Positions 1-64,000 of a stretch of DNA of 64,000 nucleotides are shown one piece after another (position 1 is the stretch's first letter; each line of letters begins with the position of its first letter). A program made the translations under genes and the position numbers. The notes below the pieces were generated by a model. The model was given only the letters and a program-made list of their open reading frames with translations, had not been told where the DNA came from and searched no databases. The DNA lies in assembly GCF_900103125.1 (NCBI RefSeq), contig NZ_FNJV01000008.1:62001-126000 (forward strand), given 5' to 3'. Origin of the DNA: Mucilaginibacter sp. OK268 (lineage in GTDB: Bacteria; Bacteroidota; Bacteroidia; Sphingobacteriales; Sphingobacteriaceae).

Positions 1-2
1 AC

Positions 3-176
3 AAAGCCCAAAACAATATCCCCGCATTGCAAGCAGATCGCTTTAAACAAGTGATCGAAAAAAGCATCGAGGCCGGTAAAAAAGAAGGTTTATCTGAAAC
101 TTTTGTAACCGAACTGATGAACGCTATCCACAAAGAAAGCTTGCGAATAGAGGAAGAGATCAAGGCTCAAAAGTAA
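3..176 (+). CDS. C-terminal end of a type II (AroQ) chorismate mutase domain, partial
   Basis: An open frame enters from the left edge in frame 3 and stops with TAA at 174-176, leaving 58 codons. The visible tail is helical and ends with an IHKESLRIEEE segment. This matches the last helix of AroQ-type chorismate mutases, which convert chorismate to prephenate in Phe/Tyr synthesis. In Bacteroidota this domain is commonly fused behind a DAHP synthase, so the missing upstream part could be that enzyme; this is inference. The helix position that is usually Gln in this motif reads Glu here. The family call rests on a short stretch, so confidence is moderate. Confidence 0.65.
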   Translation, partial: KAQNNIPALQADRFKQVIEKSIEAGKKEGLSETFVTELMNAIHKESLRIEEEIKAQK

Positions 177-234
177 TTGATTCAAATACATGTGATCGCC
201 CTGTCAAGATATCAAAAGATATTCGTTCAAACAC

Positions 235-315
235 GGGTGTCATGGTGAGCCACGTCGAACCATGGTGGGCAGGCCTCTGCGCTCGACCCTTCGACGGAGC
301 TCAGGGTGACAGCCC
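235..315. repeat. Intergenic palindromic repeat, family A, copy 1
   Basis: An imperfect inverted repeat whose arms begin TGTCATGGTGAGC and end GCTCAGGGTGACA, with inner CGTCGAA/TTCGACG arms and a core AGGCCTCTGCGC. Related copies lie at 2254-2326, 5495-5566 and 9223-9294, always between genes. The rest of 177-527 shows no gene; it is AT-rich leader sequence in front of the glycosidase. Confidence 0.85.
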
Positions 316-527
316 TCCATGCCTATTGATAAGCTATTACGCTGTCAAAAGGATCTAATTTAATCACAATCAAAATTTGTATTTAAGCGCATCAAAATTT
401 AATTCAGAGTGTAGCCCTTCGAACGGAACAGCCTGATTATGAGATTTTTTACCGCTAAATAAGTCTGGTATTAAACCGTATCAATTTCATTCCAAGTTAT
501 TATAAATCAATTATTTATACCCGTCTA

Positions 528-560
528 TTTGCTTTATTCTCATTAACTTTAATAAATTTG
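528..560 (+). promoter_or_regulatory. Bacteroidota sigma-ABfr-type promoter for the GH30 gene
   Basis: TTTG at 528-531 is followed after 21 bases by TAAATTTG at 553-560. This fits the Bacteroidota -33 TTTG / -7 TAnnTTTG promoter and its usual spacing. Transcription would start about 50 bases before the ATG at 621, which supports that start over the ATG at 558. Confidence 0.55.
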
Positions 561-620
561 GATTGCCGGAAACGTCCATTTTCAGCGTTATTCAAAGCCG
601 GTATCCTATTAAATAAATCC

Positions 621-2081
621 ATGAAGAAAAAACTTTTAATTGCCTGTTTTATCGCGGGCAGCCTTGTAAAAGCTGGCTTTGTAAATGCCCAGGGTACAGC
701 TCCGTTTTCTGTCAACAATAAATCGGTAAAGGTAATTGTGTCTGAAAAAGAAGCGGGCTATAAGCTTACACCAACCGAAACGCTTCAATTTACTGATAAA
801 CCACAACCCGGCGAAACCGAGGTTTCCGTTTTTGTTGATCCAGCTAAAACATTTCAAACTATGCTGGGTGTGGGTGGCGCCTTAACCGATGCCTCGGCCG
901 AAGTATTTTATAAGTTGCCAAAAGACAAACAAAAAGAGTTTTTAACCGCCTACTACGATAAAGACAAAGGCATTGGTTATACCATGGCCCGTACCAATAT
1001 TCAAAGCTGCGATTTCTCGAGCGCGAGCTACAGCTACGTAAAAGAAGGTGATGCCGACCTGAAAACATTTGATATCAGTCATGATAAAACCTATCGTATA
1101 CCTTTTATCAAAGCGGCTATGGCTGCGGCTGGCGGCAAGCTAAACCTGTTTGTTTCGCCATGGAGCCCACCGGCTTTTATGAAAGACAATAACGATGTAT
1201 TGCACGGTGGTAAATTGAAACCAGAGTTTGACCAAAGCTGGGCTAATCTCTTTGTGAAATTTATAAAGGCTTACGAAAAAGAAGGCATCCCGGTATGGGG
1301 CCTTTCGGTACAGAACGAACCCATGGCTAAACAAAGCTGGGAGTCATGCATGTTCACCGCCGATGAAGAGCGCGATTTTGTAAAGAACTTCCTGGGTCCA
1401 ACCCTACACAAACAAGGTTTAGCCGAAAAGAAACTGATTGTTTGGGATCATAACCGCGATTTGCTTTATCAGCGTGCCAGCACCATTTTAGAGGACCCTG
1501 AGGCTGCTAAATACATCTGGGGTGTAGGTTTCCACTGGTATGAGACCTGGACAGGCGCCGGTCAGCAATTTGAAAGCACCCGCCGCGTGCATGAATCATT
1601 CCCCGATAAAAACCTGATCTTTACAGAAGGTTGTATCGAAAAATTTGATTTTGCCCAAATTAACGACTGGGCCCTGGGCGAAAGATACGGTCTATCCATG
1701 ATCAACGATTTTAATGCGGGTACCGTAGCCTGGACCGATTGGAACGTTTTGCTTGATGAAAAAGGCGGACCAAACCACGTAGGCAACTTTTGCTTTGCGC
1801 CAATACATGCCGATACGCAAACCGGTAACCTGATCTACACCAGTTCATACTATTACCTGGGGCACTTCTCTAAATTTATCCGCCCGGGCGCCAAACGTGT
1901 AAGTGCGGTAGCCAGCAGGGATAAATTGTTAACCACCGCCTACCTGAATACCGATGGTAAACTGACCATAGTGGTAATGAATAAAACCGACGAAAAAATT
2001 GAATACAGTTTATGGATAAAAGGCAAAGCCGCTAAAACAACCAGCTTGCCGCACTCCATCGCTACGCTTGTAGTAGAATAA
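621..2081 (+). CDS. Glycoside hydrolase family 30 enzyme (glucosylceramidase-like beta-glycosidase)
   Basis: A 486-residue secreted enzyme. The ATG at 621 starts a clear signal peptide (MKKKLLIACFIAGSL..., cleaved near VNA-QG). An in-frame ATG at 558 would bury that signal behind 21 extra residues and lies on the predicted promoter, so it was not used. The (beta/alpha)8 core carries both GH30 catalytic glutamates: the acid/base Glu in VQNEP (about residue 233) and the nucleophile Glu in FTEGC (about residue 336). A short beta-sandwich domain follows, as is usual in GH30. GH30 enzymes cleave glucosyl, xylosyl or fucosyl beta-linkages; the exact substrate cannot be read here. It has no SusC/SusD partner next to it and appears to be a single-gene unit. 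Confidence 0.92.
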   Translation: MKKKLLIACFIAGSLVKAGFVNAQGTAPFSVNNKSVKVIVSEKEAGYKLTPTETLQFTDKPQPGETEVSVFVDPAKTFQTMLGVGGALTDASAEVFYKLPKDKQKEFLTAYYDKDKGIGYTMARTNIQSCDFSSASYSYVKEGDADLKTFDISHDKTYRIPFIKAAMAAAGGKLNLFVSPWSPPAFMKDNNDVLHGGKLKPEFDQSWANLFVKFIKAYEKEGIPVWGLSVQNEPMAKQSWESCMFTADEERDFVKNFLGPTLHKQGLAEKKLIVWDHNRDLLYQRASTILEDPEAAKYIWGVGFHWYETWTGAGQQFESTRRVHESFPDKNLIFTEGCIEKFDFAQINDWALGERYGLSMINDFNAGTVAWTDWNVLLDEKGGPNHVGNFCFAPIHADTQTGNLIYTSSYYYLGHFSKFIRPGAKRVSAVASRDKLLTTAYLNTDGKLTIVVMNKTDEKIEYSLWIKGKAAKTTSLPHSIATLVVE

Positions 2082-2253
2082 AAAGCCTTATACTAATCAA
2101 CTATATCTCTGGTGTGGTGGGTCATTTATGATCCACCACTATCATTTATGGGCAGATGGAGAGGCGGAAGTTTGGTTCCGTATTAATTGCTCTTCTTATT
2201 CCTGGTTCTCTATTAAACCAAAATAAATTAAACTATAAAACTTAAAAAAAGCC

Positions 2254-2326
2254 TGTCAGTCTGAGCTTGTCGAAGACTCGCGCGCAGAGGCCTGCACACC
2301 ATGGTTCGACGGGGCTCACCATGACA
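2254..2326. repeat. Intergenic palindromic repeat, family A, copy 2
   Basis: Starts TGTCAGTCTGAGC and ends GCTCACCATGACA, with CTTGTCGAAG/GGTTCGAC inner arms and the GCAGAGGCCTGC core in reverse orientation relative to copy 1. It lies between the convergent GH30 and purU genes and could fold as a bidirectional terminator, but no T-run supports that. Confidence 0.85.
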
Positions 2327-2361
2327 CCACGTTTTGCAGTTCAGCATGACAACCATTTTGC

Positions 2362-3186
2362 TTACCCAAAAACAACCGTTTTATTCCCATAAACAAAAAC
2401 ACGATCTTCAATGACCAATTTAAGGGCATTAGCCAATACAGCCGTTTCAATTTCCTGGCCTGCTTTAACCATGGTAGCCGCCGTGAATGAATGATTTACC
2501 GGGATGATCTGCTGCGCGATGATGGGGCCTTCGTCCAACTCATTAGATACAAAATGGGCTGTAGCACCAATGAGCTTTACACCGCGTTCAAAAGCCTGTT
2601 TATAAGGATTGGCACCAATAAATGCCGGCAAAAACGAATGGTGTATATTAATGATACGCATCGGGAACCGGGCCACAAAAGCGGGCGACAAGATCCGCAT
2701 GAACTTGGCCAGCACAATATAATCCGGTGCATACTGTTGTATCACATCAGCCATTTGCTGCTCCAGCTCTTCCCGACCATATTGCTCGTGCGAAAGGTGA
2801 TAAAAAGGCATATCAAAACGTTCGCAAATATCCTGCAGGGTGGCATGGTTGCCAATTACGCATTGCACCGTTGCGCCCAGGGTTTTAAAATAATTACGTA
2901 TCAGTATATCGGCCAGGCAATGGTACTCTTTGGTTACCATAACCACTATTTTTTTATGCGGGATCGGGTTTACCGATATAATAGCGCCGGCAGGTAATAC
3001 GCCTTTCAATGTATCTTCCAAGCCCTCAGTATCTCCATCCTCAATTTCCAGACGTACAAAGAAAATATCTTCGGCCTTATCCACATGTTCACGCATGGAA
3101 ACGATATTGAGCTGGTGTTTGGCCAGTATAGTGGCTATGGAGCCCACCAAACCAACCTGATCTTTACATTGAATAACAATAATCAT
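2362..3186 (-). CDS. purU: Formyltetrahydrofolate deformylase
   Basis: Hydrolyses 10-formyl-THF to THF and formate, balancing the one-carbon pool and supplying formate for purine synthesis. The 274-residue protein has an N-terminal ACT domain (about residues 1-75, starting MIIVIQCKDQVGLVG) and a C-terminal formyltransferase domain. The catalytic Asn-X-His-His is visible in NIHHSFLP (Asn180, His182), and the catalytic Asp is in LDEGPI (Asp218). The 38-residue Asn-to-Asp spacing equals that of glycinamide ribonucleotide transformylase. I used the ATG at 3186; the reading frame extends five codons further to a TTG at 3201. It is a stand-alone minus-strand gene. Confidence 0.93.
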   Translation of the reverse strand: MIIVIQCKDQVGLVGSIATILAKHQLNIVSMREHVDKAEDIFFVRLEIEDGDTEGLEDTLKGVLPAGAIISVNPIPHKKIVVMVTKEYHCLADILIRNYFKTLGATVQCVIGNHATLQDICERFDMPFYHLSHEQYGREELEQQMADVIQQYAPDYIVLAKFMRILSPAFVARFPMRIINIHHSFLPAFIGANPYKQAFERGVKLIGATAHFVSNELDEGPIIAQQIIPVNHSFTAATMVKAGQEIETAVLANALKLVIEDRVFVYGNKTVVFG

Positions 3187-3322
3187 AGTATCAGGGTACA
3201 AAAAGAATTTGCCCGTAATTTACAAACAGGTATCATTTATACAAACAATTATATGCTTTAAAATCAGCAGCATGTATCATTTAGGCCGTCATCTTCGTAA
3301 TTTAGGGTATAAACCTTACAGT

Positions 3323-3724
3323 ATGAAACATTTTCTTTTAATGCTCATAGCGCTCACATTATGCAGCGCGAGCTCCTGCAATAAGGGCAAACTCCCGGCA
3401 TCAACTTCTATTGTGGGGCAATGGCGCTGGATTAAATCAGTAGGTGGTATAGGTGGTTTTACAACAACACCGCAAAGTACCGGCTTTATCCAGCGATACC
3501 AATTTAATGACGATAGCACTTTTCGTTTTTTCAGGAAAGACACAGCGGCTATGCAGGGCAAATTTTCCATCGTCCGGAACTACAAATACGGCAACTCCAC
3601 CATCGATGTATTAAAAACAGGCAACTCCTTTGACCAGTCTTTACTGATCAGAAACGACACCCTGTTTTTGTATGACATATCCATCAGCGATGGGTACAAC
3701 AATACTTACGTGAGGATTAAATAG
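3323..3724 (+). CDS. Small lipocalin-like lipoprotein, hypothetical
   Basis: A 133-residue protein beginning at the ATG at 3323, directly before a lipoprotein signal (MKHFLLMLIALTLCSASSC, lipidated Cys near residue 19). The frame is open upstream to 3209, but those codons would precede the signal and are unlikely to be translated. The mature part reads IVGQWRW near its start and has alternating beta strands (FQRYQFNDDSTF, DTLFLYD), typical of the small lipocalin-like or META-like lipoproteins common in Sphingobacteriaceae. The function is not known. It is convergent with the cupin gene. Confidence 0.7.
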   Translation: MKHFLLMLIALTLCSASSCNKGKLPASTSIVGQWRWIKSVGGIGGFTTTPQSTGFIQRYQFNDDSTFRFFRKDTAAMQGKFSIVRNYKYGNSTIDVLKTGNSFDQSLLIRNDTLFLYDISISDGYNNTYVRIK

Positions 3725-3725
3725 T

Positions 3726-3804
3726 CTTGAGTCCGAAGTCCTAAGTCTTAAGTTGAACAGAAGAGATTCTTTTGACTTATGACTCAAGACTTCGGACTTA
3801 GAAC
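3726..3804. repeat. Imperfect inverted repeat between convergent genes
   Basis: AGTCCGAAGTC at 3730-3740 is matched by GACTTCGGACT at 3788-3798, within longer runs of shuffled AAGTC/CTTAAG words. It sits between the stop codons of the lipoprotein and cupin genes and could act as a bidirectional terminator. The low-complexity word set suggests another intergenic repeat family. Confidence 0.7.
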
Positions 3805-4170
3805 TTAAGACTCAAAATCCGGTATAAAATTCACCTGGTTTTCCTGGTCAAACGTTACGTAAACTCGACGCCAGGGTTCGTCATTGATCAGGCGCCATTT
3901 GTGGGCTGTGCCGGTAGTGTCGGTAGCTATCAGTATTTCACCTGGTTTCAGTATAAAAGTTTCGCCTGTACGGGTCTCAAACTCCAATGTACCTAACAGA
4001 GTGATCACGTATTGGTTGGTTGGCGCGTTATGCCAGTCGAAGAATGAATGTGGCGGCGATTCCTGGAACCGGATAGACTGCGCCTGGTTAAACTGAGCTT
4101 CGGCCACACTGCCTGTTTCTATGTGCGAATTACCGTCGGCCCCGGTATATAGTTTATATGCTTTGATCAT
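3805..4170 (-). CDS. Small cupin-domain protein
   Basis: A 121-residue cytoplasmic protein consisting of a single cupin barrel (about residues 35-110). The second cupin motif is visible as GETFILKPGEILIA followed by a GTAHKW segment that supplies a His. The first motif is degenerate (DWHNAPTNQYVITLLGTLEFE). Similar single-cupin proteins bind a metal and a small ligand, but the sequence does not reveal the substrate. It is an isolated minus-strand gene with an ATG start. Confidence 0.75.
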   Translation of the reverse strand: MIKAYKLYTGADGNSHIETGSVAEAQFNQAQSIRFQESPPHSFFDWHNAPTNQYVITLLGTLEFETRTGETFILKPGEILIATDTTGTAHKWRLINDEPWRRVYVTFDQENQVNFIPDFES

Positions 4171-4288
4171 TTTATTGAGCGCTATTGGCGCTGACCGCTA
4201 AGCTAAGATATTTTAATATTTTAGCGGTAAAGCCTACATAATGGCATTGTAAATTAAAACTTACCTGCGTTTAATTGGTTCATTAAAA

Positions 4289-4783
4289 ATGAGTTCAACC
4301 GCCTCCCTTCGGAAATTTCAATTTTTTCCATTGGTTATCAACCTGCTGATCACGCTGGTTGTTGGTTTTGTAGCCATGCTTTTTACCAGACCGCAAATAG
4401 CCGGTTGGTACAGCACCCTTAAAAAGCCATCCTTTAATCCTCCGCCCCAAGTGTTTGCCCCGGTGTGGATCGGTCTGTACATACTGATAGCTATTGCCGC
4501 CTACCTGGTCTGGAAACACCGGAGCCGCAAACCGGTGTATAAAGTAACCCGGGCCATTTATTTTATACAATTGTTTTTAAATGGATCATGGTCTATCGTA
4601 TTTTTTGGCCTTCATGAGGTATTTGGCGCATTGATTGTTATTATACTGCTATGGATCAGCATTATACTTACCATACAATGGTTCAATAAGTTCAACAAAA
4701 TGGCCGGATGGCTGTTATGGCCTTACCTGCTTTGGGTAAGTTTTGCTGGGGTATTAAATGCAAGCATATATTTCTTGAACTGA
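4289..4783 (+). CDS. TspO/MBR-family tryptophan-rich membrane protein
   Basis: A 164-residue integral membrane protein with five predicted helices. TspO hallmarks are present: the WYSTLKKPSFNPP loop after helix 1, FAPVW at the start of helix 2, and NGSWSIVFFG in helix 3. TspO proteins bind porphyrins and other tetrapyrroles and act in stress or regulatory roles; in bacteria they sit in the outer or inner membrane. The family is clear, but its role in this organism is inference. It is the first of two plus-strand genes separated by 66 bases. Confidence 0.92.
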   Translation: MSSTASLRKFQFFPLVINLLITLVVGFVAMLFTRPQIAGWYSTLKKPSFNPPPQVFAPVWIGLYILIAIAAYLVWKHRSRKPVYKVTRAIYFIQLFLNGSWSIVFFGLHEVFGALIVIILLWISIILTIQWFNKFNKMAGWLLWPYLLWVSFAGVLNASIYFLN

Positions 4784-4849
4784 CCGCTTTAAAACACTAT
4801 TTTTATTGCGTACATTTTTATACGGTAACATAACCGGCCAATTAAAATA

Positions 4850-5383
4850 ATGAAGAAAATATTCCTTTTATTATGCCTTATTACGGCTGTTCATAGTTTT
4901 GGCTTTGCAAAATCCATAGCCATCAATCATTTTGTTGTAAAAGAAAACCCTTTTGCTGTTGATGAGGTTGCCGTGGTTGCTACCGATACCGCCGGTGTGA
5001 TACAGGAGGATGTGAACGGGATATTCACCTTTGTGATGAACGGTTTCCAGGAGCAGTTGAAATTTGAAAAAGGGACCGCCTTTTATCGCCACAAGCTCGA
5101 CCGCTCCGCCTTTTTATATGCCAAACACATGAATGACAGTGGCACCCACGCTATTTTGTACTACATTTATAAGCATGACAGTAAACTAAGCCCCTTCCAT
5201 ATCAGCTGGGTCTTACTGGTGGCCATTCCGTTGGCTCTTGTGCTGCTGGCTTATATGTTTAAGCGATTTATTATTATAGCGGTGATCATATTTTGTATAT
5301 TCCTCTATTTTAACTACCACAACGGCCTAAGTATGCCCACCTTTTTTGAAAGCATTATTGACGGGCTCAAGGGAATGTTTTAG
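4850..5383 (+). CDS. Hypothetical membrane-anchored secreted protein
   Basis: A 177-residue protein with a signal peptide (MKKIFLLLCLITAVHSFGFA). A soluble domain of about 95 residues follows, then two closely spaced hydrophobic segments near the C-terminus (about residues 118-138 and 141-157) and a short polar tail. No known family is recognised. The soluble part (VNGIFTFVMNGFQEQLKFE, DRSAFLYAKHMNDSG) resembles the start of an extracytoplasmic sensor or anchor domain, but this is only an impression. It may be co-transcribed with the TspO-like gene. Confidence 0.6.
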   Translation: MKKIFLLLCLITAVHSFGFAKSIAINHFVVKENPFAVDEVAVVATDTAGVIQEDVNGIFTFVMNGFQEQLKFEKGTAFYRHKLDRSAFLYAKHMNDSGTHAILYYIYKHDSKLSPFHISWVLLVAIPLALVLLAYMFKRFIIIAVIIFCIFLYFNYHNGLSMPTFFESIIDGLKGMF

Positions 5384-5494
5384 GTGGGAAGCTAAAAGCG
5401 GAAGGCTTAAAGCTTAAAGCCTGTTTTGACGTGCGAATAGATCCTTTGTTTCTATCCATGACGTGTTGTAGAAGCCTTCGCATAAAGAAAGGCC

Positions 5495-5566
5495 TGTCAG
5501 TCTGAGCTTGTCGAAGACTCGTGCGCAGAGGCCTGCCCACCATGGTTCGACGGGCTCACCATGACA
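5495..5566. repeat. Intergenic palindromic repeat, family A, copy 3
   Basis: Nearly identical to the copy at 2254-2326 (TGTCAGTCTGAGC ... GCTCACCATGACA). Just upstream, 5388-5423 carries a different repeated word set (AGCGGAAGGCTTAAAGC) that recurs inverted at about 12560-12593. The remainder of 5384-5673 holds no gene. Confidence 0.85.
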
Positions 5567-5673
5567 CCCTGTTTATCCTTTAAAACCTCATTGTACCTTC
5601 AGAGGTCAACGATTTTATAACCCAGGAAGACAAAGTGTTAATTAGCTCATTCACTAACTCAATAATTCAACAA

Positions 5674-8052
5674 TTAAAAAGGTAGCCCTATACCAAAGTT
5701 CAGCTGCATAAAGTTGTAGCTGTCGCCGAGTATTTTGCCATGACCATCGGTGCCGGTGCTATTGGCCTTAAGGTATGCTTCCTTAAATTCACCCGACTTA
5801 AATAGTTCGCCAAAGTGTTTGATGAGCACCCATTGATCTGAGCCGTTAAACTGTGGATCTTTAAATTTAAATGCCGCGTCGAGCCGGAAGATAAAGAAAC
5901 CAAGATCAAACCGTAAACCTGTACCTATACCCACTGCTGTTGACTGCAACAGGTTATCAAATCTGAATTCGCCGCCCGGATTTTCGGTCTTCTTACCCAG
6001 GCGCCATACGTTACCGGCATCTATAAATACGGCCCCCTTTAGTTTGGCTCCCCAAAAGTTATTAGCCAGTGTGTACCGGTATTCGGCATTGCCAATTATT
6101 TTGATTTCGCCAAACTGGTCGAGATATTTTAACCGGGTACGATTAGTGGTATCGGTTCCGTAATAAGTTCCGCGGTTAAATTGCCCAGGCCCCAGTGTAC
6201 GGGGCAACCAGGCACGGATATCATTGGCACCACCGGTATAAAAGTTTTTTTCAAATATCAGCTGGTTACTGTTACCATAGGGGATACCAATACCTGGATT
6301 GATCCGGAATACAAACTGCCGCTCTCCGCCCAGTGTTTTGTAAATACGAAGGTCAAGTTCGGTTTTGGCGTATTGTGAAAAAGCATAACCAAAAATTTTG
6401 CGCTCATTATCCGCGTCTCTTGGCGCGTTAAACACGCTGCTCGCCAGGCTCAGAAAATTACCTCCAATATCTAAACTGCCGCGGAAATACGTAAAGTTTT
6501 TATAAGAGTTTAACTCAAGGGCATTATATTGAAAAGTGTACTGGCTGCCTGTTGTAAATGTGGTACGGCCAATTAACTTTACATAGGCGAGTCTGTTTTG
6601 TTTAATCAACGTATCCCTGGCAGCCGGATCAAGCACGCCCCGTGAAAACTCAATACTGATAGGTGTAATGGTATGTTGCTTACGACCGGTTTCAAAAAAG
6701 TCATAAGTAATGGAGTTAATAAAGCTTTCGCGCCTAACCAGGTCTTTTTGAAAAAACAGCGAATAATTGCTCGAAAAGGTAGTATGCGGCACGCCGAATT
6801 TACCTAACAACGGAAAACCAAATGGTGTTAAAATACGAGGGTAAACCAAGTTAACCCCTGCTCTTAGTTCCTGGTTCTGGATACTGTGCCCGTTATCAAA
6901 TAAAATACTCCAGTTTAATTTTACTTGTAATATAGCCGCTTGTTTAAACAGGTTACGGTTGGTAAAAGTGTTACCTATGTTATAACCAAAGCGCCCGCCG
7001 CTAAACAACACCTCGCCCTCCACCCTGTCTGACATTTTTTTGAGCGGCACTATATCAATTTGGGTATTGAGCCGATTGGAACTATCGGCCAGTTTTACGT
7101 AAGTGGGATTGGGCACATTGCGAAACACGTTTAATTCCGAAAGCCTGGTGGTGGTCAATGTCTGATTATCTATATTATAAAGATCCCCTTTACGCTGAAA
7201 GGTATAATCTTTTACCACCCGTGGCTTAAAGCGGCCCGAGAAATCAACAAATCTGAACTGCGAATCAACCTGCAGAGTATCCGCTTTACCGGATGTGCGC
7301 CCACTACTCCGCGAAATGGTGATGAGCGTATTATTGATGGTATAAACCGGGTGCTCTTTTTTACCCGCCGGGTTATCAATGATCATTTTAACATCAACTA
7401 CGCTATTATTAAAGGTGGAGTCGTAATCAAAACTGACATATTGCCTGTAAAAATCAAAGTAGCCATTCCGTTTCATCAGCGCGTAAAGTTCATCCCTGTC
7501 ATGAGCCAGGCTATCAGTGTCAAAGCGCGATCCTGGCGAAATATGGGATATTTTATTCCGGTTGGCATTATATAAGTTTTTAATGTTTTTATCGGCAATA
7601 CTATCCGTTACCTTACGGATCCGGAACATGGGGCCCTCCTGTGCGGTAAAAACCAACTCGGCTCTTTGCTTTTTAACAACAATACTGTCTTTTACTTTGG
7701 CTTTGAGGTAGCCACGGTTCTGGATATATTTTTCTATCTGGAAACGGGAATATTCAACCAGGTTACTGTCCAGAATGGATGGTGCCTCGCCAAAATTGCG
7801 TTTGCCGTTTTTACTGAAGGTGTAATAAAATTGCAGGTTGAGCCAGTTATTGGGCTGCTGTTCTTTATCTACATAATTTACAGCGGTTTCGGCAAATTCC
7901 TTATCGATGCCTTTAATAGTAATTTTGCGTACTATTACCTGGTCTTTTTTCAAACCACGGGTACTACTGCAGCCCGATCCGATAATGAGCAGCAAAATAC
8001 TTAATATTGTAAGGCGGAAAACAGCAGGGTTTATATATGCTTTCAAAATCAC
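5674..8052 (-). CDS. tamL: TamL-type BamA/TamA-family outer-membrane assembly lipoprotein
   Basis: A 792-residue outer-membrane protein. The N-terminus is hydrophobic and ends in a lipobox-like GSGC (Cys28) followed by SSTRGLKKDQ, so the protein is lipidated. Next come POTRA-like segments (VRKITIKGIDKEF..., MFRIRKVTD, PVYTINNTLIT) and a C-terminal 16-strand barrel with the BamA-type AEYRY strand, closing in NFGIGLPF with the C-terminal Phe typical of barrels. In Bacteroidota this lipidated TamA relative is called TamL and acts in outer-membrane homeostasis with TamB. The start is GTG at 8052 (TTG at 8046 possible), inside the divergent rRNA methyltransferase gene. No tamB is next to it. Confidence 0.85.
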   Translation of the reverse strand: MILKAYINPAVFRLTILSILLLIIGSGCSSTRGLKKDQVIVRKITIKGIDKEFAETAVNYVDKEQQPNNWLNLQFYYTFSKNGKRNFGEAPSILDSNLVEYSRFQIEKYIQNRGYLKAKVKDSIVVKKQRAELVFTAQEGPMFRIRKVTDSIADKNIKNLYNANRNKISHISPGSRFDTDSLAHDRDELYALMKRNGYFDFYRQYVSFDYDSTFNNSVVDVKMIIDNPAGKKEHPVYTINNTLITISRSSGRTSGKADTLQVDSQFRFVDFSGRFKPRVVKDYTFQRKGDLYNIDNQTLTTTRLSELNVFRNVPNPTYVKLADSSNRLNTQIDIVPLKKMSDRVEGEVLFSGGRFGYNIGNTFTNRNLFKQAAILQVKLNWSILFDNGHSIQNQELRAGVNLVYPRILTPFGFPLLGKFGVPHTTFSSNYSLFFQKDLVRRESFINSITYDFFETGRKQHTITPISIEFSRGVLDPAARDTLIKQNRLAYVKLIGRTTFTTGSQYTFQYNALELNSYKNFTYFRGSLDIGGNFLSLASSVFNAPRDADNERKIFGYAFSQYAKTELDLRIYKTLGGERQFVFRINPGIGIPYGNSNQLIFEKNFYTGGANDIRAWLPRTLGPGQFNRGTYYGTDTTNRTRLKYLDQFGEIKIIGNAEYRYTLANNFWGAKLKGAVFIDAGNVWRLGKKTENPGGEFRFDNLLQSTAVGIGTGLRFDLGFFIFRLDAAFKFKDPQFNGSDQWVLIKHFGELFKSGEFKEAYLKANSTGTDGHGKILGDSYNFMQLNFGIGLPF

Positions 8053-8786
8053 AAATCAGTTTATTATCATCCTTACAACATAAAAAGTTTCGCAGGGAAC
8101 ATGGTTTATTTATGGTTGAGGGTTACAAATCAGTTACGGAATTTATAAACTCTGCTTACCAGGTTGATACCATATACCATACCCCTGCAATTGCTCCAAA
8201 ATTGCTGAATTTATCCCGAAAAATAAACTTTCAGGAAATTTCATTAAATGAAGTCCAAAAAATCAGCTCACTGAAAACACCGCAAGAGGTAATTGGTTTG
8301 GTCAAGATACCAATATGGCCGGTATTAAATTATAAAGCGCTCGAAAAAAAGTTTTCGCTGGTACTGGATAGCGTGCAGGACCCGGGCAATATGGGCACCA
8401 TCATCCGCACTGCCGACTGGTTTGGGATACAGGATATCATTTGCTCTGAAGATACCGTTGATGTGTACAATCCCAAAGTAGTACAGGCTACCATGGGTTC
8501 GCTGGCACGTGTCAACGTACATTATGCCGATCTGTTAACCGTGCTGCCGCAGATCAAACTCCCCATATTTGGCGCTATGCTCAATGGTGAAAATATGTAT
8601 AACACCCATTTTGGTACCGAAGGCCTGCTGGTGATGGGCAACGAAGGGAACGGTATAAGCGCCCCGGTTGAGCAATTGATAACCAGCGCCGTAACCATCC
8701 CCAGGGCCGGAAATGCCGAATCATTGAACGTGGCTATTGCTACCGCGATACTCTGTTCAGAGATAAAAAGAAATTCAATGAAATAA
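8037..8786 (+). CDS. TrmH/SpoU-family RNA 2'-O-methyltransferase (RlmB-like)
   Basis: A 249-residue enzyme that transfers a methyl group from SAM to a ribose 2'-OH in rRNA or tRNA. It has an N-terminal substrate-binding domain (residues 1-95, with GLFMVEGYK) and a C-terminal SPOUT knot. The knot shows all three signature motifs: DPGNMGTIIRTADWFG, VMGNEGNGIS and IPRAGNAESLNVAIATAI. The exact target cannot be read. The ATG at 8037 lies 15 bases inside the oppositely oriented TamL gene, so the two share a divergent start region with no spacer. Confidence 0.9.
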   Translation: MLSKSQISLLSSLQHKKFRREHGLFMVEGYKSVTEFINSAYQVDTIYHTPAIAPKLLNLSRKINFQEISLNEVQKISSLKTPQEVIGLVKIPIWPVLNYKALEKKFSLVLDSVQDPGNMGTIIRTADWFGIQDIICSEDTVDVYNPKVVQATMGSLARVNVHYADLLTVLPQIKLPIFGAMLNGENMYNTHFGTEGLLVMGNEGNGISAPVEQLITSAVTIPRAGNAESLNVAIATAILCSEIKRNSMK

Positions 8787-8789
8787 ATG

Positions 8790-8821
8790 TTGGCTTTCCA
8801 AAAAATAAATTACTATTTTTG
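8790..8821 (+). promoter_or_regulatory. Promoter for tRNA-Cys
   Basis: TTG at 8790-8792 and TATTTTTG at 8814-8821 are separated by 21 bases, the same geometry as the GH30 promoter at 528-560. Transcription would start about 10 bases before the mature tRNA. Confidence 0.65.
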
Positions 8822-8836
8822 CAGTCCTTAAAAAAT

Positions 8837-8907
8837 GGTCGGGTGGCCGAGTGGCTAGGCAGAGGTCTGCAAAACCTTTTACAGCGGTTCGAATCCGCTC
8901 CCGACCT
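8837..8907 (+). tRNA. tRNA-Cys (GCA)
   Basis: A 71-base cloverleaf. The acceptor stem GGTCGGG (8837-8843) pairs perfectly with CCCGACC (8900-8906), followed by a T discriminator. The D-arm contains GGCCGAGTGGCTAGGC, the anticodon loop CTGCAAA gives GCA (Cys), and the T-arm loop is GGTTCGAATCC. The CCA end is not encoded. Confidence 0.95.
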
Positions 8908-8940
8908 CAAGGGTTTAAAAAAATTTAAAATATCAACACC

Positions 8941-9120
8941 ATGGGCGTTACTCGTTTAAAAAGAAAAGATAGAAAAAACAAAACCACTTCACGTTTAGAA
9001 GTTCAGTTTTTGAAACTGGCTACTAACCTGGAGTACGGAAGCCGTTCTGCTGAGTCAAAACACAGCCAGATCGCTAAAAACAACGAAGTTTTAGCAAAAG
9101 CTATCGCTGCTGCGAAATAA
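8941..9120 (+). CDS. Conserved small basic protein, 59 residues
   Basis: An ATG at 8941 opens 59 codons ending with TAA at 9118-9120. The first 18 residues are strongly basic (MGVTRLKRKDRKNKTTSR); the rest is helical and Lys/Ala rich, ending AIAAAK. It starts 33 bases after tRNA-Cys and is followed by a strong terminator, so it is probably co-transcribed with the tRNA. The basic head suggests nucleic-acid or ribosome binding, but no family is recognised with certainty. Codon usage looks like a highly expressed gene (many AAA, GCT and GTT codons). Confidence 0.8.
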   Translation: MGVTRLKRKDRKNKTTSRLEVQFLKLATNLEYGSRSAESKHSQIAKNNEVLAKAIAAAK

Positions 9121-9166
9121 TTTTTTCTGTTTTTAAGCGCTTAATGGTGCTTGAAAAGATCTTATA

Positions 9167-9202
9167 AATCCTGCTGGTTTCAGAAACCGGCAGGATTTTT
9201 TT
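9167..9202 (+). terminator. Rho-independent terminator after the small basic gene
   Basis: AATCCTGCTGGTTTC and GAAACCGGCAGGATT form a near-perfect stem with a tiny loop, followed by a T-run. It lies 46 bases after the stop codon at 9120. Confidence 0.9.
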
Positions 9203-9222
9203 ATGGATGAAATCCAGGAGGG

Positions 9223-9294
9223 TGTCATGCTGAGCTCCGTCGAAGCATGGTGGGCAGGCCTCTGCGCACATCGTTCGACAGGCTCAGGGTTACA
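9223..9294. repeat. Intergenic palindromic repeat, family A, copy 4
   Basis: Begins TGTCATGCTGAGC, has the core GGCAGGCCTCTGCGC and ends GGCTCAGGGTTACA, in the same orientation as copy 1. The rest of 9295-9417 contains only a short inverted word pair (GAGACGCAAATATGG region versus AGAGACACAAATATGTG) and no gene. Confidence 0.85.
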
Positions 9295-9417
9295 GCCCCT
9301 TTTATTTTCTGTAGAGGCCCATATTTGCGTCTCTCGTACACAGATCAAAAATAATGAGAATTAAACCTCAACAAAAAGAGACACAAATATGTGTCTCTAC
9401 GGAAGAAAAATCTTTAA

Positions 9418-10461
9418 TTAAATAGTCAGCAGCTTCTTATTGATCCTGCCAATCAATCCTGGCCCTTCATAAATAAAGCCTGTATACAGCTGAACCAGCG
9501 ATGCGCCGGCCTGTAATTTTTCCACCGCGTCGTCAGCAGAATGTATGCCGCCTACACCAATGATGGGGAACGATCCCTTTGATTTCTGGTGCAGGTACCT
9601 AATCACTTCCGTAGAACGTTTGGTGAGAGGTTTACCGCTCAATCCGCCGGCTTCATTCTTTAAACTTTCGGCAGCCGTTAAGTTTTCGCGACTAATGGTG
9701 GTATTGGTAGCAATAATACCCGCTATGCCGGTTTGTTGTACAATATCAACAATATCATCCAGTTGTGAATCGGTCAGATCGGGGGCTATTTTCAGGAGGA
9801 TCGGCCTGCTGATGCCGTTTTTTGAATTGCGCTGCTGCAGGGTATTCAGCAGGTGCATCAGCGGTTCCTTTTCCTGCAATTCGCGCAAACCAGGTGTATT
9901 GGGCGAGCTTACGTTCACCACAAAATAATCAACCACATCAAACAGGCGGTCAAAGCACTTGATATAATCGTTAACGGCTTCTTCGTTAGGGGTAACCTTG
10001 TTTTTGCCGATGTTACCGCCAACGATCAGGCTTTTCTGCGCCCCTTTAGCGTTTCTGCGAAAGGTGGCTATACGCTCTGCCGCTACATCAACACCAAAGT
10101 TGTTAAAACCCATGCGGTTAATAAGTGCGCTATCAGATGGTAAGCGGAACATCCGTGTTTTAGGGTTGCCGGGTTGCGGCAGCGGGGTAACGGTACCTAT
10201 CTCCACAAAACCAAAACCGATGTTAGCCATTTCGCCTATGAGCTCGGCATTTTTATCAAAACCAGCTGCCAGTCCTACCGGATTTTTAAACCTAAGACCA
10301 AACACCTCTTTTTCCAATCGGGGGTTGTTGACATCCCAAATAGCCCTGCTCAAAGCAGCACCACCCGGAAAACGATTGAACCGTTTTAAGTTACGGGTTA
10401 CAAAATAATGTACTTTTTCGGGATCGAACTGGAACAGGATGGGTTTTAATAAAAAATACAT
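9418..10461 (-). CDS. pyrD: Quinone-dependent dihydroorotate dehydrogenase (class 2)
   Basis: A 347-residue membrane-associated flavoenzyme that oxidises dihydroorotate to orotate in pyrimidine synthesis and passes electrons to quinone. Class 2 features are present: an N-terminal amphipathic extension (about residues 1-45) preceding the FMN barrel, [15 protein letters not shown], and the catalytic-Ser loop [22 protein letters not shown] and [16 protein letters not shown] form the phosphate-binding end. The length is normal for the family. The ATG at 10461 is the natural start. It is a stand-alone gene. Confidence 0.95.
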
Positions 10462-10540
10462 GCCGCGAAGTTAGCACATTCCTTTATGTGTGTAAACCAG
10501 AATTTTAGGAATTTTTGATTTGGGCTGATGATGAATCACT

Positions 10541-10710
10541 GCCGCGAGTTTAGCGCAGCAATATTAATAAACGCGTCATTGCGAGGAACGAAGCAATCCC
10601 CGATAGGCAAGTTCGCCCTGTATAGCATAGAGATTGCTTCGTTCCTCGCAATGACGCGTGGGGAGAACTCTACCGGGATAAGTTGTTTTACGCTGCGCTA
10701 AACTCGCGGC
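10541..10710. repeat. Nested double inverted repeat (family B core inside a second palindrome)
   Basis: The outer arms GCCGCGAGTTTAGCGCAGC (10541-10559) and GCTGCGCTAAACTCGCGGC (10692-10710) are a perfect 19-base inverted repeat. Inside them, 10571-10598 and 10632-10659 form a perfect 28-base inverted repeat starting ACGCGTCATTGCGAGGAACG. The inner unit is related to the elements at 14565-14659 and 20071-20212. No gene lies in 10462-10783. Confidence 0.9.
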
Positions 10711-10783
10711 AATAATTTATATCTTTCAAAAAACATCGCAAATCTGTATTTTCGAAAATCAGTTATGCCTAAAATAAATCTAA

Positions 10784-11569
10784 ATGACCAGAAAAGAATT
10801 AAGAGATACTTTTAAACAGGGTCGTCGTAATTTTCTTAAAACAGCTGCCGTGGGTTCTATAGCCTCGGTGGGTATTCCACAAATTGTATCGGCCGCGTTA
10901 GCTTCCGAAAAAAACGCGCCTAAATTAAAATTCAATACCGGCGATGTGATATTATTCCAAGGTGATTCCATTACCGATTGGGGCCGCGATCATAAAAAAA
11001 CAGAACCCAATACCACCGGCGCCTTAGGCTCAGGCTATACCCTGATCACCGCGTCGAAACTATTGATTGATCATGCCAGCAAAGACCTCAAAATATACAA
11101 CAAAGGCATCAGTGGCAATAAAGTTTATCAACTGGCCGAGCGCTGGACCAGCGATTGCCTGGACCTGAAACCCAATATACTGAGTATCCACATTGGTGTA
11201 AATGATTTTTGGCATACCCTTACCGGCGGCTATACCGGCACTATTGATACTTACATCGCCGACTATAAAAAACTGCTTACGCTTACCAAACAAACGCTGC
11301 CCGATATTAAACTGGTGCTATGCGAACCCTTTGCCACCAAAGGCGTACGGGCTGTCGACGATAAATGGTACCCAACGTTTGACTTATTCCGCAAGGCCGC
11401 ACGTGATATTGCTACTGAGTTCGGAACCGTTTTTGTACCCTACCAGGCCGCGTTTGATAAAGCGCTGGAAATAGCCCCTGCACCCTACTGGAGCATGGAC
11501 GGCGTACACCCCAGCGTACCCGGCGAAGCACTCATGGCACAAACATGGCTTAAAGCAGTGGGGGCTTGA
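10784..11569 (+). CDS. Tat-exported SGNH/GDSL-family hydrolase
   Basis: A 261-residue secreted esterase-type hydrolase. The N-terminus has a twin-arginine signal (GRRNFLKTA, Arg14-Arg15) followed by a hydrophobic stretch, which is unusual in a genome where most signals are Sec-type. The SGNH blocks are visible: GDSITDWG (catalytic Ser62), the NKGISGN oxyanion Gly, HIGVNDFWH (Asn of block III), and DGVHPS (Asp239, His242). Such enzymes deacetylate or de-esterify glycans and lipids, and the close relatives are often called rhamnogalacturonan acetylesterase-like. The substrate is not known. It is a single gene with an ATG start. Confidence 0.88.
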   Translation: MTRKELRDTFKQGRRNFLKTAAVGSIASVGIPQIVSAALASEKNAPKLKFNTGDVILFQGDSITDWGRDHKKTEPNTTGALGSGYTLITASKLLIDHASKDLKIYNKGISGNKVYQLAERWTSDCLDLKPNILSIHIGVNDFWHTLTGGYTGTIDTYIADYKKLLTLTKQTLPDIKLVLCEPFATKGVRAVDDKWYPTFDLFRKAARDIATEFGTVFVPYQAAFDKALEIAPAPYWSMDGVHPSVPGEALMAQTWLKAVGA

Positions 11570-11663
11570 GTGGTGAGTGATTAGGTGGATATTTTCCAAC
11601 TGGAACATAGTTGTCAAGAACATAAACTGACGCTTAATAAACAGTGCTAACTGTAAAAATGGT

Positions 11664-11671
11664 TAATTTTG
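11664..11671 (+). promoter_or_regulatory. -7 element TAATTTTG for methionine aminopeptidase
   Basis: A TAnnTTTG match 22 bases before the ATG at 11693. It overlaps the in-frame TTG at 11669, which argues that the TTG is not the start. No good -33 TTTG is seen. Confidence 0.4.
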
Positions 11672-11692
11672 CCACAGATAAAAACATTAAAA

Positions 11693-12457
11693 ATGTCTAT
11701 AACTACCGAAGACGAAAGAATTGGAATACAGCAGGCAAGCGATGCTGTTGCCATAACGCTTAGAAAGATGCGGGAGTTTGCCAAACCAGGCATTTCAACA
11801 AAGGAACTTGATGAATACGGCGGCGAATTGCTGGCACAGATGGGCGCACATTCTGCACCTATGTTAACCTATGGTTTCCCTGGATATACATGTATCAGCA
11901 TTAATGAGGAAGCTGCGCACGGTATACCAGCAGCGGATAAGATCCTGAAAGAAGGCGACCTGGTAAATATTGATGTATCGGCAGAATTGAATGGCTATTG
12001 GGCCGATAATGGCGGCTCATTTGTATTGGGCGAAGATATCCACGGCCATGGCAAGCTGATACAAGCATCGAAAGAGATATTGAGGAAGGCGATCAGCAAC
12101 ATTAAAGGTGGTGTCAGAATTTCGGAGATCGGCAGGTTGATCGAAACCGAAGCCAAAAAAGCTGGCTATACGGTGATAAAAAACCTGACCGGGCACGGTA
12201 TCGGTCGCAGCTTGCACGAAGAACCACACGAAATAGCCAACTATAACGACAGGTATAACACCAGCCGTTTCAAAAAGAATTCGGTGGTAGCGATAGAGAC
12301 ATTCATTTCCACACAATCTACTATTGCCAATACGCAAGCCGATGGCTGGACACTAACCGGTAACAAAGGTGGTTTTGTTGCACAGCATGAGCATACCATT
12401 ATGGTAACCGGCGGCGAGCCCGTAATATTTACAGCGCAGAACGGTATCTGGGATTAA
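11693..12457 (+). CDS. map: Type I methionine aminopeptidase
   Basis: Removes the initiator Met from nascent proteins. The 254-residue pita-bread fold has all metal ligands: Asp94 and Asp105 (NIDVSAELNGYWAD), His168 (TGHGIG), Glu202 (AIETF) and Glu233 (QHEHT), plus the substrate-contacting His76 (EEAAHGIP). The 11-residue spacing between the two Asp ligands is as in the family. The ATG at 11693 gives the usual short N-terminus (MSITTEDERIGIQ). It may be a second, non-ribosomal-operon copy, because the essential map usually sits near ribosomal protein genes; that is inference. Confidence 0.93.
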   Translation: MSITTEDERIGIQQASDAVAITLRKMREFAKPGISTKELDEYGGELLAQMGAHSAPMLTYGFPGYTCISINEEAAHGIPAADKILKEGDLVNIDVSAELNGYWADNGGSFVLGEDIHGHGKLIQASKEILRKAISNIKGGVRISEIGRLIETEAKKAGYTVIKNLTGHGIGRSLHEEPHEIANYNDRYNTSRFKKNSVVAIETFISTQSTIANTQADGWTLTGNKGGFVAQHEHTIMVTGGEPVIFTAQNGIWD

Positions 12458-12604
12458 TTTTCTGCTCCATATTTTTTACTGATGATATTGAATTGTGTGT
12501 ACCATTTACACCTCCGGTTTCGTCATTCGAAATTCAAAATTCGATGTTCGGTATTACTCTTTAAGCCTTTAGCTTTCAGCCTTCCGCTTTCACCTCAAAA
12601 ATCG

Positions 12605-12612
12605 TATCTTTG
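12605..12612 (+). promoter_or_regulatory. -7 element TATCTTTG for the ABC-F gene
   Basis: A TAnnTTTG match eight bases before the ATG at 12620, so the transcript would be leaderless or nearly so. It also sets the start downstream of the long open stretch that begins at 12482. Confidence 0.5.
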
Positions 12613-12619
12613 CGCGCAA

Positions 12620-14545
12620 ATGATTGCTATAAATAACCTTACGTTTGAGATTGGTGCGCGGGCCCTTTACGATGAAGCCAACTGGCATATAAAACCCGGT
12701 GAAAAAATTGGTTTAATAGGTGCCAATGGAACCGGGAAAACTACCCTTCTGAAAATTATTGTAGGCGACTATAAACCTACATCGGGCACCATATCAATGG
12801 CTAAGGACCTTACCATGGGTTATTTGAACCAGGATTTGCTGTCATACTCCTCAGATAAAACTATTGTGCATGTGGCTATGGAGGCTTTTGAGCGCCAGAA
12901 CCAATTGCATGACGAGATCGAGAACCTGCTTAAAAAGCTGGAAACCGATTATACTGAAGATCTTTTACACAAGCTGAGCGACAAACAACACGAGTTTGAA
13001 CTGCTTGATGGTTATAATATTGAATACAAGGCACGCGAAATTTTAGCCGGTTTGGGTTTTAGCGACAGCGATTGCGCACGTAAACTTAACACCTTTTCGG
13101 GTGGATGGCGCATGCGGGTTATGCTGGCCAAAATATTATTACAAGCTCCTGATATCCTGTTGCTGGATGAGCCTACCAACCACCTGGACTTACCATCTAT
13201 CCAATGGTTGGAAGATTATCTGAAAGCATTTAACGGCGCCATCATCATTGTATCGCACGATAGATGGTTCCTGGATAAGGTGATCAACCGTACGGTAGAA
13301 TCGCGTAAGGGCAAACTCACCGTTTACGCGGGTAACTATACTTTTTACCTGGAAGAGAAAGCTCAGCGCGAAGAAATTCAGCGCGGTGAGTTCAAAAACC
13401 AGCAATCAAAAATAAAACAGGAAGAGCGTTTGATCGAACGTTTCCGTGCCAAGGCGTCCAAAGCAAAAATGGCGCAGTCGCGTATCAAAATGTTGGATAA
13501 AATGGAGCGTGTAGATGATGTAGATGATGATAACCCAACGGTTAACTTCGCCTTCCGTTTCTCCAAACAATCGGGCAGACACGTAATAACTTTAGAGGAT
13601 ATTGTTAAAAAATACCCGGCTATTGATATTTTGAACGGCGGCGAGGCTGTAATTGAAAAAGGCGATAAAATTGCCCTGATCGGTGCTAACGGTAAAGGTA
13701 AATCGACCCTGTTACGCATCATCGCTTCGGCAGATCATGATTATAAAGGTAAAGTAACTACCGGGCATAACGTAAGCACTACATTTTTTGCCCAGCACCA
13801 GCTGGAATCCCTTCACCTGGAAAACCAGATATTACAGGAATTACAAGCTTTTGCTCCAAAACATACCGATACGGAATTACGTACCATTTTAGGTTCGTTC
13901 CTGTTTACCGGCGATGATGTGTTCAAGAAGATCAAAGTATTATCAGGAGGTGAAAAATCACGCGTGGCTTTGGCCAAGGCGCTTACTGCCGATGCCAACT
14001 TCCTGGTACTGGATGAGCCCACTAACCACCTGGATATGCAATCGGTAAATATCCTGATCCAGGCGCTGGATCAATATGAAGGTACGTTCATCGTGGTATC
14101 GCACGACAGGTTTTTCCTGGATAATGTGGCCAATAAGATCTGGTTTATTGAAGATCAGAAGATCAAAATTTACCCGGGTACTTATGCCGAATACGATGAG
14201 TGGGCAGCTAAACGCAAACTGGAGCCCAAAGCGGCCATCCCTGCACCTCAGCCTAAAAAGGAAGAGAAAAAACCTGAACCGGTTAAACAACAGCCACAAA
14301 GCGAAAACAAACACCAGCAGCTTAAAAAGCTAAACCAGGACCTCGCCAAAATGGAAGAACAGATTGCCGACCTGGAAAAAACAGTAAAGCAACTGGAAGC
14401 CCAATTGGCCGATGATAAAATTTATACCGATAACAACAAATTAAAAGATACCAACGCGAGCTATTCCCAAAAACAAGCCGAACTAAAGCAGGTTCAGCAA
14501 AAATGGGAAGCACTGGCCGAGCAGATCCTCGAGCTGGAGGCGTAA
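12620..14545 (+). CDS. ABC-F family ATPase (ribosome-associated, Uup/EttA-like)
   Basis: A soluble 641-residue protein with two ABC ATPase domains and no membrane part. The first Walker A is GANGTGKTT (residues 34-42), the first signature is SGGWRMR and the Walker B is LLLDEPTNHLD. The second domain has GANGKGKST, SGGEKSR and LDEPTNHLD. A charged P-site-interaction linker lies between the domains, and a C-terminal Lys/Glu-rich coiled coil (last ~80 residues, after a Pro/Lys hinge) matches Uup. ABC-F proteins bind the ribosomal E site and relieve stalled translation or protect against antibiotics. The frame is open upstream to 12482, but the ABC homology begins at MIAINNLTFEIG. Confidence 0.92.
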   Translation: MIAINNLTFEIGARALYDEANWHIKPGEKIGLIGANGTGKTTLLKIIVGDYKPTSGTISMAKDLTMGYLNQDLLSYSSDKTIVHVAMEAFERQNQLHDEIENLLKKLETDYTEDLLHKLSDKQHEFELLDGYNIEYKAREILAGLGFSDSDCARKLNTFSGGWRMRVMLAKILLQAPDILLLDEPTNHLDLPSIQWLEDYLKAFNGAIIIVSHDRWFLDKVINRTVESRKGKLTVYAGNYTFYLEEKAQREEIQRGEFKNQQSKIKQEERLIERFRAKASKAKMAQSRIKMLDKMERVDDVDDDNPTVNFAFRFSKQSGRHVITLEDIVKKYPAIDILNGGEAVIEKGDKIALIGANGKGKSTLLRIIASADHDYKGKVTTGHNVSTTFFAQHQLESLHLENQILQELQAFAPKHTDTELRTILGSFLFTGDDVFKKIKVLSGGEKSRVALAKALTADANFLVLDEPTNHLDMQSVNILIQALDQYEGTFIVVSHDRFFLDNVANKIWFIEDQKIKIYPGTYAEYDEWAAKRKLEPKAAIPAPQPKKEEKKPEPVKQQPQSENKHQQLKKLNQDLAKMEEQIADLEKTVKQLEAQLADDKIYTDNNKLKDTNASYSQKQAELKQVQQKWEALAEQILELEA

Positions 14546-14564
14546 GCCCCGAAAATATAATAAT

Positions 14565-14659
14565 CATGTCATTGCGAGGAGGAACGACGAAGCAATCTCG
14601 TAGCTATTCTTAACCATAAGAACGCGAGGAGATTGCCACGCTACGCTCGCAATGACATG
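14565..14659. repeat. Intergenic palindromic repeat, family B, copy 2
   Basis: CATGTCATTGCGAG (14565-14578) and CTCGCAATGACATG (14646-14659) are perfect 14-base inverted arms. Inside are ACGAAGCAATCTC and GAGATTGCCACGC, giving a longer imperfect stem. Confidence 0.85.
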
Positions 14660-14669
14660 TGAAATAAAA

Positions 14670-14704
14670 AAGCCTTCCGAAGTTTTAAAAACTTCGGAAG
14701 GCTT
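14670..14704. terminator. Bidirectional terminator between ABC-F and susD
   Basis: AAGCCTTCCGAAGTTTT and AAAACTTCGGAAGGCTT form a near-perfect stem of about 16 pairs with a short A-rich loop, flanked by A-runs and T-runs. It sits between convergent genes and can serve both strands. Confidence 0.9.
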
Positions 14705-14753
14705 GCTTTACCCACAATCACTAATTCACCAATCCACTAAATCACTAATTATC

Positions 14754-16256
14754 CTAATATCCCTTTGTAGGTATCAGGTTAGGATTATTTCTTAGTTCCC
14801 GGCTTGGTATCGGGAATAAAAGCTCCCTGTCGGTTAAAACCGGTCCGTATGAAAACTTATGGCCAACATAATTATCAAAGCCTTTGGTTTCCACATTAAA
14901 TGCTTTACGAAGGCGCGCCATATCAAACCAGGTAACGTTTTCAAAGCACAGCTCATACCAGCGTTCGCGCCAGATGGCTTCGCGGAACTGCTCTTTTGAT
15001 AAGCCTGTTAGGTTAGGTAAAGTTGCTCTTGTTCTTACCTGGTTAACCGCGTCATACGCTTTTGCGCCCGGTCCATTAACTTCGTTGGATGCCTCGGCAT
15101 AAATAAGCAGCACATCGGCATAACGGATGAGCGACCAGTTCAAATCACTATTGGCCGTAGTTGTTTGTGCAACCACATCAAAAATCTTATAAATAAAATA
15201 TCCGCCCAGATCAACCACCTTAGTTCTATCGTCCTGGTTGGTGAATTTGGTAAAGAAGAACTGCCCTTCTTTAGCACGCAGATCAGCCGGATCATACGAT
15301 TGTACAAAAGCTCCCGTAGCATAAATACCCCCGGTTTCGCTGGAATAGGCTGAGATATTTTTGTTATAAGGAATGATCAACTCCTGCCAGTTTCCGGGGA
15401 TGATCTGTGTTTTATACTGGATCATGAAAATGTTCTCATCCACATTCTTCTTCGCCGGGTTGTGCAGATCGTTGTACGTGGTAAACAATTTAAATTGTTT
15501 GGAGTCCAATACCTCCTCTGCTTTTTTGGATGCCAGGTCATAATATTCAGCGCCTTTTTGCAGTGGGTAACCGGCCATGGTGAGGTATACTTTGGCCAGT
15601 AACGATTTTACGGCACCCAAACTTACCTTCCCGCTCACATCTGTCCAGGGTAAACCGGAAGCCTCAGCCGTTTTCAGGTCGTTTACAATCACTTTGTAAA
15701 CATCTTCTGCAGATGCCTGTTTGGGTCGTAGTTGCGGTGATGCCAGGTCAACAGGTTCGGTGATCAGCGGGATATTGCCAAACAGCTGCACCAAAGTAAA
15801 ATAGTACCAGGCCCTCAAAAAATGAGCTTCACCTAATAACCTTTTAGACTCAGCGGCGTCCATTGCAATCCCCGGGATCTTGGCTATGGAAAGGTTCGCA
15901 TTACCGATGCCCTTGTAATAATTTTGCCAGTAACTCAGGCCATAGGCATTATCGGCGGTATTACGCAGATCCTTTACAAAATAGCTGTCCACAGCCTGTC
16001 CCAGATCGGTAGCGGCCTGACCGGTAGCAAATTCTGTCATTGTCCACGCGCCACCGCCAAAGCCACTGCTCATGGGATCGCGCAGGCTGGCATAAATAGC
16101 ATTTACCGAACTGCGGGCATGCTCTGGCTTGGTAAAATAATTATCAACCGTAAAATTACTCTTGTCGGTTTCATTTAAAAATTTCTTACAACCGGTAACC
16201 CCTAATGTACCGACTGCTAATGCCAGTAACCCGTATTTTTTTATGATAGTTTTCAT
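14754..16256 (-). CDS. SusD/RagB-family surface lipoprotein
   Basis: A 500-residue outer-membrane lipoprotein that acts as the lid of its SusC partner and captures substrate. The signal ends in a lipobox-like VTGC (Cys23) followed by KKFLNETDK. The SusD fold is visible: tetratricopeptide-like helices (EAHFLRAWYYFTLVQLFGNIPL), LAKVYLTMAGYP, and the C-terminal ERWYELCFENVTWFDMARLRK followed by LFPIPSRELRNNPNL. It lies 26 bases after the SusC gene on the same strand. No enzyme gene is adjacent, so the transported substrate is not indicated. Confidence 0.93.
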   Translation of the reverse strand: MKTIIKKYGLLALAVGTLGVTGCKKFLNETDKSNFTVDNYFTKPEHARSSVNAIYASLRDPMSSGFGGGAWTMTEFATGQAATDLGQAVDSYFVKDLRNTADNAYGLSYWQNYYKGIGNANLSIAKIPGIAMDAAESKRLLGEAHFLRAWYYFTLVQLFGNIPLITEPVDLASPQLRPKQASAEDVYKVIVNDLKTAEASGLPWTDVSGKVSLGAVKSLLAKVYLTMAGYPLQKGAEYYDLASKKAEEVLDSKQFKLFTTYNDLHNPAKKNVDENIFMIQYKTQIIPGNWQELIIPYNKNISAYSSETGGIYATGAFVQSYDPADLRAKEGQFFFTKFTNQDDRTKVVDLGGYFIYKIFDVVAQTTTANSDLNWSLIRYADVLLIYAEASNEVNGPGAKAYDAVNQVRTRATLPNLTGLSKEQFREAIWRERWYELCFENVTWFDMARLRKAFNVETKGFDNYVGHKFSYGPVLTDRELLFPIPSRELRNNPNLIPTKGY

Positions 16257-16282
16257 GATTTTTCTCTTAAATTTTGCGAAAA

Positions 16283-19200
16283 TTATAATCCGATGTTTAA
16301 ACCAACCAGGAATACCCTTGGCTTTGGATAATCATACAAGGTTAAGCCCTGGTCAAAAGGCGCGCTGGAGTTGGAAACCTCCGGATCGTATCCTTTATAC
16401 TTGGTGGACACAAAGAAATTCTGCACCGAACCATAGATCCTCAACCGGCTCAATTTTAGCTTCGAAATGATCTTGGGCGAAAATGTATAGGCCAATAATA
16501 AATTGCGCCCGCGGATAAATGATCCATCGGTTACCTTATGGCTATCGTTATTGGTGGTGTAATAAGCGTTGATAGGACGAATTTGCGCAATAGGCGTATT
16601 CTGGTTTGTTTCCGTCCAGGCATTCAACACCGTTTTGTAACTGTTGGCAATACCCTGCCTGTCTTCTGCCGAATGGATACTCCGGTCCAGTACATCATTA
16701 CCATACGTATATTGCAGATCGACCGTAAGTGACCAGGCTTTATACTGAAAAGTATTCAGGAAAGTACCAAAACCATCAGGTATCCCCTTTCCAATGATCG
16801 TCCTGTCCAGATCGTTTATTGTACCGTCGTTATTCAGGTCTTTATACTTGATATCGCCCGGCAGCATACCATATTTCTTGGCTTCAACGGCCTCGGCAGT
16901 TCCCCAGGTTCCCAAACTAACCCGGCCAAAGAACGAACCCACAGGCTGGCCAACCCTGATAATGCCATTGCCCGATAATATATCGGCATTACCATTGGCC
17001 AGGGCAAGCACTTTGTTTTTATTGACCGAAATATTGAAGGTGGTGCTCCATGTAAAATCCCCGGTTTTAATATTGGTGGAGTTAAGGGTAAACTCGATCC
17101 CTTTGTTCTCCATGCTACCCACATTGGAATAAACGCTGCCGTAGCCACTGGAGAATGGCAAAGGAGCATCCAGCAACATACCATCTACTTTACGGCGATA
17201 CAGATCAAGCTCCAGGTTCAACCTGTTGTTGAACAGGCCCAGTTCCATACCAAAATCAAGCTGTTTAGTTTTTTCCCATTGCAAGGAGGAATTGGCCACC
17301 CGGTTGGTGCCCACGCCAATATTACGTTCGCCATTAAAAATAACATTATAGTTGCCCAGGCCGGCCAAAGCCCGGTAAGCTGGAATTTCGGAGTTACCGG
17401 TAGCGCCGTAACTGGCCCGAAGTTTTAAATTGGAAATGGCAGGGATATTTTTCATAAAATCTTCTTCCATTACCCGCCAGGCAAGGGCTGCAGACGGAAA
17501 GAAAGCGAATTGATTATCGGCCCCGAATTTTGAAGAACCATCATAACGGCCGGTAAAGGTGACTAAATATTTATCGCGAAGACTATAATTGATACGCCCA
17601 AAATAGGAGTTTAGCCCATACGCCTGCGCATTGGAATAAGGAGCCTGCGGGCTTGATCCTGCGCCGAGATTATTAAACTGAAAATAGGGGTCGGTAAAAC
17701 CCTGTGTACTGGCCTGGTCTTCAAACCGGTCAACATGTTGCCAGGATACACCACCCATAGCGGTTACCGAATGGATCTTCGCAAATTTCCGGTTATAAGT
17801 CAGGTAGTTTTCAAATTGCCATGAATTATACCGGTTATTATTGACAGAAGCATCGCCGTTATCCGAAATATATTGCATGCCTTTCACGGCAGAATAATCC
17901 TCTCTTTGATTAATAATATTTACACCCACGGTTGATTTAAAATCCAATCCAGGGGCCAAGCGAATATTGGCAGACATGTCGCCGAGTAAGGTTTGGGTAT
18001 GCAAAAGCGAGATCCTATCGGCAGCTATCCGTAAAGGATTATCACCACCTTCCATTCCCGGATAATCCCTGTTGCTTGCCCAGCTTCCATCAGCATACCT
18101 CACCGGGATGATAGGCAGTTCTTCTATCACCTGGCGCATCATGGTAATACCGCCGCCGTCGAGCTGATCTACCTGCTTATCGTCCTGGTTGGTATAACTC
18201 AGGGTACCACTAATTTTTATCCAGCTTTTGATCTGGCTGTCAAATACAAAACGACCGGCAAATCTTTTTTGCCATGACCCTTTTGCCAGGCCCTCCTGCT
18301 TACGATAGTTTAAAAAAGCGCCTATACTTCTTTTTTCGTCGCCATCTGTAATACCCAACTGATGGTTTTGCGTAAAGGCCTTTTGAAAGGCTTCTTCCTG
18401 CCAATCGGTATCATATAGTGGGTTGCCGTTGGCATCAAATAATTTAGGGTTGGTGCGCTTGGTTTTGGGGTTGGTATATTTAGTACCGGTGGCCCAGCCA
18501 ATAGGATCATATTTTTGCGCGTTAGCGTAAGCCAGGTCCTCTACGGCCAAAAACTCCTTTGAATTGAGCACCGCCAGTTTTTTAGGCAGTACACCTATGC
18601 TGAAATCAGGATCATAGGTGATTTTACCGCCGCCAGAGGTTCCGCGTTTGGTGGTCACCAGGATCACGCCATTGGCTCCACGTGCGCCGTAAATAGCGGT
18701 GGAAGAAGCGTCCTTTAACACCTCGATGGAGGCGATATCATTAGGGTTGAGGTAATCTATCGGCGTACTGCCGTTCCGCAGATCAACCGGGTTTAGTATC
18801 ACCCCGTCTATTACGTATAATGGATTATTAGAAACGCTTAGCGAACTGGAGCCACGGATACGGATATTGGACCTGGCGCCAGGTCTGCCGGAGTTGGAGG
18901 ATACATTGACACCCGATACACGACCAGACAAGCCCTGGTTTAAGGATGATACCGGGCGTTCCTGTAATGTTTCGGCTTTTACCGTGCCGACCGACCCGGT
19001 TAAATCTGATTTTTTGACCGATCCGTAGCCGATAACCACAACCTCATCTAATTTTTTTGATTGTGGTACGAGTTTGATCAGCAGGTTTCCTGGACCGGTT
19101 TTTACTTCCTGTGTAATGTAGCCCACATAGGAAACAACCAAAATGGCATCATCGGGAAGCCCTTTCAGGCTAAAGTTTCCTTCCGTATCGGTTATCGCGG

Positions 19201-19426
19201 CTTTGTCAACATTCTTTACTTTAATAGTTGCTCCGGGGACCCCAAGGCCATTCTCATCTAAAACTTTGCCGTGTACATCAATAGGCAATATAGCTGAGTA
19301 ATGCAGGGTTCGCAGGCTCTTTGCGTTGACTTGCATGGTCATGGCCATCAATACAGCCAATGCAACATACATGATCTTCAGGCCCAGGGCAGGGCCTCTG
19401 AAAGATAGGGGAAAAACTTTTTTCAT
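16283..19426 (-). CDS. SusC/RagA-family TonB-dependent receptor
   Basis: A 1047-residue outer-membrane active transporter. A signal peptide (about residues 1-36) is followed by a carboxypeptidase-like regulatory domain (about 50-121), the TonB box DEVVVIGYG (127-135), a plug with SIEVLKDASSTAIYGARGANGVI, and a 22-strand barrel ending RVFLVGLNIGL. There is no STN domain, so it is not expected to signal to a FecR. It leads a two-gene operon with the SusD-like gene. Its upstream region is unusual: two decayed tandem copies of its own start region precede it (19524-19820). Confidence 0.94.
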   Translation of the reverse strand: MKKVFPLSFRGPALGLKIMYVALAVLMAMTMQVNAKSLRTLHYSAILPIDVHGKVLDENGLGVPGATIKVKNVDKAAITDTEGNFSLKGLPDDAILVVSYVGYITQEVKTGPGNLLIKLVPQSKKLDEVVVIGYGSVKKSDLTGSVGTVKAETLQERPVSSLNQGLSGRVSGVNVSSNSGRPGARSNIRIRGSSSLSVSNNPLYVIDGVILNPVDLRNGSTPIDYLNPNDIASIEVLKDASSTAIYGARGANGVILVTTKRGTSGGGKITYDPDFSIGVLPKKLAVLNSKEFLAVEDLAYANAQKYDPIGWATGTKYTNPKTKRTNPKLFDANGNPLYDTDWQEEAFQKAFTQNHQLGITDGDEKRSIGAFLNYRKQEGLAKGSWQKRFAGRFVFDSQIKSWIKISGTLSYTNQDDKQVDQLDGGGITMMRQVIEELPIIPVRYADGSWASNRDYPGMEGGDNPLRIAADRISLLHTQTLLGDMSANIRLAPGLDFKSTVGVNIINQREDYSAVKGMQYISDNGDASVNNNRYNSWQFENYLTYNRKFAKIHSVTAMGGVSWQHVDRFEDQASTQGFTDPYFQFNNLGAGSSPQAPYSNAQAYGLNSYFGRINYSLRDKYLVTFTGRYDGSSKFGADNQFAFFPSAALAWRVMEEDFMKNIPAISNLKLRASYGATGNSEIPAYRALAGLGNYNVIFNGERNIGVGTNRVANSSLQWEKTKQLDFGMELGLFNNRLNLELDLYRRKVDGMLLDAPLPFSSGYGSVYSNVGSMENKGIEFTLNSTNIKTGDFTWSTTFNISVNKNKVLALANGNADILSGNGIIRVGQPVGSFFGRVSLGTWGTAEAVEAKKYGMLPGDIKYKDLNNDGTINDLDRTIIGKGIPDGFGTFLNTFQYKAWSLTVDLQYTYGNDVLDRSIHSAEDRQGIANSYKTVLNAWTETNQNTPIAQIRPINAYYTTNNDSHKVTDGSFIRGRNLLLAYTFSPKIISKLKLSRLRIYGSVQNFFVSTKYKGYDPEVSNSSAPFDQGLTLYDYPKPRVFLVGLNIGL

Positions 19427-19523
19427 TGCAGGAGATTTTAATTGGTTAACAGGTTAATTGATTGGAGCAGTCCGCATGCAGATATGGCTGCTCATCAGGT
19501 ATAAATAATGAAGGTTTCTTAGT

Positions 19524-19619
19524 TTAGCTGTATCGCCATAAACACAGCCGATAGACCACATCAATAATTTTTTGGCGCAAAGCGTGGCCAGCAGAAGGCG
19601 GGGTGCAAATCTGTTTCAT
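19524..19619 (-). pseudogene. Decayed copy 1 of the susC start (31 codons)
   Basis: The frame begins ATG at 19619 and reads MKQICTPP...GHALRQKIIDVV before stopping at 19524. GHALRQKI aligns with GPALGLKI of the intact susC in the same position after the Met. The copy has diverged in the hydrophobic core. It is more decayed than the copy at 19707-19820. Confidence 0.55.
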
Positions 19620-19706
19620 AGCAGGAAAATTAATTGGTTACAGGTTAATTGATTTAAGCAGTCGACGTATAGATATACTGCTCACCATGTATAAATAATA
19701 TGGGCT

Positions 19707-19820
19707 TTAGGTTTTGATATTTTGCCGCGATGGCCATATCATCAACACAGCCAATTCAACATACATGATTTTTTGGCGCAAAGCATGGCCACCAGGGGAG
19801 AGTTTGTAAAATTGTTTCAT
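19707..19820 (-). pseudogene. Decayed copy 2 of the susC start (37 codons)
   Basis: The frame begins ATG at 19820 and includes GGHALRQKIMYVELAVLM, which aligns with GPALGLKIMYVALAVLM of the intact susC signal peptide in register from the Met. It stops at 19707, just past the signal. It is a remnant of a duplicated susC 5' end; translation as an upstream leader peptide is possible but unproven. Confidence 0.6.
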
Positions 19821-20070
19821 AGCAGGAAACTTTATTGGTTACAGGTTAATTGGCATAAGCAGTCAATGTGTAGATATTGCTGCTTATTTTTTTCACGTTA
19901 TAAAACTATAATACTGCTTACGGCTATTAGTAACTAATATCAGCAATCTATTATGTTATCTTAACATGCAAATAATCAATGATATAAATATTTATATTAA
20001 ATGTATTTTATACAGGTATTTATTTTTCTTTGACGCTTTTCGGCGGAAAGGGGGAGCTGGAAATAGCCCT

Positions 20071-20212
20071 GCGCGTCATTGCGAGATACGAAGACAACCG
20101 ACCGGAGGGAGCTCATTAATATCAATAAAATAAACACAACATTAATAATCCCCGATAGGTAGGTCCGCTCTGTAAATAGGGGATTGCCACGCTATCGCTC
20201 GCAATGACGCGC
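20071..20212. repeat. Intergenic palindromic repeat, family B, copy 3
   Basis: GCGCGTCATTGCGAG (20071-20085) and CTCGCAATGACGCGC (20198-20212) are perfect 15-base inverted arms. The interior includes CCCCGATAGGTAGGTCCGC, which resembles the CCCCGATAGGCAAGTTCGCC loop of the 10571-10659 unit, plus an AT-rich insertion not present there. Confidence 0.85.
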
Positions 20213-20273
20213 GGGAAGGGATCTTTGCTCACAAAATCCTTGCTCTTTACTCCAAAAATTCGTATATTTATAT

Positions 20274-20316
20274 AAAACAGCCCGACTGCCTTTAAACAGG
20301 TAGCCGGGCTGTTTTA
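20274..20316. terminator. Strong terminator hairpin with no adjacent gene
   Basis: AAAACAGCCCG and CGGGCTGTTTT pair around an inner CTGCCT/AGGTAG stem, followed by TTATT. The nearest genes on both sides point away from it (susC left, plug gene right), so it does not terminate a recognised coding transcript. A short non-coding RNA from about 20216 to 20316 is possible. Confidence 0.7.
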
Positions 20317-20415
20317 TTAAGAGCAAAACAAGGTCAAAAATCGACCAATTTTAGCATAGTTATTTGACAATCAACTACTTAATACTTTTTAAAGTTTCAA
20401 AAACTACTCAAAACG

Positions 20416-20508
20416 GTGTTAAAATTTGTTAAAAAGTGTTAAAATCGATGTTTTTGAGCCCATTTTTGAATGATTTTACGCTGTTTTCGTACAGAAAAGT
20501 GTTAAAAT
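20416..20508 (+). promoter_or_regulatory. Phased GTGTTAAAAT repeats upstream of the type IX plug gene
   Basis: GTGTTAAAAT occurs exactly at 20416-20425, 20436-20445 and 20499-20508, with a near copy TTGTTAAAAA at 20426-20435. The first three are contiguous on a 10-base period, so they face the same side of the helix. This suggests cooperative protein binding. The gene start is at 20643. The binding protein is unknown. Confidence 0.45.
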
Positions 20509-20642
20509 TTAAGGTTTAAGAAGATTTCGCTAAATGATAATTTTTTAAATGCACAGTACCGGGTTATTTCTGTTCCGGAATTTCTTAAATTTCGCCACGC
20601 CAATCCTGCCAAGGATCGGGCAATAAAATAAGCTTAAACAAA

Positions 20643-21899
20643 ATGAGAAAACATTACTACCTATTGGTTCTCTTATTCATTACCCTGCGGGGATTTGCGC
20701 AATCGCCTTATGATAACAATGTGTATGATTCCGCTATCAAAAGCGTGGAATTCTACAACACCCAAAAGCAGGGCTCGTTCCCGGTAATCACCTTAGGATC
20801 AAATGAAAAAGTACTGCTGGCCTTTGACGATCTGCGTAGCGGTAGTCGCAATTACTATTACACCATTGAGCACTGTGATACCCGCTGGAACTCCTCGAAC
20901 CTGTCTACCGCCGAATACCTGCAAAGCTTCACCGACGATCGTTTGTATACCTATACCTACTCAACCGGTACCATTCAAAAATATACGCACTACGAGCTCA
21001 AACTGCCCAATAACAACATAGCGCCCAAAATATCAGGCAATTACATACTAAAGGTTTATGAGGATGGCGACCAGTCAAAACTGGTACTTACCCGCCGTTT
21101 ATATGTGGTAGGCAAAAGGGTGGCCATAGCGGCTACCATCGGCACCTCGCCCGATGTACAGGCCCGTAAAACCAACCAAAAGATAAACTTTACGGTTGAT
21201 TATACCGGCCTACCTGTGCAAAACCCATCTTTCGAGATCCGCGCCCTACTGATGCAGAACGCGCGTACCCAAACAGGTATTTTAAATACGCAGCCAACCT
21301 ATGTGCGTGGTACACAGTTGGTTTATAATGATGTATCGATCAATGATTTTCCGGGGCGTAACGAGTTCCGGCTGTTTGATACCCGCACCTTAAAGCTTAA
21401 TTCCCAGCGCATTGCCCGTATTATAAAAGATACGGCTAACAACGTGGTACTGTTGACTGACCCGATCCGTGATAGTCCGGATTACCTGCTGCTGTATGAT
21501 AATGATGGTAAATTCTTTGTGCTGAACCAGGATGGCAGCGACCCACGCATAGATGCCGATTATGCGCACATTTATTTTGGCCTGGCTGCTTATAAGCCTC
21601 AATCAGAGGGCAGCCCGTACATCGTGGGCGCCTTTAATGATTATAAGCTGGATGAGCGCAGCAAGTTAAATATGGGTGAAGACGGCAAATACCACATCAA
21701 TTTGCTCCTGAAGCAGGGCGTATATGATTATGCGTACGTTTGGTATGATAATGCCACCAAAAGAGCCAGTGATATACCGCTGGAAGGCAGCCATTTTGAA
21801 ACCGAAAACGATTATCAGCTGCTCATCTACTATCGCCCGCCTACCGCCCGCTGGGACGAGCTGGTTGGCTTTGGCGAACTGAATACGGTGAAAAAATAA
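20643..21899 (+). CDS. Type IX secretion system plug protein (DUF5103 family)
   Basis: A 418-residue secreted protein with a signal peptide ([20 protein letters not shown]). The N-terminal beta-rich domain ([35 protein letters not shown]...) and the later [12 protein letters not shown] and [10 protein letters not shown] segments match the DUF5103 family. A member of this family was identified as the Plug that closes the SprA translocon of the Flavobacterium type IX system. Its likely role is to seal the periplasmic side of the secretion pore. A type IX cargo is encoded at 28052-30685, consistent with an active system. It appears to be a single gene. Confidence 0.8.
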
Positions 21900-21945
21900 T
21901 TTACAACATATTCATTTAAAGAATAATATTTCATAAATTGTGGCT

Positions 21946-22080
21946 ATGAACAAACCAAAGAATATTGCCCGTACCGCCATTATCGCATTCTGTGTGTTGG
22001 CTTATCACGTTGCTAAAGATGTTGTAAAAATCGGCATCAAAGATGGTAAGGCTACCCATGAACTGATGGCAAAAAAATAA
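21946..22080 (+). CDS. Small hypothetical protein, 44 residues
   Basis: An ATG at 21946 opens 44 codons to a TAA at 22078-22080. The peptide begins MNKPKNIARTAIIAFCVLAY, giving one short hydrophobic segment (about residues 9-20), then a Lys-rich amphipathic tail ending HELMAKK. It lies 46 bases after the plug gene on the same strand. No family is recognised. The start context and codon use are reasonable for a gene, but length alone leaves doubt. Confidence 0.5.
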   Translation: MNKPKNIARTAIIAFCVLAYHVAKDVVKIGIKDGKATHELMAKK

Positions 22081-22132
22081 ACAAGGCCCTTAATTGGTTA
22101 TGGAGGATTTTAACCTAACCGGACTTATTGCC

Positions 22133-22140
22133 TATCTTTG
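22133..22140 (+). promoter_or_regulatory. -7 element TATCTTTG for the thioesterase gene
   Basis: A TAnnTTTG match 16 bases before the ATG at 22156. At the expected -33 distance there is TTT rather than TTTG. Confidence 0.5.
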
Positions 22141-22155
22141 TATAAAATTTAGCAC

Positions 22156-22695
22156 ATGACCGGAAAATCGCCCAAAGAATCATATACCATCATGAACGAA
22201 CTGGTATTACCCAATGATACCAATACTTTAAACAACCTGATGGGTGGGCGCCTGCTGCACTGGATGGATATAGCCGCGGCCATATCCGCTCAAAAACATT
22301 GTAACCGCATTGTGGTGACGGCTTCGGTTGATAATGTATCGTTCCAGGCCCCAATTAAACTGGGTGATGTGATCAGTATCGAGGCTAAGGTAACCCGCGC
22401 GTTCACCACTTCTGTTGAGGTAAGGATGGATGTATGGGCGCAAAACATCCCCTCAGGTACCCGTGTAAAAAGCAACGAGGCCTACTACACTTTTGTAGCC
22501 CTGGATAGCGAAGGACAAAAAACAACAGTACCTGCACTAATACCCGAAACCGAGGAAGAAATAACCTATTTTGAAGGCGCACTGCGTCGCCGGCAATTAC
22601 GTTTAATACTAGGCGGAAAAATGAAGCCTAATGATGCTACAGAGCTAAAAGCCCTGTTTTTTGGCGATCAGCTGCCGCTAAACCTGCGCGATTAA
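22156..22695 (+). CDS. Hotdog-fold acyl-CoA thioesterase
   Basis: A 179-residue enzyme of the YciA/ACOT group that hydrolyses acyl-CoA to free acid and CoA in the cytoplasm. The hotdog core carries the family signature LPNDTNTLNNLMGGRLLHWMDIAAA, with the catalytic Asn/Asp and the long helix, followed by VVTASVDNVSFQAPIKLGDVI. The ~40-residue C-terminal tail (ITYFEGALRRRQLRL...) is an addition often seen in Bacteroidota homologues. The preferred chain length cannot be read. It is a single gene with its own promoter element. Confidence 0.9.
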   Translation: MTGKSPKESYTIMNELVLPNDTNTLNNLMGGRLLHWMDIAAAISAQKHCNRIVVTASVDNVSFQAPIKLGDVISIEAKVTRAFTTSVEVRMDVWAQNIPSGTRVKSNEAYYTFVALDSEGQKTTVPALIPETEEEITYFEGALRRRQLRLILGGKMKPNDATELKALFFGDQLPLNLRD

Positions 22696-22773
22696 TAACA
22701 GCAGTAACAAAAAAATAGTTTCGCGGTCTAAACGTCATGATACGGTGTATCAGTCGATTTAAATTTTAGCGCC

Positions 22774-22977
22774 ATGAGATATTTTTTATGTTTTTTACTG
22801 CCTCCACTGGCTATTCTGACCACCGGCCGTATCGGAGCATTTATACTGAATATATTTTTAACCTTGTGTTTCTGGATACCGGGTGTGATACATTCCATAC
22901 TGGTAACCAACGATTATTATGAGGCCAAAAGGCACCGCCAACTAATGCGTGCCACTCGTCGGGCAAGGGCCTGGTAA
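22774..22977 (+). CDS. YqaE/Pmp3-family small membrane protein
   Basis: A 67-residue protein with two hydrophobic helices (about residues 2-18 and 22-44). FLLPPLAI and the LNIFLTLCFWIPGVIHSILV stretch are the Pmp3 signature. Members of the family influence membrane potential and salt or stress tolerance. The basic C-terminal tail (EAKRHRQLMRATRRARAW) is longer than in the shortest members. The ATG at 22774 fits. Confidence 0.88.
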   Translation: MRYFLCFLLPPLAILTTGRIGAFILNIFLTLCFWIPGVIHSILVTNDYYEAKRHRQLMRATRRARAW

Positions 22978-22984
22978 GTGAATT

Positions 22985-23127
22985 GATGTGCAGATTTTAG
23001 ATGTGCGGGTGTGCAAATGATTTTAGCTATTTAAAACCTGAACATCTATCACCACATTTGCACATTTGAAATTTGCACATCTGCACATCTATCTGCACAT
23101 TTGCACATCTAAAATCGGCACATCTGA
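22985..23127. repeat. Inverted and direct TGCACATCT repeats
   Basis: GATGTGCAGATTTTAGATGTGC at the left pairs with an inverted copy ending near 23125. Between them are at least four direct TGCACATCT or TGCACATTT words. It is irregular and has no spacers, so it is not a CRISPR array. It lies directly upstream of the NtrC-type gene at 23131. Confidence 0.75.
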
Positions 23128-23130
23128 AGG

Positions 23131-24477
23131 ATGCAAAAAGGTAAGCTCTTAATTATTGATGACGAGGAACGGTTGCGCAACCTGCTTGCCCGTATCCTGC
23201 AACTGGAAGGGCACGAGGTTTTCACCGCTGCTAATGGCAAGGAAGGTCTGCGTAAATTGCAGCAGGAATATATACATGTGGTACTCAGTGATGTAAAGCT
23301 ACCTGATACCGATGGCATCACCCTGTCAGAAACCATCAAGAAGAATTACCCTTCAACAGAAATTATTGTACTAACAGCCTACGGCACCATTAACGATGGC
23401 GTAAAAGCCATCAAAGCCGGGGCTTTTGATTATATCACCAAAGGTGATGATAACGAAAAGATCATCCCCTTGGTAAGCAAGGCTATGGATAAGGCTATGT
23501 TGCAGCAAACCGTCATGGAGCTGCAAAGCAAGCTGAATGACAAGTTTGGGTTTGACAGGCTCATTGGCAGATCAACCGCCATTAGCGATGTGATCAAGCT
23601 GGCACAAAAAGTAGCTTTAACCGATACTACTGTTTTGCTACTGGGGGAGACGGGTACCGGTAAGGAAATTTTTGCCGAAGCTATTCACCAGGCCAGTAAC
23701 CGCAATACCAAATCGTTCGTAGCGGTAAACTGCAGCGCTTTTACTAAGGAATTACTGGAAAGCGAACTATTTGGTCATAAGGCAGGATCATTCACCGGGG
23801 CACTGAAAGACAAAAAAGGCTTGTTTGAGGAGGCTAACGGAGGCACCATTTTTTTAGATGAGATAGGTGAGCTCGACCATGATCTGCAAGCCAAATTGCT
23901 CCGGGTGTTGGAATCGCAACAGTTTTTAAAAATTGGCGATATTAAGCCTACCCAGGTAAACGTAAGGATCCTGGCGGCCACCAATCGCAACCTGCAAAAC
24001 GAAATTGCCGAGGGCCATTTCCGGTCGGATCTGTTTTACCGACTTTCGGTTTTCCAGATCACCCTGCCGGCCCTGCGCGAGCGTAAAAAAGATATTAAAC
24101 TGCTGGCCGAGTTTTTTATGCAGCACTTTGCCTTAAAGGTTAAAAAGCAGATCAATGAGCTAAGCGAGGAGTTTGTTCGTAAACTGGAAGATTATCCATG
24201 GCCCGGCAATATCCGTGAGCTCAAAAACGTAATTGAACGGGCGGTTATCCTGACCGATACCCATATTTTAGACGAGAGCTTGTTACCCTATGAAATTCAA
24301 CAGCAACAGGTAAAAACCGGCATCCCGATATCAGCGTTTGATCTGTCGTCTGTAGAAAAGCTGCATATTCAACGTGTTCTGAATCATACCCATGGCAACC
24401 GCGCCGAAGCCGCCCAGCTTTTGAACATTGGGGTAGCTACTCTATACCGAAAACTGAAGGAATACGGATTGGAATAA
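23131..24477 (+). CDS. NtrC-type sigma-54-dependent response regulator
   Basis: A 448-residue cytoplasmic regulator: a receiver domain (about 1-120, phospho-acceptor Asp54 in LSDVKLPD), an AAA+ ATPase (about 145-380, Walker A GETGTGKE, Walker B GGTIFLDEIGE) and a Fis-type HTH (last ~40 residues, GNRAEAAQLLNIGVATLYRKL). The sigma-54-contact loop reads GSFTGA (219-224) instead of the consensus GAFTGA; the key Thr is retained. No histidine kinase gene is adjacent, so it is an orphan regulator. A paralogue with the normal loop is at 53328-54668. Confidence 0.93.
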   Translation: MQKGKLLIIDDEERLRNLLARILQLEGHEVFTAANGKEGLRKLQQEYIHVVLSDVKLPDTDGITLSETIKKNYPSTEIIVLTAYGTINDGVKAIKAGAFDYITKGDDNEKIIPLVSKAMDKAMLQQTVMELQSKLNDKFGFDRLIGRSTAISDVIKLAQKVALTDTTVLLLGETGTGKEIFAEAIHQASNRNTKSFVAVNCSAFTKELLESELFGHKAGSFTGALKDKKGLFEEANGGTIFLDEIGELDHDLQAKLLRVLESQQFLKIGDIKPTQVNVRILAATNRNLQNEIAEGHFRSDLFYRLSVFQITLPALRERKKDIKLLAEFFMQHFALKVKKQINELSEEFVRKLEDYPWPGNIRELKNVIERAVILTDTHILDESLLPYEIQQQQVKTGIPISAFDLSSVEKLHIQRVLNHTHGNRAEAAQLLNIGVATLYRKLKEYGLE

Positions 24478-24502
24478 GGTCGGTCACCTCGTTAAAACGT
24501 CT

Positions 24503-25084
24503 TTAGAAAAGTCGTTCTTTAACTTTTGATAATGACATCTTTAACAAAACGGTGATCACCATATACAGCAAAATGGTAATGAATAAGCAAACGGGAATAA
24601 ATTTCGCTCCAAGTACCTCATGCGCGTTGCTGATATCGCTGTTAAAACCAAAAGTAAAACCTTGCGGATAGATGAACAACCCGATATGGCTGGGAGCAAT
24701 GATCTTAGCGATACAAAGGGAGCCAAAGGCCAGCGTAAACAAATACAGCAAACCAAAAAGAATGTACTTAAACGCGTATGCGCCATGCTTAACAATCCCG
24801 GTGATCAGCCCCCATATTATCCGGAAAGGGTTAAAGGTACTTACAGCTTTTTCCAGTTTTTTGGTTACCACCCATTCAGATAAATACGTTTGTGGTTCAC
24901 CCAGGTTTTCCAGGGCTTGCTCCACTGTTGTTTCGGGGTAGTTATTCAAGCTTTCGAAAATGTGGCTGCTGATCTCTCTTTGAATATCTGCCTGATCATG
25001 CTTAGGCAACCTGCTGATCATGCTATGCACCTTTTTCATATAGGTTTTATAATGCTGATCATTGAGTAATGTGTCTTTGTTCAT
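24503..25084 (-). CDS. HAAS/DUF1700-type membrane protein paired with PadR
   Basis: A 193-residue membrane protein. The N-terminal ~70 residues (YMKKVHSMISRLPKHDQADIQREISSHIFESL, then EQALENLGEPQTYLSEW) match the HAAS domain found beside PadR regulators. About four hydrophobic segments follow. In these two-gene units PadR controls the operon and the HAAS protein is thought to sense or respond at the membrane. It starts 12 bases after the padR stop on the same strand, so the two are co-transcribed. The detailed function is unknown. Confidence 0.75.
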   Translation of the reverse strand: MNKDTLLNDQHYKTYMKKVHSMISRLPKHDQADIQREISSHIFESLNNYPETTVEQALENLGEPQTYLSEWVVTKKLEKAVSTFNPFRIIWGLITGIVKHGAYAFKYILFGLLYLFTLAFGSLCIAKIIAPSHIGLFIYPQGFTFGFNSDISNAHEVLGAKFIPVCLFITILLYMVITVLLKMSLSKVKERLF

Positions 25085-25096
25085 GGTTTAATATTT

Positions 25097-25429
25097 TTAA
25101 ATAAGGTTTTTAAGATTGCCGGATAGTGTAGCCCAAAATGCTGTCATTTTTTCGAGCGAAGCCAAGCCATTACCAGTGATGCTATAATATTTCCGGGGCA
25201 TGCCGGTTTCCATCTCTACCCATTTTGATTCAATTAACTGATCATCTTTTAAGCGGTTTAAAAGTGGATAGATGGTTCCTTCGCTGATATCATACCCTGA
25301 TACCGACTTAATATGTTCCAATAATTCGTACCCGTATTGGTCTTTCTTTTTTAAAAGCAGCAGTATAATGAAATCAAGCGTGCCCTTTTTCATTTGCGTT
25401 TCCCATTTTGCTATAACATTGGCGTCCAT
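25097..25429 (-). CDS. PadR-family transcriptional regulator
   Basis: A 110-residue winged-helix repressor. The PadR signature is clear: LDFIILLLLKKKDQYGYELLEHI, SEGTIYPLLNRLKDDQLIESKW and RKYYSITGNGLASLE. It is the first gene of a two-gene operon with the HAAS protein. The start ATG at 25429 follows a -7 element (CAAAGCTA on the plus strand, 25434-25441) and a perfect palindrome at 25451-25465, the likely operator for self-repression. Confidence 0.92.
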   Translation of the reverse strand: MDANVIAKWETQMKKGTLDFIILLLLKKKDQYGYELLEHIKSVSGYDISEGTIYPLLNRLKDDQLIESKWVEMETGMPRKYYSITGNGLASLEKMTAFWATLSGNLKNLI

Positions 25430-25433
25430 AATA

Positions 25434-25465
25434 CAAAGCTATACAAATAGCATCGTATTACGATG
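25434..25465 (-). promoter_or_regulatory. padR promoter and candidate PadR operator
   Basis: CAAAGCTA at 25434-25441 is TAGCTTTG on the minus strand, a TAnnTTTG -7 element five bases upstream of the start. CATCGTATTACGATG at 25451-25465 is a perfect 7+1+7 palindrome immediately upstream of the -7 box, inside the space that RNA polymerase covers. Binding there would block transcription. Confidence 0.5.
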
Positions 25466-25585
25466 TATTTTAAAAAATATTTCTCCGTTCATAGTTTACC
25501 TATGATCTTACATACTAATGCTTGTTTTTTACAGGGTTTAAAGGGCTTAAAACCTTGAATTTTGACATCAGCAACAAACAATATC

Positions 25586-26656
25586 ATGACCCATCAAATT
25601 TCAAATCCTGTTAAAACAGCCCTGGTAGTTGGCGCCAACGGCGTTATCGGCACCAATCTCATCAACCATCTTGTGTCACTTGGCGACTGGAATATTATCG
25701 GCCTATCCAGGCGGGGAGGCACCTCTTCAGCAAACATTACCTATATCCCGGTAAATCTGCTCGATAAGGAGGATACCGTTAAAAAACTGGGTACACTATC
25801 GGCGGTTACCCACATCTTTTACGCGGCCTACCAGGATAAACCTACCTGGGCCGAACTGGTGGAGCCCAACTTAGCTATGCTGGTTAACGTGGTTAATGTT
25901 ATTGAGCCCATTGCTTTAAATTTGCAGCATATCAGCCTGATGCAGGGATATAAGGTTTATGGCGCGCATCTTGGCCCTTTTAAAACACCGGCCAAAGAGA
26001 GCGATGCTGGTCACATGCCACCAGAGTTTAATGTTGATCAGCAAAATTTTCTGGAACAGCGGCAGCCGGGCAAAAGCTGGACATGGTCGGCCATCAGGCC
26101 TTCGGTAGTTGGTGGAACGGCGCTGGGTAACCCTATGAACCTGGCCTTATTAATAGGTGTTTATGCTACAATTTCTAATGAACTGGGCATTCCTTTACGT
26201 TTCCCGGGTAAGCCAGGTGCCTATGATAAATTGATGGAAATGACTGATGCCGGGCTGCTGGCGAAAGCTACCGTATGGGCGGCAACAAACCCAAATTGTG
26301 CTAACCAGGCCTTTAATATCAACAACGGCGACCTGTTTAGGTGGAATGAGCTATGGCCAAAAATCGCCCGGTATTTTGATATGGAAACCGCTCCCCCACT
26401 CCAAATGCCTTTACAAACGGTGATGGCTGATAAAGCACCGGTATGGGAAAGGATACAAGAAAAGTACGGGCTCGAAAAACATCGTTATGAAGATGTTTCC
26501 TACTGGGGTTTTGGCGATTTTGTTTTCTCCTGGGACTATGACTTTTTTGCCGATGGCTCAAAATCACACCGCTTTGGCTTTCATGAATATGTAGATACTG
26601 AACAAATGTTTGTGGATCTGTTTGATGAATTCCGCCGTAAAAAAGTGATCCCATAA
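25586..26656 (+). CDS. SDR-family reductase of the PRISE type (iridoid synthase / progesterone 5-beta-reductase-like)
   Basis: A 356-residue NAD(P)-dependent reductase. The Rossmann glycine motif is GANGVIGTNL near the N-terminus. The catalytic region ISLMQGYKVYGAHLGPF matches the LQ(T)G-K-Y-GP pattern of PRISE enzymes, which reduce enones; the NFLEQRQPGKSWTWSAIRPSVVGG segment follows as in that family. The exact substrate cannot be stated. The ATG at 25586 was chosen; a TTG at 25562 extends the frame by eight codons. It is divergent from padR, so the palindrome at 25451 may also affect it. Confidence 0.85.
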   Translation: MTHQISNPVKTALVVGANGVIGTNLINHLVSLGDWNIIGLSRRGGTSSANITYIPVNLLDKEDTVKKLGTLSAVTHIFYAAYQDKPTWAELVEPNLAMLVNVVNVIEPIALNLQHISLMQGYKVYGAHLGPFKTPAKESDAGHMPPEFNVDQQNFLEQRQPGKSWTWSAIRPSVVGGTALGNPMNLALLIGVYATISNELGIPLRFPGKPGAYDKLMEMTDAGLLAKATVWAATNPNCANQAFNINNGDLFRWNELWPKIARYFDMETAPPLQMPLQTVMADKAPVWERIQEKYGLEKHRYEDVSYWGFGDFVFSWDYDFFADGSKSHRFGFHEYVDTEQMFVDLFDEFRRKKVIP

Positions 26657-26665
26657 ACCCAAATG

Positions 26666-26708
26666 AAGTATCAGCAGGTATACGAATAAAGTATACCTGC
26701 TGATACTT
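26666..26708. terminator. Perfect bidirectional terminator hairpin
   Basis: AAGTATCAGCAGGTATAC (26666-26683) and GTATACCTGCTGATACTT (26691-26708) are a perfect 18-base inverted repeat around a 7-base loop. It lies between the convergent reductase and monooxygenase genes. Confidence 0.92.
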
Positions 26709-26711
26709 TGA

Positions 26712-27026
26712 TCAATTGCCTGCTGGTTGGTAAGTATCCCGTTCCATGGTAATATTCAAACGGCTAAGCAATTCTGCGGGGTCAAAGTTGATACGTTGAT
26801 ATTCTGCCTGTACAGCGGTTTTGGCCTGGCTTAAAGCATCTTCGTTTTCCCAGGTGGCAACAGTAATACAAATGGTATTCCCATTTTCGTCTTCGCGCTC
26901 GTAAGCTATATCACCTAAAAAGCCTGGTAAGTTTTTAATAAAATCCCTGTTGAAGTTCATCCTCTCGGTAAATTCCTGTTTAGCATTTTTGGGGATTATA
27001 AATTTGTCGATGAATATTTGTTGCAT
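26712..27026 (-). CDS. ABM-family (antibiotic biosynthesis monooxygenase-like) protein
   Basis: A 104-residue protein with a ferredoxin-like alpha+beta fold: FIDKFIIPKNAKQEFTERM, LPGFLGDIAYERED, ICITVATWENEDAL, then AKTAVQAEYQR. This is the small ABM dimer family, whose members oxidise or simply bind small molecules. Function here is unknown. It probably belongs with the neighbouring regulator or reductase, but there is no direct evidence. ATG start at 27026. Confidence 0.8.
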   Translation of the reverse strand: MQQIFIDKFIIPKNAKQEFTERMNFNRDFIKNLPGFLGDIAYEREDENGNTICITVATWENEDALSQAKTAVQAEYQRINFDPAELLSRLNITMERDTYQPAGN

Positions 27027-27099
27027 GATGTTTTACTGAATTATTGTTTATCCAAAATTCAGCAATGCAGAAACCTAATAATTGTAAAAAATCATTGAT

Positions 27100-27873
27100 T
27101 TACCAGTAAATGGTCGATCTGAAAAACTCATGCGGGGTTTGCCCGGTGAATATTCTGAAGTCTTTTATAAAATGGGCCTGGTCAAAATAACCGGCAGACA
27201 AAGCCGTTTCGGTGAGATTGGCCGATGAATCATGGCTTTCTATCAAATGTCGTAAACGAACTATTGATGAAAATTGCTTGGGAGAGCTACCGGTTTGTTT
27301 TCGGAATTTTTTTTCGAATGAATCGTGACTTACAGGTAATGTACTTACTAACTGCTTGATCCGTATAGCTCCTTTCGCCAGACGGATCTGTTGGATGGCG
27401 TGCTGGATAAGTAAGTCGGAGTTGGTATCATATAACCTGGAAAGCAATAACCGCTCAACAACAGCAATTCGTTGAAAATTATCGTTTGCTTCTGCCAATT
27501 GTTCTTCTATTTCGGACAATTTCTGCTGCCCGATCAGGGCATCCAACGCTAAGCTTACCCCAAACAATTCATGAAGTGGTTCTTTAAAAAAGGTGGCTGC
27601 TCCTCCAGGTTTAAAAATAACGAGTAACGTAGCAGCCTGCCCTGCATAATTAATCAGGCGAACCGACTTCCTTAATCCGGTAATGAGTGCGGCGGGCAGA
27701 TTGTTTTTTATTCCCGCAATTTCATCACTTATAGTACCTTTATACCTAAACCCCATAACCATACCGGTATCCGGCAGCACACGGTTTTCCATTCCTTGTT
27801 CGCTTTCAATAAAAAGGTAATGCTCAACAAAAGGCTTTAAAATATCAGCAGGAAGATGCCGCTCCATTTTCAT
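27100..27873 (-). CDS. AraC-family transcriptional regulator
   Basis: A 257-residue cytoplasmic regulator. The N-terminal part (HLPADILKPFVEHYLFIES, LPDTGMVMGFRYKG, then VIFKPGGAATFFKEP) matches the sensor domain seen in many Bacteroidota AraC proteins. The C-terminal ~100 residues are a double HTH (SHDSFEKKFRKQTGSSPKQF; LTETALSAGYFDQAHFIKDF). The ATG at 27873 was chosen; the frame opens further to a TTG at 27945. It lies upstream of the ABM gene on the same strand, 73 bases away, and probably controls it. Confidence 0.88.
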   Translation of the reverse strand: MKMERHLPADILKPFVEHYLFIESEQGMENRVLPDTGMVMGFRYKGTISDEIAGIKNNLPAALITGLRKSVRLINYAGQAATLLVIFKPGGAATFFKEPLHELFGVSLALDALIGQQKLSEIEEQLAEANDNFQRIAVVERLLLSRLYDTNSDLLIQHAIQQIRLAKGAIRIKQLVSTLPVSHDSFEKKFRKQTGSSPKQFSSIVRLRHLIESHDSSANLTETALSAGYFDQAHFIKDFRIFTGQTPHEFFRSTIYW

Positions 27874-28051
27874 GATCACTAATTTAGTCTTTAAACCTTT
27901 TAATTGGTTTAAAGTAATGTCATCTTTTGTCAGGCAGCCGTTCAAACGTTAATGGATAATGAATAATATGGATACAAGCACACTGAACATAATGAACTAC
28001 TTTTTCGTTTAATTTGCTAATTAATGGCTTTGTGTTAACTGACGGATAATA

Positions 28052-30685
28052 ATGCGATACATTATCTGTAATGCAAGGAAAAAGATGCGTTCAACCTTTA
28101 TTTCTGTCTTTGCCTATCACCTAAAAAACAATAGGATAATTGCTGGTGTATCCGGAGCATTAAAAAAAGGACTGTGTGTACTTTGCCTGATAATCTTTGC
28201 CATTAGTGCCTCCCGGGCACAAGCCCCGCAAATTACACCCAAAGTGGCCGTGCGGTTACAACTTGACGAAACCGGCCATAAAACTGTTGCATTTACAGAT
28301 GTTGCAGATATCACCGGACTTGCTGCAAACGGAACAGTATCAGTTAATCCGTTGCACATAGATTGCTCATTACTTGGCCCGCAAACCATAACCGTAACGG
28401 CCAGTAATGGCACACCGGCTACAACTCAAACAAAATCAATACCTGTTATAGTTACCAGTACCCCGGTATTTTCAGATCATCATGATATAACCATCCCTGC
28501 AGACAATAACTGCAATACCGTTTTGCCCGATTATACCGCGATGTATGCACCTCATGATATCTGTAACAATGCAACACTTAGCATTAAACAAGATCCGCTT
28601 GCGGGCACTCCATTAATCGTAAATCAACCAACTAACATAACTATTACTGCCAGCGATCAGTTTGGTGGCATCACGGCTATTTTTTTTACGGTTACCTCTT
28701 ATGCTATCCCGGTAATTTTTCCAAAGCCCGGACCTATAACACTTAAATTGAGTGAGAGTGGAAGTTACGAGGTACAAGTTGCAGATCTGGGCAGCCCATT
28801 TGTATGTGATGGTAGCACGCTAACCAATACTATGAGCCCTCTAGATTTGAATTGCGCAAATCTCGGAAACCAAACTATTACACTCACCAGTAGCAATTTG
28901 CGACCTAATCCCCAGGCTGTTACTTTTAGTGTACCTGCCGACGCGGTAACTGATGCAGCCGGTAACATTTATGTAGCTGATAGTTATAGTTGCAGTATCA
29001 GAAAAATTGCGACTAACGGCACGGTAACAACTTTTGCAGGTGGCAGCGGTTGCGGGTATGCCGATGGCAGTGGAGCTACCGCAAAATTCAAAGTGGTTAA
29101 TGGCATCACGATCGATCCTTCGGGAAATTTGTATGTGATTGACGAGAATGACCGTGTGAGGAAGATAACGCCCAATGGTACGGTTACCACAATAGCCGGT
29201 AACGGTCAAAACAAAACAGTTGATGGCCTGGGCACTGCGGCGAGTTTTCAGGACCCTAAAGGTATTACCATAGATGCTGGCGGTAATTTGTATATAACAC
29301 AGGGCGATTATCGGATCCGAAAGGTAACACCTGGTGGTATGGTTATTACTATTACCCCGCCATCATCTGTTTCAAAATTAAACAGTCCGATAGGCATCAC
29401 TACAGACCCGCTTGGGAATTTATATATAACCGATTATAGCAGCGCCATCAAAAAAATAGCCCCCGATGGCACCATAACCACCGTAGCAGGTCATGATGGT
29501 TCAGGGTTTACAGATGGTACAGGAGCCGCGGCGAGTTTTAACCAACCGAAAGGGATTATCAGGGATAATCAGGGGAATTTATATGTTACCGATTCCAAAA
29601 ATAATGCCATCCGCAAGATCGATCCATCGGGTAAGGTTACCACACTTCAATTATATACTAACAATCCAGTGGATAAGGCTACTTTAAATAACCCTATCGG
29701 CATAAAGCTGGATCCTTTTGGTAACCTCATTGTAGTTGATACAGATAATGAGCGCATTGTACGCATAACCCCGGCGGGGCAGCTTACTACCATTGCAGGG
29801 AATGGCATAGTTGGCAATAATAATGGTAATACCAATACGCCTGCCATGCTGGGTGGCACAGCTTCTATCAATGTTCCGGTAACGGTGCTGAGCTCTATCA
29901 ACTCTACTTCTCCGCAAGGGGGCATCGTTTCTACCATTAGCTCTTTACCGGCTGATGCCACCGTATGCGCAGGTAAGGCTATCGACTTTACAGCAAGTAT
30001 ACCTCCAGGAACAACAGTTAACAGTTACCAATGGCAGGTAAACGGTGTTAATGCCGGGACAAATCAATCTACCTTTAGCAGCTCTGCCCTGCAAAATGGC
30101 GATTTGGTTACCTGTATTACGGCTAATAATGTGAGTTGTACCGTGCCACAAACCAGTCAGCCTATACAAGCTCATATTAATCCGGCACCGGGAATTGTTT
30201 TTGCCCAGAATCCAACCATAAAATTGGGTGAAAATATTACACTGGTTCCTCAACTATCCGGGGATATTGTATCGTTAAGCTGGTCGCCTGCATTGGGGTT
30301 GAGCAGCACTAATACGCCGTACCCGATAGCCAACCCTGCGGTTACTACAATTTATTACCTCACGGCTACCTCATCGCTCAATTGCCAGTCCATAGTTCCG
30401 GTTACGGTTACGGTAATAACCCCCATTCATATCCCCAATACATTTACACCCAATGGTGATGGTTTTAACGATGTGTGGAAAATTGACGATCTGGTCAACT
30501 ATCCCAATTGTACCGTTAATATATTTAACCGTTATGGCCAGGCCTTATTTCATGCCAACGGCTACGGTACACCATGGGATGGCACTTATCATGGCGGTAA
30601 ATTACCACCGGGAACTTATTATTACATCATCGACCTAAAGAATGGCAACAAGCCTTTAGCCGGATGGGTGGCCATTATTCGATAA
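28052..30685 (+). CDS. Secreted NHL-repeat beta-propeller with type IX (type B, CHU_C) sorting domain
   Basis: An 877-residue cell-surface or secreted protein. A long N-region precedes a signal peptide (KKGLCVLCLIIFAISASRAQA). Two beta-sandwich domains follow, then an NHL propeller (about residues 295-610) with repeated units such as ITIDPSGNLYV and GTVTTIAGNG, an Ig-like domain, and the C-terminal gliding-motility-associated domain (last ~85 residues: FTPNGDGFNDVWKID, VNIFNRYGQ, GTYYYIIDLKNG). That domain directs export by the type IX system. The binding target is unknown. An ATG at 28085 is an equally plausible start. Confidence 0.88.
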   Translation: MRYIICNARKKMRSTFISVFAYHLKNNRIIAGVSGALKKGLCVLCLIIFAISASRAQAPQITPKVAVRLQLDETGHKTVAFTDVADITGLAANGTVSVNPLHIDCSLLGPQTITVTASNGTPATTQTKSIPVIVTSTPVFSDHHDITIPADNNCNTVLPDYTAMYAPHDICNNATLSIKQDPLAGTPLIVNQPTNITITASDQFGGITAIFFTVTSYAIPVIFPKPGPITLKLSESGSYEVQVADLGSPFVCDGSTLTNTMSPLDLNCANLGNQTITLTSSNLRPNPQAVTFSVPADAVTDAAGNIYVADSYSCSIRKIATNGTVTTFAGGSGCGYADGSGATAKFKVVNGITIDPSGNLYVIDENDRVRKITPNGTVTTIAGNGQNKTVDGLGTAASFQDPKGITIDAGGNLYITQGDYRIRKVTPGGMVITITPPSSVSKLNSPIGITTDPLGNLYITDYSSAIKKIAPDGTITTVAGHDGSGFTDGTGAAASFNQPKGIIRDNQGNLYVTDSKNNAIRKIDPSGKVTTLQLYTNNPVDKATLNNPIGIKLDPFGNLIVVDTDNERIVRITPAGQLTTIAGNGIVGNNNGNTNTPAMLGGTASINVPVTVLSSINSTSPQGGIVSTISSLPADATVCAGKAIDFTASIPPGTTVNSYQWQVNGVNAGTNQSTFSSSALQNGDLVTCITANNVSCTVPQTSQPIQAHINPAPGIVFAQNPTIKLGENITLVPQLSGDIVSLSWSPALGLSSTNTPYPIANPAVTTIYYLTATSSLNCQSIVPVTVTVITPIHIPNTFTPNGDGFNDVWKIDDLVNYPNCTVNIFNRYGQALFHANGYGTPWDGTYHGGKLPPGTYYYIIDLKNGNKPLAGWVAIIR

Positions 30686-30697
30686 GGGATTGGTATG

Positions 30698-31048
30698 CTA
30701 TAGATGGGCCAATATATTGATCAGTTTACCAAAGGGATCGCGCACAAAAAAGCGTCGTACTCCCCAGGGTTCATCAACCGGCCCATAGGTTATCTTGAAG
30801 CCGGCTTTATGCACCCGTTCAATCGCGGCATCAAGATCATCAACTTCTATAGAAACATCCGGAACCGGTGTACCAGATCCACCTTCGGATGCAAAGCTGA
30901 TCTGGATGCTCATGTTATCGGGTAAACCGTATGTTGCTATCCAACCGTGATCCATCACCATATCAAGCCCTAATACATCCTGGTAGAAATGTTTAGCTGC
31001 CTCAACATCCGGTGTGCTGATATTGGTTACAATTCGTTTAACTTTCAT
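30698..31048 (-). CDS. VOC/glyoxalase-family protein
   Basis: A 116-residue protein with two beta-alpha-beta-beta-beta modules. KRIVTNISTPDVEAAKHFYQDVLGL and the C-terminal WGVRRFFVRDPFGKLINIL motif are typical of VOC proteins (glyoxalase, dioxygenase or resistance proteins). The expected first-module His is not obvious in MDHGWIATYG, so metal use is uncertain. It is convergent with the beta-propeller gene. Confidence 0.85.
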   Translation of the reverse strand: MKVKRIVTNISTPDVEAAKHFYQDVLGLDMVMDHGWIATYGLPDNMSIQISFASEGGSGTPVPDVSIEVDDLDAAIERVHKAGFKITYGPVDEPWGVRRFFVRDPFGKLINILAHL

Positions 31049-31076
31049 AAATATTATATCTCCGATCTGGGTTAAT

Positions 31077-31979
31077 TTAGCCAGTCAACCTGCTTTTCCT
31101 GGTGCTCAGTACAATCCCACCTAAAACTAAAATCGCGCCGGCTATCTGTAAAACATTGATATGTTCATTTAAAAAAACGAGTGAAATAATCAATCCAACT
31201 ACCGGATCGAGATTAGTGAAATTTCCAACCTGTGAAGCCGACAATAAGCGGAGCGATTTATTATAAAGCAAATAACAGATACCCGAAGATACGGCTCCGA
31301 GATACAAGATAGCCATCCAGGAGCTCAGGTGTATAACCGGCCAGCCGGAGTGCCGGTTTTCAAATATTGCAACGGGCAGTAAACATGCCGAACCGATGAA
31401 AGTGCTTAAACTGGTTATTAATAAAGGGTTAAAATGAGCTGTCTTTTTAGACATAATGGTATACGCTCCCCACGACATTACGGCAACAATCATTAACAGG
31501 TTCCCGGTTATACTATTCCGGGTATCGCTGTTATGATCGCTTGATAAAAACCCAATGAGCATTACACCTATTAAAGAGGCAATTATCCCAATGATCTGCA
31601 CGGCAGACAATTTCTCCTTAAGGAACACCGCGGCAAATAAGGCTATGCAAATTGGGATAAACCCCTGTATCAAAGAGCCCACTGATGCAGAAGTCATTTG
31701 GGCCGAAATATTAAAAAGAATATAAAAACAGGTAACACCTGTTAGACCCATAAAAATAATGGGAAGCCAGGGTGCATCAACCAAATACTCCCTGATCGGT
31801 TTATCCTTATTGATAAAAAATATAAGCAATAAAGTAATAGCCCCTACAGAACAACGGCAAAAAGCAAGTGTTATCGGCGCTATGTCATTGATGATCATCT
31901 TGGTTACCGGATAACTGCTCCCCCAAACAATCATGACAAACAATATACTGATCAGGCCTATAAATTTCTTATTTAACAT
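31077..31979 (-). CDS. EamA/DMT-family transporter
   Basis: A 300-residue inner-membrane protein of ten predicted helices in two EamA repeats. MIVWGSSYPVTKMII and MSWGAYTIMSKKTAHFNP begin the two halves, and VFLNEHINVLQIAGAILVLGGIVL closes the second. DMT transporters export small metabolites or amino acids, and the substrate cannot be deduced. It lies 28 bases upstream of the VOC gene on the same strand, so the two may be co-transcribed. Confidence 0.9.
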   Translation of the reverse strand: MLNKKFIGLISILFVMIVWGSSYPVTKMIINDIAPITLAFCRCSVGAITLLLIFFINKDKPIREYLVDAPWLPIIFMGLTGVTCFYILFNISAQMTSASVGSLIQGFIPICIALFAAVFLKEKLSAVQIIGIIASLIGVMLIGFLSSDHNSDTRNSITGNLLMIVAVMSWGAYTIMSKKTAHFNPLLITSLSTFIGSACLLPVAIFENRHSGWPVIHLSSWMAILYLGAVSSGICYLLYNKSLRLLSASQVGNFTNLDPVVGLIISLVFLNEHINVLQIAGAILVLGGIVLSTRKSRLTG

Positions 31980-32013
31980 TTTTTGAAGGTACTACTATTT
32001 GATAATTTGTGAT

Positions 32014-32050
32014 AAATAAAAAGCGCCCCGTATCTCACCCCGGGACGCTT
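32014..32050 (-). terminator. Terminator of the 32-43 kb SusC/SusD operon
   Basis: Read on the minus strand, AAGCGTCCCG and CGGGGCGCTT form a 10-pair stem followed by TTTTTATTTATC. It is 59 bases past the DUF1735 stop codon and just before the DMT transporter start. Confidence 0.8.
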
Positions 32051-32108
32051 CATAGTATCCATATACTATATCAACTACATCTCAAAAAGAGCTCGTCAAT
32101 ATCATAGG

Positions 32109-33146
32109 TTAATTAACCCTTCTAAAATCTATATTAGTGAGTTTTATACCACCGGTACCCAGATTATCTCCTCCTGATTTAATAACCAGCCAAACAGTAC
32201 CGGCATTAGGGAATGAAACCACATTGCCGCTACCGGCACATTTAACAGCTGATAATAAACCGTTAAAAGGTGTATTTCCGCAGCCCGTCCAGGTGTTCAG
32301 CGCCATACGTATGCCGCCGTCACTGTAATCTTTACCTTGTGTTGGCTGCAAGGTGCTCAGGTAAACCTCAAACCAGGTATTGGTGGCGCCTTGCCCCTGT
32401 ACATTAAAGTCGATTTTATATTGTTTATTGGCTCTTATTTCAAAAGGCTGATAAACACCCTGGTGCCCTCCGCTGCCTCCTGATGCCAATATACTTCCGT
32501 CATCATTAACCTTAAATGTAACGTTATCGTTGGAGGCTATCTTTAACACCGTCCATTTGGTTTTATCAACCATATTGCTTTTAGGGGTAACCGCATCCAA
32601 TAATTGATCTACATCAAAATAGATGATCACCTTATTCATATCCGTGTTGATGGCCTGTTTTGATGAATTGGCTATTTTAATACCTAAGGCCACCGTTTTC
32701 CCGCCATATTTAGCCATAGAAGCGATCTTTACTTTAGGGATGATGGTACCTTTCATGATATGGTTATCAAGCGTCACAGAATCTTTTGATGGCAACGTAT
32801 AATCGGCCGGGTCAAGTACAATGGTATTGGCAGGTAATGCTCCAGATGTAACCAAACCTGCTATCGCGGTATTATCAATACCCACATCTACGGTTAAAGC
32901 ATCGAAGTTTGATTCACCACCACGATAAACAGGAACCGAAAAATTAGCCGTACCCGCTACACTGTCCACGGTCAGTTTGCCATCTACAAGGGCGTCCACA
33001 AGTCCGTTTGATTTTTCTGCCTGTGGTAAATAAACTTTTACCGCTGGATTTGATTTTACACCTTCCAGATATTCCTGTTTGCAGGAAGCTATGGTCAATA
33101 CTAAACAGGCAGTCCATTTTAGCATTGATGATACATGAATTTTCAT
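32109..33146 (-). CDS. DUF1735-family surface lipoprotein
   Basis: A 345-residue lipoprotein (signal ending TIASC, lipidated Cys near residue 22). The N-terminal domain (SNPAVKVYLPQAEKSNG through VALGIKIANSSKQAI) matches DUF1735 (BT_3987-like). The C-terminal half is a beta-sandwich (WTVLKIASNDNVTFK, YKIDFNVQGQGATNTWFEVYLS) resembling carbohydrate-binding folds. Such proteins are surface glycan-binding proteins encoded at the end of PULs. It is the last gene of the SusC/SusD operon and suggests a polysaccharide or glycoconjugate substrate, although no degrading enzyme is present. Confidence 0.82.
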   Translation of the reverse strand: MKIHVSSMLKWTACLVLTIASCKQEYLEGVKSNPAVKVYLPQAEKSNGLVDALVDGKLTVDSVAGTANFSVPVYRGGESNFDALTVDVGIDNTAIAGLVTSGALPANTIVLDPADYTLPSKDSVTLDNHIMKGTIIPKVKIASMAKYGGKTVALGIKIANSSKQAINTDMNKVIIYFDVDQLLDAVTPKSNMVDKTKWTVLKIASNDNVTFKVNDDGSILASGGSGGHQGVYQPFEIRANKQYKIDFNVQGQGATNTWFEVYLSTLQPTQGKDYSDGGIRMALNTWTGCGNTPFNGLLSAVKCAGSGNVVSFPNAGTVWLVIKSGGDNLGTGGIKLTNIDFRRVN

Positions 33147-33217
33147 AAAATATTTTTTAAATCCTTAATATTTAAGAGGGATCACCATATTTTGTACGTA
33201 TGATGATCCGGATATGA

Positions 33218-34906
33218 TTACCAACCTGGGTTCTGTTTCCAATTGGTCTTCGCGATCTCGCTTTGCGGGATTGGGAACCAATTCATTTTTTCGTCAAATA
33301 CCCGTGCTTCCAATTGCTTAACGGCATAGCTATTCGAGCTCCCTGTATTCGTGATCTCGATGCGATTTACCGGGGTTTTGAAATACAGCGAACCTTCTTT
33401 CCACCTGCGAACATCCCAGAAACGTTGATTTTCATAACTCAACTCCACGTTACGTTCATGTTCAATAACTTGTTGACTCAAAGCTGTTAATACAGGCATT
33501 TTTACGCGCTGTCTTACCTTGTTGATAGCCTGCAGGGCGGTCATCCCGTATCCTTGCGGATCGGCATCGGCACCATAAGCATTATACATAGCTTCTGCGT
33601 AATTCAGCAGGAGCTCTCCATATCTGAAATAGATCCAGGCATGGTTAGCCGTGGTATTATTGACCAGATCAATTGATTGATTGACCCATTTTGACATGTA
33701 ATAGCCTGTTTTAGTAGCATTTTGCTTGGGCAGACCACTATTACCACCTGTGAACGTTTCGATGCCGGTAGATTTAAAAGTCGCGCCGTTATACACCACA
33801 CTAGCGGCAAAACGAGGGTCACGGCTCTGATAAGGATTTGCCGCGTGGGTTGGATTGCTCCAGCTAAAGGGTACCGAACCGGTTATATTACCCGATCCAT
33901 CCTTTTGAAGTACCTCAAAACTCTCTACAAAGTTTTCAGTTGGTGTAATGCTATTGCCTCTGCTGTTTTGAAATACGATTGGATACGAGGCAAACTCAAT
34001 AGTGTTTATGGCTCCGTAACGGCGGTAAAAAATAAGTTCGGCTGATGTTGTGCTATTTGCTCCAAACAAATTGGTGTAATTGGCATCAAGCGAGTAAGAA
34101 CCTAAAGCTATGACGTCGTGTGCCGCCGCTGCTGCCTGGGCCCAGGTTACAGTTGAGCCGTTATCTTTAAAAAGTGAACTTGCTCCATATAATAAGGCCT
34201 TGGCTTTTAGCGCTTTTATTGCACCCTGCGTAACACGACCGGCCTCGTACCAGGAATAGGGGCTAAGGTTAGCAGGTATAATAGCCGCCGACTTATCGCA
34301 CAGGGAAACAATATACTTAAGGCACTCGTCGAGCGAGTTTCTTTGTACATTTTTCCAGGTGTTAGCGTCATCATAATCAAACGGTTGGTCAAAAATTGGT
34401 ACACCTCCATAACGTTTAACCAATTCGAGGTAGAAAAATGCCTTTAAGAAAAGCGCCTCTCCTTCCATGAATTTAACGTTATTACGGGCGTTAAAATAAG
34501 CCGTTGAATCTGTCGATGTGATCTTATCCTTGATATAGGAAATATCAACTGCGCTTTTATTTTTCAGATAAAGGTTAGCCTGGCGTATGCCCTTAAAATT
34601 GTTGGCCCACACATCATCGGGATTATTGTACTGGTTCCAGGTACCAGTATTGAAGGTTTGCGATTGGTCTAAAGCGTTGGTAGCTTCCGCATTATCGGTA
34701 GCAGCCTCCATATTCAGATCGGCAAAGCCATCGGGCAGGTAACTGTAAATATTCCAAACCTGCTGCTGTACATAGGTGTAGTTGCTGTAAAGTTTATCAA
34801 CAGTAACACCGGCCTGTAAAGTTTGCACGTCCAGGTAATCACGCTTACAGGAGTAAAGCAGCGTACCCATTACCAGCAATGCTATTATATATCGATTTTT
34901 TTTCAT
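33218..34906 (-). CDS. SusD/RagB-family surface lipoprotein
   Basis: A 562-residue lipoprotein (LLYSCKRDYLDVQTLQ, lipidated Cys near residue 20). SusD landmarks: IRQANLYLKNKS, GEALFLKAFFYLELVKRYGGVPIFDQPF, HAWIYFRYGELLLNYAEAMYNAYG and the C-terminal WFPIPQSEIAKTNWKQNPGW ending. It pairs with the SusC-like gene at 34934, 27 bases upstream. It is one of two SusC/SusD pairs in this locus. Confidence 0.92.
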   Translation of the reverse strand: MKKNRYIIALLVMGTLLYSCKRDYLDVQTLQAGVTVDKLYSNYTYVQQQVWNIYSYLPDGFADLNMEAATDNAEATNALDQSQTFNTGTWNQYNNPDDVWANNFKGIRQANLYLKNKSAVDISYIKDKITSTDSTAYFNARNNVKFMEGEALFLKAFFYLELVKRYGGVPIFDQPFDYDDANTWKNVQRNSLDECLKYIVSLCDKSAAIIPANLSPYSWYEAGRVTQGAIKALKAKALLYGASSLFKDNGSTVTWAQAAAAAHDVIALGSYSLDANYTNLFGANSTTSAELIFYRRYGAINTIEFASYPIVFQNSRGNSITPTENFVESFEVLQKDGSGNITGSVPFSWSNPTHAANPYQSRDPRFAASVVYNGATFKSTGIETFTGGNSGLPKQNATKTGYYMSKWVNQSIDLVNNTTANHAWIYFRYGELLLNYAEAMYNAYGADADPQGYGMTALQAINKVRQRVKMPVLTALSQQVIEHERNVELSYENQRFWDVRRWKEGSLYFKTPVNRIEITNTGSSNSYAVKQLEARVFDEKMNWFPIPQSEIAKTNWKQNPGW

Positions 34907-34933
34907 TTCCTTGTAATTACAAAAGGTTTATTA

Positions 34934-37786
34934 CTACAATTTCACTTTCATTCCAAAACTTACAGTTTTCATTAAAGGATATCCCATAGAAAGGCGCTCG
35001 GCCTCCAGGTCGTCAATTTTATCCCATGTAAACAAGTTGGTTCCGTTCACAAAAATCCTTACGGCATCAAGTTTCTTTAAAAAACCTTTTTGAGGTAAAG
35101 TATAGCCCAATTCAACACTGCGCAATTTCAGGAAGTTGCCATTACGCATCCAAAAATCAGATGCCTGGGTGTTATTGGCATTGCTCAAGGTCGAAAGGCG
35201 TGGCGAAGTGGCTGTGTTGGCCGTCTCAGGCGTCCAGCTGTTTGCCGAAAATGCGGTAATGTTATTATTGTTTACAAATGGTTTAATATAGTATGGTGCA
35301 TCATCCAGGAGGCTTACCGTACGATGCATCACTCCCTGTAGGTAAGCGTCGAAATCAAATCCTTTAAATTTGAAACCAAGATTAAAGCCGATAGTAATTT
35401 CGGGCAGTTTGGTATAATTTAAGGGTACTTTATCATAATCATTAATGATACCATTACCATCCTGGTCGGCAAATTTCAGATCGCCCGGCTTCACATTGGT
35501 ATAAGACGAGGCAACTACTCCCTGCTTTAAACTACCGTTAGCGTCAAAATCGGATTGTTGGTAGAAACCTTTGAAAACCAATCCACGCATTTGGTTAAGC
35601 GGATAGCCTTGTGTGTACAGGTAGTTATAAGGTTGTGGAGCTTCAGACCTTTGGTTTATTTTATTCCGGGCAAAAGCTACCGATCCTCCTACATAATATT
35701 CAAAATTACGGTGCTTTTCATCAAACTTAAGAGAGGCTTCAATGCCTTTATTATGTACCTCACCTGTATTGGCATATTGCAAGTTAAAGCCTGTGTAATC
35801 AGGTACGCCTGCCGACGGGATCTCGAGGATACCCGTGCGTTTTTCTGTAAATACATCAATAGTACCCGAAAGCCTTTTCCATAATTCAAAGTCAACGCCA
35901 ATATTCAGCGTGGTTTTCTTTTCCCAGGCAGCATTCGCGTTGGTGAAAGGGCCTTCTGCAAGACCACCATGGTTGGTGTTAGCGGTTCCGGTAATCCACC
36001 CCGGGGCTCCTACAGCAAATTGCTGATACAGGAAACGATAATTTTCATTGATATTACCTGTAGAACCGTAAGAAGCTCTTAGTTTCAGAAAATTGACAGA
36101 AGTGTTATCCTTCAGAAAACCCTCTTTAGATAATATCCAACCTAAACCAAGGGCAGGAAAAAATCCATATCGGTTACCTGGTGCAAAATCAGCTGATCCA
36201 TTGTATGCGGCAGAAAAATCAACAATGTATTTTTGATCATAGTCATATGTTAGGTCACCAGACAAACCTTGTGTACGTACCTGATAAGTCAATCCATTGT
36301 GGCTATAGCCCTGTCTGCGGGCCATGATCATACCGGTAAAAGTATGTTTGCCAAAACTACGGTCATAATCAAAACCTACCTGCACAGTAGTCCTGTTCCA
36401 AAATGGGCCACCATTATCATTAGTTGCCTGACTGATAGTGCCTATCGTTTTATAAACAACACTGCCATTTGACATCACCGGCTGGTCATTGGCATCTTTT
36501 ACGATCTCATAAGATGGCACCGAGAAAAGCTTTTGATAAACACCAACATATTGATTACTAAATGATACTAACCCGCGCAGATCCAAGCCTTTTGTTATGG
36601 CATCCAGTTTTTGGGTAAAGCTAAAGGTAGTTTGCAGGGTGCGGGTATGGGAACTGTATACACCATTTTGTTGTAAGAGCTCAACCGGATTAAAACCATA
36701 TGCTGAGCTATTTCCCCATGAACCATTAGGATTTTTCACTGGGAAGGCCGAAGCCGGCAAGTACATGAGTGCATTGAATACATCACCCGCGGCAAAACCC
36801 GAAGGCGTATTTCTATCCTCAGTTATACCACTGATGTTGGCCATTACCGATAGATTTTTATTCAACTGTAGCTCTACATTAGCCCGAAGATTTAACTTGG
36901 TGTACTTGGCATTTGTACCAAAATCTTTATCAATGATATCGGCATTTTTGTATAAACCTTCAAAGTTGGTATAGTTCATTAATACAAAATACTTAGCTGT
37001 AGCATTGCCGCCCCTGAAAGAGAAATTGTAATCCTGAATAGTTGAGGTTTTTTTAAGCAGTTCGTCATACCAGTTCACATTTGGGTGGAACGGGTCGTTG
37101 GCCGCCTTATACAACTCGGGATTGGGGTACTTAATGGGCAGACCATCATTTTTTAATGCCTGATTATAGCCTGTAGTATAACCATAGGCATCCATTACTG
37201 TGGGTAAGTCGATAGCGCTGAGTATCCCATACCTGCCATTTACGGTTATCTGAGTTTTAGGCATCACCGTGCCTCTTTTGGTTTTGATACTTAATACACC
37301 GGCTCCGCCCTGTAACCCGTACACGGCTAATGCAGCCGCGTCTTTTAATAGTGTTACCGATTCTATTTCATAGGCCGATAAACCACTTATAGCTCCCATA
37401 TCAACCTGTGAGCCATCCAGATAAATGAGCACCTGGTTCCCGGCTATATTCCAGCTGCTTTGCCCCCTCACATAAAGTGTAGGGTTATCATAGCCTGGTT
37501 CGCCAGATCCGGTAACTACGGTTAAGCCCGGGATCCGGCCTTGAAGTGTATTTAATAAATTGCCTACCGTCATATGGGTTAGGTCTTCACCCGGAAGGGT
37601 AAAAACGGCACCTGTATTTCTCCAGGATCTTTCAGTTTTTATTCCACCATCAACTATGGCTTTTGTAGCACTATTGTTGGTTTTAGTGGAATCTGCCTGA
37701 GTAACATTTGTAGTTTGCGCATTAGCGGCAGAAAAACTACAGAACGTAAAAATCCATGCAAAAAGGGTTATATATTCTTTTTTCAT
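34934..37786 (-). CDS. SusC-family receptor without the N-terminal regulatory domain
   Basis: A 950-residue outer-membrane receptor. After the signal peptide (ending SAANAQ) there is only a short low-complexity linker before the plug (MTVGNLLNTLQGRIPGLTV...; ESVTLLKDAAALAVYGLQGGAG). Both the carboxypeptidase-like domain and the usual EVVVVGYG TonB box of SusC proteins are absent. The barrel and C-terminus (MKTVSFGMKVKL) look complete. It has the partner SusD at 33218. Compared with 39676-43269 it is about 250 residues shorter at the N-terminus. It may use a divergent TonB box or depend on its neighbour. Confidence 0.85.
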   Translation of the reverse strand: MKKEYITLFAWIFTFCSFSAANAQTTNVTQADSTKTNNSATKAIVDGGIKTERSWRNTGAVFTLPGEDLTHMTVGNLLNTLQGRIPGLTVVTGSGEPGYDNPTLYVRGQSSWNIAGNQVLIYLDGSQVDMGAISGLSAYEIESVTLLKDAAALAVYGLQGGAGVLSIKTKRGTVMPKTQITVNGRYGILSAIDLPTVMDAYGYTTGYNQALKNDGLPIKYPNPELYKAANDPFHPNVNWYDELLKKTSTIQDYNFSFRGGNATAKYFVLMNYTNFEGLYKNADIIDKDFGTNAKYTKLNLRANVELQLNKNLSVMANISGITEDRNTPSGFAAGDVFNALMYLPASAFPVKNPNGSWGNSSAYGFNPVELLQQNGVYSSHTRTLQTTFSFTQKLDAITKGLDLRGLVSFSNQYVGVYQKLFSVPSYEIVKDANDQPVMSNGSVVYKTIGTISQATNDNGGPFWNRTTVQVGFDYDRSFGKHTFTGMIMARRQGYSHNGLTYQVRTQGLSGDLTYDYDQKYIVDFSAAYNGSADFAPGNRYGFFPALGLGWILSKEGFLKDNTSVNFLKLRASYGSTGNINENYRFLYQQFAVGAPGWITGTANTNHGGLAEGPFTNANAAWEKKTTLNIGVDFELWKRLSGTIDVFTEKRTGILEIPSAGVPDYTGFNLQYANTGEVHNKGIEASLKFDEKHRNFEYYVGGSVAFARNKINQRSEAPQPYNYLYTQGYPLNQMRGLVFKGFYQQSDFDANGSLKQGVVASSYTNVKPGDLKFADQDGNGIINDYDKVPLNYTKLPEITIGFNLGFKFKGFDFDAYLQGVMHRTVSLLDDAPYYIKPFVNNNNITAFSANSWTPETANTATSPRLSTLSNANNTQASDFWMRNGNFLKLRSVELGYTLPQKGFLKKLDAVRIFVNGTNLFTWDKIDDLEAERLSMGYPLMKTVSFGMKVKL

Positions 37787-37818
37787 TTTTCTTATTACTT
37801 GTTAATGTGTATAGCTGA

Positions 37819-39660
37819 TTACCACCCCGGATTTTGTCCATCCCAACTCTTATTACCCAGATATCTTAAACTGATCTCCTTGCTTGGGAACGGGACGTAA
37901 TAGTATTTTGCAGGAAATATCCTTGTAACAAAAGGCACAGTTTGCCAGGTTCGTTTTAATTGCCCATCTGTACCTTTCCTGGCGGTAGTTTGTATACCGT
38001 GCAAAGTGCCATTTAACACTGTTTTTGCCTTTAGCCAACGGTTAAGGTCGTTATACCGATGACCTTCATAGGCTAATTCTATAGTACGTTCATTTTGAAT
38101 AGCATCCCTGAATGACCCGGCATCGGCAGGATGTTTTTCGGGCATCCCGGCTCTTTTCCTGATCAGGTTAAGATAGTTGGTGGCATCGCCCCCCGGCCCC
38201 TGGTATTCATTCAATGCTTCTGCATAGCTCAAATAAAATTCAGCTAAGCGAAATACCGGCCAGGCCAAGTGATTATCGGTCATGTTATCTACACGGGCAA
38301 CAAACTTGTAAACCTCTGTGGCATAACCGTCAACCCCGGCATCACTGCTGGCCAAATTACCATCAGTTGAATAATCCCCTTTTTTATAATAGGCTAAAAC
38401 ACCGCGCTGGCTGCTGTAGTACATACCGTCGTAAGCAATGGTCTGGTAAAACCGGGGGTCAAGATTAAGCGCTTTAATATCAACCGGCAGATCGGCGCCG
38501 GTAGCTGGCAAAGTCCATTTGGTACCGTCCAGTTTTTCATATTGCTGCATAAACTCAACAGGTACATTATTTTTCACCCCCCATTGAGCCAAACGCAGTT
38601 TTGATGATAAATACTGACCCCATACAAAACCACTGCCAGCCTGGTTGGCTGTGTTCACTAATATCAGTTCCGGGTTAGCAAACACATTCCATACCGATTC
38701 ATAGTCGCCAAGTGTGGCATAAGTTTCACCTGTAGTTAAAGGCTTCCCTGTATTGAATAACGATACCCCAGCACCTCCTGCGTTGTCTATTATATCTTTA
38801 GCAGCTTTGGCAGCTTTGTTCCAACGCTCCTGATCATAGCTCGGATACGCCAATACGGTATCGCGGCTATCCCCAAAACGGGCACCTGATACTTCAGCTT
38901 TTAAATTGGCAGGTGTGTTATAAAGCGGACTTGCTGCATATAACAATATCCTGGCTTTTAAAGCCAGAGCGGCTAGTTTGGTAACCTTTCCAAAATCGGC
39001 AGATGCACGTGTAGCAGGCAGCATACTTGCGGCTTGGTCGCACCATTTAACTACGCTATCAACTACAGATTGCACAGAACTGCGGGGTACTGCGATCTTT
39101 GAATCTCCGTCCAAAGGTTTGTTTACAATGGGGATACCGCCATAATACCTGAATGCTTCAAAATGCTGTATAGCCCGGCAAAAAAGAGCCTGTCCTTTTA
39201 CATCTGTTTTCCAATTGGCATCGGCATCGGCAACTTTATTGATGTTTTTTAACACCAGGTTGGCCTGCCTTATGCCTTTATAATGCCAGCCATATCCCGA
39301 ACCATTATCTGATCCAAATCCGTAATCACAGCTAGCATCAGCGCTCATGTTTCCGGTTATGTATGATCCTGTACCAATGGTATTTGAAGCCCAGTCATAG
39401 GCCGGGTGTATGATATAAAGCTGGTCTGTTATGGCTTCGGGGCGGCAACCATCATAGGTTTGAGGAAAATACCCCCTTACGCACAGGTAATACATTTCTG
39501 CTATCGCGTATTGCGCCTGGTTTTTGCTATCAAAAATAGTATCAACGGTTACTGATCCTCCTTTGGGTTTTTCCAGAAAGCTTTTTTTACAGCTTGTTGA
39601 AGCCAAACCACTTATCAGCCCCACAAAAAGCAATATGATTATATTTATTCTTTTCATCAT
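37819..39660 (-). CDS. SusD/RagB-family surface lipoprotein
   Basis: A 613-residue lipoprotein (STSCKKSFLEKPKGG). Landmarks include IRQANLVLKNINKVADAD, GQALFCRAIQHFEAFRYYGGIPIVNKPL, FRLAEFYLSYAEALNEYQGP and the C-terminal YYVPFPSKEISLRY...NPGW. It is longer than typical SusD (about 500-550), with an insertion in the middle (FGDSRDTVLAYPSYDQERW). It pairs with the STN-containing SusC at 39676, 15 bases upstream. Confidence 0.92.
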   Translation of the reverse strand: MMKRINIIILLFVGLISGLASTSCKKSFLEKPKGGSVTVDTIFDSKNQAQYAIAEMYYLCVRGYFPQTYDGCRPEAITDQLYIIHPAYDWASNTIGTGSYITGNMSADASCDYGFGSDNGSGYGWHYKGIRQANLVLKNINKVADADANWKTDVKGQALFCRAIQHFEAFRYYGGIPIVNKPLDGDSKIAVPRSSVQSVVDSVVKWCDQAASMLPATRASADFGKVTKLAALALKARILLYAASPLYNTPANLKAEVSGARFGDSRDTVLAYPSYDQERWNKAAKAAKDIIDNAGGAGVSLFNTGKPLTTGETYATLGDYESVWNVFANPELILVNTANQAGSGFVWGQYLSSKLRLAQWGVKNNVPVEFMQQYEKLDGTKWTLPATGADLPVDIKALNLDPRFYQTIAYDGMYYSSQRGVLAYYKKGDYSTDGNLASSDAGVDGYATEVYKFVARVDNMTDNHLAWPVFRLAEFYLSYAEALNEYQGPGGDATNYLNLIRKRAGMPEKHPADAGSFRDAIQNERTIELAYEGHRYNDLNRWLKAKTVLNGTLHGIQTTARKGTDGQLKRTWQTVPFVTRIFPAKYYYVPFPSKEISLRYLGNKSWDGQNPGW

Positions 39661-39675
39661 TTAGCTATTAATTGA

Positions 39676-42600
39676 TTAAAAATTAACATTTAAACCCACG
39701 TTATAAGTTCGGGTTAGCGGGTAACCGATATAGCCTAAGTTTTCGGGATCGCCCCATATTTTATTAGGTGACCACGTGTAAAGGTTTAATCCATTCACAT
39801 AAAAACGAGCGGATTTAATACCTACCTTCTTCAAGAAGCTTGGCTTGAGGGTATACCCTATCTCCATATTTTTCAATCGCAGATATGAGGTGCTTTTCAG
39901 GAAAAAAGTGCTATAAGCCGCCGCCTGATTATAGGCAGCAATAGGAAAGTCGATCCTGTCGCCATTATCATACCGCTCCTGCGTAAAGCGGTTCAAATCC
40001 ACATCAAAAAGTGACTGCTGTTTGTTAAAGTGCAGCTCCTGCATAGCGTATTTGGCCACTCCGCCAACACCTTGCAATAAGGCCGAAAAGTCGAACCCTT
40101 TATAGCTGAAACCGAATGACAGGCCATAACTAAGCTCAGGAATATCCGTTTTGCCGGTTCGCACATAATCCTTTTCATTGATGATACCGTCGCCGTTAAC
40201 ATCAACCAGTCTTACCTCTCCTGGTTGTAGTGGAGCTCCTGCATAACCCAGGTCTTTCTGATAAACCGGTTGTCCTGCAGCATTTACATAAGGTTTTCCA
40301 CTTTTATCCAAAGCTCTTACAGGGCTTGACAGTATTGGGTTTCCATTACCGTCCATAGCATATAATTGCGACCATGAGGTATATAAACCATCAGCCTGTA
40401 GATATGATCCCTGATTGATGGGGCGACCTGTAGCTGCGTTATACTCCTGTCCCGGGGCGATAGCCTCGTCTTTAAAAATAACCTTGTTTTTGTTGGTTGA
40501 GGCATTTCCTTTTACCCACCAGGTAAATTTTCCAGGGGCACTGTTATAGGAGATCTCCAACTCATTACCCCAGTTTTTCACCTCACCCAGGTTGTAAGGG
40601 GGTAGGGTTGCCTGAACAATACCAGGAACGCTGCCCCTATACGAAAGGATATTTTTACGATGTTCGTTAAAGTGATCAAAGGTGATAGAAACACGCTCGT
40701 TAAACAAATGCGCTTCCAAACCGATGTTTGATTTGGTGGCAACCTCCCAGGTAACATTTGGATTTCCTAATACGTTCTCCATGGCTCCCTGTACACTGTT
40801 ACGATCATTTAATGTTCCGAAAGTGTAGCTATCCCCATATTTCCAGGTATCTGGTAAATACAGATAGCGGGCCAACTGTGCAGGATTACTGCCTGGTATA
40901 TAAATACCATCATTACCTACTTTTCCTAAGCTTCCCCTGATTTTCAAATAGGTTACATAGTCCGTTTTTGGAAAAAAGGATTCGTTACTGGCTATCCATC
41001 CCAATGAATAAGCCGGCAGGAAGCCAAACCTTTTACCTTCGGGAAAATTCTCCGATCCATTATAGCCCATGTTATACTCCGCCAGATAACGGTTGTCATA
41101 AGCATAAGTCACCCTTGCAGCAGCGCCTTCATAAGCATGCGGAAGATCGGGTACATAGGTTGGGTCGTATCGTTTTTCGGCATTAGCCAGTATCAGGCCT
41201 GTAACAGCGTGTTTTTTTGCGAAAGTATGGTTGTAGTTAACAGAGAACTCTCCATATAGCTTGCGCCATTTTCCGGTATAATAATCGGTTGACCGCATCG
41301 GCGCTACATCGTTGGTGAGCTGCACCAGAATGGGGTTTAATTTGTCGCCATTAGGATTTGGTCGTACGCCATATAGTAGCGGTGTATATTTTCCGTATGA
41401 ACGATCCTGGAAATAACTATCATAGGCTCCCCGCGCGTTTACTGATAATCCCTCAACCAGGAAATCAAGCTTATGCGTTAATTTGATGGAAGAATTTAAA
41501 GTACTATTGGTATTGATGTTGTAATTGTTGCTATTGGCTATAGCGTATAGTGGGTTCAACTGCTCGTTCTGATTGCTAAACGGTACAACAAATTTACCAT
41601 TGATAAGACCAGGCGATCCAAGTGGCGAAGACCATAGGATACGTTTTTCCCAGGTATACTCGTCATTATCCATACCCGTTACCGTTACGTATTGCGTTGC
41701 AATATCAACCGATACCCTGAAGTTTTTATTGACATCAAAATCGAGGTTTGAACGTAAATTGTAGCGTTTTTTCTTGAATTGCATGTCATCGCCAAATGGC
41801 ATATAATCCGTATTAAATAAGCCGCCCTGTTTCAGATAGCCCAGGGATACGAAATATTTTACTGACGGTGTTCCGCCTGTGATATTTACGTTGTACTGAG
41901 TTTGCGGCGTGAACTTATTAAAGATCTGTTTTTTCCAATCCTGATCCGGGTGACCATACGGATCATAATAAGGATTGGGTTTGCCACCAACAGTTGGCGT
42001 ATGCGCATTCTGATAATATTTCAGATCTTCGGGAGAATAATAGATCGTGGCTTCTTTTACCCAGTTAGCATCTCTTTTCTGAGCAAAGTCATTCCATGTT
42101 TTTACATCTCCATCGCGGGAATGTTGTATCCAGTAATTTTCATAACTCTGCTCATTTAATAATGAAGCATATTGATATGAATTAACAAAGTTGGGCATAC
42201 TGGAGAATTGTGATATAGCCGTTTGGGCAGTACCACTTACCTTGGGAGCTCCCTCCTTACCTCGTTTAGTGGTTATTAAGATAACACCATTGGCACCACG
42301 AACACCATATACCGCGGTAGCAGAAGCATCCTTTAATATGCTCACCGTTTCAACCTCATTAGGGTCAATATCGTTATAGGTATCACGGGCAACACCATCA
42401 ACCATGATAAGCGGAGCGGTTACACCCGTATAGGTTCCAACGCCACGCACGTATAAGGTTGAGTTGTCATCGCCTGGTTTTCCTGAGGTTTGAATAGCTG
42501 TTAAACCTGATAAACGCCCTGCCAAGGCATTACTCAAATTTGCAGTTGGCGATTGCACCAGATCTTTAGTGCCAATAGAGGTAATGGCTCCTGTAACCGA

Positions 42601-43269
42601 TTCCTTTCTTTGCGTACCATAACCCACCACCACAACTTCGTTCAGATCCGTTGGGTTATCTTCGAGCGTTATATTTACTTGTGGTTTACCATTAATCGGT
42701 ATCTCGCGCGTTACGAAACCAACAAAGCTGAAAACAAGTATGGCATTATCATCACTAACATTAATGGTATAATTTCCATTATTGTCGGTCACAACACCCG
42801 TTCTTGTCCCCTTTTCTTTGATTGTTACACCGGGTAAAGGAAAACCCTTATTGTCAGTAACCTTTCCCGTAATCTTTTTCGGGGGCTTTATATTATCGTT
42901 CTGACCGGTTTTTTTACTAATTAATATGGTTTTATTTTCAATTACATAAGTGAGTAATTGGTTGTCAAAGCACATATCAAGCGCCTGTTTTAAAGAGGCA
43001 TTTTTAAGATCAAGGCTTACCGGTTTGGCAAACTTCAGATCATCTGAGTTATATAAAAAATCGTATCCTGTTTGATTTTGTATTTGCTCAAATACTTCTT
43101 TCAGATTGCTTTTTTCGGCCTTCAATGTAACCTTCTGCGCATAAGTTGCTGCTGTTACCTGTAAAAAGGTGGCCGTTAGCAAAATTAGGGTTAGTTTCAT
43201 GATAAGCACAGGTTTATATAGGCGCCCACGTTGTTTGCCGCAAGTAAATGCAGTAAAATTTTTATACAT
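39676..43269 (-). CDS. SusC/RagA receptor with STN signalling domain
   Basis: A 1197-residue TonB-dependent transducer. After the signal peptide (about residues 24-45) it carries an STN domain (about 48-118; VFEQIQNQTGYDFLYNSDDL), a carboxypeptidase-like domain (about 132-203), the TonB box EVVVVGYG (211-218), the plug (TVSILKDASATAVYGVRGANGVI) and the barrel. The STN domain contacts a FecR anti-sigma, so this receptor senses its substrate and signals to the FecR encoded 149 bases upstream. It is the first gene of the four-gene SusC/SusD block. Confidence 0.95.
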   Translation of the reverse strand: MYKNFTAFTCGKQRGRLYKPVLIMKLTLILLTATFLQVTAATYAQKVTLKAEKSNLKEVFEQIQNQTGYDFLYNSDDLKFAKPVSLDLKNASLKQALDMCFDNQLLTYVIENKTILISKKTGQNDNIKPPKKITGKVTDNKGFPLPGVTIKEKGTRTGVVTDNNGNYTINVSDDNAILVFSFVGFVTREIPINGKPQVNITLEDNPTDLNEVVVVGYGTQRKESVTGAITSIGTKDLVQSPTANLSNALAGRLSGLTAIQTSGKPGDDNSTLYVRGVGTYTGVTAPLIMVDGVARDTYNDIDPNEVETVSILKDASATAVYGVRGANGVILITTKRGKEGAPKVSGTAQTAISQFSSMPNFVNSYQYASLLNEQSYENYWIQHSRDGDVKTWNDFAQKRDANWVKEATIYYSPEDLKYYQNAHTPTVGGKPNPYYDPYGHPDQDWKKQIFNKFTPQTQYNVNITGGTPSVKYFVSLGYLKQGGLFNTDYMPFGDDMQFKKKRYNLRSNLDFDVNKNFRVSVDIATQYVTVTGMDNDEYTWEKRILWSSPLGSPGLINGKFVVPFSNQNEQLNPLYAIANSNNYNINTNSTLNSSIKLTHKLDFLVEGLSVNARGAYDSYFQDRSYGKYTPLLYGVRPNPNGDKLNPILVQLTNDVAPMRSTDYYTGKWRKLYGEFSVNYNHTFAKKHAVTGLILANAEKRYDPTYVPDLPHAYEGAAARVTYAYDNRYLAEYNMGYNGSENFPEGKRFGFLPAYSLGWIASNESFFPKTDYVTYLKIRGSLGKVGNDGIYIPGSNPAQLARYLYLPDTWKYGDSYTFGTLNDRNSVQGAMENVLGNPNVTWEVATKSNIGLEAHLFNERVSITFDHFNEHRKNILSYRGSVPGIVQATLPPYNLGEVKNWGNELEISYNSAPGKFTWWVKGNASTNKNKVIFKDEAIAPGQEYNAATGRPINQGSYLQADGLYTSWSQLYAMDGNGNPILSSPVRALDKSGKPYVNAAGQPVYQKDLGYAGAPLQPGEVRLVDVNGDGIINEKDYVRTGKTDIPELSYGLSFGFSYKGFDFSALLQGVGGVAKYAMQELHFNKQQSLFDVDLNRFTQERYDNGDRIDFPIAAYNQAAAYSTFFLKSTSYLRLKNMEIGYTLKPSFLKKVGIKSARFYVNGLNLYTWSPNKIWGDPENLGYIGYPLTRTYNVGLNVNF

Positions 43270-43418
43270 TTGAATGTCAGTTTATTAATTAAGTGGTTGT
43301 ATTCGCTGCAATTAATTTCATTATCTGTCATAGCCGGATCAAGGCTGACACCAGGGGCGGTCCGAAACGCTCCTGGTTTACTTCCAGATAATAATAAGTG
43401 AGAAATGGGAATGTAGAT

Positions 43419-44633
43419 TTATTGCATAACTATGATCCTCCTTCCTGTAATTTTAAAGTGTACGTTTCCTATTTTTTCCAGATTATTCAATAACTCTGTA
43501 ATTCCTTTGGAGCGGTAAAATGTACCGCCAAAACGCAAATTCTCAAAGTTGCCGCGATATTCAATATCCACATCATACCAGCGCGACAGTTTTTTCATGA
43601 TTGTGCTGATGTTATCATCATTAAATACGAAATACCCGTTTCTCCAGGCCATCACCTGATTGATGCTGGCGTCAGAAACATTAATCAAATCGGTATTATT
43701 TTTTACTACAGCCTGCTGGCCGGGTTTCAATAAACGTTGTTTACTATTTTTTGTAACCAGAACAGAGCCTTCTAACAAAGTAGTAGTGAATTCCGCATCA
43801 TCATTATAGGCCGCGATATTGAAATGTGTACCTAAAACTTTCACACATACGTTATTATTGGTACACACATAAAAGGGCTTATGTTTATTTTTAGCGACTT
43901 CAAAATAGGCTTCACCGGTAAGTTTCACATACCTTTCGTTACCCGCAAACTCAACCGGGTAACTTAAAGAAGATGAAGAATTTAGCCACACATTAGTACC
44001 ATCAGGCAGTTTTACTTTATACTCACCTCCACGGGGAGTGGTCAAAGTGTTATATATAGTATCGGTATTAGCGGTTGTTTTGTTATTATCGGCCAGCGTG
44101 TTGTAAACAAGTCCTTCGTTATGAGCTTTATTAACCACTGTCCGGCCCGATTTTGTAAGCATCCCATCAGCTGCATTGTCTAGTGAAATAACTTTTCCAT
44201 TGGCCAGTGTAAGGGTTGCTTTGGTACTACCCGGTAAAATTTCAGAAGATTTAACTACAGCCAAATTATTTTGATCTGTTACTTTACTATATCTGTTAAA
44301 TAAAAAATAAAAGCCAACAGCGCTAAAAAAAATAAGGATAGCCGCAACCTTTATCCAACTATTATACCATTTACTAACAGGTTTACTATCCTCTGGTTCG
44401 GCGGCTTGATTTATGAACCTGGCATCGGATTTAATGCGTTCCAAAACTTTTTTAGCCTGAAAACGATTGAATTCCGGCCCCTCTTCAAGCATCAGCAATC
44501 GCTCATCTATTGTCTTGGCTATTTCGTCGGGATCATTATTACGCAGATAATCAAGCAGCTCAATACAATCTGTATCAGTTATGGTATTGTTAAAATATTG
44601 TTGCAATAAACGCTCGAGTTTATCCTTGTTCAT
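43419..44633 (-). CDS. FecR-family anti-sigma factor
   Basis: A 404-residue inner-membrane protein. The N-terminal ~75 residues form the cytoplasmic sigma-binding part (MNKDKLERLLQQYFN...). One transmembrane helix follows at about 93-112. The periplasmic FecR domain is about 190-285 (TPRGGEYKVKLPDGTNVWLNSSSSLSYP; GEAYFEVAKNKHKPFYV), with a DUF4974 secretin-like domain at the C-terminus. It relays the state of the STN-SusC to an ECF sigma factor. The expected cognate sigma is not adjacent: a permease gene lies between it and the sigma gene at 47434. Confidence 0.95.
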   Translation of the reverse strand: MNKDKLERLLQQYFNNTITDTDCIELLDYLRNNDPDEIAKTIDERLLMLEEGPEFNRFQAKKVLERIKSDARFINQAAEPEDSKPVSKWYNSWIKVAAILIFFSAVGFYFLFNRYSKVTDQNNLAVVKSSEILPGSTKATLTLANGKVISLDNAADGMLTKSGRTVVNKAHNEGLVYNTLADNNKTTANTDTIYNTLTTPRGGEYKVKLPDGTNVWLNSSSSLSYPVEFAGNERYVKLTGEAYFEVAKNKHKPFYVCTNNNVCVKVLGTHFNIAAYNDDAEFTTTLLEGSVLVTKNSKQRLLKPGQQAVVKNNTDLINVSDASINQVMAWRNGYFVFNDDNISTIMKKLSRWYDVDIEYRGNFENLRFGGTFYRSKGITELLNNLEKIGNVHFKITGRRIIVMQ

Positions 44634-44979
44634 ATTTTATGGTTTATAGCACCCCAGAACGGGGTTAGTATGTAGAGAACACACTAACTATACGATAGGA
44701 CTAGTCAGAAATAAAAAAAATTAGCCATCATAAACAATCATCTGTTCCTGAGTACATTCCGGGCAAGTATATCGAAAGTCCAATATCGAACAACCGCTGT
44801 ATCAAAAACGAACATTTGATCCTTGCTTAATTTTATAACTAACTAATAATAAGATATTTAAAACATGGCATTTTGTTTGAACCCACAACCGTACTTTGAG
44901 CTAAATTACCTTTAGGACATAGTAAAACCGGCTTCCATTTCCTCTATACTTGATATTATCATTTTTTAATAAAACCTAT
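44634..44979. other. Divergent intergenic region between FecR and the permease
   Basis: A 346-base spacer with divergent genes on both sides. It must hold promoters for both, but no good TAnnTTTG box was found. A short inverted pair (CACCCCAGAACGGGGT) sits near the FecR end. TGGCATTTTGTTTGA at 44866-44880 resembles a sigma-54 element, with A instead of C in the -12 GC pair; the evidence is too weak to call. No RNA gene or small gene is evident. Confidence 0.5.
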
Positions 44980-47379
44980 ATGATCAGGAACTATTTAAAA
45001 ATCGCCAAACGAAATTTGATCAAAAACAAGTTTTCTTCTTTGATCAATATTAGTGGGCTTGCAGTCGGTATGGCTGTAGCCATATTGATCGGGCTATGGA
45101 TCTGGGATGAAGTGTCATATGATACCAGTTTTAAAAATGCGGATCGCATTGCAAAAGTAATGGATAATGCATGGGTCAATAATGAAATAGAAACAGGAGG
45201 AGGATCGGCATTGCCATTGGCACCCGCACTACGCGATAACTTCGGAGACTTATTTAAACATGTTATTATAACATCCTGGACAAATGATCATCTTTTAACT
45301 TATGGCGAAAGGAGTGTAACCCAACAAGGAAATTACATGGAACCGGCCGTTACCGACATGCTGTCGTTAAAAATATTGAAAGGCACCGCCAATAGTTTAA
45401 ACGACCCTACGTCTATTCTGCTTTCACAAACAACCGCAAAAGCTGTTTTCGGAGATACCGACCCGTTGAATAAGACGATTAAGATAGATAAAGAAACAAA
45501 TGCCAAAGTAACCGGTATTTATGAAGATCTGCCTGTCAACTCCTCATTCGGTAATCTTTTTTTTATAGCTCCATGGCAAATGCTGGCTATACATGAAAAA
45601 TATGCTACCCGGTTTAATAACCCATGGGGAGCAAGCTGGTTTCAAACGTATGTTCAGCTTGCCGATCATGCTGATATAAACCAGGTGTCAGTTAAAATTA
45701 AAAACCTAAAACTGAACGCACTTACCAGTACTCACAATAACGATGCCCGGTATAAATCTCAGCTTTTTCTTCAACCCATGAGCCGTTGGTATTTGTATGG
45801 TGAATTTAAAAACGGAATCAATACCGGAGGGCGTATTCAATATGTATGGATGTTTGGCATAATAGGGGTATTTGTGCTACTGCTTGCCTGTATTAATTTC
45901 ATGAACCTGAGCACCGCACGCTCCGAAAAAAGAGCCAAAGAGGTTGGCATCCGCAAAGCTATCGGTTCTGTTCGAAGCCAGTTAATTACCCAGTTCTTTA
46001 GTGAATCGCTTTTAATAGCTTTTTTGGCTTTCCTGTTATCATTATTAATAGTTCAATTATGCCTGCCTGAGTTTAACCACCTTGCAGGTAAAAAAATAAG
46101 CATACTATGGAGTAACCCATTATTCTGGGCGCTGGGCATTATTTTTAGTTTATTAACAGGGTTGATCGCTGGCAGTTACCCAGCATTATATTTATCCTCA
46201 TTCCGGCCGGTAAAAGTATTAAAGGGTACTTTTAAAGTAGGTCGTTTGGCGGCTATACCACGCAAAATTTTAGTAGTAGTACAGTTTACTGTTTCTGTAG
46301 TGTTGATAATAGGTACCATAGTTGTTTTCCAACAAATCCAGTTTGCTAAAAACCGCCCGGTTGGTTATAATCGCGATAATTTAATCAATGTAAACCTTCA
46401 AACCGATGATATTAAAAAACAATATCAACCTCTAAAAAATGATTTATTGGCCAGCAGGGCGGTAACCAGCGTGTCTGAATCAGAAAGTCCTGTTACAGCA
46501 GTATATACTAATAACGGCGGTTTTAACTGGAGCGGCAAAGACCCCGGTGTTCAGGAGCAATTTGTAAGTATGGCCGTTACTTCTGATTTTGGAAAAACCG
46601 TAGGCTGGAAAATTAAAGAAGGGCGGGATTTCGATCCGGCCTACTTATCAGATTCTTCAGGATTTATTGTTAATGAGGCGGCAGTAAAGTTTATGGGGCT
46701 TAAACACCCGGTGGGTGAAACCATTGAGTGGATTGGTAATGGAAAGTTTAAAATTATTGGTGTAGTGAAAAATATGGTTAATCGTTCGGCATATGAAACC
46801 GCTCAGCAAACCTTTTTCTATTTACCAAGATGGCAACACCTATCAAATATCAACCTAAAAATTAATCCACAAATGAGTGCCCATGATGCACTCATCAAAA
46901 TCACAGCAATTTTCAAGAAATATGACCCATCAACACCTTTAAATTACCAATTTGTTGATCAGGAATATGCCAAAAAATTTGAGGACGAAGAACGTATAGG
47001 CACACTGGCAAGTTGCTTTGCGGGCCTGGCTATATTTATCAGCTGTCTGGGATTATTTGGGATGGCCTCATTTATGGCCGAGCAACGTGTAAAGGAGATC
47101 GGAGTGCGTAAAGTTTTAGGGGCTTCGGTGTTCAACCTGTGGCGTTTGTTATCTACTGACTTTATAAGGCTGGTAATTATTTCTTTATTGATCGCAAGCC
47201 CGGTTGCATGGTACCTGATGCACAATTGGTTACAGCATTATGATTATCGTTCTACTATATCGGGCTGGGTATTTGCATTAACAGGTTTGGCAGCGGTTAT
47301 GATCACGTTGCTTACCATAAGCTTCCAATCTATAAAAGCAGCATTAGCTAATCCTGTAAAAAGTTTAAGAAGTGAGTAA
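44980..47379 (+). CDS. MacB/FtsX-type ABC transporter permease, orphan
   Basis: A 799-residue inner-membrane protein with two MacB_PCD/FtsX units. Helix 1 is near the N-terminus (SLINISGLAVGMAVAILIGL). A periplasmic domain follows, then three helices including ARSEKRAKEVGIRKAIGS, then a second unit closing with QRVKEIGVRKVLGASVFNLW. The conserved EVGIRKAIG and EIGVRKVLG motifs are the ATPase-coupling loops. No ATP-binding subunit or MacA is encoded nearby. It may export a peptide or lipid, or act as a stress sensor. The ATG at 44980 was used; a TTG at 44950 extends the frame. It splits the FecR/sigma pair. Confidence 0.9.
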   Translation: MIRNYLKIAKRNLIKNKFSSLINISGLAVGMAVAILIGLWIWDEVSYDTSFKNADRIAKVMDNAWVNNEIETGGGSALPLAPALRDNFGDLFKHVIITSWTNDHLLTYGERSVTQQGNYMEPAVTDMLSLKILKGTANSLNDPTSILLSQTTAKAVFGDTDPLNKTIKIDKETNAKVTGIYEDLPVNSSFGNLFFIAPWQMLAIHEKYATRFNNPWGASWFQTYVQLADHADINQVSVKIKNLKLNALTSTHNNDARYKSQLFLQPMSRWYLYGEFKNGINTGGRIQYVWMFGIIGVFVLLLACINFMNLSTARSEKRAKEVGIRKAIGSVRSQLITQFFSESLLIAFLAFLLSLLIVQLCLPEFNHLAGKKISILWSNPLFWALGIIFSLLTGLIAGSYPALYLSSFRPVKVLKGTFKVGRLAAIPRKILVVVQFTVSVVLIIGTIVVFQQIQFAKNRPVGYNRDNLINVNLQTDDIKKQYQPLKNDLLASRAVTSVSESESPVTAVYTNNGGFNWSGKDPGVQEQFVSMAVTSDFGKTVGWKIKEGRDFDPAYLSDSSGFIVNEAAVKFMGLKHPVGETIEWIGNGKFKIIGVVKNMVNRSAYETAQQTFFYLPRWQHLSNINLKINPQMSAHDALIKITAIFKKYDPSTPLNYQFVDQEYAKKFEDEERIGTLASCFAGLAIFISCLGLFGMASFMAEQRVKEIGVRKVLGASVFNLWRLLSTDFIRLVIISLLIASPVAWYLMHNWLQHYDYRSTISGWVFALTGLAAVMITLLTISFQSIKAALANPVKSLRSE

Positions 47380-47433
47380 GAATTGAGAGGATACCTTGAT
47401 CAGATTTGCAGAAATGATTTAAACAACACCTTA

Positions 47434-48021
47434 TTAAAAGTTATGGATTGATAAAACCAAAGCTAAAAAATAGATGAGGTCAGAATATTGTAAATGAGAT
47501 TTTAAAGTTTTGAGCGCCTCAACCATGTGATTTTTTACCGTATTGGGCGATATCTGTAATTGATCAGCTATCTCTTTGTGCGACAGGTGCTCTACACGGC
47601 TTAACCTAAATATCAATTGCTGTTGCTTTGGTAATTTATTAATGATCTTTTCTGTAAACTGTTCCAGTTCATTCACCAGCAGATCTTCTTCTGTATCGTT
47701 ATGTATCGTTACTACACGACCGATCAATTTATCTGCAAACTCTCTCGATTGGCAAATTTGCCTTAGTGCATTTAATGATAATCTTTTGGCAATTACATAA
47801 ATGTACAGCCATATATTTCCTTCCGGGTTCAGTTTCTCCCTGCTCGTCCAAAGGTTTATAAAACATTCCTGAACAATCTCTTCACTTTGTTCTCTATCTT
47901 TTAAAAACCTGAATGCCAGCCTGTAAACTTTTTCACAGTACATTTCATAGATAGCATCAAATGCAGACTCTTCGCCTGCAATCAATTGCTGAATTTGATT
48001 ACTGTTAATAATTTTATGCAC
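47434..48021 (-). CDS. ECF RNA polymerase sigma factor
   Basis: A 195-residue ECF sigma factor of the Bacteroidota type. Sigma region 2 is at about 22-90 (FDAIYEMYCEKVYRLAFRFLKDREQSEEIVQECFINLWTSR) and region 4 at about 125-180 (LPKQQQLIFRLSRVEHLSHKEIADQLQISPNTVKNHMVEALK). The start is GTG at 48021; no ATG precedes region 2. It is expected to drive the SusC/SusD operon at 32-43 kb when released by the FecR at 43419, although a divergent gene separates the two. Confidence 0.95.
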   Translation of the reverse strand: MHKIINSNQIQQLIAGEESAFDAIYEMYCEKVYRLAFRFLKDREQSEEIVQECFINLWTSREKLNPEGNIWLYIYVIAKRLSLNALRQICQSREFADKLIGRVVTIHNDTEEDLLVNELEQFTEKIINKLPKQQQLIFRLSRVEHLSHKEIADQLQISPNTVKNHMVEALKTLKSHLQYSDLIYFLALVLSIHNF

Positions 48022-48286
48022 TTTACTATTTACGTTTATAATTAATTGGGACCTAAATATAGACAGGAATTTCTGATATTACTATTCACTTTTATATTTA
48101 AATACCACTACATTAACACTACCAGAAAAAAATCATTAAAAACAGTAGCCTAACAATAAGTTAAAGTTAACATGATATACAACAGTTGCAAATCATGTTG
48201 CACTAAGCGGTTATTCCTTTTTTGTTATATCAGTAATCGTATACTTTATTAAACTTTTGATATTCATAATGCGTAATTTGGCCATA

Positions 48287-48294
48287 TAAATTTG
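48287..48294 (+). promoter_or_regulatory. -7 element TAAATTTG for the DeoR gene
   Basis: A TAnnTTTG match 11 bases before the ATG at 48306, giving a very short leader. The nearest TTTG is at 48256-48259, with a 27-base spacer, longer than the usual 21. The rest of 48022-48286 shows no gene. Confidence 0.4.
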
Positions 48295-48305
48295 ATTGAT
48301 GACTT

Positions 48306-49070
48306 ATGATCAATTTAACAGAACGACACCAGTATATTATCAATAAAATGCAAAAGGAAGGCTATGTTGAAGTAGTTGACCTGTGTAAAGAGTTGAAAGT
48401 TTCATCCGTAACTATCAGGAAGGATCTGAAATATCTGGAAGAAAAACATTTGCTTTTCCGTACGCATGGGGGTGCTACACAAAGTAACCCTTACACTTCT
48501 GATAGGCCGGTAAATGAAAAAGAAAAAATAAATTCGACCGAAAAGATGCGCATCGGGGCTGCTGCTGCCGGCCTCATTGGGGTTAATGATTCCATCATCC
48601 TGGCTTCAGGTACAACTATACAGGCTTTTGCAAAAAGCATACAAGCCAGGGAAGCCCTTACAGTTATCACCTCGTCATTAAATGTAGCTATCGAGCTGAT
48701 CCATACTCCTGGGGTTGAAGTATTGCAACTGGGTGGGATGATCAGAAAAAGCTCATCATCGGTAATGGGTGCTTATGCAGAAAACATTCTGAAAGATTTC
48801 TTTTGCAGCATGTTGTTTTTGGGTGTGGATGGTATTGATATTGAATACGGCCTTACCACCACCAATGCTATGGAAGCCCACCTGAATAAACAAATGATGG
48901 CCATCTCCAACAAAACTATCGTACTGGCCGATTCAACCAAATTCGGGAAACGCGGTTTTGGTAAAATATGTAACATTGATGAAATAGACCAGATCATTAC
49001 CGATGATCAGGTATCGGATCATGTGGTCAATACACTGGAAAGCGCCGGTGTTACCGTTACCATAGCCTAG
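48306..49070 (+). CDS. DeoR/GlpR-family transcriptional regulator
   Basis: A 254-residue repressor. The N-terminal winged HTH (MINLTERHQYIINKMQKEGYVEVVDLCKELKVSSVTIRKDLKYLEEKHLLFRTHGGA) is the DeoR signature. The C-terminal sugar-phosphate sensor domain has GASGTTIQAFAK-type (here ASGTTIQAFA) and VLADSTKFGKRGF motifs. Such proteins control sugar or polyol catabolism. No sugar catabolic gene is adjacent; the neighbours are the ECF sigma (divergent) and a desaturase (convergent), so the target is unknown. A second DeoR is at 59154. Confidence 0.93.
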   Translation: MINLTERHQYIINKMQKEGYVEVVDLCKELKVSSVTIRKDLKYLEEKHLLFRTHGGATQSNPYTSDRPVNEKEKINSTEKMRIGAAAAGLIGVNDSIILASGTTIQAFAKSIQAREALTVITSSLNVAIELIHTPGVEVLQLGGMIRKSSSSVMGAYAENILKDFFCSMLFLGVDGIDIEYGLTTTNAMEAHLNKQMMAISNKTIVLADSTKFGKRGFGKICNIDEIDQIITDDQVSDHVVNTLESAGVTVTIA

Positions 49071-49077
49071 TTATTGT

Positions 49078-49809
49078 TTAAAAAGCTTTGCGCAATTTAA
49101 TGATGCGCATCCAATGCATCAGTTTCATCACCGGGTAAACCGGGTCTATCTCAAACCACTTTGTACCAAAATTAGCGCTATTCGGGTGCCTGTGATGATT
49201 ATTTTGGAATAATTCTCCCAACATCAGAAAATCAAATGGGGTAGTATTTTTTGACTGATCGTTGTTATCAAAATTAGTATAACCATATTTATGACCGCAC
49301 CAGTTCACAATAGCCCCGTGAAGTGGCCCCATCATAAAATGTATTGGCAAAAGCAGGAACATCCACCAATGGCTGGCGTAAGCAATATAAAAACAAGTGT
49401 ATGCTGCCCCGAACAACAACCTGGAAAGTATGGAAGAACCTATCCTGTCAATTAACGGCCATTCAGGATAATTGCCTGAAAACCTGGCTTCGGGGTCTTT
49501 TGTCCGTTTTAAATGATCACGGAATGTTATAATAGTGGCCTTCATCATTTGAAAAATATCTGTAAAGAAATGGGGAGAATGCGGGTCTTTTTCGGTATCG
49601 CTGTAAGCATGATGCTCGCGGTGCATGATGGCATAAGCCCTCGGGTTTAAAAAAGAAGCCCCCTCAAAAAAATAAGCCATTAAATAAAATACCCGTTCGG
49701 CAGTTTTACTTGTGGTAAACATTCGATGGGCAGCATAACGGTGTTGAAAGAAGGTTTGAAAAAACAAAGACAAAAACCAATGCGCAATAAAAAAAATAAG
49801 GATCGTCAT
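49078..49809 (-). CDS. Membrane fatty acid desaturase (acyl-CoA desaturase family)
   Basis: A 243-residue integral membrane di-iron enzyme that introduces a double bond into an acyl chain. The three His boxes are present: HRYAAH (23-28), HREHH (63-67) and NHHRH (204-208). Four or more hydrophobic helices surround them. It is shorter than typical stearoyl-CoA desaturases because the N-terminus starts just before the first box, yet all boxes are intact. Its role would be to adjust membrane fluidity, for example in cold. It is the last of the minus-strand genes before the DeoR gene. Confidence 0.9.
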   Translation of the reverse strand: MTILIFFIAHWFLSLFFQTFFQHRYAAHRMFTTSKTAERVFYLMAYFFEGASFLNPRAYAIMHREHHAYSDTEKDPHSPHFFTDIFQMMKATIITFRDHLKRTKDPEARFSGNYPEWPLIDRIGSSILSRLLFGAAYTCFYIAYASHWWMFLLLPIHFMMGPLHGAIVNWCGHKYGYTNFDNNDQSKNTTPFDFLMLGELFQNNHHRHPNSANFGTKWFEIDPVYPVMKLMHWMRIIKLRKAF

Positions 49810-50160
49810 AAAATAAACTAATGTGATTTAATCACCGTCAGTTCATCGGCTTTAATGACGAACGCATGGCCTAATGATCGGAAAAAACAGAGAAGGATAA
49901 AATGAATTATTCTTTGCGTTCGACGACGAGTATGCTATGTAGCGGAGTGCCGCAAGTTAGCATCTTTTAGTGAGCATTATTGCAATAAATGATTTCTAAA
50001 TTGTTATTATTTCGTTTCGTAATTATTCTCTTATCGTGGTTTTGTCGGCCAGCGCTTTGTAGTTATACAGGATTGATCTGTAACTTCAAAGGCATGGAAA
50101 CATTCTGTATCCATACCTTGCATAGCCCGCCACAATACATCGTAACTGATCAAAAAACGC
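49810..50160. other. Non-coding upstream region of the desaturase
   Basis: A 351-base stretch without a convincing gene. It holds an imperfect hairpin at 49932-49963 (ATGCTA...TAGCAT outer arms, GCGG/CCGC inner arms) about 120 bases upstream of the desaturase start. The remaining part (49990-50160) encodes only short overlapping frames with no family likeness. Confidence 0.5.
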
Positions 50161-50451
50161 TCAGACCGATTTCCATATCTTGAACACGTTTTCATACCGG
50201 GCATCGGTGTCACGTATAACAACCGATAAATGATCCTGACGTACCGGAAAATGCTGATCAATGGTGTAATAGATCTTTTGCAGGAGCTTACCCAACTTTT
50301 GTTCAAAATCAGTTTTACTGATACTGATCAACACCTGGTTACCTAAAGCAGCAACTATCCCCTGTTCTCCTATCTCGCTTTTTAGCAAGTGTATTACGTT
50401 AACAGTTAACGTTCTGGCAGCAATTTCTGCCATTGTTATCATTTCGTTCAT
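50161..50451 (-). CDS. Hypothetical protein, 96 residues
   Basis: A 96-residue soluble protein, mostly helical and acidic to neutral, beginning MNEMITMAEIAARTLTVNVI. It has no signal peptide or membrane segment. No family was recognised. Its ATG is 38 bases after the stop codon of the RRM gene on the same strand, so it is probably co-transcribed with it. The region LVAALGNQVLISISKTDFEQKLGKLL could be a small alpha/beta fold. Confidence that it is a gene is moderate. Confidence 0.55.
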   Translation of the reverse strand: MNEMITMAEIAARTLTVNVIHLLKSEIGEQGIVAALGNQVLISISKTDFEQKLGKLLQKIYYTIDQHFPVRQDHLSVVIRDTDARYENVFKIWKSV

Positions 50452-50489
50452 AATGGATAACCAAAAATTAATGATAAAAGCGCACTGAT

Positions 50490-50777
50490 TTATCTTACTG
50501 AGATGCGCGGGCGTCTATGTATATGGACTTCTTCGGGTTGCTGATCAGCGAGTCTAACCACAATATCACGATCGCCTATAGTGCTGCCGTCAAGTTCCTT
50601 GATCGCCTGCAAGCCTTGCTGATCATCCTGCATTTCCACAAAACCAAAACCCTTGCTTTTACCTGTTTTGGTTTCTGTAATAATTTTCACTGCTGCAACG
50701 GCGCCAAATAATTCAAACAATTGCCTGATACCTACGCCGCCTACATAAAATGGAATGTTAGCTACAAAAATCTTCAT
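50490..50777 (-). CDS. Single-RRM RNA-binding protein
   Basis: A 95-residue cytoplasmic protein that is one RNA recognition motif plus a basic tail. RNP2 is IFVANIP (residues 3-9) and RNP1 is KGFGFVEM (about 42-49). The tail ends HIHRRPRISVR. Such Bacteroidota and cyanobacterial RRM proteins bind single-stranded RNA, often under cold or stress. Its neighbours (a desaturase and stress-type proteins) fit a cold or envelope stress role, but this is inference. ATG start. Confidence 0.92.
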   Translation of the reverse strand: MKIFVANIPFYVGGVGIRQLFELFGAVAAVKIITETKTGKSKGFGFVEMQDDQQGLQAIKELDGSTIGDRDIVVRLADQQPEEVHIHRRPRISVR

Positions 50778-50910
50778 AATTCCTGATTTTTAATGATAAA
50801 CACTTATTAATCTTCAGTTAATAGGTAACGATCCGGATTTATGAAAAGTTTAAGAAATTTAAAAAAACTACTGATTATGATATAGAAGTTACAAAACAGC
50901 TTTAAAAACG

Positions 50911-50938
50911 AAAAGCCCCGAACAAAACCGGGGCTTTT
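50911..50938 (-). terminator. Terminator downstream of the secreted 192-residue protein gene
   Basis: AAAAGCCCCG and CGGGGCTTTT form a 10-pair stem with an 8-base loop. On the minus strand it follows the stop at 50984 and ends with CGTTTTTAAA, so it separates that gene from the RRM gene. Confidence 0.9.
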
Positions 50939-50983
50939 ACATGATAGGCGTTAATAGTTAATTAGAGAACAATTTATTGGGTA

Positions 50984-51562
50984 TTAGGAGTGTTTATGCT
51001 CAAAGTACAGGTATTTGATCTCGTATTGATTGTCAGCTTTATCAAACGCCATGAGATCAGCATCCCGGCGAAAATAATTTTGAATGCTGTAACGAAACTC
51101 AGCCCGGTTCGGAAAGCTTTTATCCATATTTTCTATAGTTAAACTTAAAAGCGGGTTTGCGGTGCTGATACTATAAAAGTAGCGTTCAACAGGTGCATAT
51201 CCTTTACCTTGCTGGGTTAACTGCTGACTGCTGTACAACATAAAACCGGCTGTATCCAGTATCTTATAGGTCTGGTTTTGGCAAAACCTGAAATCCTGGT
51301 TATTTTGACGGTATCCAAATATTTCACTTTTAGATAGCTTTATTTTTTTACCCTGGTAAATCAGCGCTACATGCTTTCCGTTTAAAAACCCGTTCAGTTG
51401 GAGTTTATCATTTTTATCCAGAGCGTAACTTAATTTACCTGATTTGTAATCCTGTTCATTAAGATATATACCGGTGGCGTTTTTTGTACTTTGTGCTTGT
51501 GAACGTATACCTTGTATACAGATCACCATCACTACGATGAGCACTTTGATTGATGTTTTCAT
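50984..51562 (-). CDS. Hypothetical secreted protein, 192 residues
   Basis: A signal peptide (MKTSIKVLIVVMVICIQGIRSQAQ) leads a 168-residue mature protein rich in Lys, Gln and Tyr with beta-strand character (YKSGKLSYALDKNDKLQLN, HVALIYQGKKIKL). No family was recognised. It lies downstream of the BBP2 porin gene on the same strand, 133 bases away, with a weak hairpin between (51611-51632). It is probably periplasmic or surface exposed. Confidence 0.6.
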   Translation of the reverse strand: MKTSIKVLIVVMVICIQGIRSQAQSTKNATGIYLNEQDYKSGKLSYALDKNDKLQLNGFLNGKHVALIYQGKKIKLSKSEIFGYRQNNQDFRFCQNQTYKILDTAGFMLYSSQQLTQQGKGYAPVERYFYSISTANPLLSLTIENMDKSFPNRAEFRYSIQNYFRRDADLMAFDKADNQYEIKYLYFEHKHS

Positions 51563-51610
51563 TTTTTATATTATTTAATGATACTATAAACTAATAGTAT
51601 TTCTTTAAGA

Positions 51611-51632
51611 AGCCGGGCTGCAACTCCCGGCT
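51611..51632 (-). terminator. Weak hairpin after the BBP2 gene
   Basis: AGCCGGG and CCCGGCT pair around an 8-base loop. On the minus strand it is followed by TCTTAAAG, without a T-run, so it may be a partial terminator or a processing stem. Confidence 0.5.
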
Positions 51633-51695
51633 CCAACCTTACTAAACTTACCCCGACACTTGAGCATAAGTTATTGCAGGTTTTGTAGTATTTTA

Positions 51696-53093
51696 TTAAA
51701 ACCTTACTAATAACGCCCCTATAAACCTTGTTTCGGATGGTACCAGATCGGGTATAAAATCTGTTGGTACGGGAGTGGTATTATACCCATCAGGAGAGGT
51801 TACGCCGCCGTGGCCAGCAAAGTAAGGCACACTGGCATGGCGATGTACCACCTCCAGGCGGAAGGTCAGGTAATCATTTGGCATCAAGTCAATCGTGGTT
51901 GAATAATCATAGCCATGAAACTGGTCGCCGGGATTAGCCGTAAACGGATGCGAACCGACTGCTCCTGTGTTGATAGCAGGTATGGGGTTGGCATCGCCTG
52001 TTGGATATAACACCAGGTAGCGACCCGGGTTATTGATCACACCACCGCCAACTGTCCAACCCAAATGACCTTTGGCCATTACCATACGGTGATAGATCAT
52101 ACCGCTGGCAAAATATTGAGCCGGCCCCTTAACAGGATCTGAGTGGAAACCATTTACGCCATCGCCTTTTTCAAAACCGATGTCGCCGGTGATGGAGAAT
52201 GCCGCGCTGTTAACAAAGCTGCCTTTATCCTGACTTTTAAAATAGCGCACCTCAATACTGTTATCTGAGTGAAAACGCTTTCTACCAGGTTTATCCTGGG
52301 TATCGGCACCGTAATAGGTATTAGTCAAAGCCTGGAACCACTCAACAGGGCGCCATAAAATTTGACCGCCTATACCTGGCTGGCTATTAAACATGCCATA
52401 TGATTGCCAGCCATTAATCAGCCATGGTTCAATTTTCAGCTTATCGCTTACAAATATCTGCACACGGATACCATTAAAAAACCAGGGGGTATTATCAGAA
52501 GTAAATGATGGTTGGTAGGCCCAGTTTTCGGCATTGTAATAAGAGAACAAACCTACGTATGACATGAATATACCCGCGTCAACGTTAATACCATTCAATA
52601 CGTTAAAATGATAACCCGCATTAGCCTCACTTAAATAGCGATAGGCGGTACCCAGATCAAATTGCCCCCGGGTAACACTTAAATCATTGCGGGGTACTAC
52701 AGTGGCCCGAGTGCCAAACTGCGTGAGCACACTTGCACGGACATTATCATAGTGAAAATCACCACCGAACGCAACGGTTGAAATTTCAAATTCGTGATCA
52801 CGCGCCAACGCAGTTGAACCAACTACGGTATGATCGATAGGATTATTATTTGACGCGGTATAATTAAAATCGAGCAAGAAACGGCCGGTAAAATATTTAG
52901 TATCCAACAGGGCTTTGTGCCTGCGGTCGTTACCGTTAAGCCAGGTAAAATCGCCAAAAGCGAATGGCTCGGCTTTGGTTTTTACGGTATCCTTAACCAT
53001 GACACTATCCTTTTTTAAGGCAGTTGCATGATCCTGGGAATAGGCAGTAGTTAATGTTATGCCTAAAACAAGTGACAATAGAAGTTTTTTCAT
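51696..53093 (-). CDS. BBP2-type outer-membrane beta-barrel porin
   Basis: A 465-residue outer-membrane protein. A signal peptide (MKKLLLSLVLGITLTTAYSQ) is followed by barrel strands with alternating aromatic residues and a C-terminal Phe (FIGALLVRF). The FTWLNGNDRRHKALLD and YFTGRFLLDFNYTASNN start and the YGADTQDKPGRKRFHSDNSI segment resemble the Bacteroidota BBP2 (OmpL-like) barrel family. These are thought to be small-solute porins. It is the gene upstream of the secreted 192-residue protein and is separated by a terminator from the NtrC-type gene, so it has its own promoter. Confidence 0.75.
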   Translation of the reverse strand: MKKLLLSLVLGITLTTAYSQDHATALKKDSVMVKDTVKTKAEPFAFGDFTWLNGNDRRHKALLDTKYFTGRFLLDFNYTASNNNPIDHTVVGSTALARDHEFEISTVAFGGDFHYDNVRASVLTQFGTRATVVPRNDLSVTRGQFDLGTAYRYLSEANAGYHFNVLNGINVDAGIFMSYVGLFSYYNAENWAYQPSFTSDNTPWFFNGIRVQIFVSDKLKIEPWLINGWQSYGMFNSQPGIGGQILWRPVEWFQALTNTYYGADTQDKPGRKRFHSDNSIEVRYFKSQDKGSFVNSAAFSITGDIGFEKGDGVNGFHSDPVKGPAQYFASGMIYHRMVMAKGHLGWTVGGGVINNPGRYLVLYPTGDANPIPAINTGAVGSHPFTANPGDQFHGYDYSTTIDLMPNDYLTFRLEVVHRHASVPYFAGHGGVTSPDGYNTTPVPTDFIPDLVPSETRFIGALLVRF

Positions 53094-53285
53094 TTTGAAT
53101 ATGGATATTATTTGTTTTTGTAGTGGGCTAAAGCTTTGTTTTATTGTTATTGCTCTGCCATAACTACGTTAGTACTATTTGCGGCTTAGTAGCCAATAGG
53201 TATACCAGACTGAAAACCTTGATGTATATTAATTGACTATCAGCAACTTATTTTTAATTCTATTTTTTGAATGTTGCTTTATAAA

Positions 53286-53319
53286 AGAAAACCATCTCAC
53301 TTTACTAAGATGGTTTTCT
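53286..53319 (-). terminator. Terminator of the GNAT-M20-NtrC operon
   Basis: AGAAAACCATCT and AGATGGTTTTCT form a perfect 12-pair stem around a 10-base loop. On the minus strand it is followed by TTTTAT and lies 9 bases past the NtrC-type stop codon. Confidence 0.9.
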
Positions 53320-53327
53320 CATTTTGA

Positions 53328-54668
53328 TCAGTTCATGAGTATTTGGTATTCCTCAATTTTGCGGTAAAGTGTGGCCAGGCCGATACCGAGGATCCTGGCT
53401 GCTTCCGTTTTATTACCCTTGGTGTATTTTAATATACGCCTGATGTGGTGTCTCTCCACACTGTGCAGATCAAGTGCAACCAGGTCATAGTAACCTCCAT
53501 TATGAAATTCATAAGGTAAAAGCTTTGGAGTAAGCAAGGGTTCATCCATCAGGATAACCACTCTTTCTATCACATTTTTAAGCTCCCTGATATTCCCGTT
53601 CCATTTGTGCTGGTTCAACAGTTTAAAAAATGTTGTATCAACATCTGGTATCTTCTTTTTAACCTTAGCCGAGTAAATTTTAATAAAATGCCGGGCCAAC
53701 ACTTCTATATCCCCTATCCGTTCGCGCAACGGGGGCAGCACTATAGAAAACCCGGATAGGCGGTAAAACAGGTCAAGCCGAAAATGCCCTTCCTCCGATT
53801 CCTTTTGCAGATCGCGGTTGGTAGCAGCAATCAGCCGTACATTTATTTTGGTGGTTTTGGTTTCGCCAATTTTAATAAAAGTACCATTTTCCAATACGCG
53901 CAATAATTTAGCTTGCAGATCATGACTCATTTCTCCTAATTCATCTAAAAAAATTGTTCCGCCGCTGGCCTCTTCAAACAGCCCCTTTTTATCTTTAACA
54001 GCTCCCGTAAAAGCCCCGGCTTTATAACCAAACAGCTCGCTTTCCAATAATTCTTTACTAAAAGCGCTGCAGTTAACCGCCACAAAAGGTTTATCTTTTC
54101 TTAAGCTTTCATAATGTATAGCCTCGGCAAATACTTCTTTACCCGTACCCGTTTCTCCCAGCAGTAAAACGGTCGCATCAGTTTTAGCTACTTTTTTGGC
54201 CAGTTCAACAGCTTCCAAAATAGCGGGCGATCGTCCTAAAACAATGGGGAAGCCGTGTTGTGCTTCTACCTGATCCTGCAGCTCACTTACCTGGTATTGT
54301 AAGTTGGCCTTTTGTATAGCTTTGCTTACCATGGGTATGATCTTATCATTATCATCGCCTTTGGTAAGGTAATCAAAGGCCCCGTTCTTGATGGCTAAAA
54401 CCCCATCACTGATGGATCCGAAAGCAGTAAGATTGATCACTTCTATATAAGGTTTAATCTGCTTGATCTTACTCACCAGATCTACCCCATTGGCGTCGGG
54501 CAACTTTACATCGCTCAGCACAACCATAATATCCTCACGCTCAACGATACGTATCCCTGTTTTGGCATTTGCCGCCTGTGTTACATGATACCCTTCCAGG
54601 CTTAGTATACGGGCCAATAATTCGCTGAGCTTAACCTCGTCATCAATTATTAATATGTTTGATTTCAT
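53328..54668 (-). CDS. NtrC-type sigma-54-dependent response regulator
   Basis: A 446-residue regulator: a receiver (about 1-120, phospho-acceptor Asp53 in LSDVKLPD), an AAA+ domain with GETGTGKE, the consensus sigma-54 loop GAFTGA and GGTIFLDELGE, and a C-terminal Fis-type HTH (GNKTEAARILGIGLATLYRKI). It is a close paralogue of 23131-24477. Its ATG lies 26 bases inside the M20 gene, so the two are translationally coupled. It is the last gene of the GNAT-M20-NtrC operon. No histidine kinase is nearby; it may respond to the operon's metabolite or to a remote kinase. Confidence 0.93.
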   Translation of the reverse strand: MKSNILIIDDEVKLSELLARILSLEGYHVTQAANAKTGIRIVEREDIMVVLSDVKLPDANGVDLVSKIKQIKPYIEVINLTAFGSISDGVLAIKNGAFDYLTKGDDNDKIIPMVSKAIQKANLQYQVSELQDQVEAQHGFPIVLGRSPAILEAVELAKKVAKTDATVLLLGETGTGKEVFAEAIHYESLRKDKPFVAVNCSAFSKELLESELFGYKAGAFTGAVKDKKGLFEEASGGTIFLDELGEMSHDLQAKLLRVLENGTFIKIGETKTTKINVRLIAATNRDLQKESEEGHFRLDLFYRLSGFSIVLPPLRERIGDIEVLARHFIKIYSAKVKKKIPDVDTTFFKLLNQHKWNGNIRELKNVIERVVILMDEPLLTPKLLPYEFHNGGYYDLVALDLHSVERHHIRRILKYTKGNKTEAARILGIGLATLYRKIEEYQILMN

Positions 54669-55821
54669 TTCTGTACTTGTTTGGATTGTTGATCAACATC
54701 AGCGGCAGGGTTTCCAATAGCCTGACGTAAGTGTTGATCCCTTTTTTGATCTCTTCGAGGTAAATAAACTCATCGGAGGAGTGAGACCTGGCAGAATCCC
54801 CAGGGCCTATTTTTACTGATGGAATAGTTAACCAGGCCTGATCTGAAGTGGTAGGAGAGCTGTAGGTTTTGCACCCTATAGCAATACCGGCCCGCACGAT
54901 CGGATGATCAACCGGAACTGAAGATGCCCCCAATGACCCTGGACGCACGATGATCTGGCATGACACATTCTTTTTAATGGTATCCAGGATCTCCTGCTGG
55001 CTGTACGTATCATCATTACGGATATCTACCGTAAACTCACATAAAGCAGGTACAATATTATGCTGTAAACCCGATTTGATGATGGTGATGGTCATTTTTA
55101 CCGGCGGCAATCCTCTAAACTGTTGCGGAAACTGGTAATTTCTGAACCAATCCAGGTCTTTCAGGCATTTGTGAATAGCATTATCCCCTTCTTCCCTGGC
55201 AGCGTGACCCGAGCGGCCGTTGCTGATGCAATCAATCACCAGGTTTCCCTTTTCGGCAACCGCCATTTGTAATAAGGTTGGCTCGCCTACAATGGCCAGC
55301 TCTAATTTACCCAATAAGGGTAAAATGGATTTAATACCGTTTTGACCGGAGTTTTCTTCCTCCGCAGTAGCTGCCAGACAGAGGTTAAAACCCAGGCCCT
55401 GGTAACAATAAAAATGCAGAAAAGTAGCGATGAGCGATACCAGGCACCCTCCGGCATCATTACTACCCAGGCCATATAGTTTTCCTAATGTTATTTCGGG
55501 GCAAAAAGGATCATTGGTATAGCCTTCGTTGGGCCTAACCGTATCTAAATGGGAATTGAGCAGGATGGTAGGTTTAGTACCATCATAGTATTTGTTATAG
55601 CACCAAACGTTATTACCTTTTCTTTTTACTTTGATGGAGTAACCGGCCAGATATCGCTGTACAATATCTGCGACCGCACCTTCGTTGCCACTAAATGAAG
55701 GTGTTTTAATTAATTGTTGCAGCAAACTTACCGACTCACTAAAAAGCTGTGCGTTCATAGGCAGGCCTGTCCATAACGGAGAAACATCTGCCCGCTCATT
55801 CAAATCTTTTATCATAACCAT
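54643..55821 (-). CDS. M20-family metallo-hydrolase, ArgE/acetylcitrulline-deacetylase-like
   Basis: A 392-residue zinc-dependent amidohydrolase. The M20 metal site is present: LLNSHLDTVRP (first His-X-Asp), GLGSNDAGGCLVS (bridging Asp), and TAEEENSGQNG (catalytic Glu-Glu). VGEPTLLQMAVAEKG and the GHAAREEG motif belong to the lid and dimer domain. The closest look-alikes are the Bacteroidota arginine-pathway deacetylases acting on acetylated amino acids. It sits 6 bases after a GNAT gene and overlaps the NtrC-type gene, unlike a normal arginine cluster, where argC, argB and argF' would be neighbours. The ATG at 55821 was used; the ATG at 55758 (MNAQLFSESV) is an alternative. Confidence 0.85.
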   Translation of the reverse strand: MVMIKDLNERADVSPLWTGLPMNAQLFSESVSLLQQLIKTPSFSGNEGAVADIVQRYLAGYSIKVKRKGNNVWCYNKYYDGTKPTILLNSHLDTVRPNEGYTNDPFCPEITLGKLYGLGSNDAGGCLVSLIATFLHFYCYQGLGFNLCLAATAEEENSGQNGIKSILPLLGKLELAIVGEPTLLQMAVAEKGNLVIDCISNGRSGHAAREEGDNAIHKCLKDLDWFRNYQFPQQFRGLPPVKMTITIIKSGLQHNIVPALCEFTVDIRNDDTYSQQEILDTIKKNVSCQIIVRPGSLGASSVPVDHPIVRAGIAIGCKTYSSPTTSDQAWLTIPSVKIGPGDSARSHSSDEFIYLEEIKKGINTYVRLLETLPLMLINNPNKYRNEIKHINN

Positions 55822-55827
55822 AAATAA

Positions 55828-56373
55828 TTAGTTTAACTGTGGATCAAACAACATGGCGGTGCACAAACAATTGCACCTGTTTTTACTTTGCAGTACATTG
55901 TAGTTAACACAACTTTTACAAGCGTCCCAAAACTTGGTTTCCTGCGCAACCTCTGCATAGGTTACAGGTTCAAAACCCAGTTTGGTATTCATTTTCATAA
56001 TGGCCAAACCCGAGGTGATGCTGAACACCTTTGCAGATGGATATTTGGTTCGGGATAGTTCAAATATTTGTGTTTTAATTTGGGAGGCTACACCCAGGTT
56101 ACGGTGTTTCGGAGATACAATAAGTCCGCTGTTCGAGACAAACTGTTCATTATCCCAGGTTTCTATATAGGAGAAACCAACCCATTCGCCGTTTTCGGTT
56201 ACGGCGACTATCGCTTTACCCTCATCTATTTTTTCTATGACAGAGGCTGCAGATCTTTTGGATATTCCCGAACCTCTTGCTATTGCGGAACTTTCCATTT
56301 CATGGATAATCTGGTCGGCAAAGACCACGTCAGACGGAATGGCTGACCTTATAATAATTCGTTCATCTTCCAT
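55828..56373 (-). CDS. GNAT acetyltransferase, arginine-pathway (N-acetylglutamate synthase-like) type
   Basis: A 181-residue acyl-CoA-dependent acetyltransferase. The GNAT A motif is visible as VSPKHRNLGVASQIK, preceded by GFSYIETWDNEQFVSNSGLI. The C-terminus has a cysteine-rich segment (CKSC ... CNCLC) that also occurs in the GNAT protein of Bacteroidota arginine clusters, which is the basis for the call; it could bind metal. It probably acetylates an amino acid such as glutamate or a related compound. It is the first gene of a three-gene operon with an M20 deacylase and an NtrC-type regulator. ATG at 56373. Confidence 0.78.
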   Translation of the reverse strand: MEDERIIIRSAIPSDVVFADQIIHEMESSAIARGSGISKRSAASVIEKIDEGKAIVAVTENGEWVGFSYIETWDNEQFVSNSGLIVSPKHRNLGVASQIKTQIFELSRTKYPSAKVFSITSGLAIMKMNTKLGFEPVTYAEVAQETKFWDACKSCVNYNVLQSKNRCNCLCTAMLFDPQLN

Positions 56374-56527
56374 TTCTTTTTTTAGTTTATTTCAGTTACA
56401 AGCATGGATTGTTTTTATAACTGTATATACCCTATTGCCAAAAGAATGCCCATTACATGGGTCTATGCGTATTTATGTGTTTAGCTCATTTAAACGCTGA
56501 TTTTATTTTACAACCCTATGCCAGGGC

Positions 56528-56563
56528 ATAAAAAAAGCCTATCAAAATGAAAGGCTTTTTTTT
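56528..56563 (-). terminator. Terminator of the 60-residue protein gene
   Basis: AAAAAAAGCCT and AGGCTTTTTTTT form an A/T-bounded stem around an 11-base loop. On the minus strand it lies 20 bases after the stop at 56584, separating that gene from the GNAT operon. Confidence 0.85.
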
Positions 56564-56583
56564 CAATTTAAGCAGCATTGAGA

Positions 56584-56766
56584 TCATTGTACAGGATGGT
56601 GGTGTACGGTGTTACCTGCGTAATGTTCCAGGTAACCATCTTCATTTACTGCAAATTTGCTTGTTCCGGTAGCGTATGCTGATTTTTTTCTTTTGGGGCC
56701 AGCTAAGGGAATAATGATAATCGCCAATAAGGCTACTATTTTAAGTACGATATAAACTGATGCCAT
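56584..56766 (-). CDS. Small single-helix membrane protein, 60 residues
   Basis: A 60-residue protein with one hydrophobic helix (about residues 3-23, VYIVLKIVALLAIIIIPLAG), a basic stop-transfer (PKRKK), and a polar His-rich tail ending HHHPVQ. No family was recognised. It has its own terminator, so it is a separate transcript from the GNAT operon. Its reading frame and terminator make a real gene likely. Confidence 0.65.
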   Translation of the reverse strand: MASVYIVLKIVALLAIIIIPLAGPKRKKSAYATGTSKFAVNEDGYLEHYAGNTVHHHPVQ

Positions 56767-56906
56767 GATATAAATATTTGACTATTAATAAATCAGGGCA
56801 CACAAACCAATAACATGCCATAAAATGCCTGTTGCCATAAATCCTGCTTAAAACGGGATAGGGCAATAAAATAGCCTTATTTAAAAAAATCGGGAAGAAT
56901 TTCAGC

Positions 56907-56941
56907 TATCATTTTGGAAGGGAAGACTTATCAAAATGATA
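56907..56941. promoter_or_regulatory. Inverted repeat between the small membrane gene and the SDR gene
   Basis: TATCATTTTG (56907-56916) and CAAAATGATA (56932-56941) are perfect 10-base arms with a 15-base spacer. It lies in the 300-base divergent region, about 126 bases before the SDR start. It could be an operator for either gene. A near -7 box (CACCTTTG, one mismatch) lies 23 bases before the SDR start. No other feature was seen in 56767-57066. Confidence 0.45.
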
Positions 56942-57066
56942 CATCACCATATAAAATTTATCGATTGGGATACCCATCCCTCAAATGTATAAGTGATGAG
57001 TAGAAAAGTATAAATCAGCCAGCGCCTTTCGCCGCACCTTTGCTTCAGCAATTAAATATAAAAGCA

Positions 57067-57879
57067 ATGAAAAAGACAGTATTAATAACCGGCGCTTCAT
57101 CAGGATTTGGAAAAGAGGCCGTTAAATTATTTCATAAAAACAACTGGAACGTGATAGCTACCATGCGTTCACCAGAAAAAGAAACAGAGCTATCGGCACT
57201 TGACCAGGTTTTGTTAACCAGGTTAGATGTAACCGACAAAGCCAGCATACAAAACGCCGTAAAAGCCGGCATCGAAAAATTTGGTACAATTGATGTATTG
57301 GTGAACAACGCGGGCTATGGTTCCTTTGGCGCGTTAGAAGCTGCTACAGAATCCGAGATCAAACGACAGTTCGATGTTAATTTCTTTGGACTGATCGAAG
57401 TAACACAAGCCTTAATACCGGTTATGCGTCAACAAAGATCGGGCGTTATCATCAACGTTTCTTCTATAGGCGGCAAGGTTACCTTCCCATTCTCGTCACT
57501 TTACCATGCTACTAAATTCGCGGTGGAAGGTTTAACAGAATCTATACAATACGAACTCAACCCATTGGGCATCCACTTAAAAATTGTTGAACCGGGCGGC
57601 TATAAAACCGAGTTCGCAGGTCGTTCGATATCCATCTACGGCGTTGGCGAATCAGGTGATTACCAGACTCCCTTTGATAAATTTATCAGCGCGTTAGAGC
57701 AATGGCCGATGTCTGAAAACATTAGCGAAGTGGCCGATGCTATTTATGAGGCGGCTACCGATGGTACCGAAAAATTGCGTTACCCTGTAGGTCATGACGC
57801 CGGGCCAATAATTGAGGCAAGGCACCAGATGGATGATGTGGATTTCAAAAAAATGATAGTAGGCCAAATGGGCATTTAG
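57067..57879 (+). CDS. SDR-family NAD(P)-dependent oxidoreductase
   Basis: A 270-residue classical short-chain dehydrogenase. The cofactor motif is TGASSGFGKE, followed by NNAGYGSFG and the catalytic Ser (SSIGG), Tyr (YHATK) and Lys residues of the active-site YXXXK. The C-terminus extends the substrate loop. The substrate is unknown. The ATG at 57067 is 27 bases downstream of the frame's upstream limit and starts the Rossmann strand directly (MKKTVLITGAS). The AraC regulator at 58034 on the same strand is its likely controller. Confidence 0.93.
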   Translation: MKKTVLITGASSGFGKEAVKLFHKNNWNVIATMRSPEKETELSALDQVLLTRLDVTDKASIQNAVKAGIEKFGTIDVLVNNAGYGSFGALEAATESEIKRQFDVNFFGLIEVTQALIPVMRQQRSGVIINVSSIGGKVTFPFSSLYHATKFAVEGLTESIQYELNPLGIHLKIVEPGGYKTEFAGRSISIYGVGESGDYQTPFDKFISALEQWPMSENISEVADAIYEAATDGTEKLRYPVGHDAGPIIEARHQMDDVDFKKMIVGQMGI

Positions 57880-57881
57880 TA

Positions 57882-57980
57882 GGGAGCAAAGATTTTTGGA
57901 ACAAGGAGCAAGGACTTTTCTTTTTTCCTTAGTCTTTGCTCCTTATATCCTTGCTCCTTGTTCCAAAAATCCTTACTCCC
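57882..57980. repeat. Large imperfect palindrome after the SDR gene
   Basis: A 32-base arm starting GGGAGCAAAGATTTTTGGAA (57882-57913) is matched by 57949-57980 with few mismatches. The loop repeats AAGGAGCAAGGA words in both orientations. It may act as a bidirectional terminator or be another intergenic repeat family. Confidence 0.8.
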
Positions 57981-58033
57981 TAACCTGCGCAGCCTTCCCT
58001 TTTTTATAGTAACTTTATCTTATCAATAAAAAA

Positions 58034-58939
58034 ATGCCCAATAAATACATTGACCTCAAATCCATCAGCGATCTGCACCGGATGGTACAATATGCCCCAC
58101 CCAGGCATCCCCTGGTGAGTGTGATTGACCATTGCGACTTTTATAAAAGCTATCGTCCTAAAGCAGATGTGTTTTATCGCTTTGGGTTTTATATTATTTC
58201 GTGTAAAAAGTTCGACGGGTTATTAAAATACGGCAAGGGGCATTATGATTTTAATGAAGGCTCCCTGATGTTTACCGCTCCCGACCAGGTTATTGGCCCG
58301 GGACCCGATGTTGAAGTAGAGGAAGGCTGGGCATTGTTCATCCATCCCGACCTGATACATGGTACAGACCTGGGCAAGAAGATACATCAGTATTCGTTTT
58401 TTAATTACGAGATAAACGAGGCGCTGCACATCTCGGAGAAGGAAAAACAGATCATTAAAGATTGTGTGGCTAAGATCGAAAAGGAGTACGCGCAAAATAT
58501 CGACAAGCATTCGCAAGGCCTTATCGTGAGCAATATTGAATTGCTGTTAAATTACTGCAACCGGTTTTATGACCGCCAGTTTTACACCAGGGCCAAAGTT
58601 AATTCGGATGTGGTACAGCAGTTTGAAAAGCTATTGAAAGATTATTTTTCGCAAAACAACCTCATAGAAACAGGTCTGCCAAACGTGGGTTATTTTGCAT
58701 CCAGGCTCAACCTGTCGCCCAACTATCTGTCTGATTTGTTAGGTAAATTCACCGGTAAAACCACACAGGAACACATCCACCTCGAACTGATAGATAAAGC
58801 GAAAACCATGCTGTGGGGCACCAATCAGTCCATCAGCGAAATTGCCTACGGATTGGGCTTTGAGCACCCATCGCACTTCACCAAGATCTTTAAAACAAAA
58901 ACGGGTAAATCGCCCAGCGAGTACCGGTTGATGAATTAG
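58034..58939 (+). CDS. AraC-family transcriptional regulator
   Basis: A 301-residue regulator. The N-terminal cupin-like sensor (FYRFGFYIISCKKFDGLLKYGKGHYDFNEGSLMFTAPDQV) is followed by a middle helical region and a C-terminal AraC double HTH (NVGYFASRLNLSPNYLSDLLGKFTGKTTQEHIH; SISEIAYGLGFEHPSHFTKIFKTKTGKSPSEYR). It lies 154 bases after the SDR gene on the same strand. It probably regulates that gene; the effector is unknown. Confidence 0.93.
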   Translation: MPNKYIDLKSISDLHRMVQYAPPRHPLVSVIDHCDFYKSYRPKADVFYRFGFYIISCKKFDGLLKYGKGHYDFNEGSLMFTAPDQVIGPGPDVEVEEGWALFIHPDLIHGTDLGKKIHQYSFFNYEINEALHISEKEKQIIKDCVAKIEKEYAQNIDKHSQGLIVSNIELLLNYCNRFYDRQFYTRAKVNSDVVQQFEKLLKDYFSQNNLIETGLPNVGYFASRLNLSPNYLSDLLGKFTGKTTQEHIHLELIDKAKTMLWGTNQSISEIAYGLGFEHPSHFTKIFKTKTGKSPSEYRLMN

Positions 58940-58974
58940 AAGCTGAACAGACAAACCATTGTACTAAAAAAGTG

Positions 58975-59093
58975 GGTTTACATGGTTTACACTTTTTATG
59001 GTTTACAAATATGTAATTATATTAAAATCAATTACTTAATATATTTATACCCTAAAAAAACGGTTTACAGTGTAAACCATGTTTTTGGGGTAT
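58975..59093. promoter_or_regulatory. Cluster of GGTTTACA half-sites with a 47-nt palindrome
   Basis: GGTTTACA occurs at 58975-58982, 58984-58991, 59000-59007 and 59062-59069. The last forms the perfect palindrome GGTTTACAGTGTAAACC (59062-59078), and the symmetry extends through ATACCC/GGGTAT arms to 59047-59093 with three mismatches. It lies between the stop codons of the AraC and DeoR genes, where operators are not expected. As RNA it would fold into a long hairpin with a very small loop. Confidence 0.6.
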
Positions 59094-59103
59094 TTCCAAC
59101 ATT

Positions 59104-59143
59104 TGTAGCTTGGCTCTGTAGTCGAGCGACTACAGGGGCTACA
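59104..59143. terminator. Nested hairpin before the DeoR stop
   Basis: CTGTAGTCG (59116-59124) and CGACTACAG (59127-59135) form a perfect 9-pair stem on a 2-base centre; TGTAGC (59104-59109) and GCTACA (59138-59143) form outer arms. It is between convergent genes, so it may end both transcripts, but there is no T-run. Confidence 0.6.
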
Positions 59144-59153
59144 AAATCACTTC

Positions 59154-59900
59154 TCAATAAAGCTGTATCCCCTTTTCCCTATAATCATCCAATACCTGGT
59201 TATCCGGATCAAGATCGGTGATCAGGTAATCAACCTTCGCCAGCGGACAAACGTTCATGCGTTGTACGGAGTTTAATTTCTCAGAAATACACATGATCAC
59301 CAGGCGGTTGGAGGCATTGATCATCGCCTTTTTCAGATGGACGATATTCAGGTCGGAATCGGTTACGCCATCGGCTATCGAAATACCGTTGGTGCCTAAA
59401 AAACAAATATCAAACTTAATCTCATGCAGATAATTCACTACCTGTGAGCCCACACAAACCTGCGAATCTTTGGAGAACTCCCCGCCTATCAATATCACCG
59501 TAACCAAAGGATGATCGGCCAGTTGCAGCGCCACCAGCGGACTAATGGTAAATACTGTAACCGCCAGGTTTTGCGGCAGTGCCTGCATCATTTCCAATAC
59601 GGTGGTACCGCCGCCGGTTAACACCATCATGCCGCTTTTAATAAGGCCGATAGCTTTACGGGCAATGGCCTTTTTGGCATCAACCGCGTAGATATCGGTA
59701 TGCTGAAAGGGGTAGTGGAATGATTTGGACAGGGCGCCGCCATGCACTTTAACAATCTGCCGGGAATCATCCAGCTCCATCAAATCGCGCCGTATGGTAT
59801 CTTCAGATACGTTTAGCGCCGTGGCCAGATCGGCTGATAATACTTTGTTATGCAGGTTTATTTGTTTGATGATAAATGCGTGGCGTTCCTTTTTAAGCAT
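59154..59900 (-). CDS. DeoR/GlpR-family transcriptional regulator
   Basis: A 248-residue repressor. The N-terminal HTH (MLKKERHAFIIKQINLHNKVLSADLATALNVSEDTIRRDLMELDD) and KVHGGALS are typical of DeoR proteins. The C-terminal domain contains LTGGGTTVLEMMQALP, the effector-binding loop, and CFLGTNGISIADGVTDSD. The ATG at 59900 was used; a TTG at 59906 would add two codons. It is divergent from the SusC gene at 60159 (258-base gap), so it is the best candidate to control that SusC/SusD operon. Confidence 0.92.
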   Translation of the reverse strand: MLKKERHAFIIKQINLHNKVLSADLATALNVSEDTIRRDLMELDDSRQIVKVHGGALSKSFHYPFQHTDIYAVDAKKAIARKAIGLIKSGMMVLTGGGTTVLEMMQALPQNLAVTVFTISPLVALQLADHPLVTVILIGGEFSKDSQVCVGSQVVNYLHEIKFDICFLGTNGISIADGVTDSDLNIVHLKKAMINASNRLVIMCISEKLNSVQRMNVCPLAKVDYLITDLDPDNQVLDDYREKGIQLY

Positions 59901-60158
59901 ATACAAATGTAGTTTTTTGTAACAATCCTGAATCAGGTGTATTTATAGCGCTATAAACATGCGGTTATTTGCAACTTATAAAATAAAATCAGATAAATAG
60001 CGCATAATTAAAAATAAATTATACATATATTTAGCACAGACTTTATTACTATGCGGTTTTATGCAGGATTCACCGCCTGGTACCGGCAAAAATGATCTTA
60101 ACGGTTTTTGCCCGGGAATTTGCAACTAACAAACACTATATAATTAACCCATTTAAGT

Positions 60159-63100
60159 ATGAAAAAAAGTTTACTCTTTTTTTTCCTGGTATTATGTTGT
60201 TGTGCCCTAAAAACCATGGCGCAAGTGCAAAGCATTACTGGAAAAATCACCTCGGCGGATGATGGAAGTCCATTACCCGGGGTATCCGTAAAAATTAAAG
60301 GAACCAACACCGGCACTCAGTCCGATTCAAAAGGCGCTTATGCCATCAGTGCAAGTCCTGGCCAGGTTATCGTGTATTCTTTTATAGGCATGAAGCCTCA
60401 GGAAAGAACAGTTGGCGCCGCTACTGTAATAGACATAGCGCTCCTATCGGATGCCACCATGTTAAAAGAAGTACCTATTACGATAGGCTTTGGTGTAAAG
60501 GCCGACAAGCGTTATTCTACTTCGCCGGTACAAACTGTTAAGGGCGAAGCCATTCAGCAAACCCAGCGCGAAAACTTTATCAATGCTTTACAGGGCCGTG
60601 TGGCCGGCGCTACTGTTACCCCCACCGGCGGTAACCCCGGTGCGTCATCATCTATCGTATTACGTGGTTTAAACTCCATTGGCGGTTCAAACAGCCCCCT
60701 GTTTGTTATTGATGGTATCCGGGTAAGTAATGACGCGGTTGACCAAAGCTCCCTGGCATCCAATGGCGATAACCGTCGCGAGGATTTTACCAACCGTATA
60801 GCGGACATCAACCCCGACGATATTGAAACGGTTACGGTGCTGAAAGGTGCAGACGCGGCCGCGGTATACGGTTCATCAGCATCGGGCGGTGCTATTGTGA
60901 TCACCACCAGGAAAGGCCATGCCGGCCCGGGTACAGTTACTTATGATAATGACTTTGGCTTTGCTACCGCCTATCGTTTCCCCAAAATTCAAACGGTTTA
61001 TGGCGTGGGGCAAAATGGCAGCAGCAGCGGTATTGTACGTACGCTATTCGGTCCGGCTTATGCGCCAGGTACAAAAACCTACAATAACCTGCAGGATATT
61101 ATGCAAACCGGTCATACAGTGATCAATAACTTGGCCTTTGAAGGTGGTAACGAGATCACTACTTACCGGCTTTCGGCCTCTATCCGGAACACTACGGGCG
61201 TACTGCCGGTAGCCTATAACGATAAGATTTCGCTGCGTTTTTCGGGCACGTCAAAAATCTCGTCCAAATTAACCAGTAGCGCTTCGTTCAACTATTTTAA
61301 TATCGATAACCGTAAACTGAACAAAGGCAACTCCGGTACTTATATCAACGCGTTGGCATGGCCTTCCAATGATGACGTGCGCAATTACCTGAATCCCGAT
61401 GGTACCCGCAGGTTGATACTACCCGCAAGTGCGTCAAATATAACATCGGATGCTACGGTGGATTTTGACAACCCACTTTGGGATGCCCATAACAACATCA
61501 GCCGCGATAAAACGAATCGCATGATCGGTAACGTCGACCTGTCGTTTGATGCCGCATCCTGGCTTAATTTCAGGGCCTTGGCCGGTATTGATTATGCCGC
61601 GACAGCAGGTAATAACTTTGTAAGCCAGTACAGTTCATCGTACCAAAACTCGCCGCTAAACAGCTTTGCGGCCACCAGCGGTATTGCCACCGGCGGTATC
61701 ATTGATAATTACAACGATGGCAACCTGCAAATCAACGGTTCGTTCTTCGCTACCGGCAAAAAGCAATTTGGCGATTTTAAAACCACGCTGGCGGTTGGCG
61801 CCGAAGCCATTTCCAACTCGGATGAGATCAATGGTTATTATGGCGAAAAATTCATCCAGCCCGATTTTAACAACATCAATAATACCACACCAACCACACA
61901 GCGTTCATCAGACTATGTGAAAAAAGTGCGCTACCTTTCAGGCATCGCCAGGTTGGGTTTGGTATATAAAGAAATTTTAACCCTGAATGCTACCGCGCGT
62001 GAGGAATATTCATCCAAACTATCGGGCACACAGCAGGACCATTATTTTTATCCATCCGTTGGTCTCGGTTTTATATTTACCGAGCTGCCGGGCTTAAAGG
62101 ATAACCCCATATTATCATTCGGTAAAATAAGGGCATCCTATGCCGAAGTGGGTAAAGACCCTACGGCTCCATACAAAATACGATCGACCCTGTTACAGCA
62201 AACCACTACAGGCGGCGGCTTTGCCTATGACGTTACCGGCAACAACCCCAACCTAAGGCCCGAGCGCGATAAAGAGCTTGATCTGGGTGCCGAATTTCAG
62301 TTTTTTAACGGTCGTTTAGGTGCCGATATCAGCTATTACGAAGTAAAGGCAACCAACCAGATCTTTAATCCCCGCATCAGCTATGCATCAGGGTACATAC
62401 TGGAATACATTAATGGTGGCGAAGTAAAAAACCACGGTTTTGAAGTATCCTTAACCGGCGCGCCTGTTAAATCAAAAAACTTTAACTGGGATGTATTATT
62501 AAACTTTACCGCGGCCCGCGGCAAAGTAGTGAGCCTGGGTGGCTTGCCGGAGTATTATAACTCCGATACCTGGATCTACTCCAACGTGCGTTCAAGCATT
62601 TTTCCGGGCAGCAGCACTACCAATATCGCGGCCTATGGTTATGCCCGCAATAAGGCCGGCCAGATCCTGATCGATCCAACCAGTGGTATCCCTATCAGTA
62701 ACGTAACTTTTGGTGTAGGGGGCGACAAACAGCCAAAATTCAGCATAGGTTTGGGTAACCATTTTACTTTTAAAGATTTTGATCTGAACTTCCTGTTCGA
62801 TATACGCAAAGGCGGGGATATATTTAATGGCAACGAGCTTTTCATGACACGTTATGGCTTAAGCGCCCGTACGCTGAACCGCATGGCCCCTATTATTGTA
62901 CCGGGTGTTTTAAAAGATGGCAACGAAAACTCGGCTAACCCTACCGTTAACAATATCCAGATTACGCCCAATACACAGAATAACTATTATGCCAACGCCG
63001 TTGATGCCGATTTTATTGAGCATAATATTAACTGGGTAAGGTTAAAGGACATCACGTTAAGCTACCGGTTACCGCAATCGTTATTAAAACGTCAAAGCGT

Positions 63101-63284
63101 ATTTAAATCGGCTAGTGTGTTTGTAACCGCTACGGATGTATTTATCATCACTAATTATTCCGGGGCAGATCCCGACGTGAACGGCACCAACTCCTCCACT
63201 TTAGGAACAGGCGCTGCCGGCTTTGATTATGGTACCGTACCTACACCGAGGGTAATTTCTTTAGGTTTAAAAGTGAAGTTATAA
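60159..63284 (+). CDS. SusC/RagA-family TonB-dependent receptor
   Basis: A 1041-residue outer-membrane receptor. The signal peptide (MKKSLLFFFLVLCCCALKTMAQ) is followed by a carboxypeptidase-like domain (about 25-105), a TonB-box-like IGFG segment replacing the usual VGYG, the plug (IETVTVLKGADAAAVYGSSASGGAIVIT) and the barrel ending RVISLGLKVKL. There is no STN domain, so regulation is by another route, probably the divergent DeoR. The SusD partner begins 12 bases after its stop. No enzyme is visible before the window ends, so the substrate is open. Confidence 0.94.
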   Translation: MKKSLLFFFLVLCCCALKTMAQVQSITGKITSADDGSPLPGVSVKIKGTNTGTQSDSKGAYAISASPGQVIVYSFIGMKPQERTVGAATVIDIALLSDATMLKEVPITIGFGVKADKRYSTSPVQTVKGEAIQQTQRENFINALQGRVAGATVTPTGGNPGASSSIVLRGLNSIGGSNSPLFVIDGIRVSNDAVDQSSLASNGDNRREDFTNRIADINPDDIETVTVLKGADAAAVYGSSASGGAIVITTRKGHAGPGTVTYDNDFGFATAYRFPKIQTVYGVGQNGSSSGIVRTLFGPAYAPGTKTYNNLQDIMQTGHTVINNLAFEGGNEITTYRLSASIRNTTGVLPVAYNDKISLRFSGTSKISSKLTSSASFNYFNIDNRKLNKGNSGTYINALAWPSNDDVRNYLNPDGTRRLILPASASNITSDATVDFDNPLWDAHNNISRDKTNRMIGNVDLSFDAASWLNFRALAGIDYAATAGNNFVSQYSSSYQNSPLNSFAATSGIATGGIIDNYNDGNLQINGSFFATGKKQFGDFKTTLAVGAEAISNSDEINGYYGEKFIQPDFNNINNTTPTTQRSSDYVKKVRYLSGIARLGLVYKEILTLNATAREEYSSKLSGTQQDHYFYPSVGLGFIFTELPGLKDNPILSFGKIRASYAEVGKDPTAPYKIRSTLLQQTTTGGGFAYDVTGNNPNLRPERDKELDLGAEFQFFNGRLGADISYYEVKATNQIFNPRISYASGYILEYINGGEVKNHGFEVSLTGAPVKSKNFNWDVLLNFTAARGKVVSLGGLPEYYNSDTWIYSNVRSSIFPGSSTTNIAAYGYARNKAGQILIDPTSGIPISNVTFGVGGDKQPKFSIGLGNHFTFKDFDLNFLFDIRKGGDIFNGNELFMTRYGLSARTLNRMAPIIVPGVLKDGNENSANPTVNNIQITPNTQNNYYANAVDADFIEHNINWVRLKDITLSYRLPQSLLKRQSVFKSASVFVTATDVFIITNYSGADPDVNGTNSSTLGTGAAGFDYGTVPTPRVISLGLKVKL

Positions 63285-63296
63285 AAAGAAGACAAC

Positions 63297-64000
63297 ATGA
63301 AAAGTTTTAAATATTCCATATTGACAATGCTTGTGCTGTTTTCGGCAAGCAGTTGTAAAAAATATATAGATGTAAATACCAACCCCAACGCACCGGTCAC
63401 GGCTGATGCATCGGCCCTGTTGCCGCCTATACAGGCGGGTATGGCACGCGGTGTTTGGTACGATAGCCGTTATATAGGCCAGTATGCCCAGGTATGGGGA
63501 TCGGCTACGGCCAACAATGTTTGGGACGAAGAAGGTTATCTGCCAGCGTCTGACTCCAACGGCGAAATGTGGCGCACGGTTTATTTTAGCCTGGGGCAAA
63601 ACATCACCCTGTTATGGCAGGATGCTATCCCCAAAAAGAAATGGGATTATGTGGCCGTGGGCTACGCGCTGCGGGCATGGGGCTTCCAGACCGGCGGCGA
63701 TCTGTATGATCATATGATCGTGAAAGAAGCCTTTGACCCTACACGCCTCACCTTTGATTATGATGATGGTTCTGTTGTTTACGCCGAAGTGGTAAAAGAT
63801 TGCCAGCTGGCCTTAAATTACATGAACCTGGCCATTAAAACCGATAACCAGACCATATCGCCAACACTGGCCAAAGGCGATTATATGTACTACGGCGATC
63901 GCAGCAAATGGATCAAATTCATTTATGCGATACTGGCTCAGAACGCGCTGCATCTAAGCAACAAAGCCTCATTTAATGCCGATAACGTAAAGAAATATGC
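63297..64000 (+). CDS. SusD-like (SusD/RagB, PF12771-type) lipoprotein, partial
   Basis: An ATG at 63297 opens a frame that runs off the right edge after 234 codons without a stop. The signal ends SASSCKKYIDVNTNPNAP, with the lipidated Cys near residue 20 and the NTNPNAP start characteristic of the SusD-like lipoproteins that partner SusC proteins with the IGFG box. GQYAQVWGSATANNVWDEEGY, VGYALRAWGFQTGGDLYD and AILAQNALHLSNK are the helical SusD core. It pairs with the SusC at 60159, 12 bases upstream. Confidence 0.92.
   Translation, partial: MKSFKYSILTMLVLFSASSCKKYIDVNTNPNAPVTADASALLPPIQAGMARGVWYDSRYIGQYAQVWGSATANNVWDEEGYLPASDSNGEMWRTVYFSLGQNITLLWQDAIPKKKWDYVAVGYALRAWGFQTGGDLYDHMIVKEAFDPTRLTFDYDDGSVVYAEVVKDCQLALNYMNLAIKTDNQTISPTLAKGDYMYYGDRSKWIKFIYAILAQNALHLSNKASFNADNVKKY

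Follow-up and report, generated by a model that had tools for sequence, protein, structure and literature searches.

Three tandem copies of a susC 5' end at a single locus shared by three Mucilaginibacter species

Introduction

Why would the start of an outer membrane protein gene be present three times ahead of a single gene body, and do the extra starts do anything for the gene that follows? This question is raised by a susC locus of Mucilaginibacter sp. OK268, found in a 64,000-nucleotide stretch of its genome (the window). A preliminary description of the window reported tandem, decayed copies of a susC leader and signal peptide on the minus strand, and offered as explanations recombination among susC genes, a leader array that tunes translation, or several promoters. 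Tandem partial gene duplication is a general mutational class. To our knowledge, the post-transcriptional setting of SusC output has been little studied outside Bacteroides. Here, we describe the array, trace its age and origin, and weigh what may have kept it in place.

Results

The susC 5' end is present in three head-to-tail units

The locus resembles other SusC/RagA-SusD uptake pairs in having a complete susC and a complete susD with ordinary domains; what is unusual is confined to the 5' leader. A whole-protein TIGR04056 match above cut-off, together with the PF07715 plug and the PF00593 barrel, both above cut-off, places the SusC protein in the SusC/RagA family. The genes, units, and upstream open reading frames (uORFs) are as follows.

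16283..19426, minus strand: susC, intact, encoding a SusC/RagA family TonB-linked outer membrane protein of 1047 amino acids (TIGR04056, 868.7 bits; cut-off, 368.25)
14754..16256, minus strand: susD partner, 500 amino acids (PF07980, 115.3 bits; cut-off, 23.1)
about 19700-19895, minus strand: unit 1 (U1), distal copy of the susC 5' end, with stem-loop (19857-19885), leader, uORF1, and spacer
about 19505-19699, minus strand: unit 2 (U2), middle copy, with stem-loop (19656-19683), leader, uORF2, and spacer
19427..19504, minus strand: unit 3 (U3), leader of susC proper, with stem-loop (19465-19493) and start region; ATG at 19426
19707..19820, minus strand: uORF1, 37 codons, peptide MKQFYKLSPGGHALRQKIMYVELAVLMIWPSRQNIKT
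19524..19619, minus strand: uORF2, 31 codons, peptide MKQICTPPSAGHALRQKIIDVVYRLCLWRYS

Two extra copies of the susC 5' end thus lie upstream of the intact gene, head to tail with it, at ATG-to-ATG distances of 201 and 193 nt, in agreement with the period of about 195 bases first reported. All three units have the same order of elements: a short stem-loop (arms AAGCAG..CTGCTT in U1, GAGCAG..CTGCTT in U2, and GAGCAG..CTGCTC in U3), a leader of the CAATTAACCTGT(T)AACCAAT type, TCCTGC, and the ATG. Base-by-base global alignment, proposed in the preliminary description as a check, gives identities far above random, with 140/184 identical positions for U1-U2, 137/195 for U1-U3, and 137/185 for U2-U3 (70-76%). 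The best of 1000 shuffles per pair scored 10.5, -0.5, and 9.5, against 153.5, 120, and 119.5 for the real alignments, which lie about 15 to 19 standard deviations over the shuffle mean. Independent repeat finding also recovers the units, as repeats of 119 nt at 81%, 47 nt in three copies, and 51 nt at 82%. Tandem Repeats Finder at its default score does not list the array, as expected for copies so diverged.

The two signal-peptide motifs first described for the upstream copies differ in their distribution: GHALRQKI is present in both copies, but KIMYVELAVLM is restricted to U1, with KIIDVVYRLCLW at that place in U2. Both upstream peptides do stop soon, as stated. Repetition of a 5' end without the gene body is indeed unusual, as had been remarked. 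A self-repeat test with 40 shuffles per gene and 630 nt of upstream DNA identifies such a 5' end at 1 of the 124 TonB plug genes of the OK268 genome (z of 29; next highest, 5.7).

The array is older than the three species that carry it

Looking for the same array in related genomes, a further check proposed at the outset, identified three units at the orthologous locus in two other members of the genus, Mucilaginibacter sp. SG564 (G022; L002, L070) and G083 (L023). ATG spacings in these relatives are 200/199 and 201/202 nt, and uORF1 has 37, 36, and 36 codons in OK268 and the two relatives, with 31 codons for uORF2 in all three. An assembly artefact is therefore unlikely, because three separate assemblies agree.

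In a maximum likelihood tree of the nine units (200 bootstraps), the units of the two relatives pair by position, with support of 93 for U1, 100 for U2, and 88 for U3. The three U1 sequences stand apart from the rest with support of 96 and all U3 sequences group together with support of 100; OK268 U2 joins the other U2 sequences with support of only 46. Clustering by position indicates that the array is older than the species split, and on the simplest reading three units would already have been present before the three species parted. Concerted evolution between units had been suspected from the GHALRQKI shared by U1 and U2 of OK268, where the relatives have GHALPKKI and GRALPKKI/V. It is not supported, as the units group by position and RQK is the state seen in orthologues (below), making RQK probably ancestral.

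Within the genus, a DNA search matched 5 of 149 genomes, three of them with the array and the other two over 30 and 36 bases only. A wider self-repeat survey found the array at 3 of 110 distinct loci, with a next highest z of 4.6 (112 items, 111 tested, L098 being too short and the OK268 locus entered twice); gene starts in this survey were placed at the first ATG in the longest frame, and some of them may be incorrect. A model built from the nine units, on sequence alone, gave nine strong matches, all within the three array loci. When searched against the 149 genus genomes, the model matched 101 at an E value of up to 0.1, and 39 weak-match loci were translated (12 from the search of the OK268 genome and 27 from that of the genus). 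Many of these lie at ordinary gene starts, mostly with signal-peptide-like or lipoprotein-like N termini, and some sites have no long ORF. No further clusters at 200-nt spacing were present among the matches listed. Of 399 genomes sampled from the family, 5 matched at 1e-5: the three array genomes and two of another genus, each with a lone susC start and no repeat of it seen within 700 nt upstream. A wider family of such arrays was thus rejected, strong matches being confined to the three array loci. Among the titles and abstract openings listed from an open-access library, none described tandem susC leaders.

Start regions and stem-loops are common to all units

All nine units keep the ATG and a leader core, TTAAnCTGT, and the start regions are among the best conserved columns of the nine-unit alignment. 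In Flavobacterium johnsoniae, initiation is favoured by adenines at -3, -6, -12, and -13, according to part of one study (PMC6847099). The units have G at -3, C at -6, and A at -12 (9/9 each), with T or A at -13. Since this start context is common to all units, the uORFs should, by context alone, resemble susC in how well, or how poorly, they initiate.

Pairing of the 6-bp stem holds in 92.6% of cells, whereas slid versions reach 50% at most. Variation is seen at all six pairs, with double changes at two; the covariation is modest, its score being reached by 34 of 500 shuffles, and single-sequence folds of the nine leaders are mixed (z-scores from -2.5 to +1.5). A candidate second stem, with three GGC/GCC pairs, lies inside the ORFs. 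An alternative stem masking the start codon (AGCAG with CTGCT), noticed by eye, was discarded, being absent from the start region of G083 U2.

Tests of uORF retention give divided answers

The copies had been called decayed, a term that suits the drifted peptides but not the frames, which are open, with the same start and near-equal length, in all three species. The question is whether the array has been retained as a leader or is a neutral relic, that is, a set of harmless partial duplicates drifting slowly, with frames open by chance and shortness. On the side of retention, the number of units is the same and their spacing and codon numbers are near-constant across three species. The uORF1 alignment has one in-frame gap of 3 nt, and that of uORF2 has no gap in either relative. 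Under neutrality (uniform substitution, with branch lengths chosen by hand to reflect the divergence seen), start, stop, and frame would be kept in both relatives with P values of 0.010 for uORF1 and 0.032 for uORF2. Only 1 of 13 gap events in the three-species alignment falls inside a uORF, where it is 3 nt long, and 9 of the 12 gaps outside are not multiples of three (binomial P of 0.026, or 0.10 when the gap immediately following the uORF1 stop is taken as inside). Further, uORF2 is better conserved than its spacer and leader flanks in the SG564-G083 pair (89/96 versus 116/152 identical positions; P of 0.0005), and conservation of the start regions in every unit also argues against a relic. 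Pairing of the 6-bp stem counts for retention, its modest covariation and the mixed folds against.

Other tests favour the relic. In the same pair, uORF1 and the spacers are equally conserved (88/112 identical positions each; P of 0.56). Comparing OK268 with its relatives, uORF2 does not exceed its flanks in conservation at the 5% level (P of 0.05-0.24), and uORF1 exceeds its flanks against SG564 (P of 0.013) but not against G083 (P of 0.23). With the variable sites fixed, openness of the frames is unremarkable, at P values of 0.24, 0.22, and 0.94 for uORF1 and 0.13 and 0.50 for uORF2 (five of six pairs, leaving out uORF2 of OK268-G083). The peptides drift almost as freely as the DNA: the number of changed residues is as expected from DNA changes placed at random in 6/6 comparisons (P of 0.14-0.57), and a BLOSUM score test reaches P of 0.025 in one of six. 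dN/dS (NG86) between OK268 and SG564 is 0.70 for uORF1 and 0.90 for uORF2; the ratios from the other pairs (0.34 and 0.39 for uORF1; 0.84 and 0.20 for uORF2) are lower and speak against free drift. The hydrophobic stretch of uORF1, read by eye, is weaker or missing in the relatives. For the neutral, residue-change, and fixed-site tests, one OK268 uORF1 codon was dropped so that the lengths agreed with the relatives; which codon is the extra one is ambiguous, and the choice differs from the gap position in the three-species alignment.

On the side of retention, the U1 leader and the block preceding it are 83-94% identical between species, close to the susC coding start (83-93%) and unlike the two spacers (51-80%). 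No clear selection at the amino acid level is apparent, none being significant, so either the presence and length of the uORFs alone would matter, or the uORFs drift. Support for retention of the open frames depends on the null model used, some tests favouring it and others not. We consider a slowly decaying relic a serious contender, almost as likely as a retained leader.

The copies derive from the locus's own susC

A SusC search over species genomes, from which the best 80 of 300 relatives were taken, returned among these 80 SG564, at 96% identity, and 15 further orthologues from Pedobacter and Chitinophaga, at 78-87% identity over the best segment (L071-L080, L085, L090, L096, L132, and L141). 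None of the 15 has the array by the self-repeat test (highest z, 3.6). Reading the last 220 nt upstream and the first 60 nt of each gene showed ALRQKI near the SusC N terminus in 15/15. In OK268, both uORFs encode GHALRQKI, but SusC itself now has GPALGLKI, so the upstream copies probably preserve the motif in an older form than susC does. Because the start motif of the orthologues is that of the uORF copies, the copies derive from the locus's own susC lineage, a result favouring tandem partial duplication over recombination with another susC. As a separate observation, several of the 15 orthologues may fold stem-loops of unrelated sequence within 220 nt upstream of susC, for example CCTGCTGC..GCAGCAGG in L073.

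These results bear on the first explanation offered for the array, a remnant of recombination among susC genes, and on a related one, a cassette system swapping their 5' ends. The 124 TonB plug matches of the genome speak for such exchange, yet the copies match the 5' end of their own orthologues, and no other place in the OK268 genome matches the units strongly (next best E value, 0.28; in a second search, 19 bits versus 104-110 for the array units). A dispersed repeat or mobile element was rejected on the same absence of a good match elsewhere. Signs of a shufflon-type or invertible locus were not found either: a scan of nine proteins, those of susC, susD, and seven neighbouring genes, gave no recombinase, and 19000-20500 contains three short inverted pairs (14-20 nt) but no long inverted repeats. 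We therefore regard recombination between susC genes as very improbable.

A single promoter-like site precedes the array

Upstream of U1 lie the following features.

19897..19996, minus strand: conserved block ahead of the array, 83-90% identity among the three species
19972-19943, minus strand: Bacteroidetes-type promoter-like site (TTTG, 18 nt, TAGATTGC), from a consensus scan, inside the conserved block
19953-19967: perfect 15-bp palindrome, ATGTTA-AGA-TAACAT, read from the sequence and identical in the three species

The promoter-like site was found by a scan with the consensus TTTG-N18-21-TAnnTTTG and is at the same place in all three species; its score alone is not significant, 2.0 such sites being expected per 960 nt. 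The palindrome sits between the two promoter-like elements and is a possible operator.

Alternative promoters, one per unit and giving several transcription starts, would make use of the full leader copy that every unit contains. The consensus scan does not support this suggestion of the preliminary description: in OK268 the sole susC-directed site precedes U1, with none in U2 or U3, and an extra site inside uORF2 is weak and restricted to SG564. Sigma-70-type matches in the same kind of scan are near the shuffled level (6 versus 4.9). Promoters in each unit are, in our estimate, slightly less probable even than recombination. Least probable is that the array serves as target or decoy for an antisense RNA transcribed on the other strand across the start of susC. 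This would resemble DonS-type control in Bacteroides, which would act at the same place (PMC7366714) and where RNAs antisense to susC homologues have been described (PMC7366714 and PMC10994844). The consensus scan found no divergent, plus-strand promoter-like site within 19426-19895 (nearest at 20239), and no Rfam family reaches its gathering score in 18900-20900.

The sole terminator-like site found in 19300-20700 (20346-20332) is upstream of the array, and an intrinsic terminator between uORF and gene, the mark of a transcription attenuator, was not found. Two other features were observed in the intergenic region. A REP-like inverted repeat of the GCGTCATTGCGAG type is present at 20068-20085 and 20198-20215, between susC and a divergent gene with a T9SS plug domain, and G083 has a similar GCGAG...CTCGCAATGACA stretch. 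A 20-bp hairpin at 20272-20317 is 90% complementary, with T/A-rich runs on both sides, and is also found in SG564; it lies between divergent genes, where no terminator is expected, and could end a small RNA.

A second susC is preceded by an unrelated uORF

A different OK268 susC, at about 52710 to 55780 of the contig and left of the window, is preceded by a conserved 28-codon uORF.

L281 ~1432-1518 (G000:C15 ~52551-52637), about 9.4 kb left of the window: second-susC uORF, MKKNNT.....FFKG....YHQPP-stop

This uORF lies 72-73 nt ahead of its susC, is unrelated in sequence to the array uORFs, and is also found in SG564 and G087, making 3 of 149 genomes by pattern (loci L279, L280, and L281). Its Pro-Pro-stop end is a possible ribosome-pausing site. 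This second case is a hint that the array may not be the only place where a uORF precedes a susC gene.

Discussion

Our preferred reading, which we judge about evenly poised between right and wrong, is that the array began as an old tandem partial duplication and is now a translated leader with one promoter and two uORFs, kept because it sets susC output. Two tandem duplications of about 200 bp each would have occurred in the common ancestor of the three species, each copying the 5' leader and signal-peptide codons of the locus's own susC without the promoter. The susCD message would then start at one promoter ahead of U1 and carry two short uORFs in a leader about 510 nt long, both of them with a susC-type stem-loop and start region. 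Ribosomes would initiate at the uORFs in the same way as at susC, and susC output would be set by their passage over two copies of its own start. The array may have been retained since such a leader diverts or delays ribosomes, or stays ribosome-covered. Tuning of susC translation by a leader array, as first suggested, is thus possible. A more specific version, in which the gene has made its own regulator by copying its 5' end, seems to us improbable. The two uORFs derived from the signal peptide would then be a stepwise translational gate, with the load on ribosomes or the secretion pathway sampled by the stem-loop and start region of every unit ahead of susC. If it were true, the HQPP-stop uORF of the second susC would widen uORF control to more susC genes of the genus.

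Unlike classical attenuation, the proposed translated leader would work without a terminator, none having been found between the uORFs and susC. As a tandem partial gene duplication, the locus is conventional in its head-to-tail segment copies and in having truncated copies upstream of an intact gene; it differs in that all three units were in place before the three species diverged and have been kept since, their frames open and near-constant in length. In Bacteroides thetaiotaomicron, 13.5% of mRNAs have 5' UTRs over 100 nt, and some long 5' UTRs contain several putative sORFs, for example ahead of BT_4401 (both from part of PMC7366714). Those leaders are alike in having short ORFs, more than one per leader, in the same phylum. 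In contrast, the putative uORFs here are tandem copies of the 5' end of the downstream gene, each with susC's own start region and stem-loop. Long 5' UTRs with multiple sORFs are thus already known, and uORFs copied from the gene's own start are a variant.

SusC genes are numerous in these bacteria, as the plug matches of OK268 illustrate. If the array is a neutral relic, it is still a clean case of a partial tandem duplication outlasting speciation. The triplicated susC start in three species is a compact test case for control of a gene by uORFs derived from its own start, and could show how a new leader regulator arises by simple tandem duplication.
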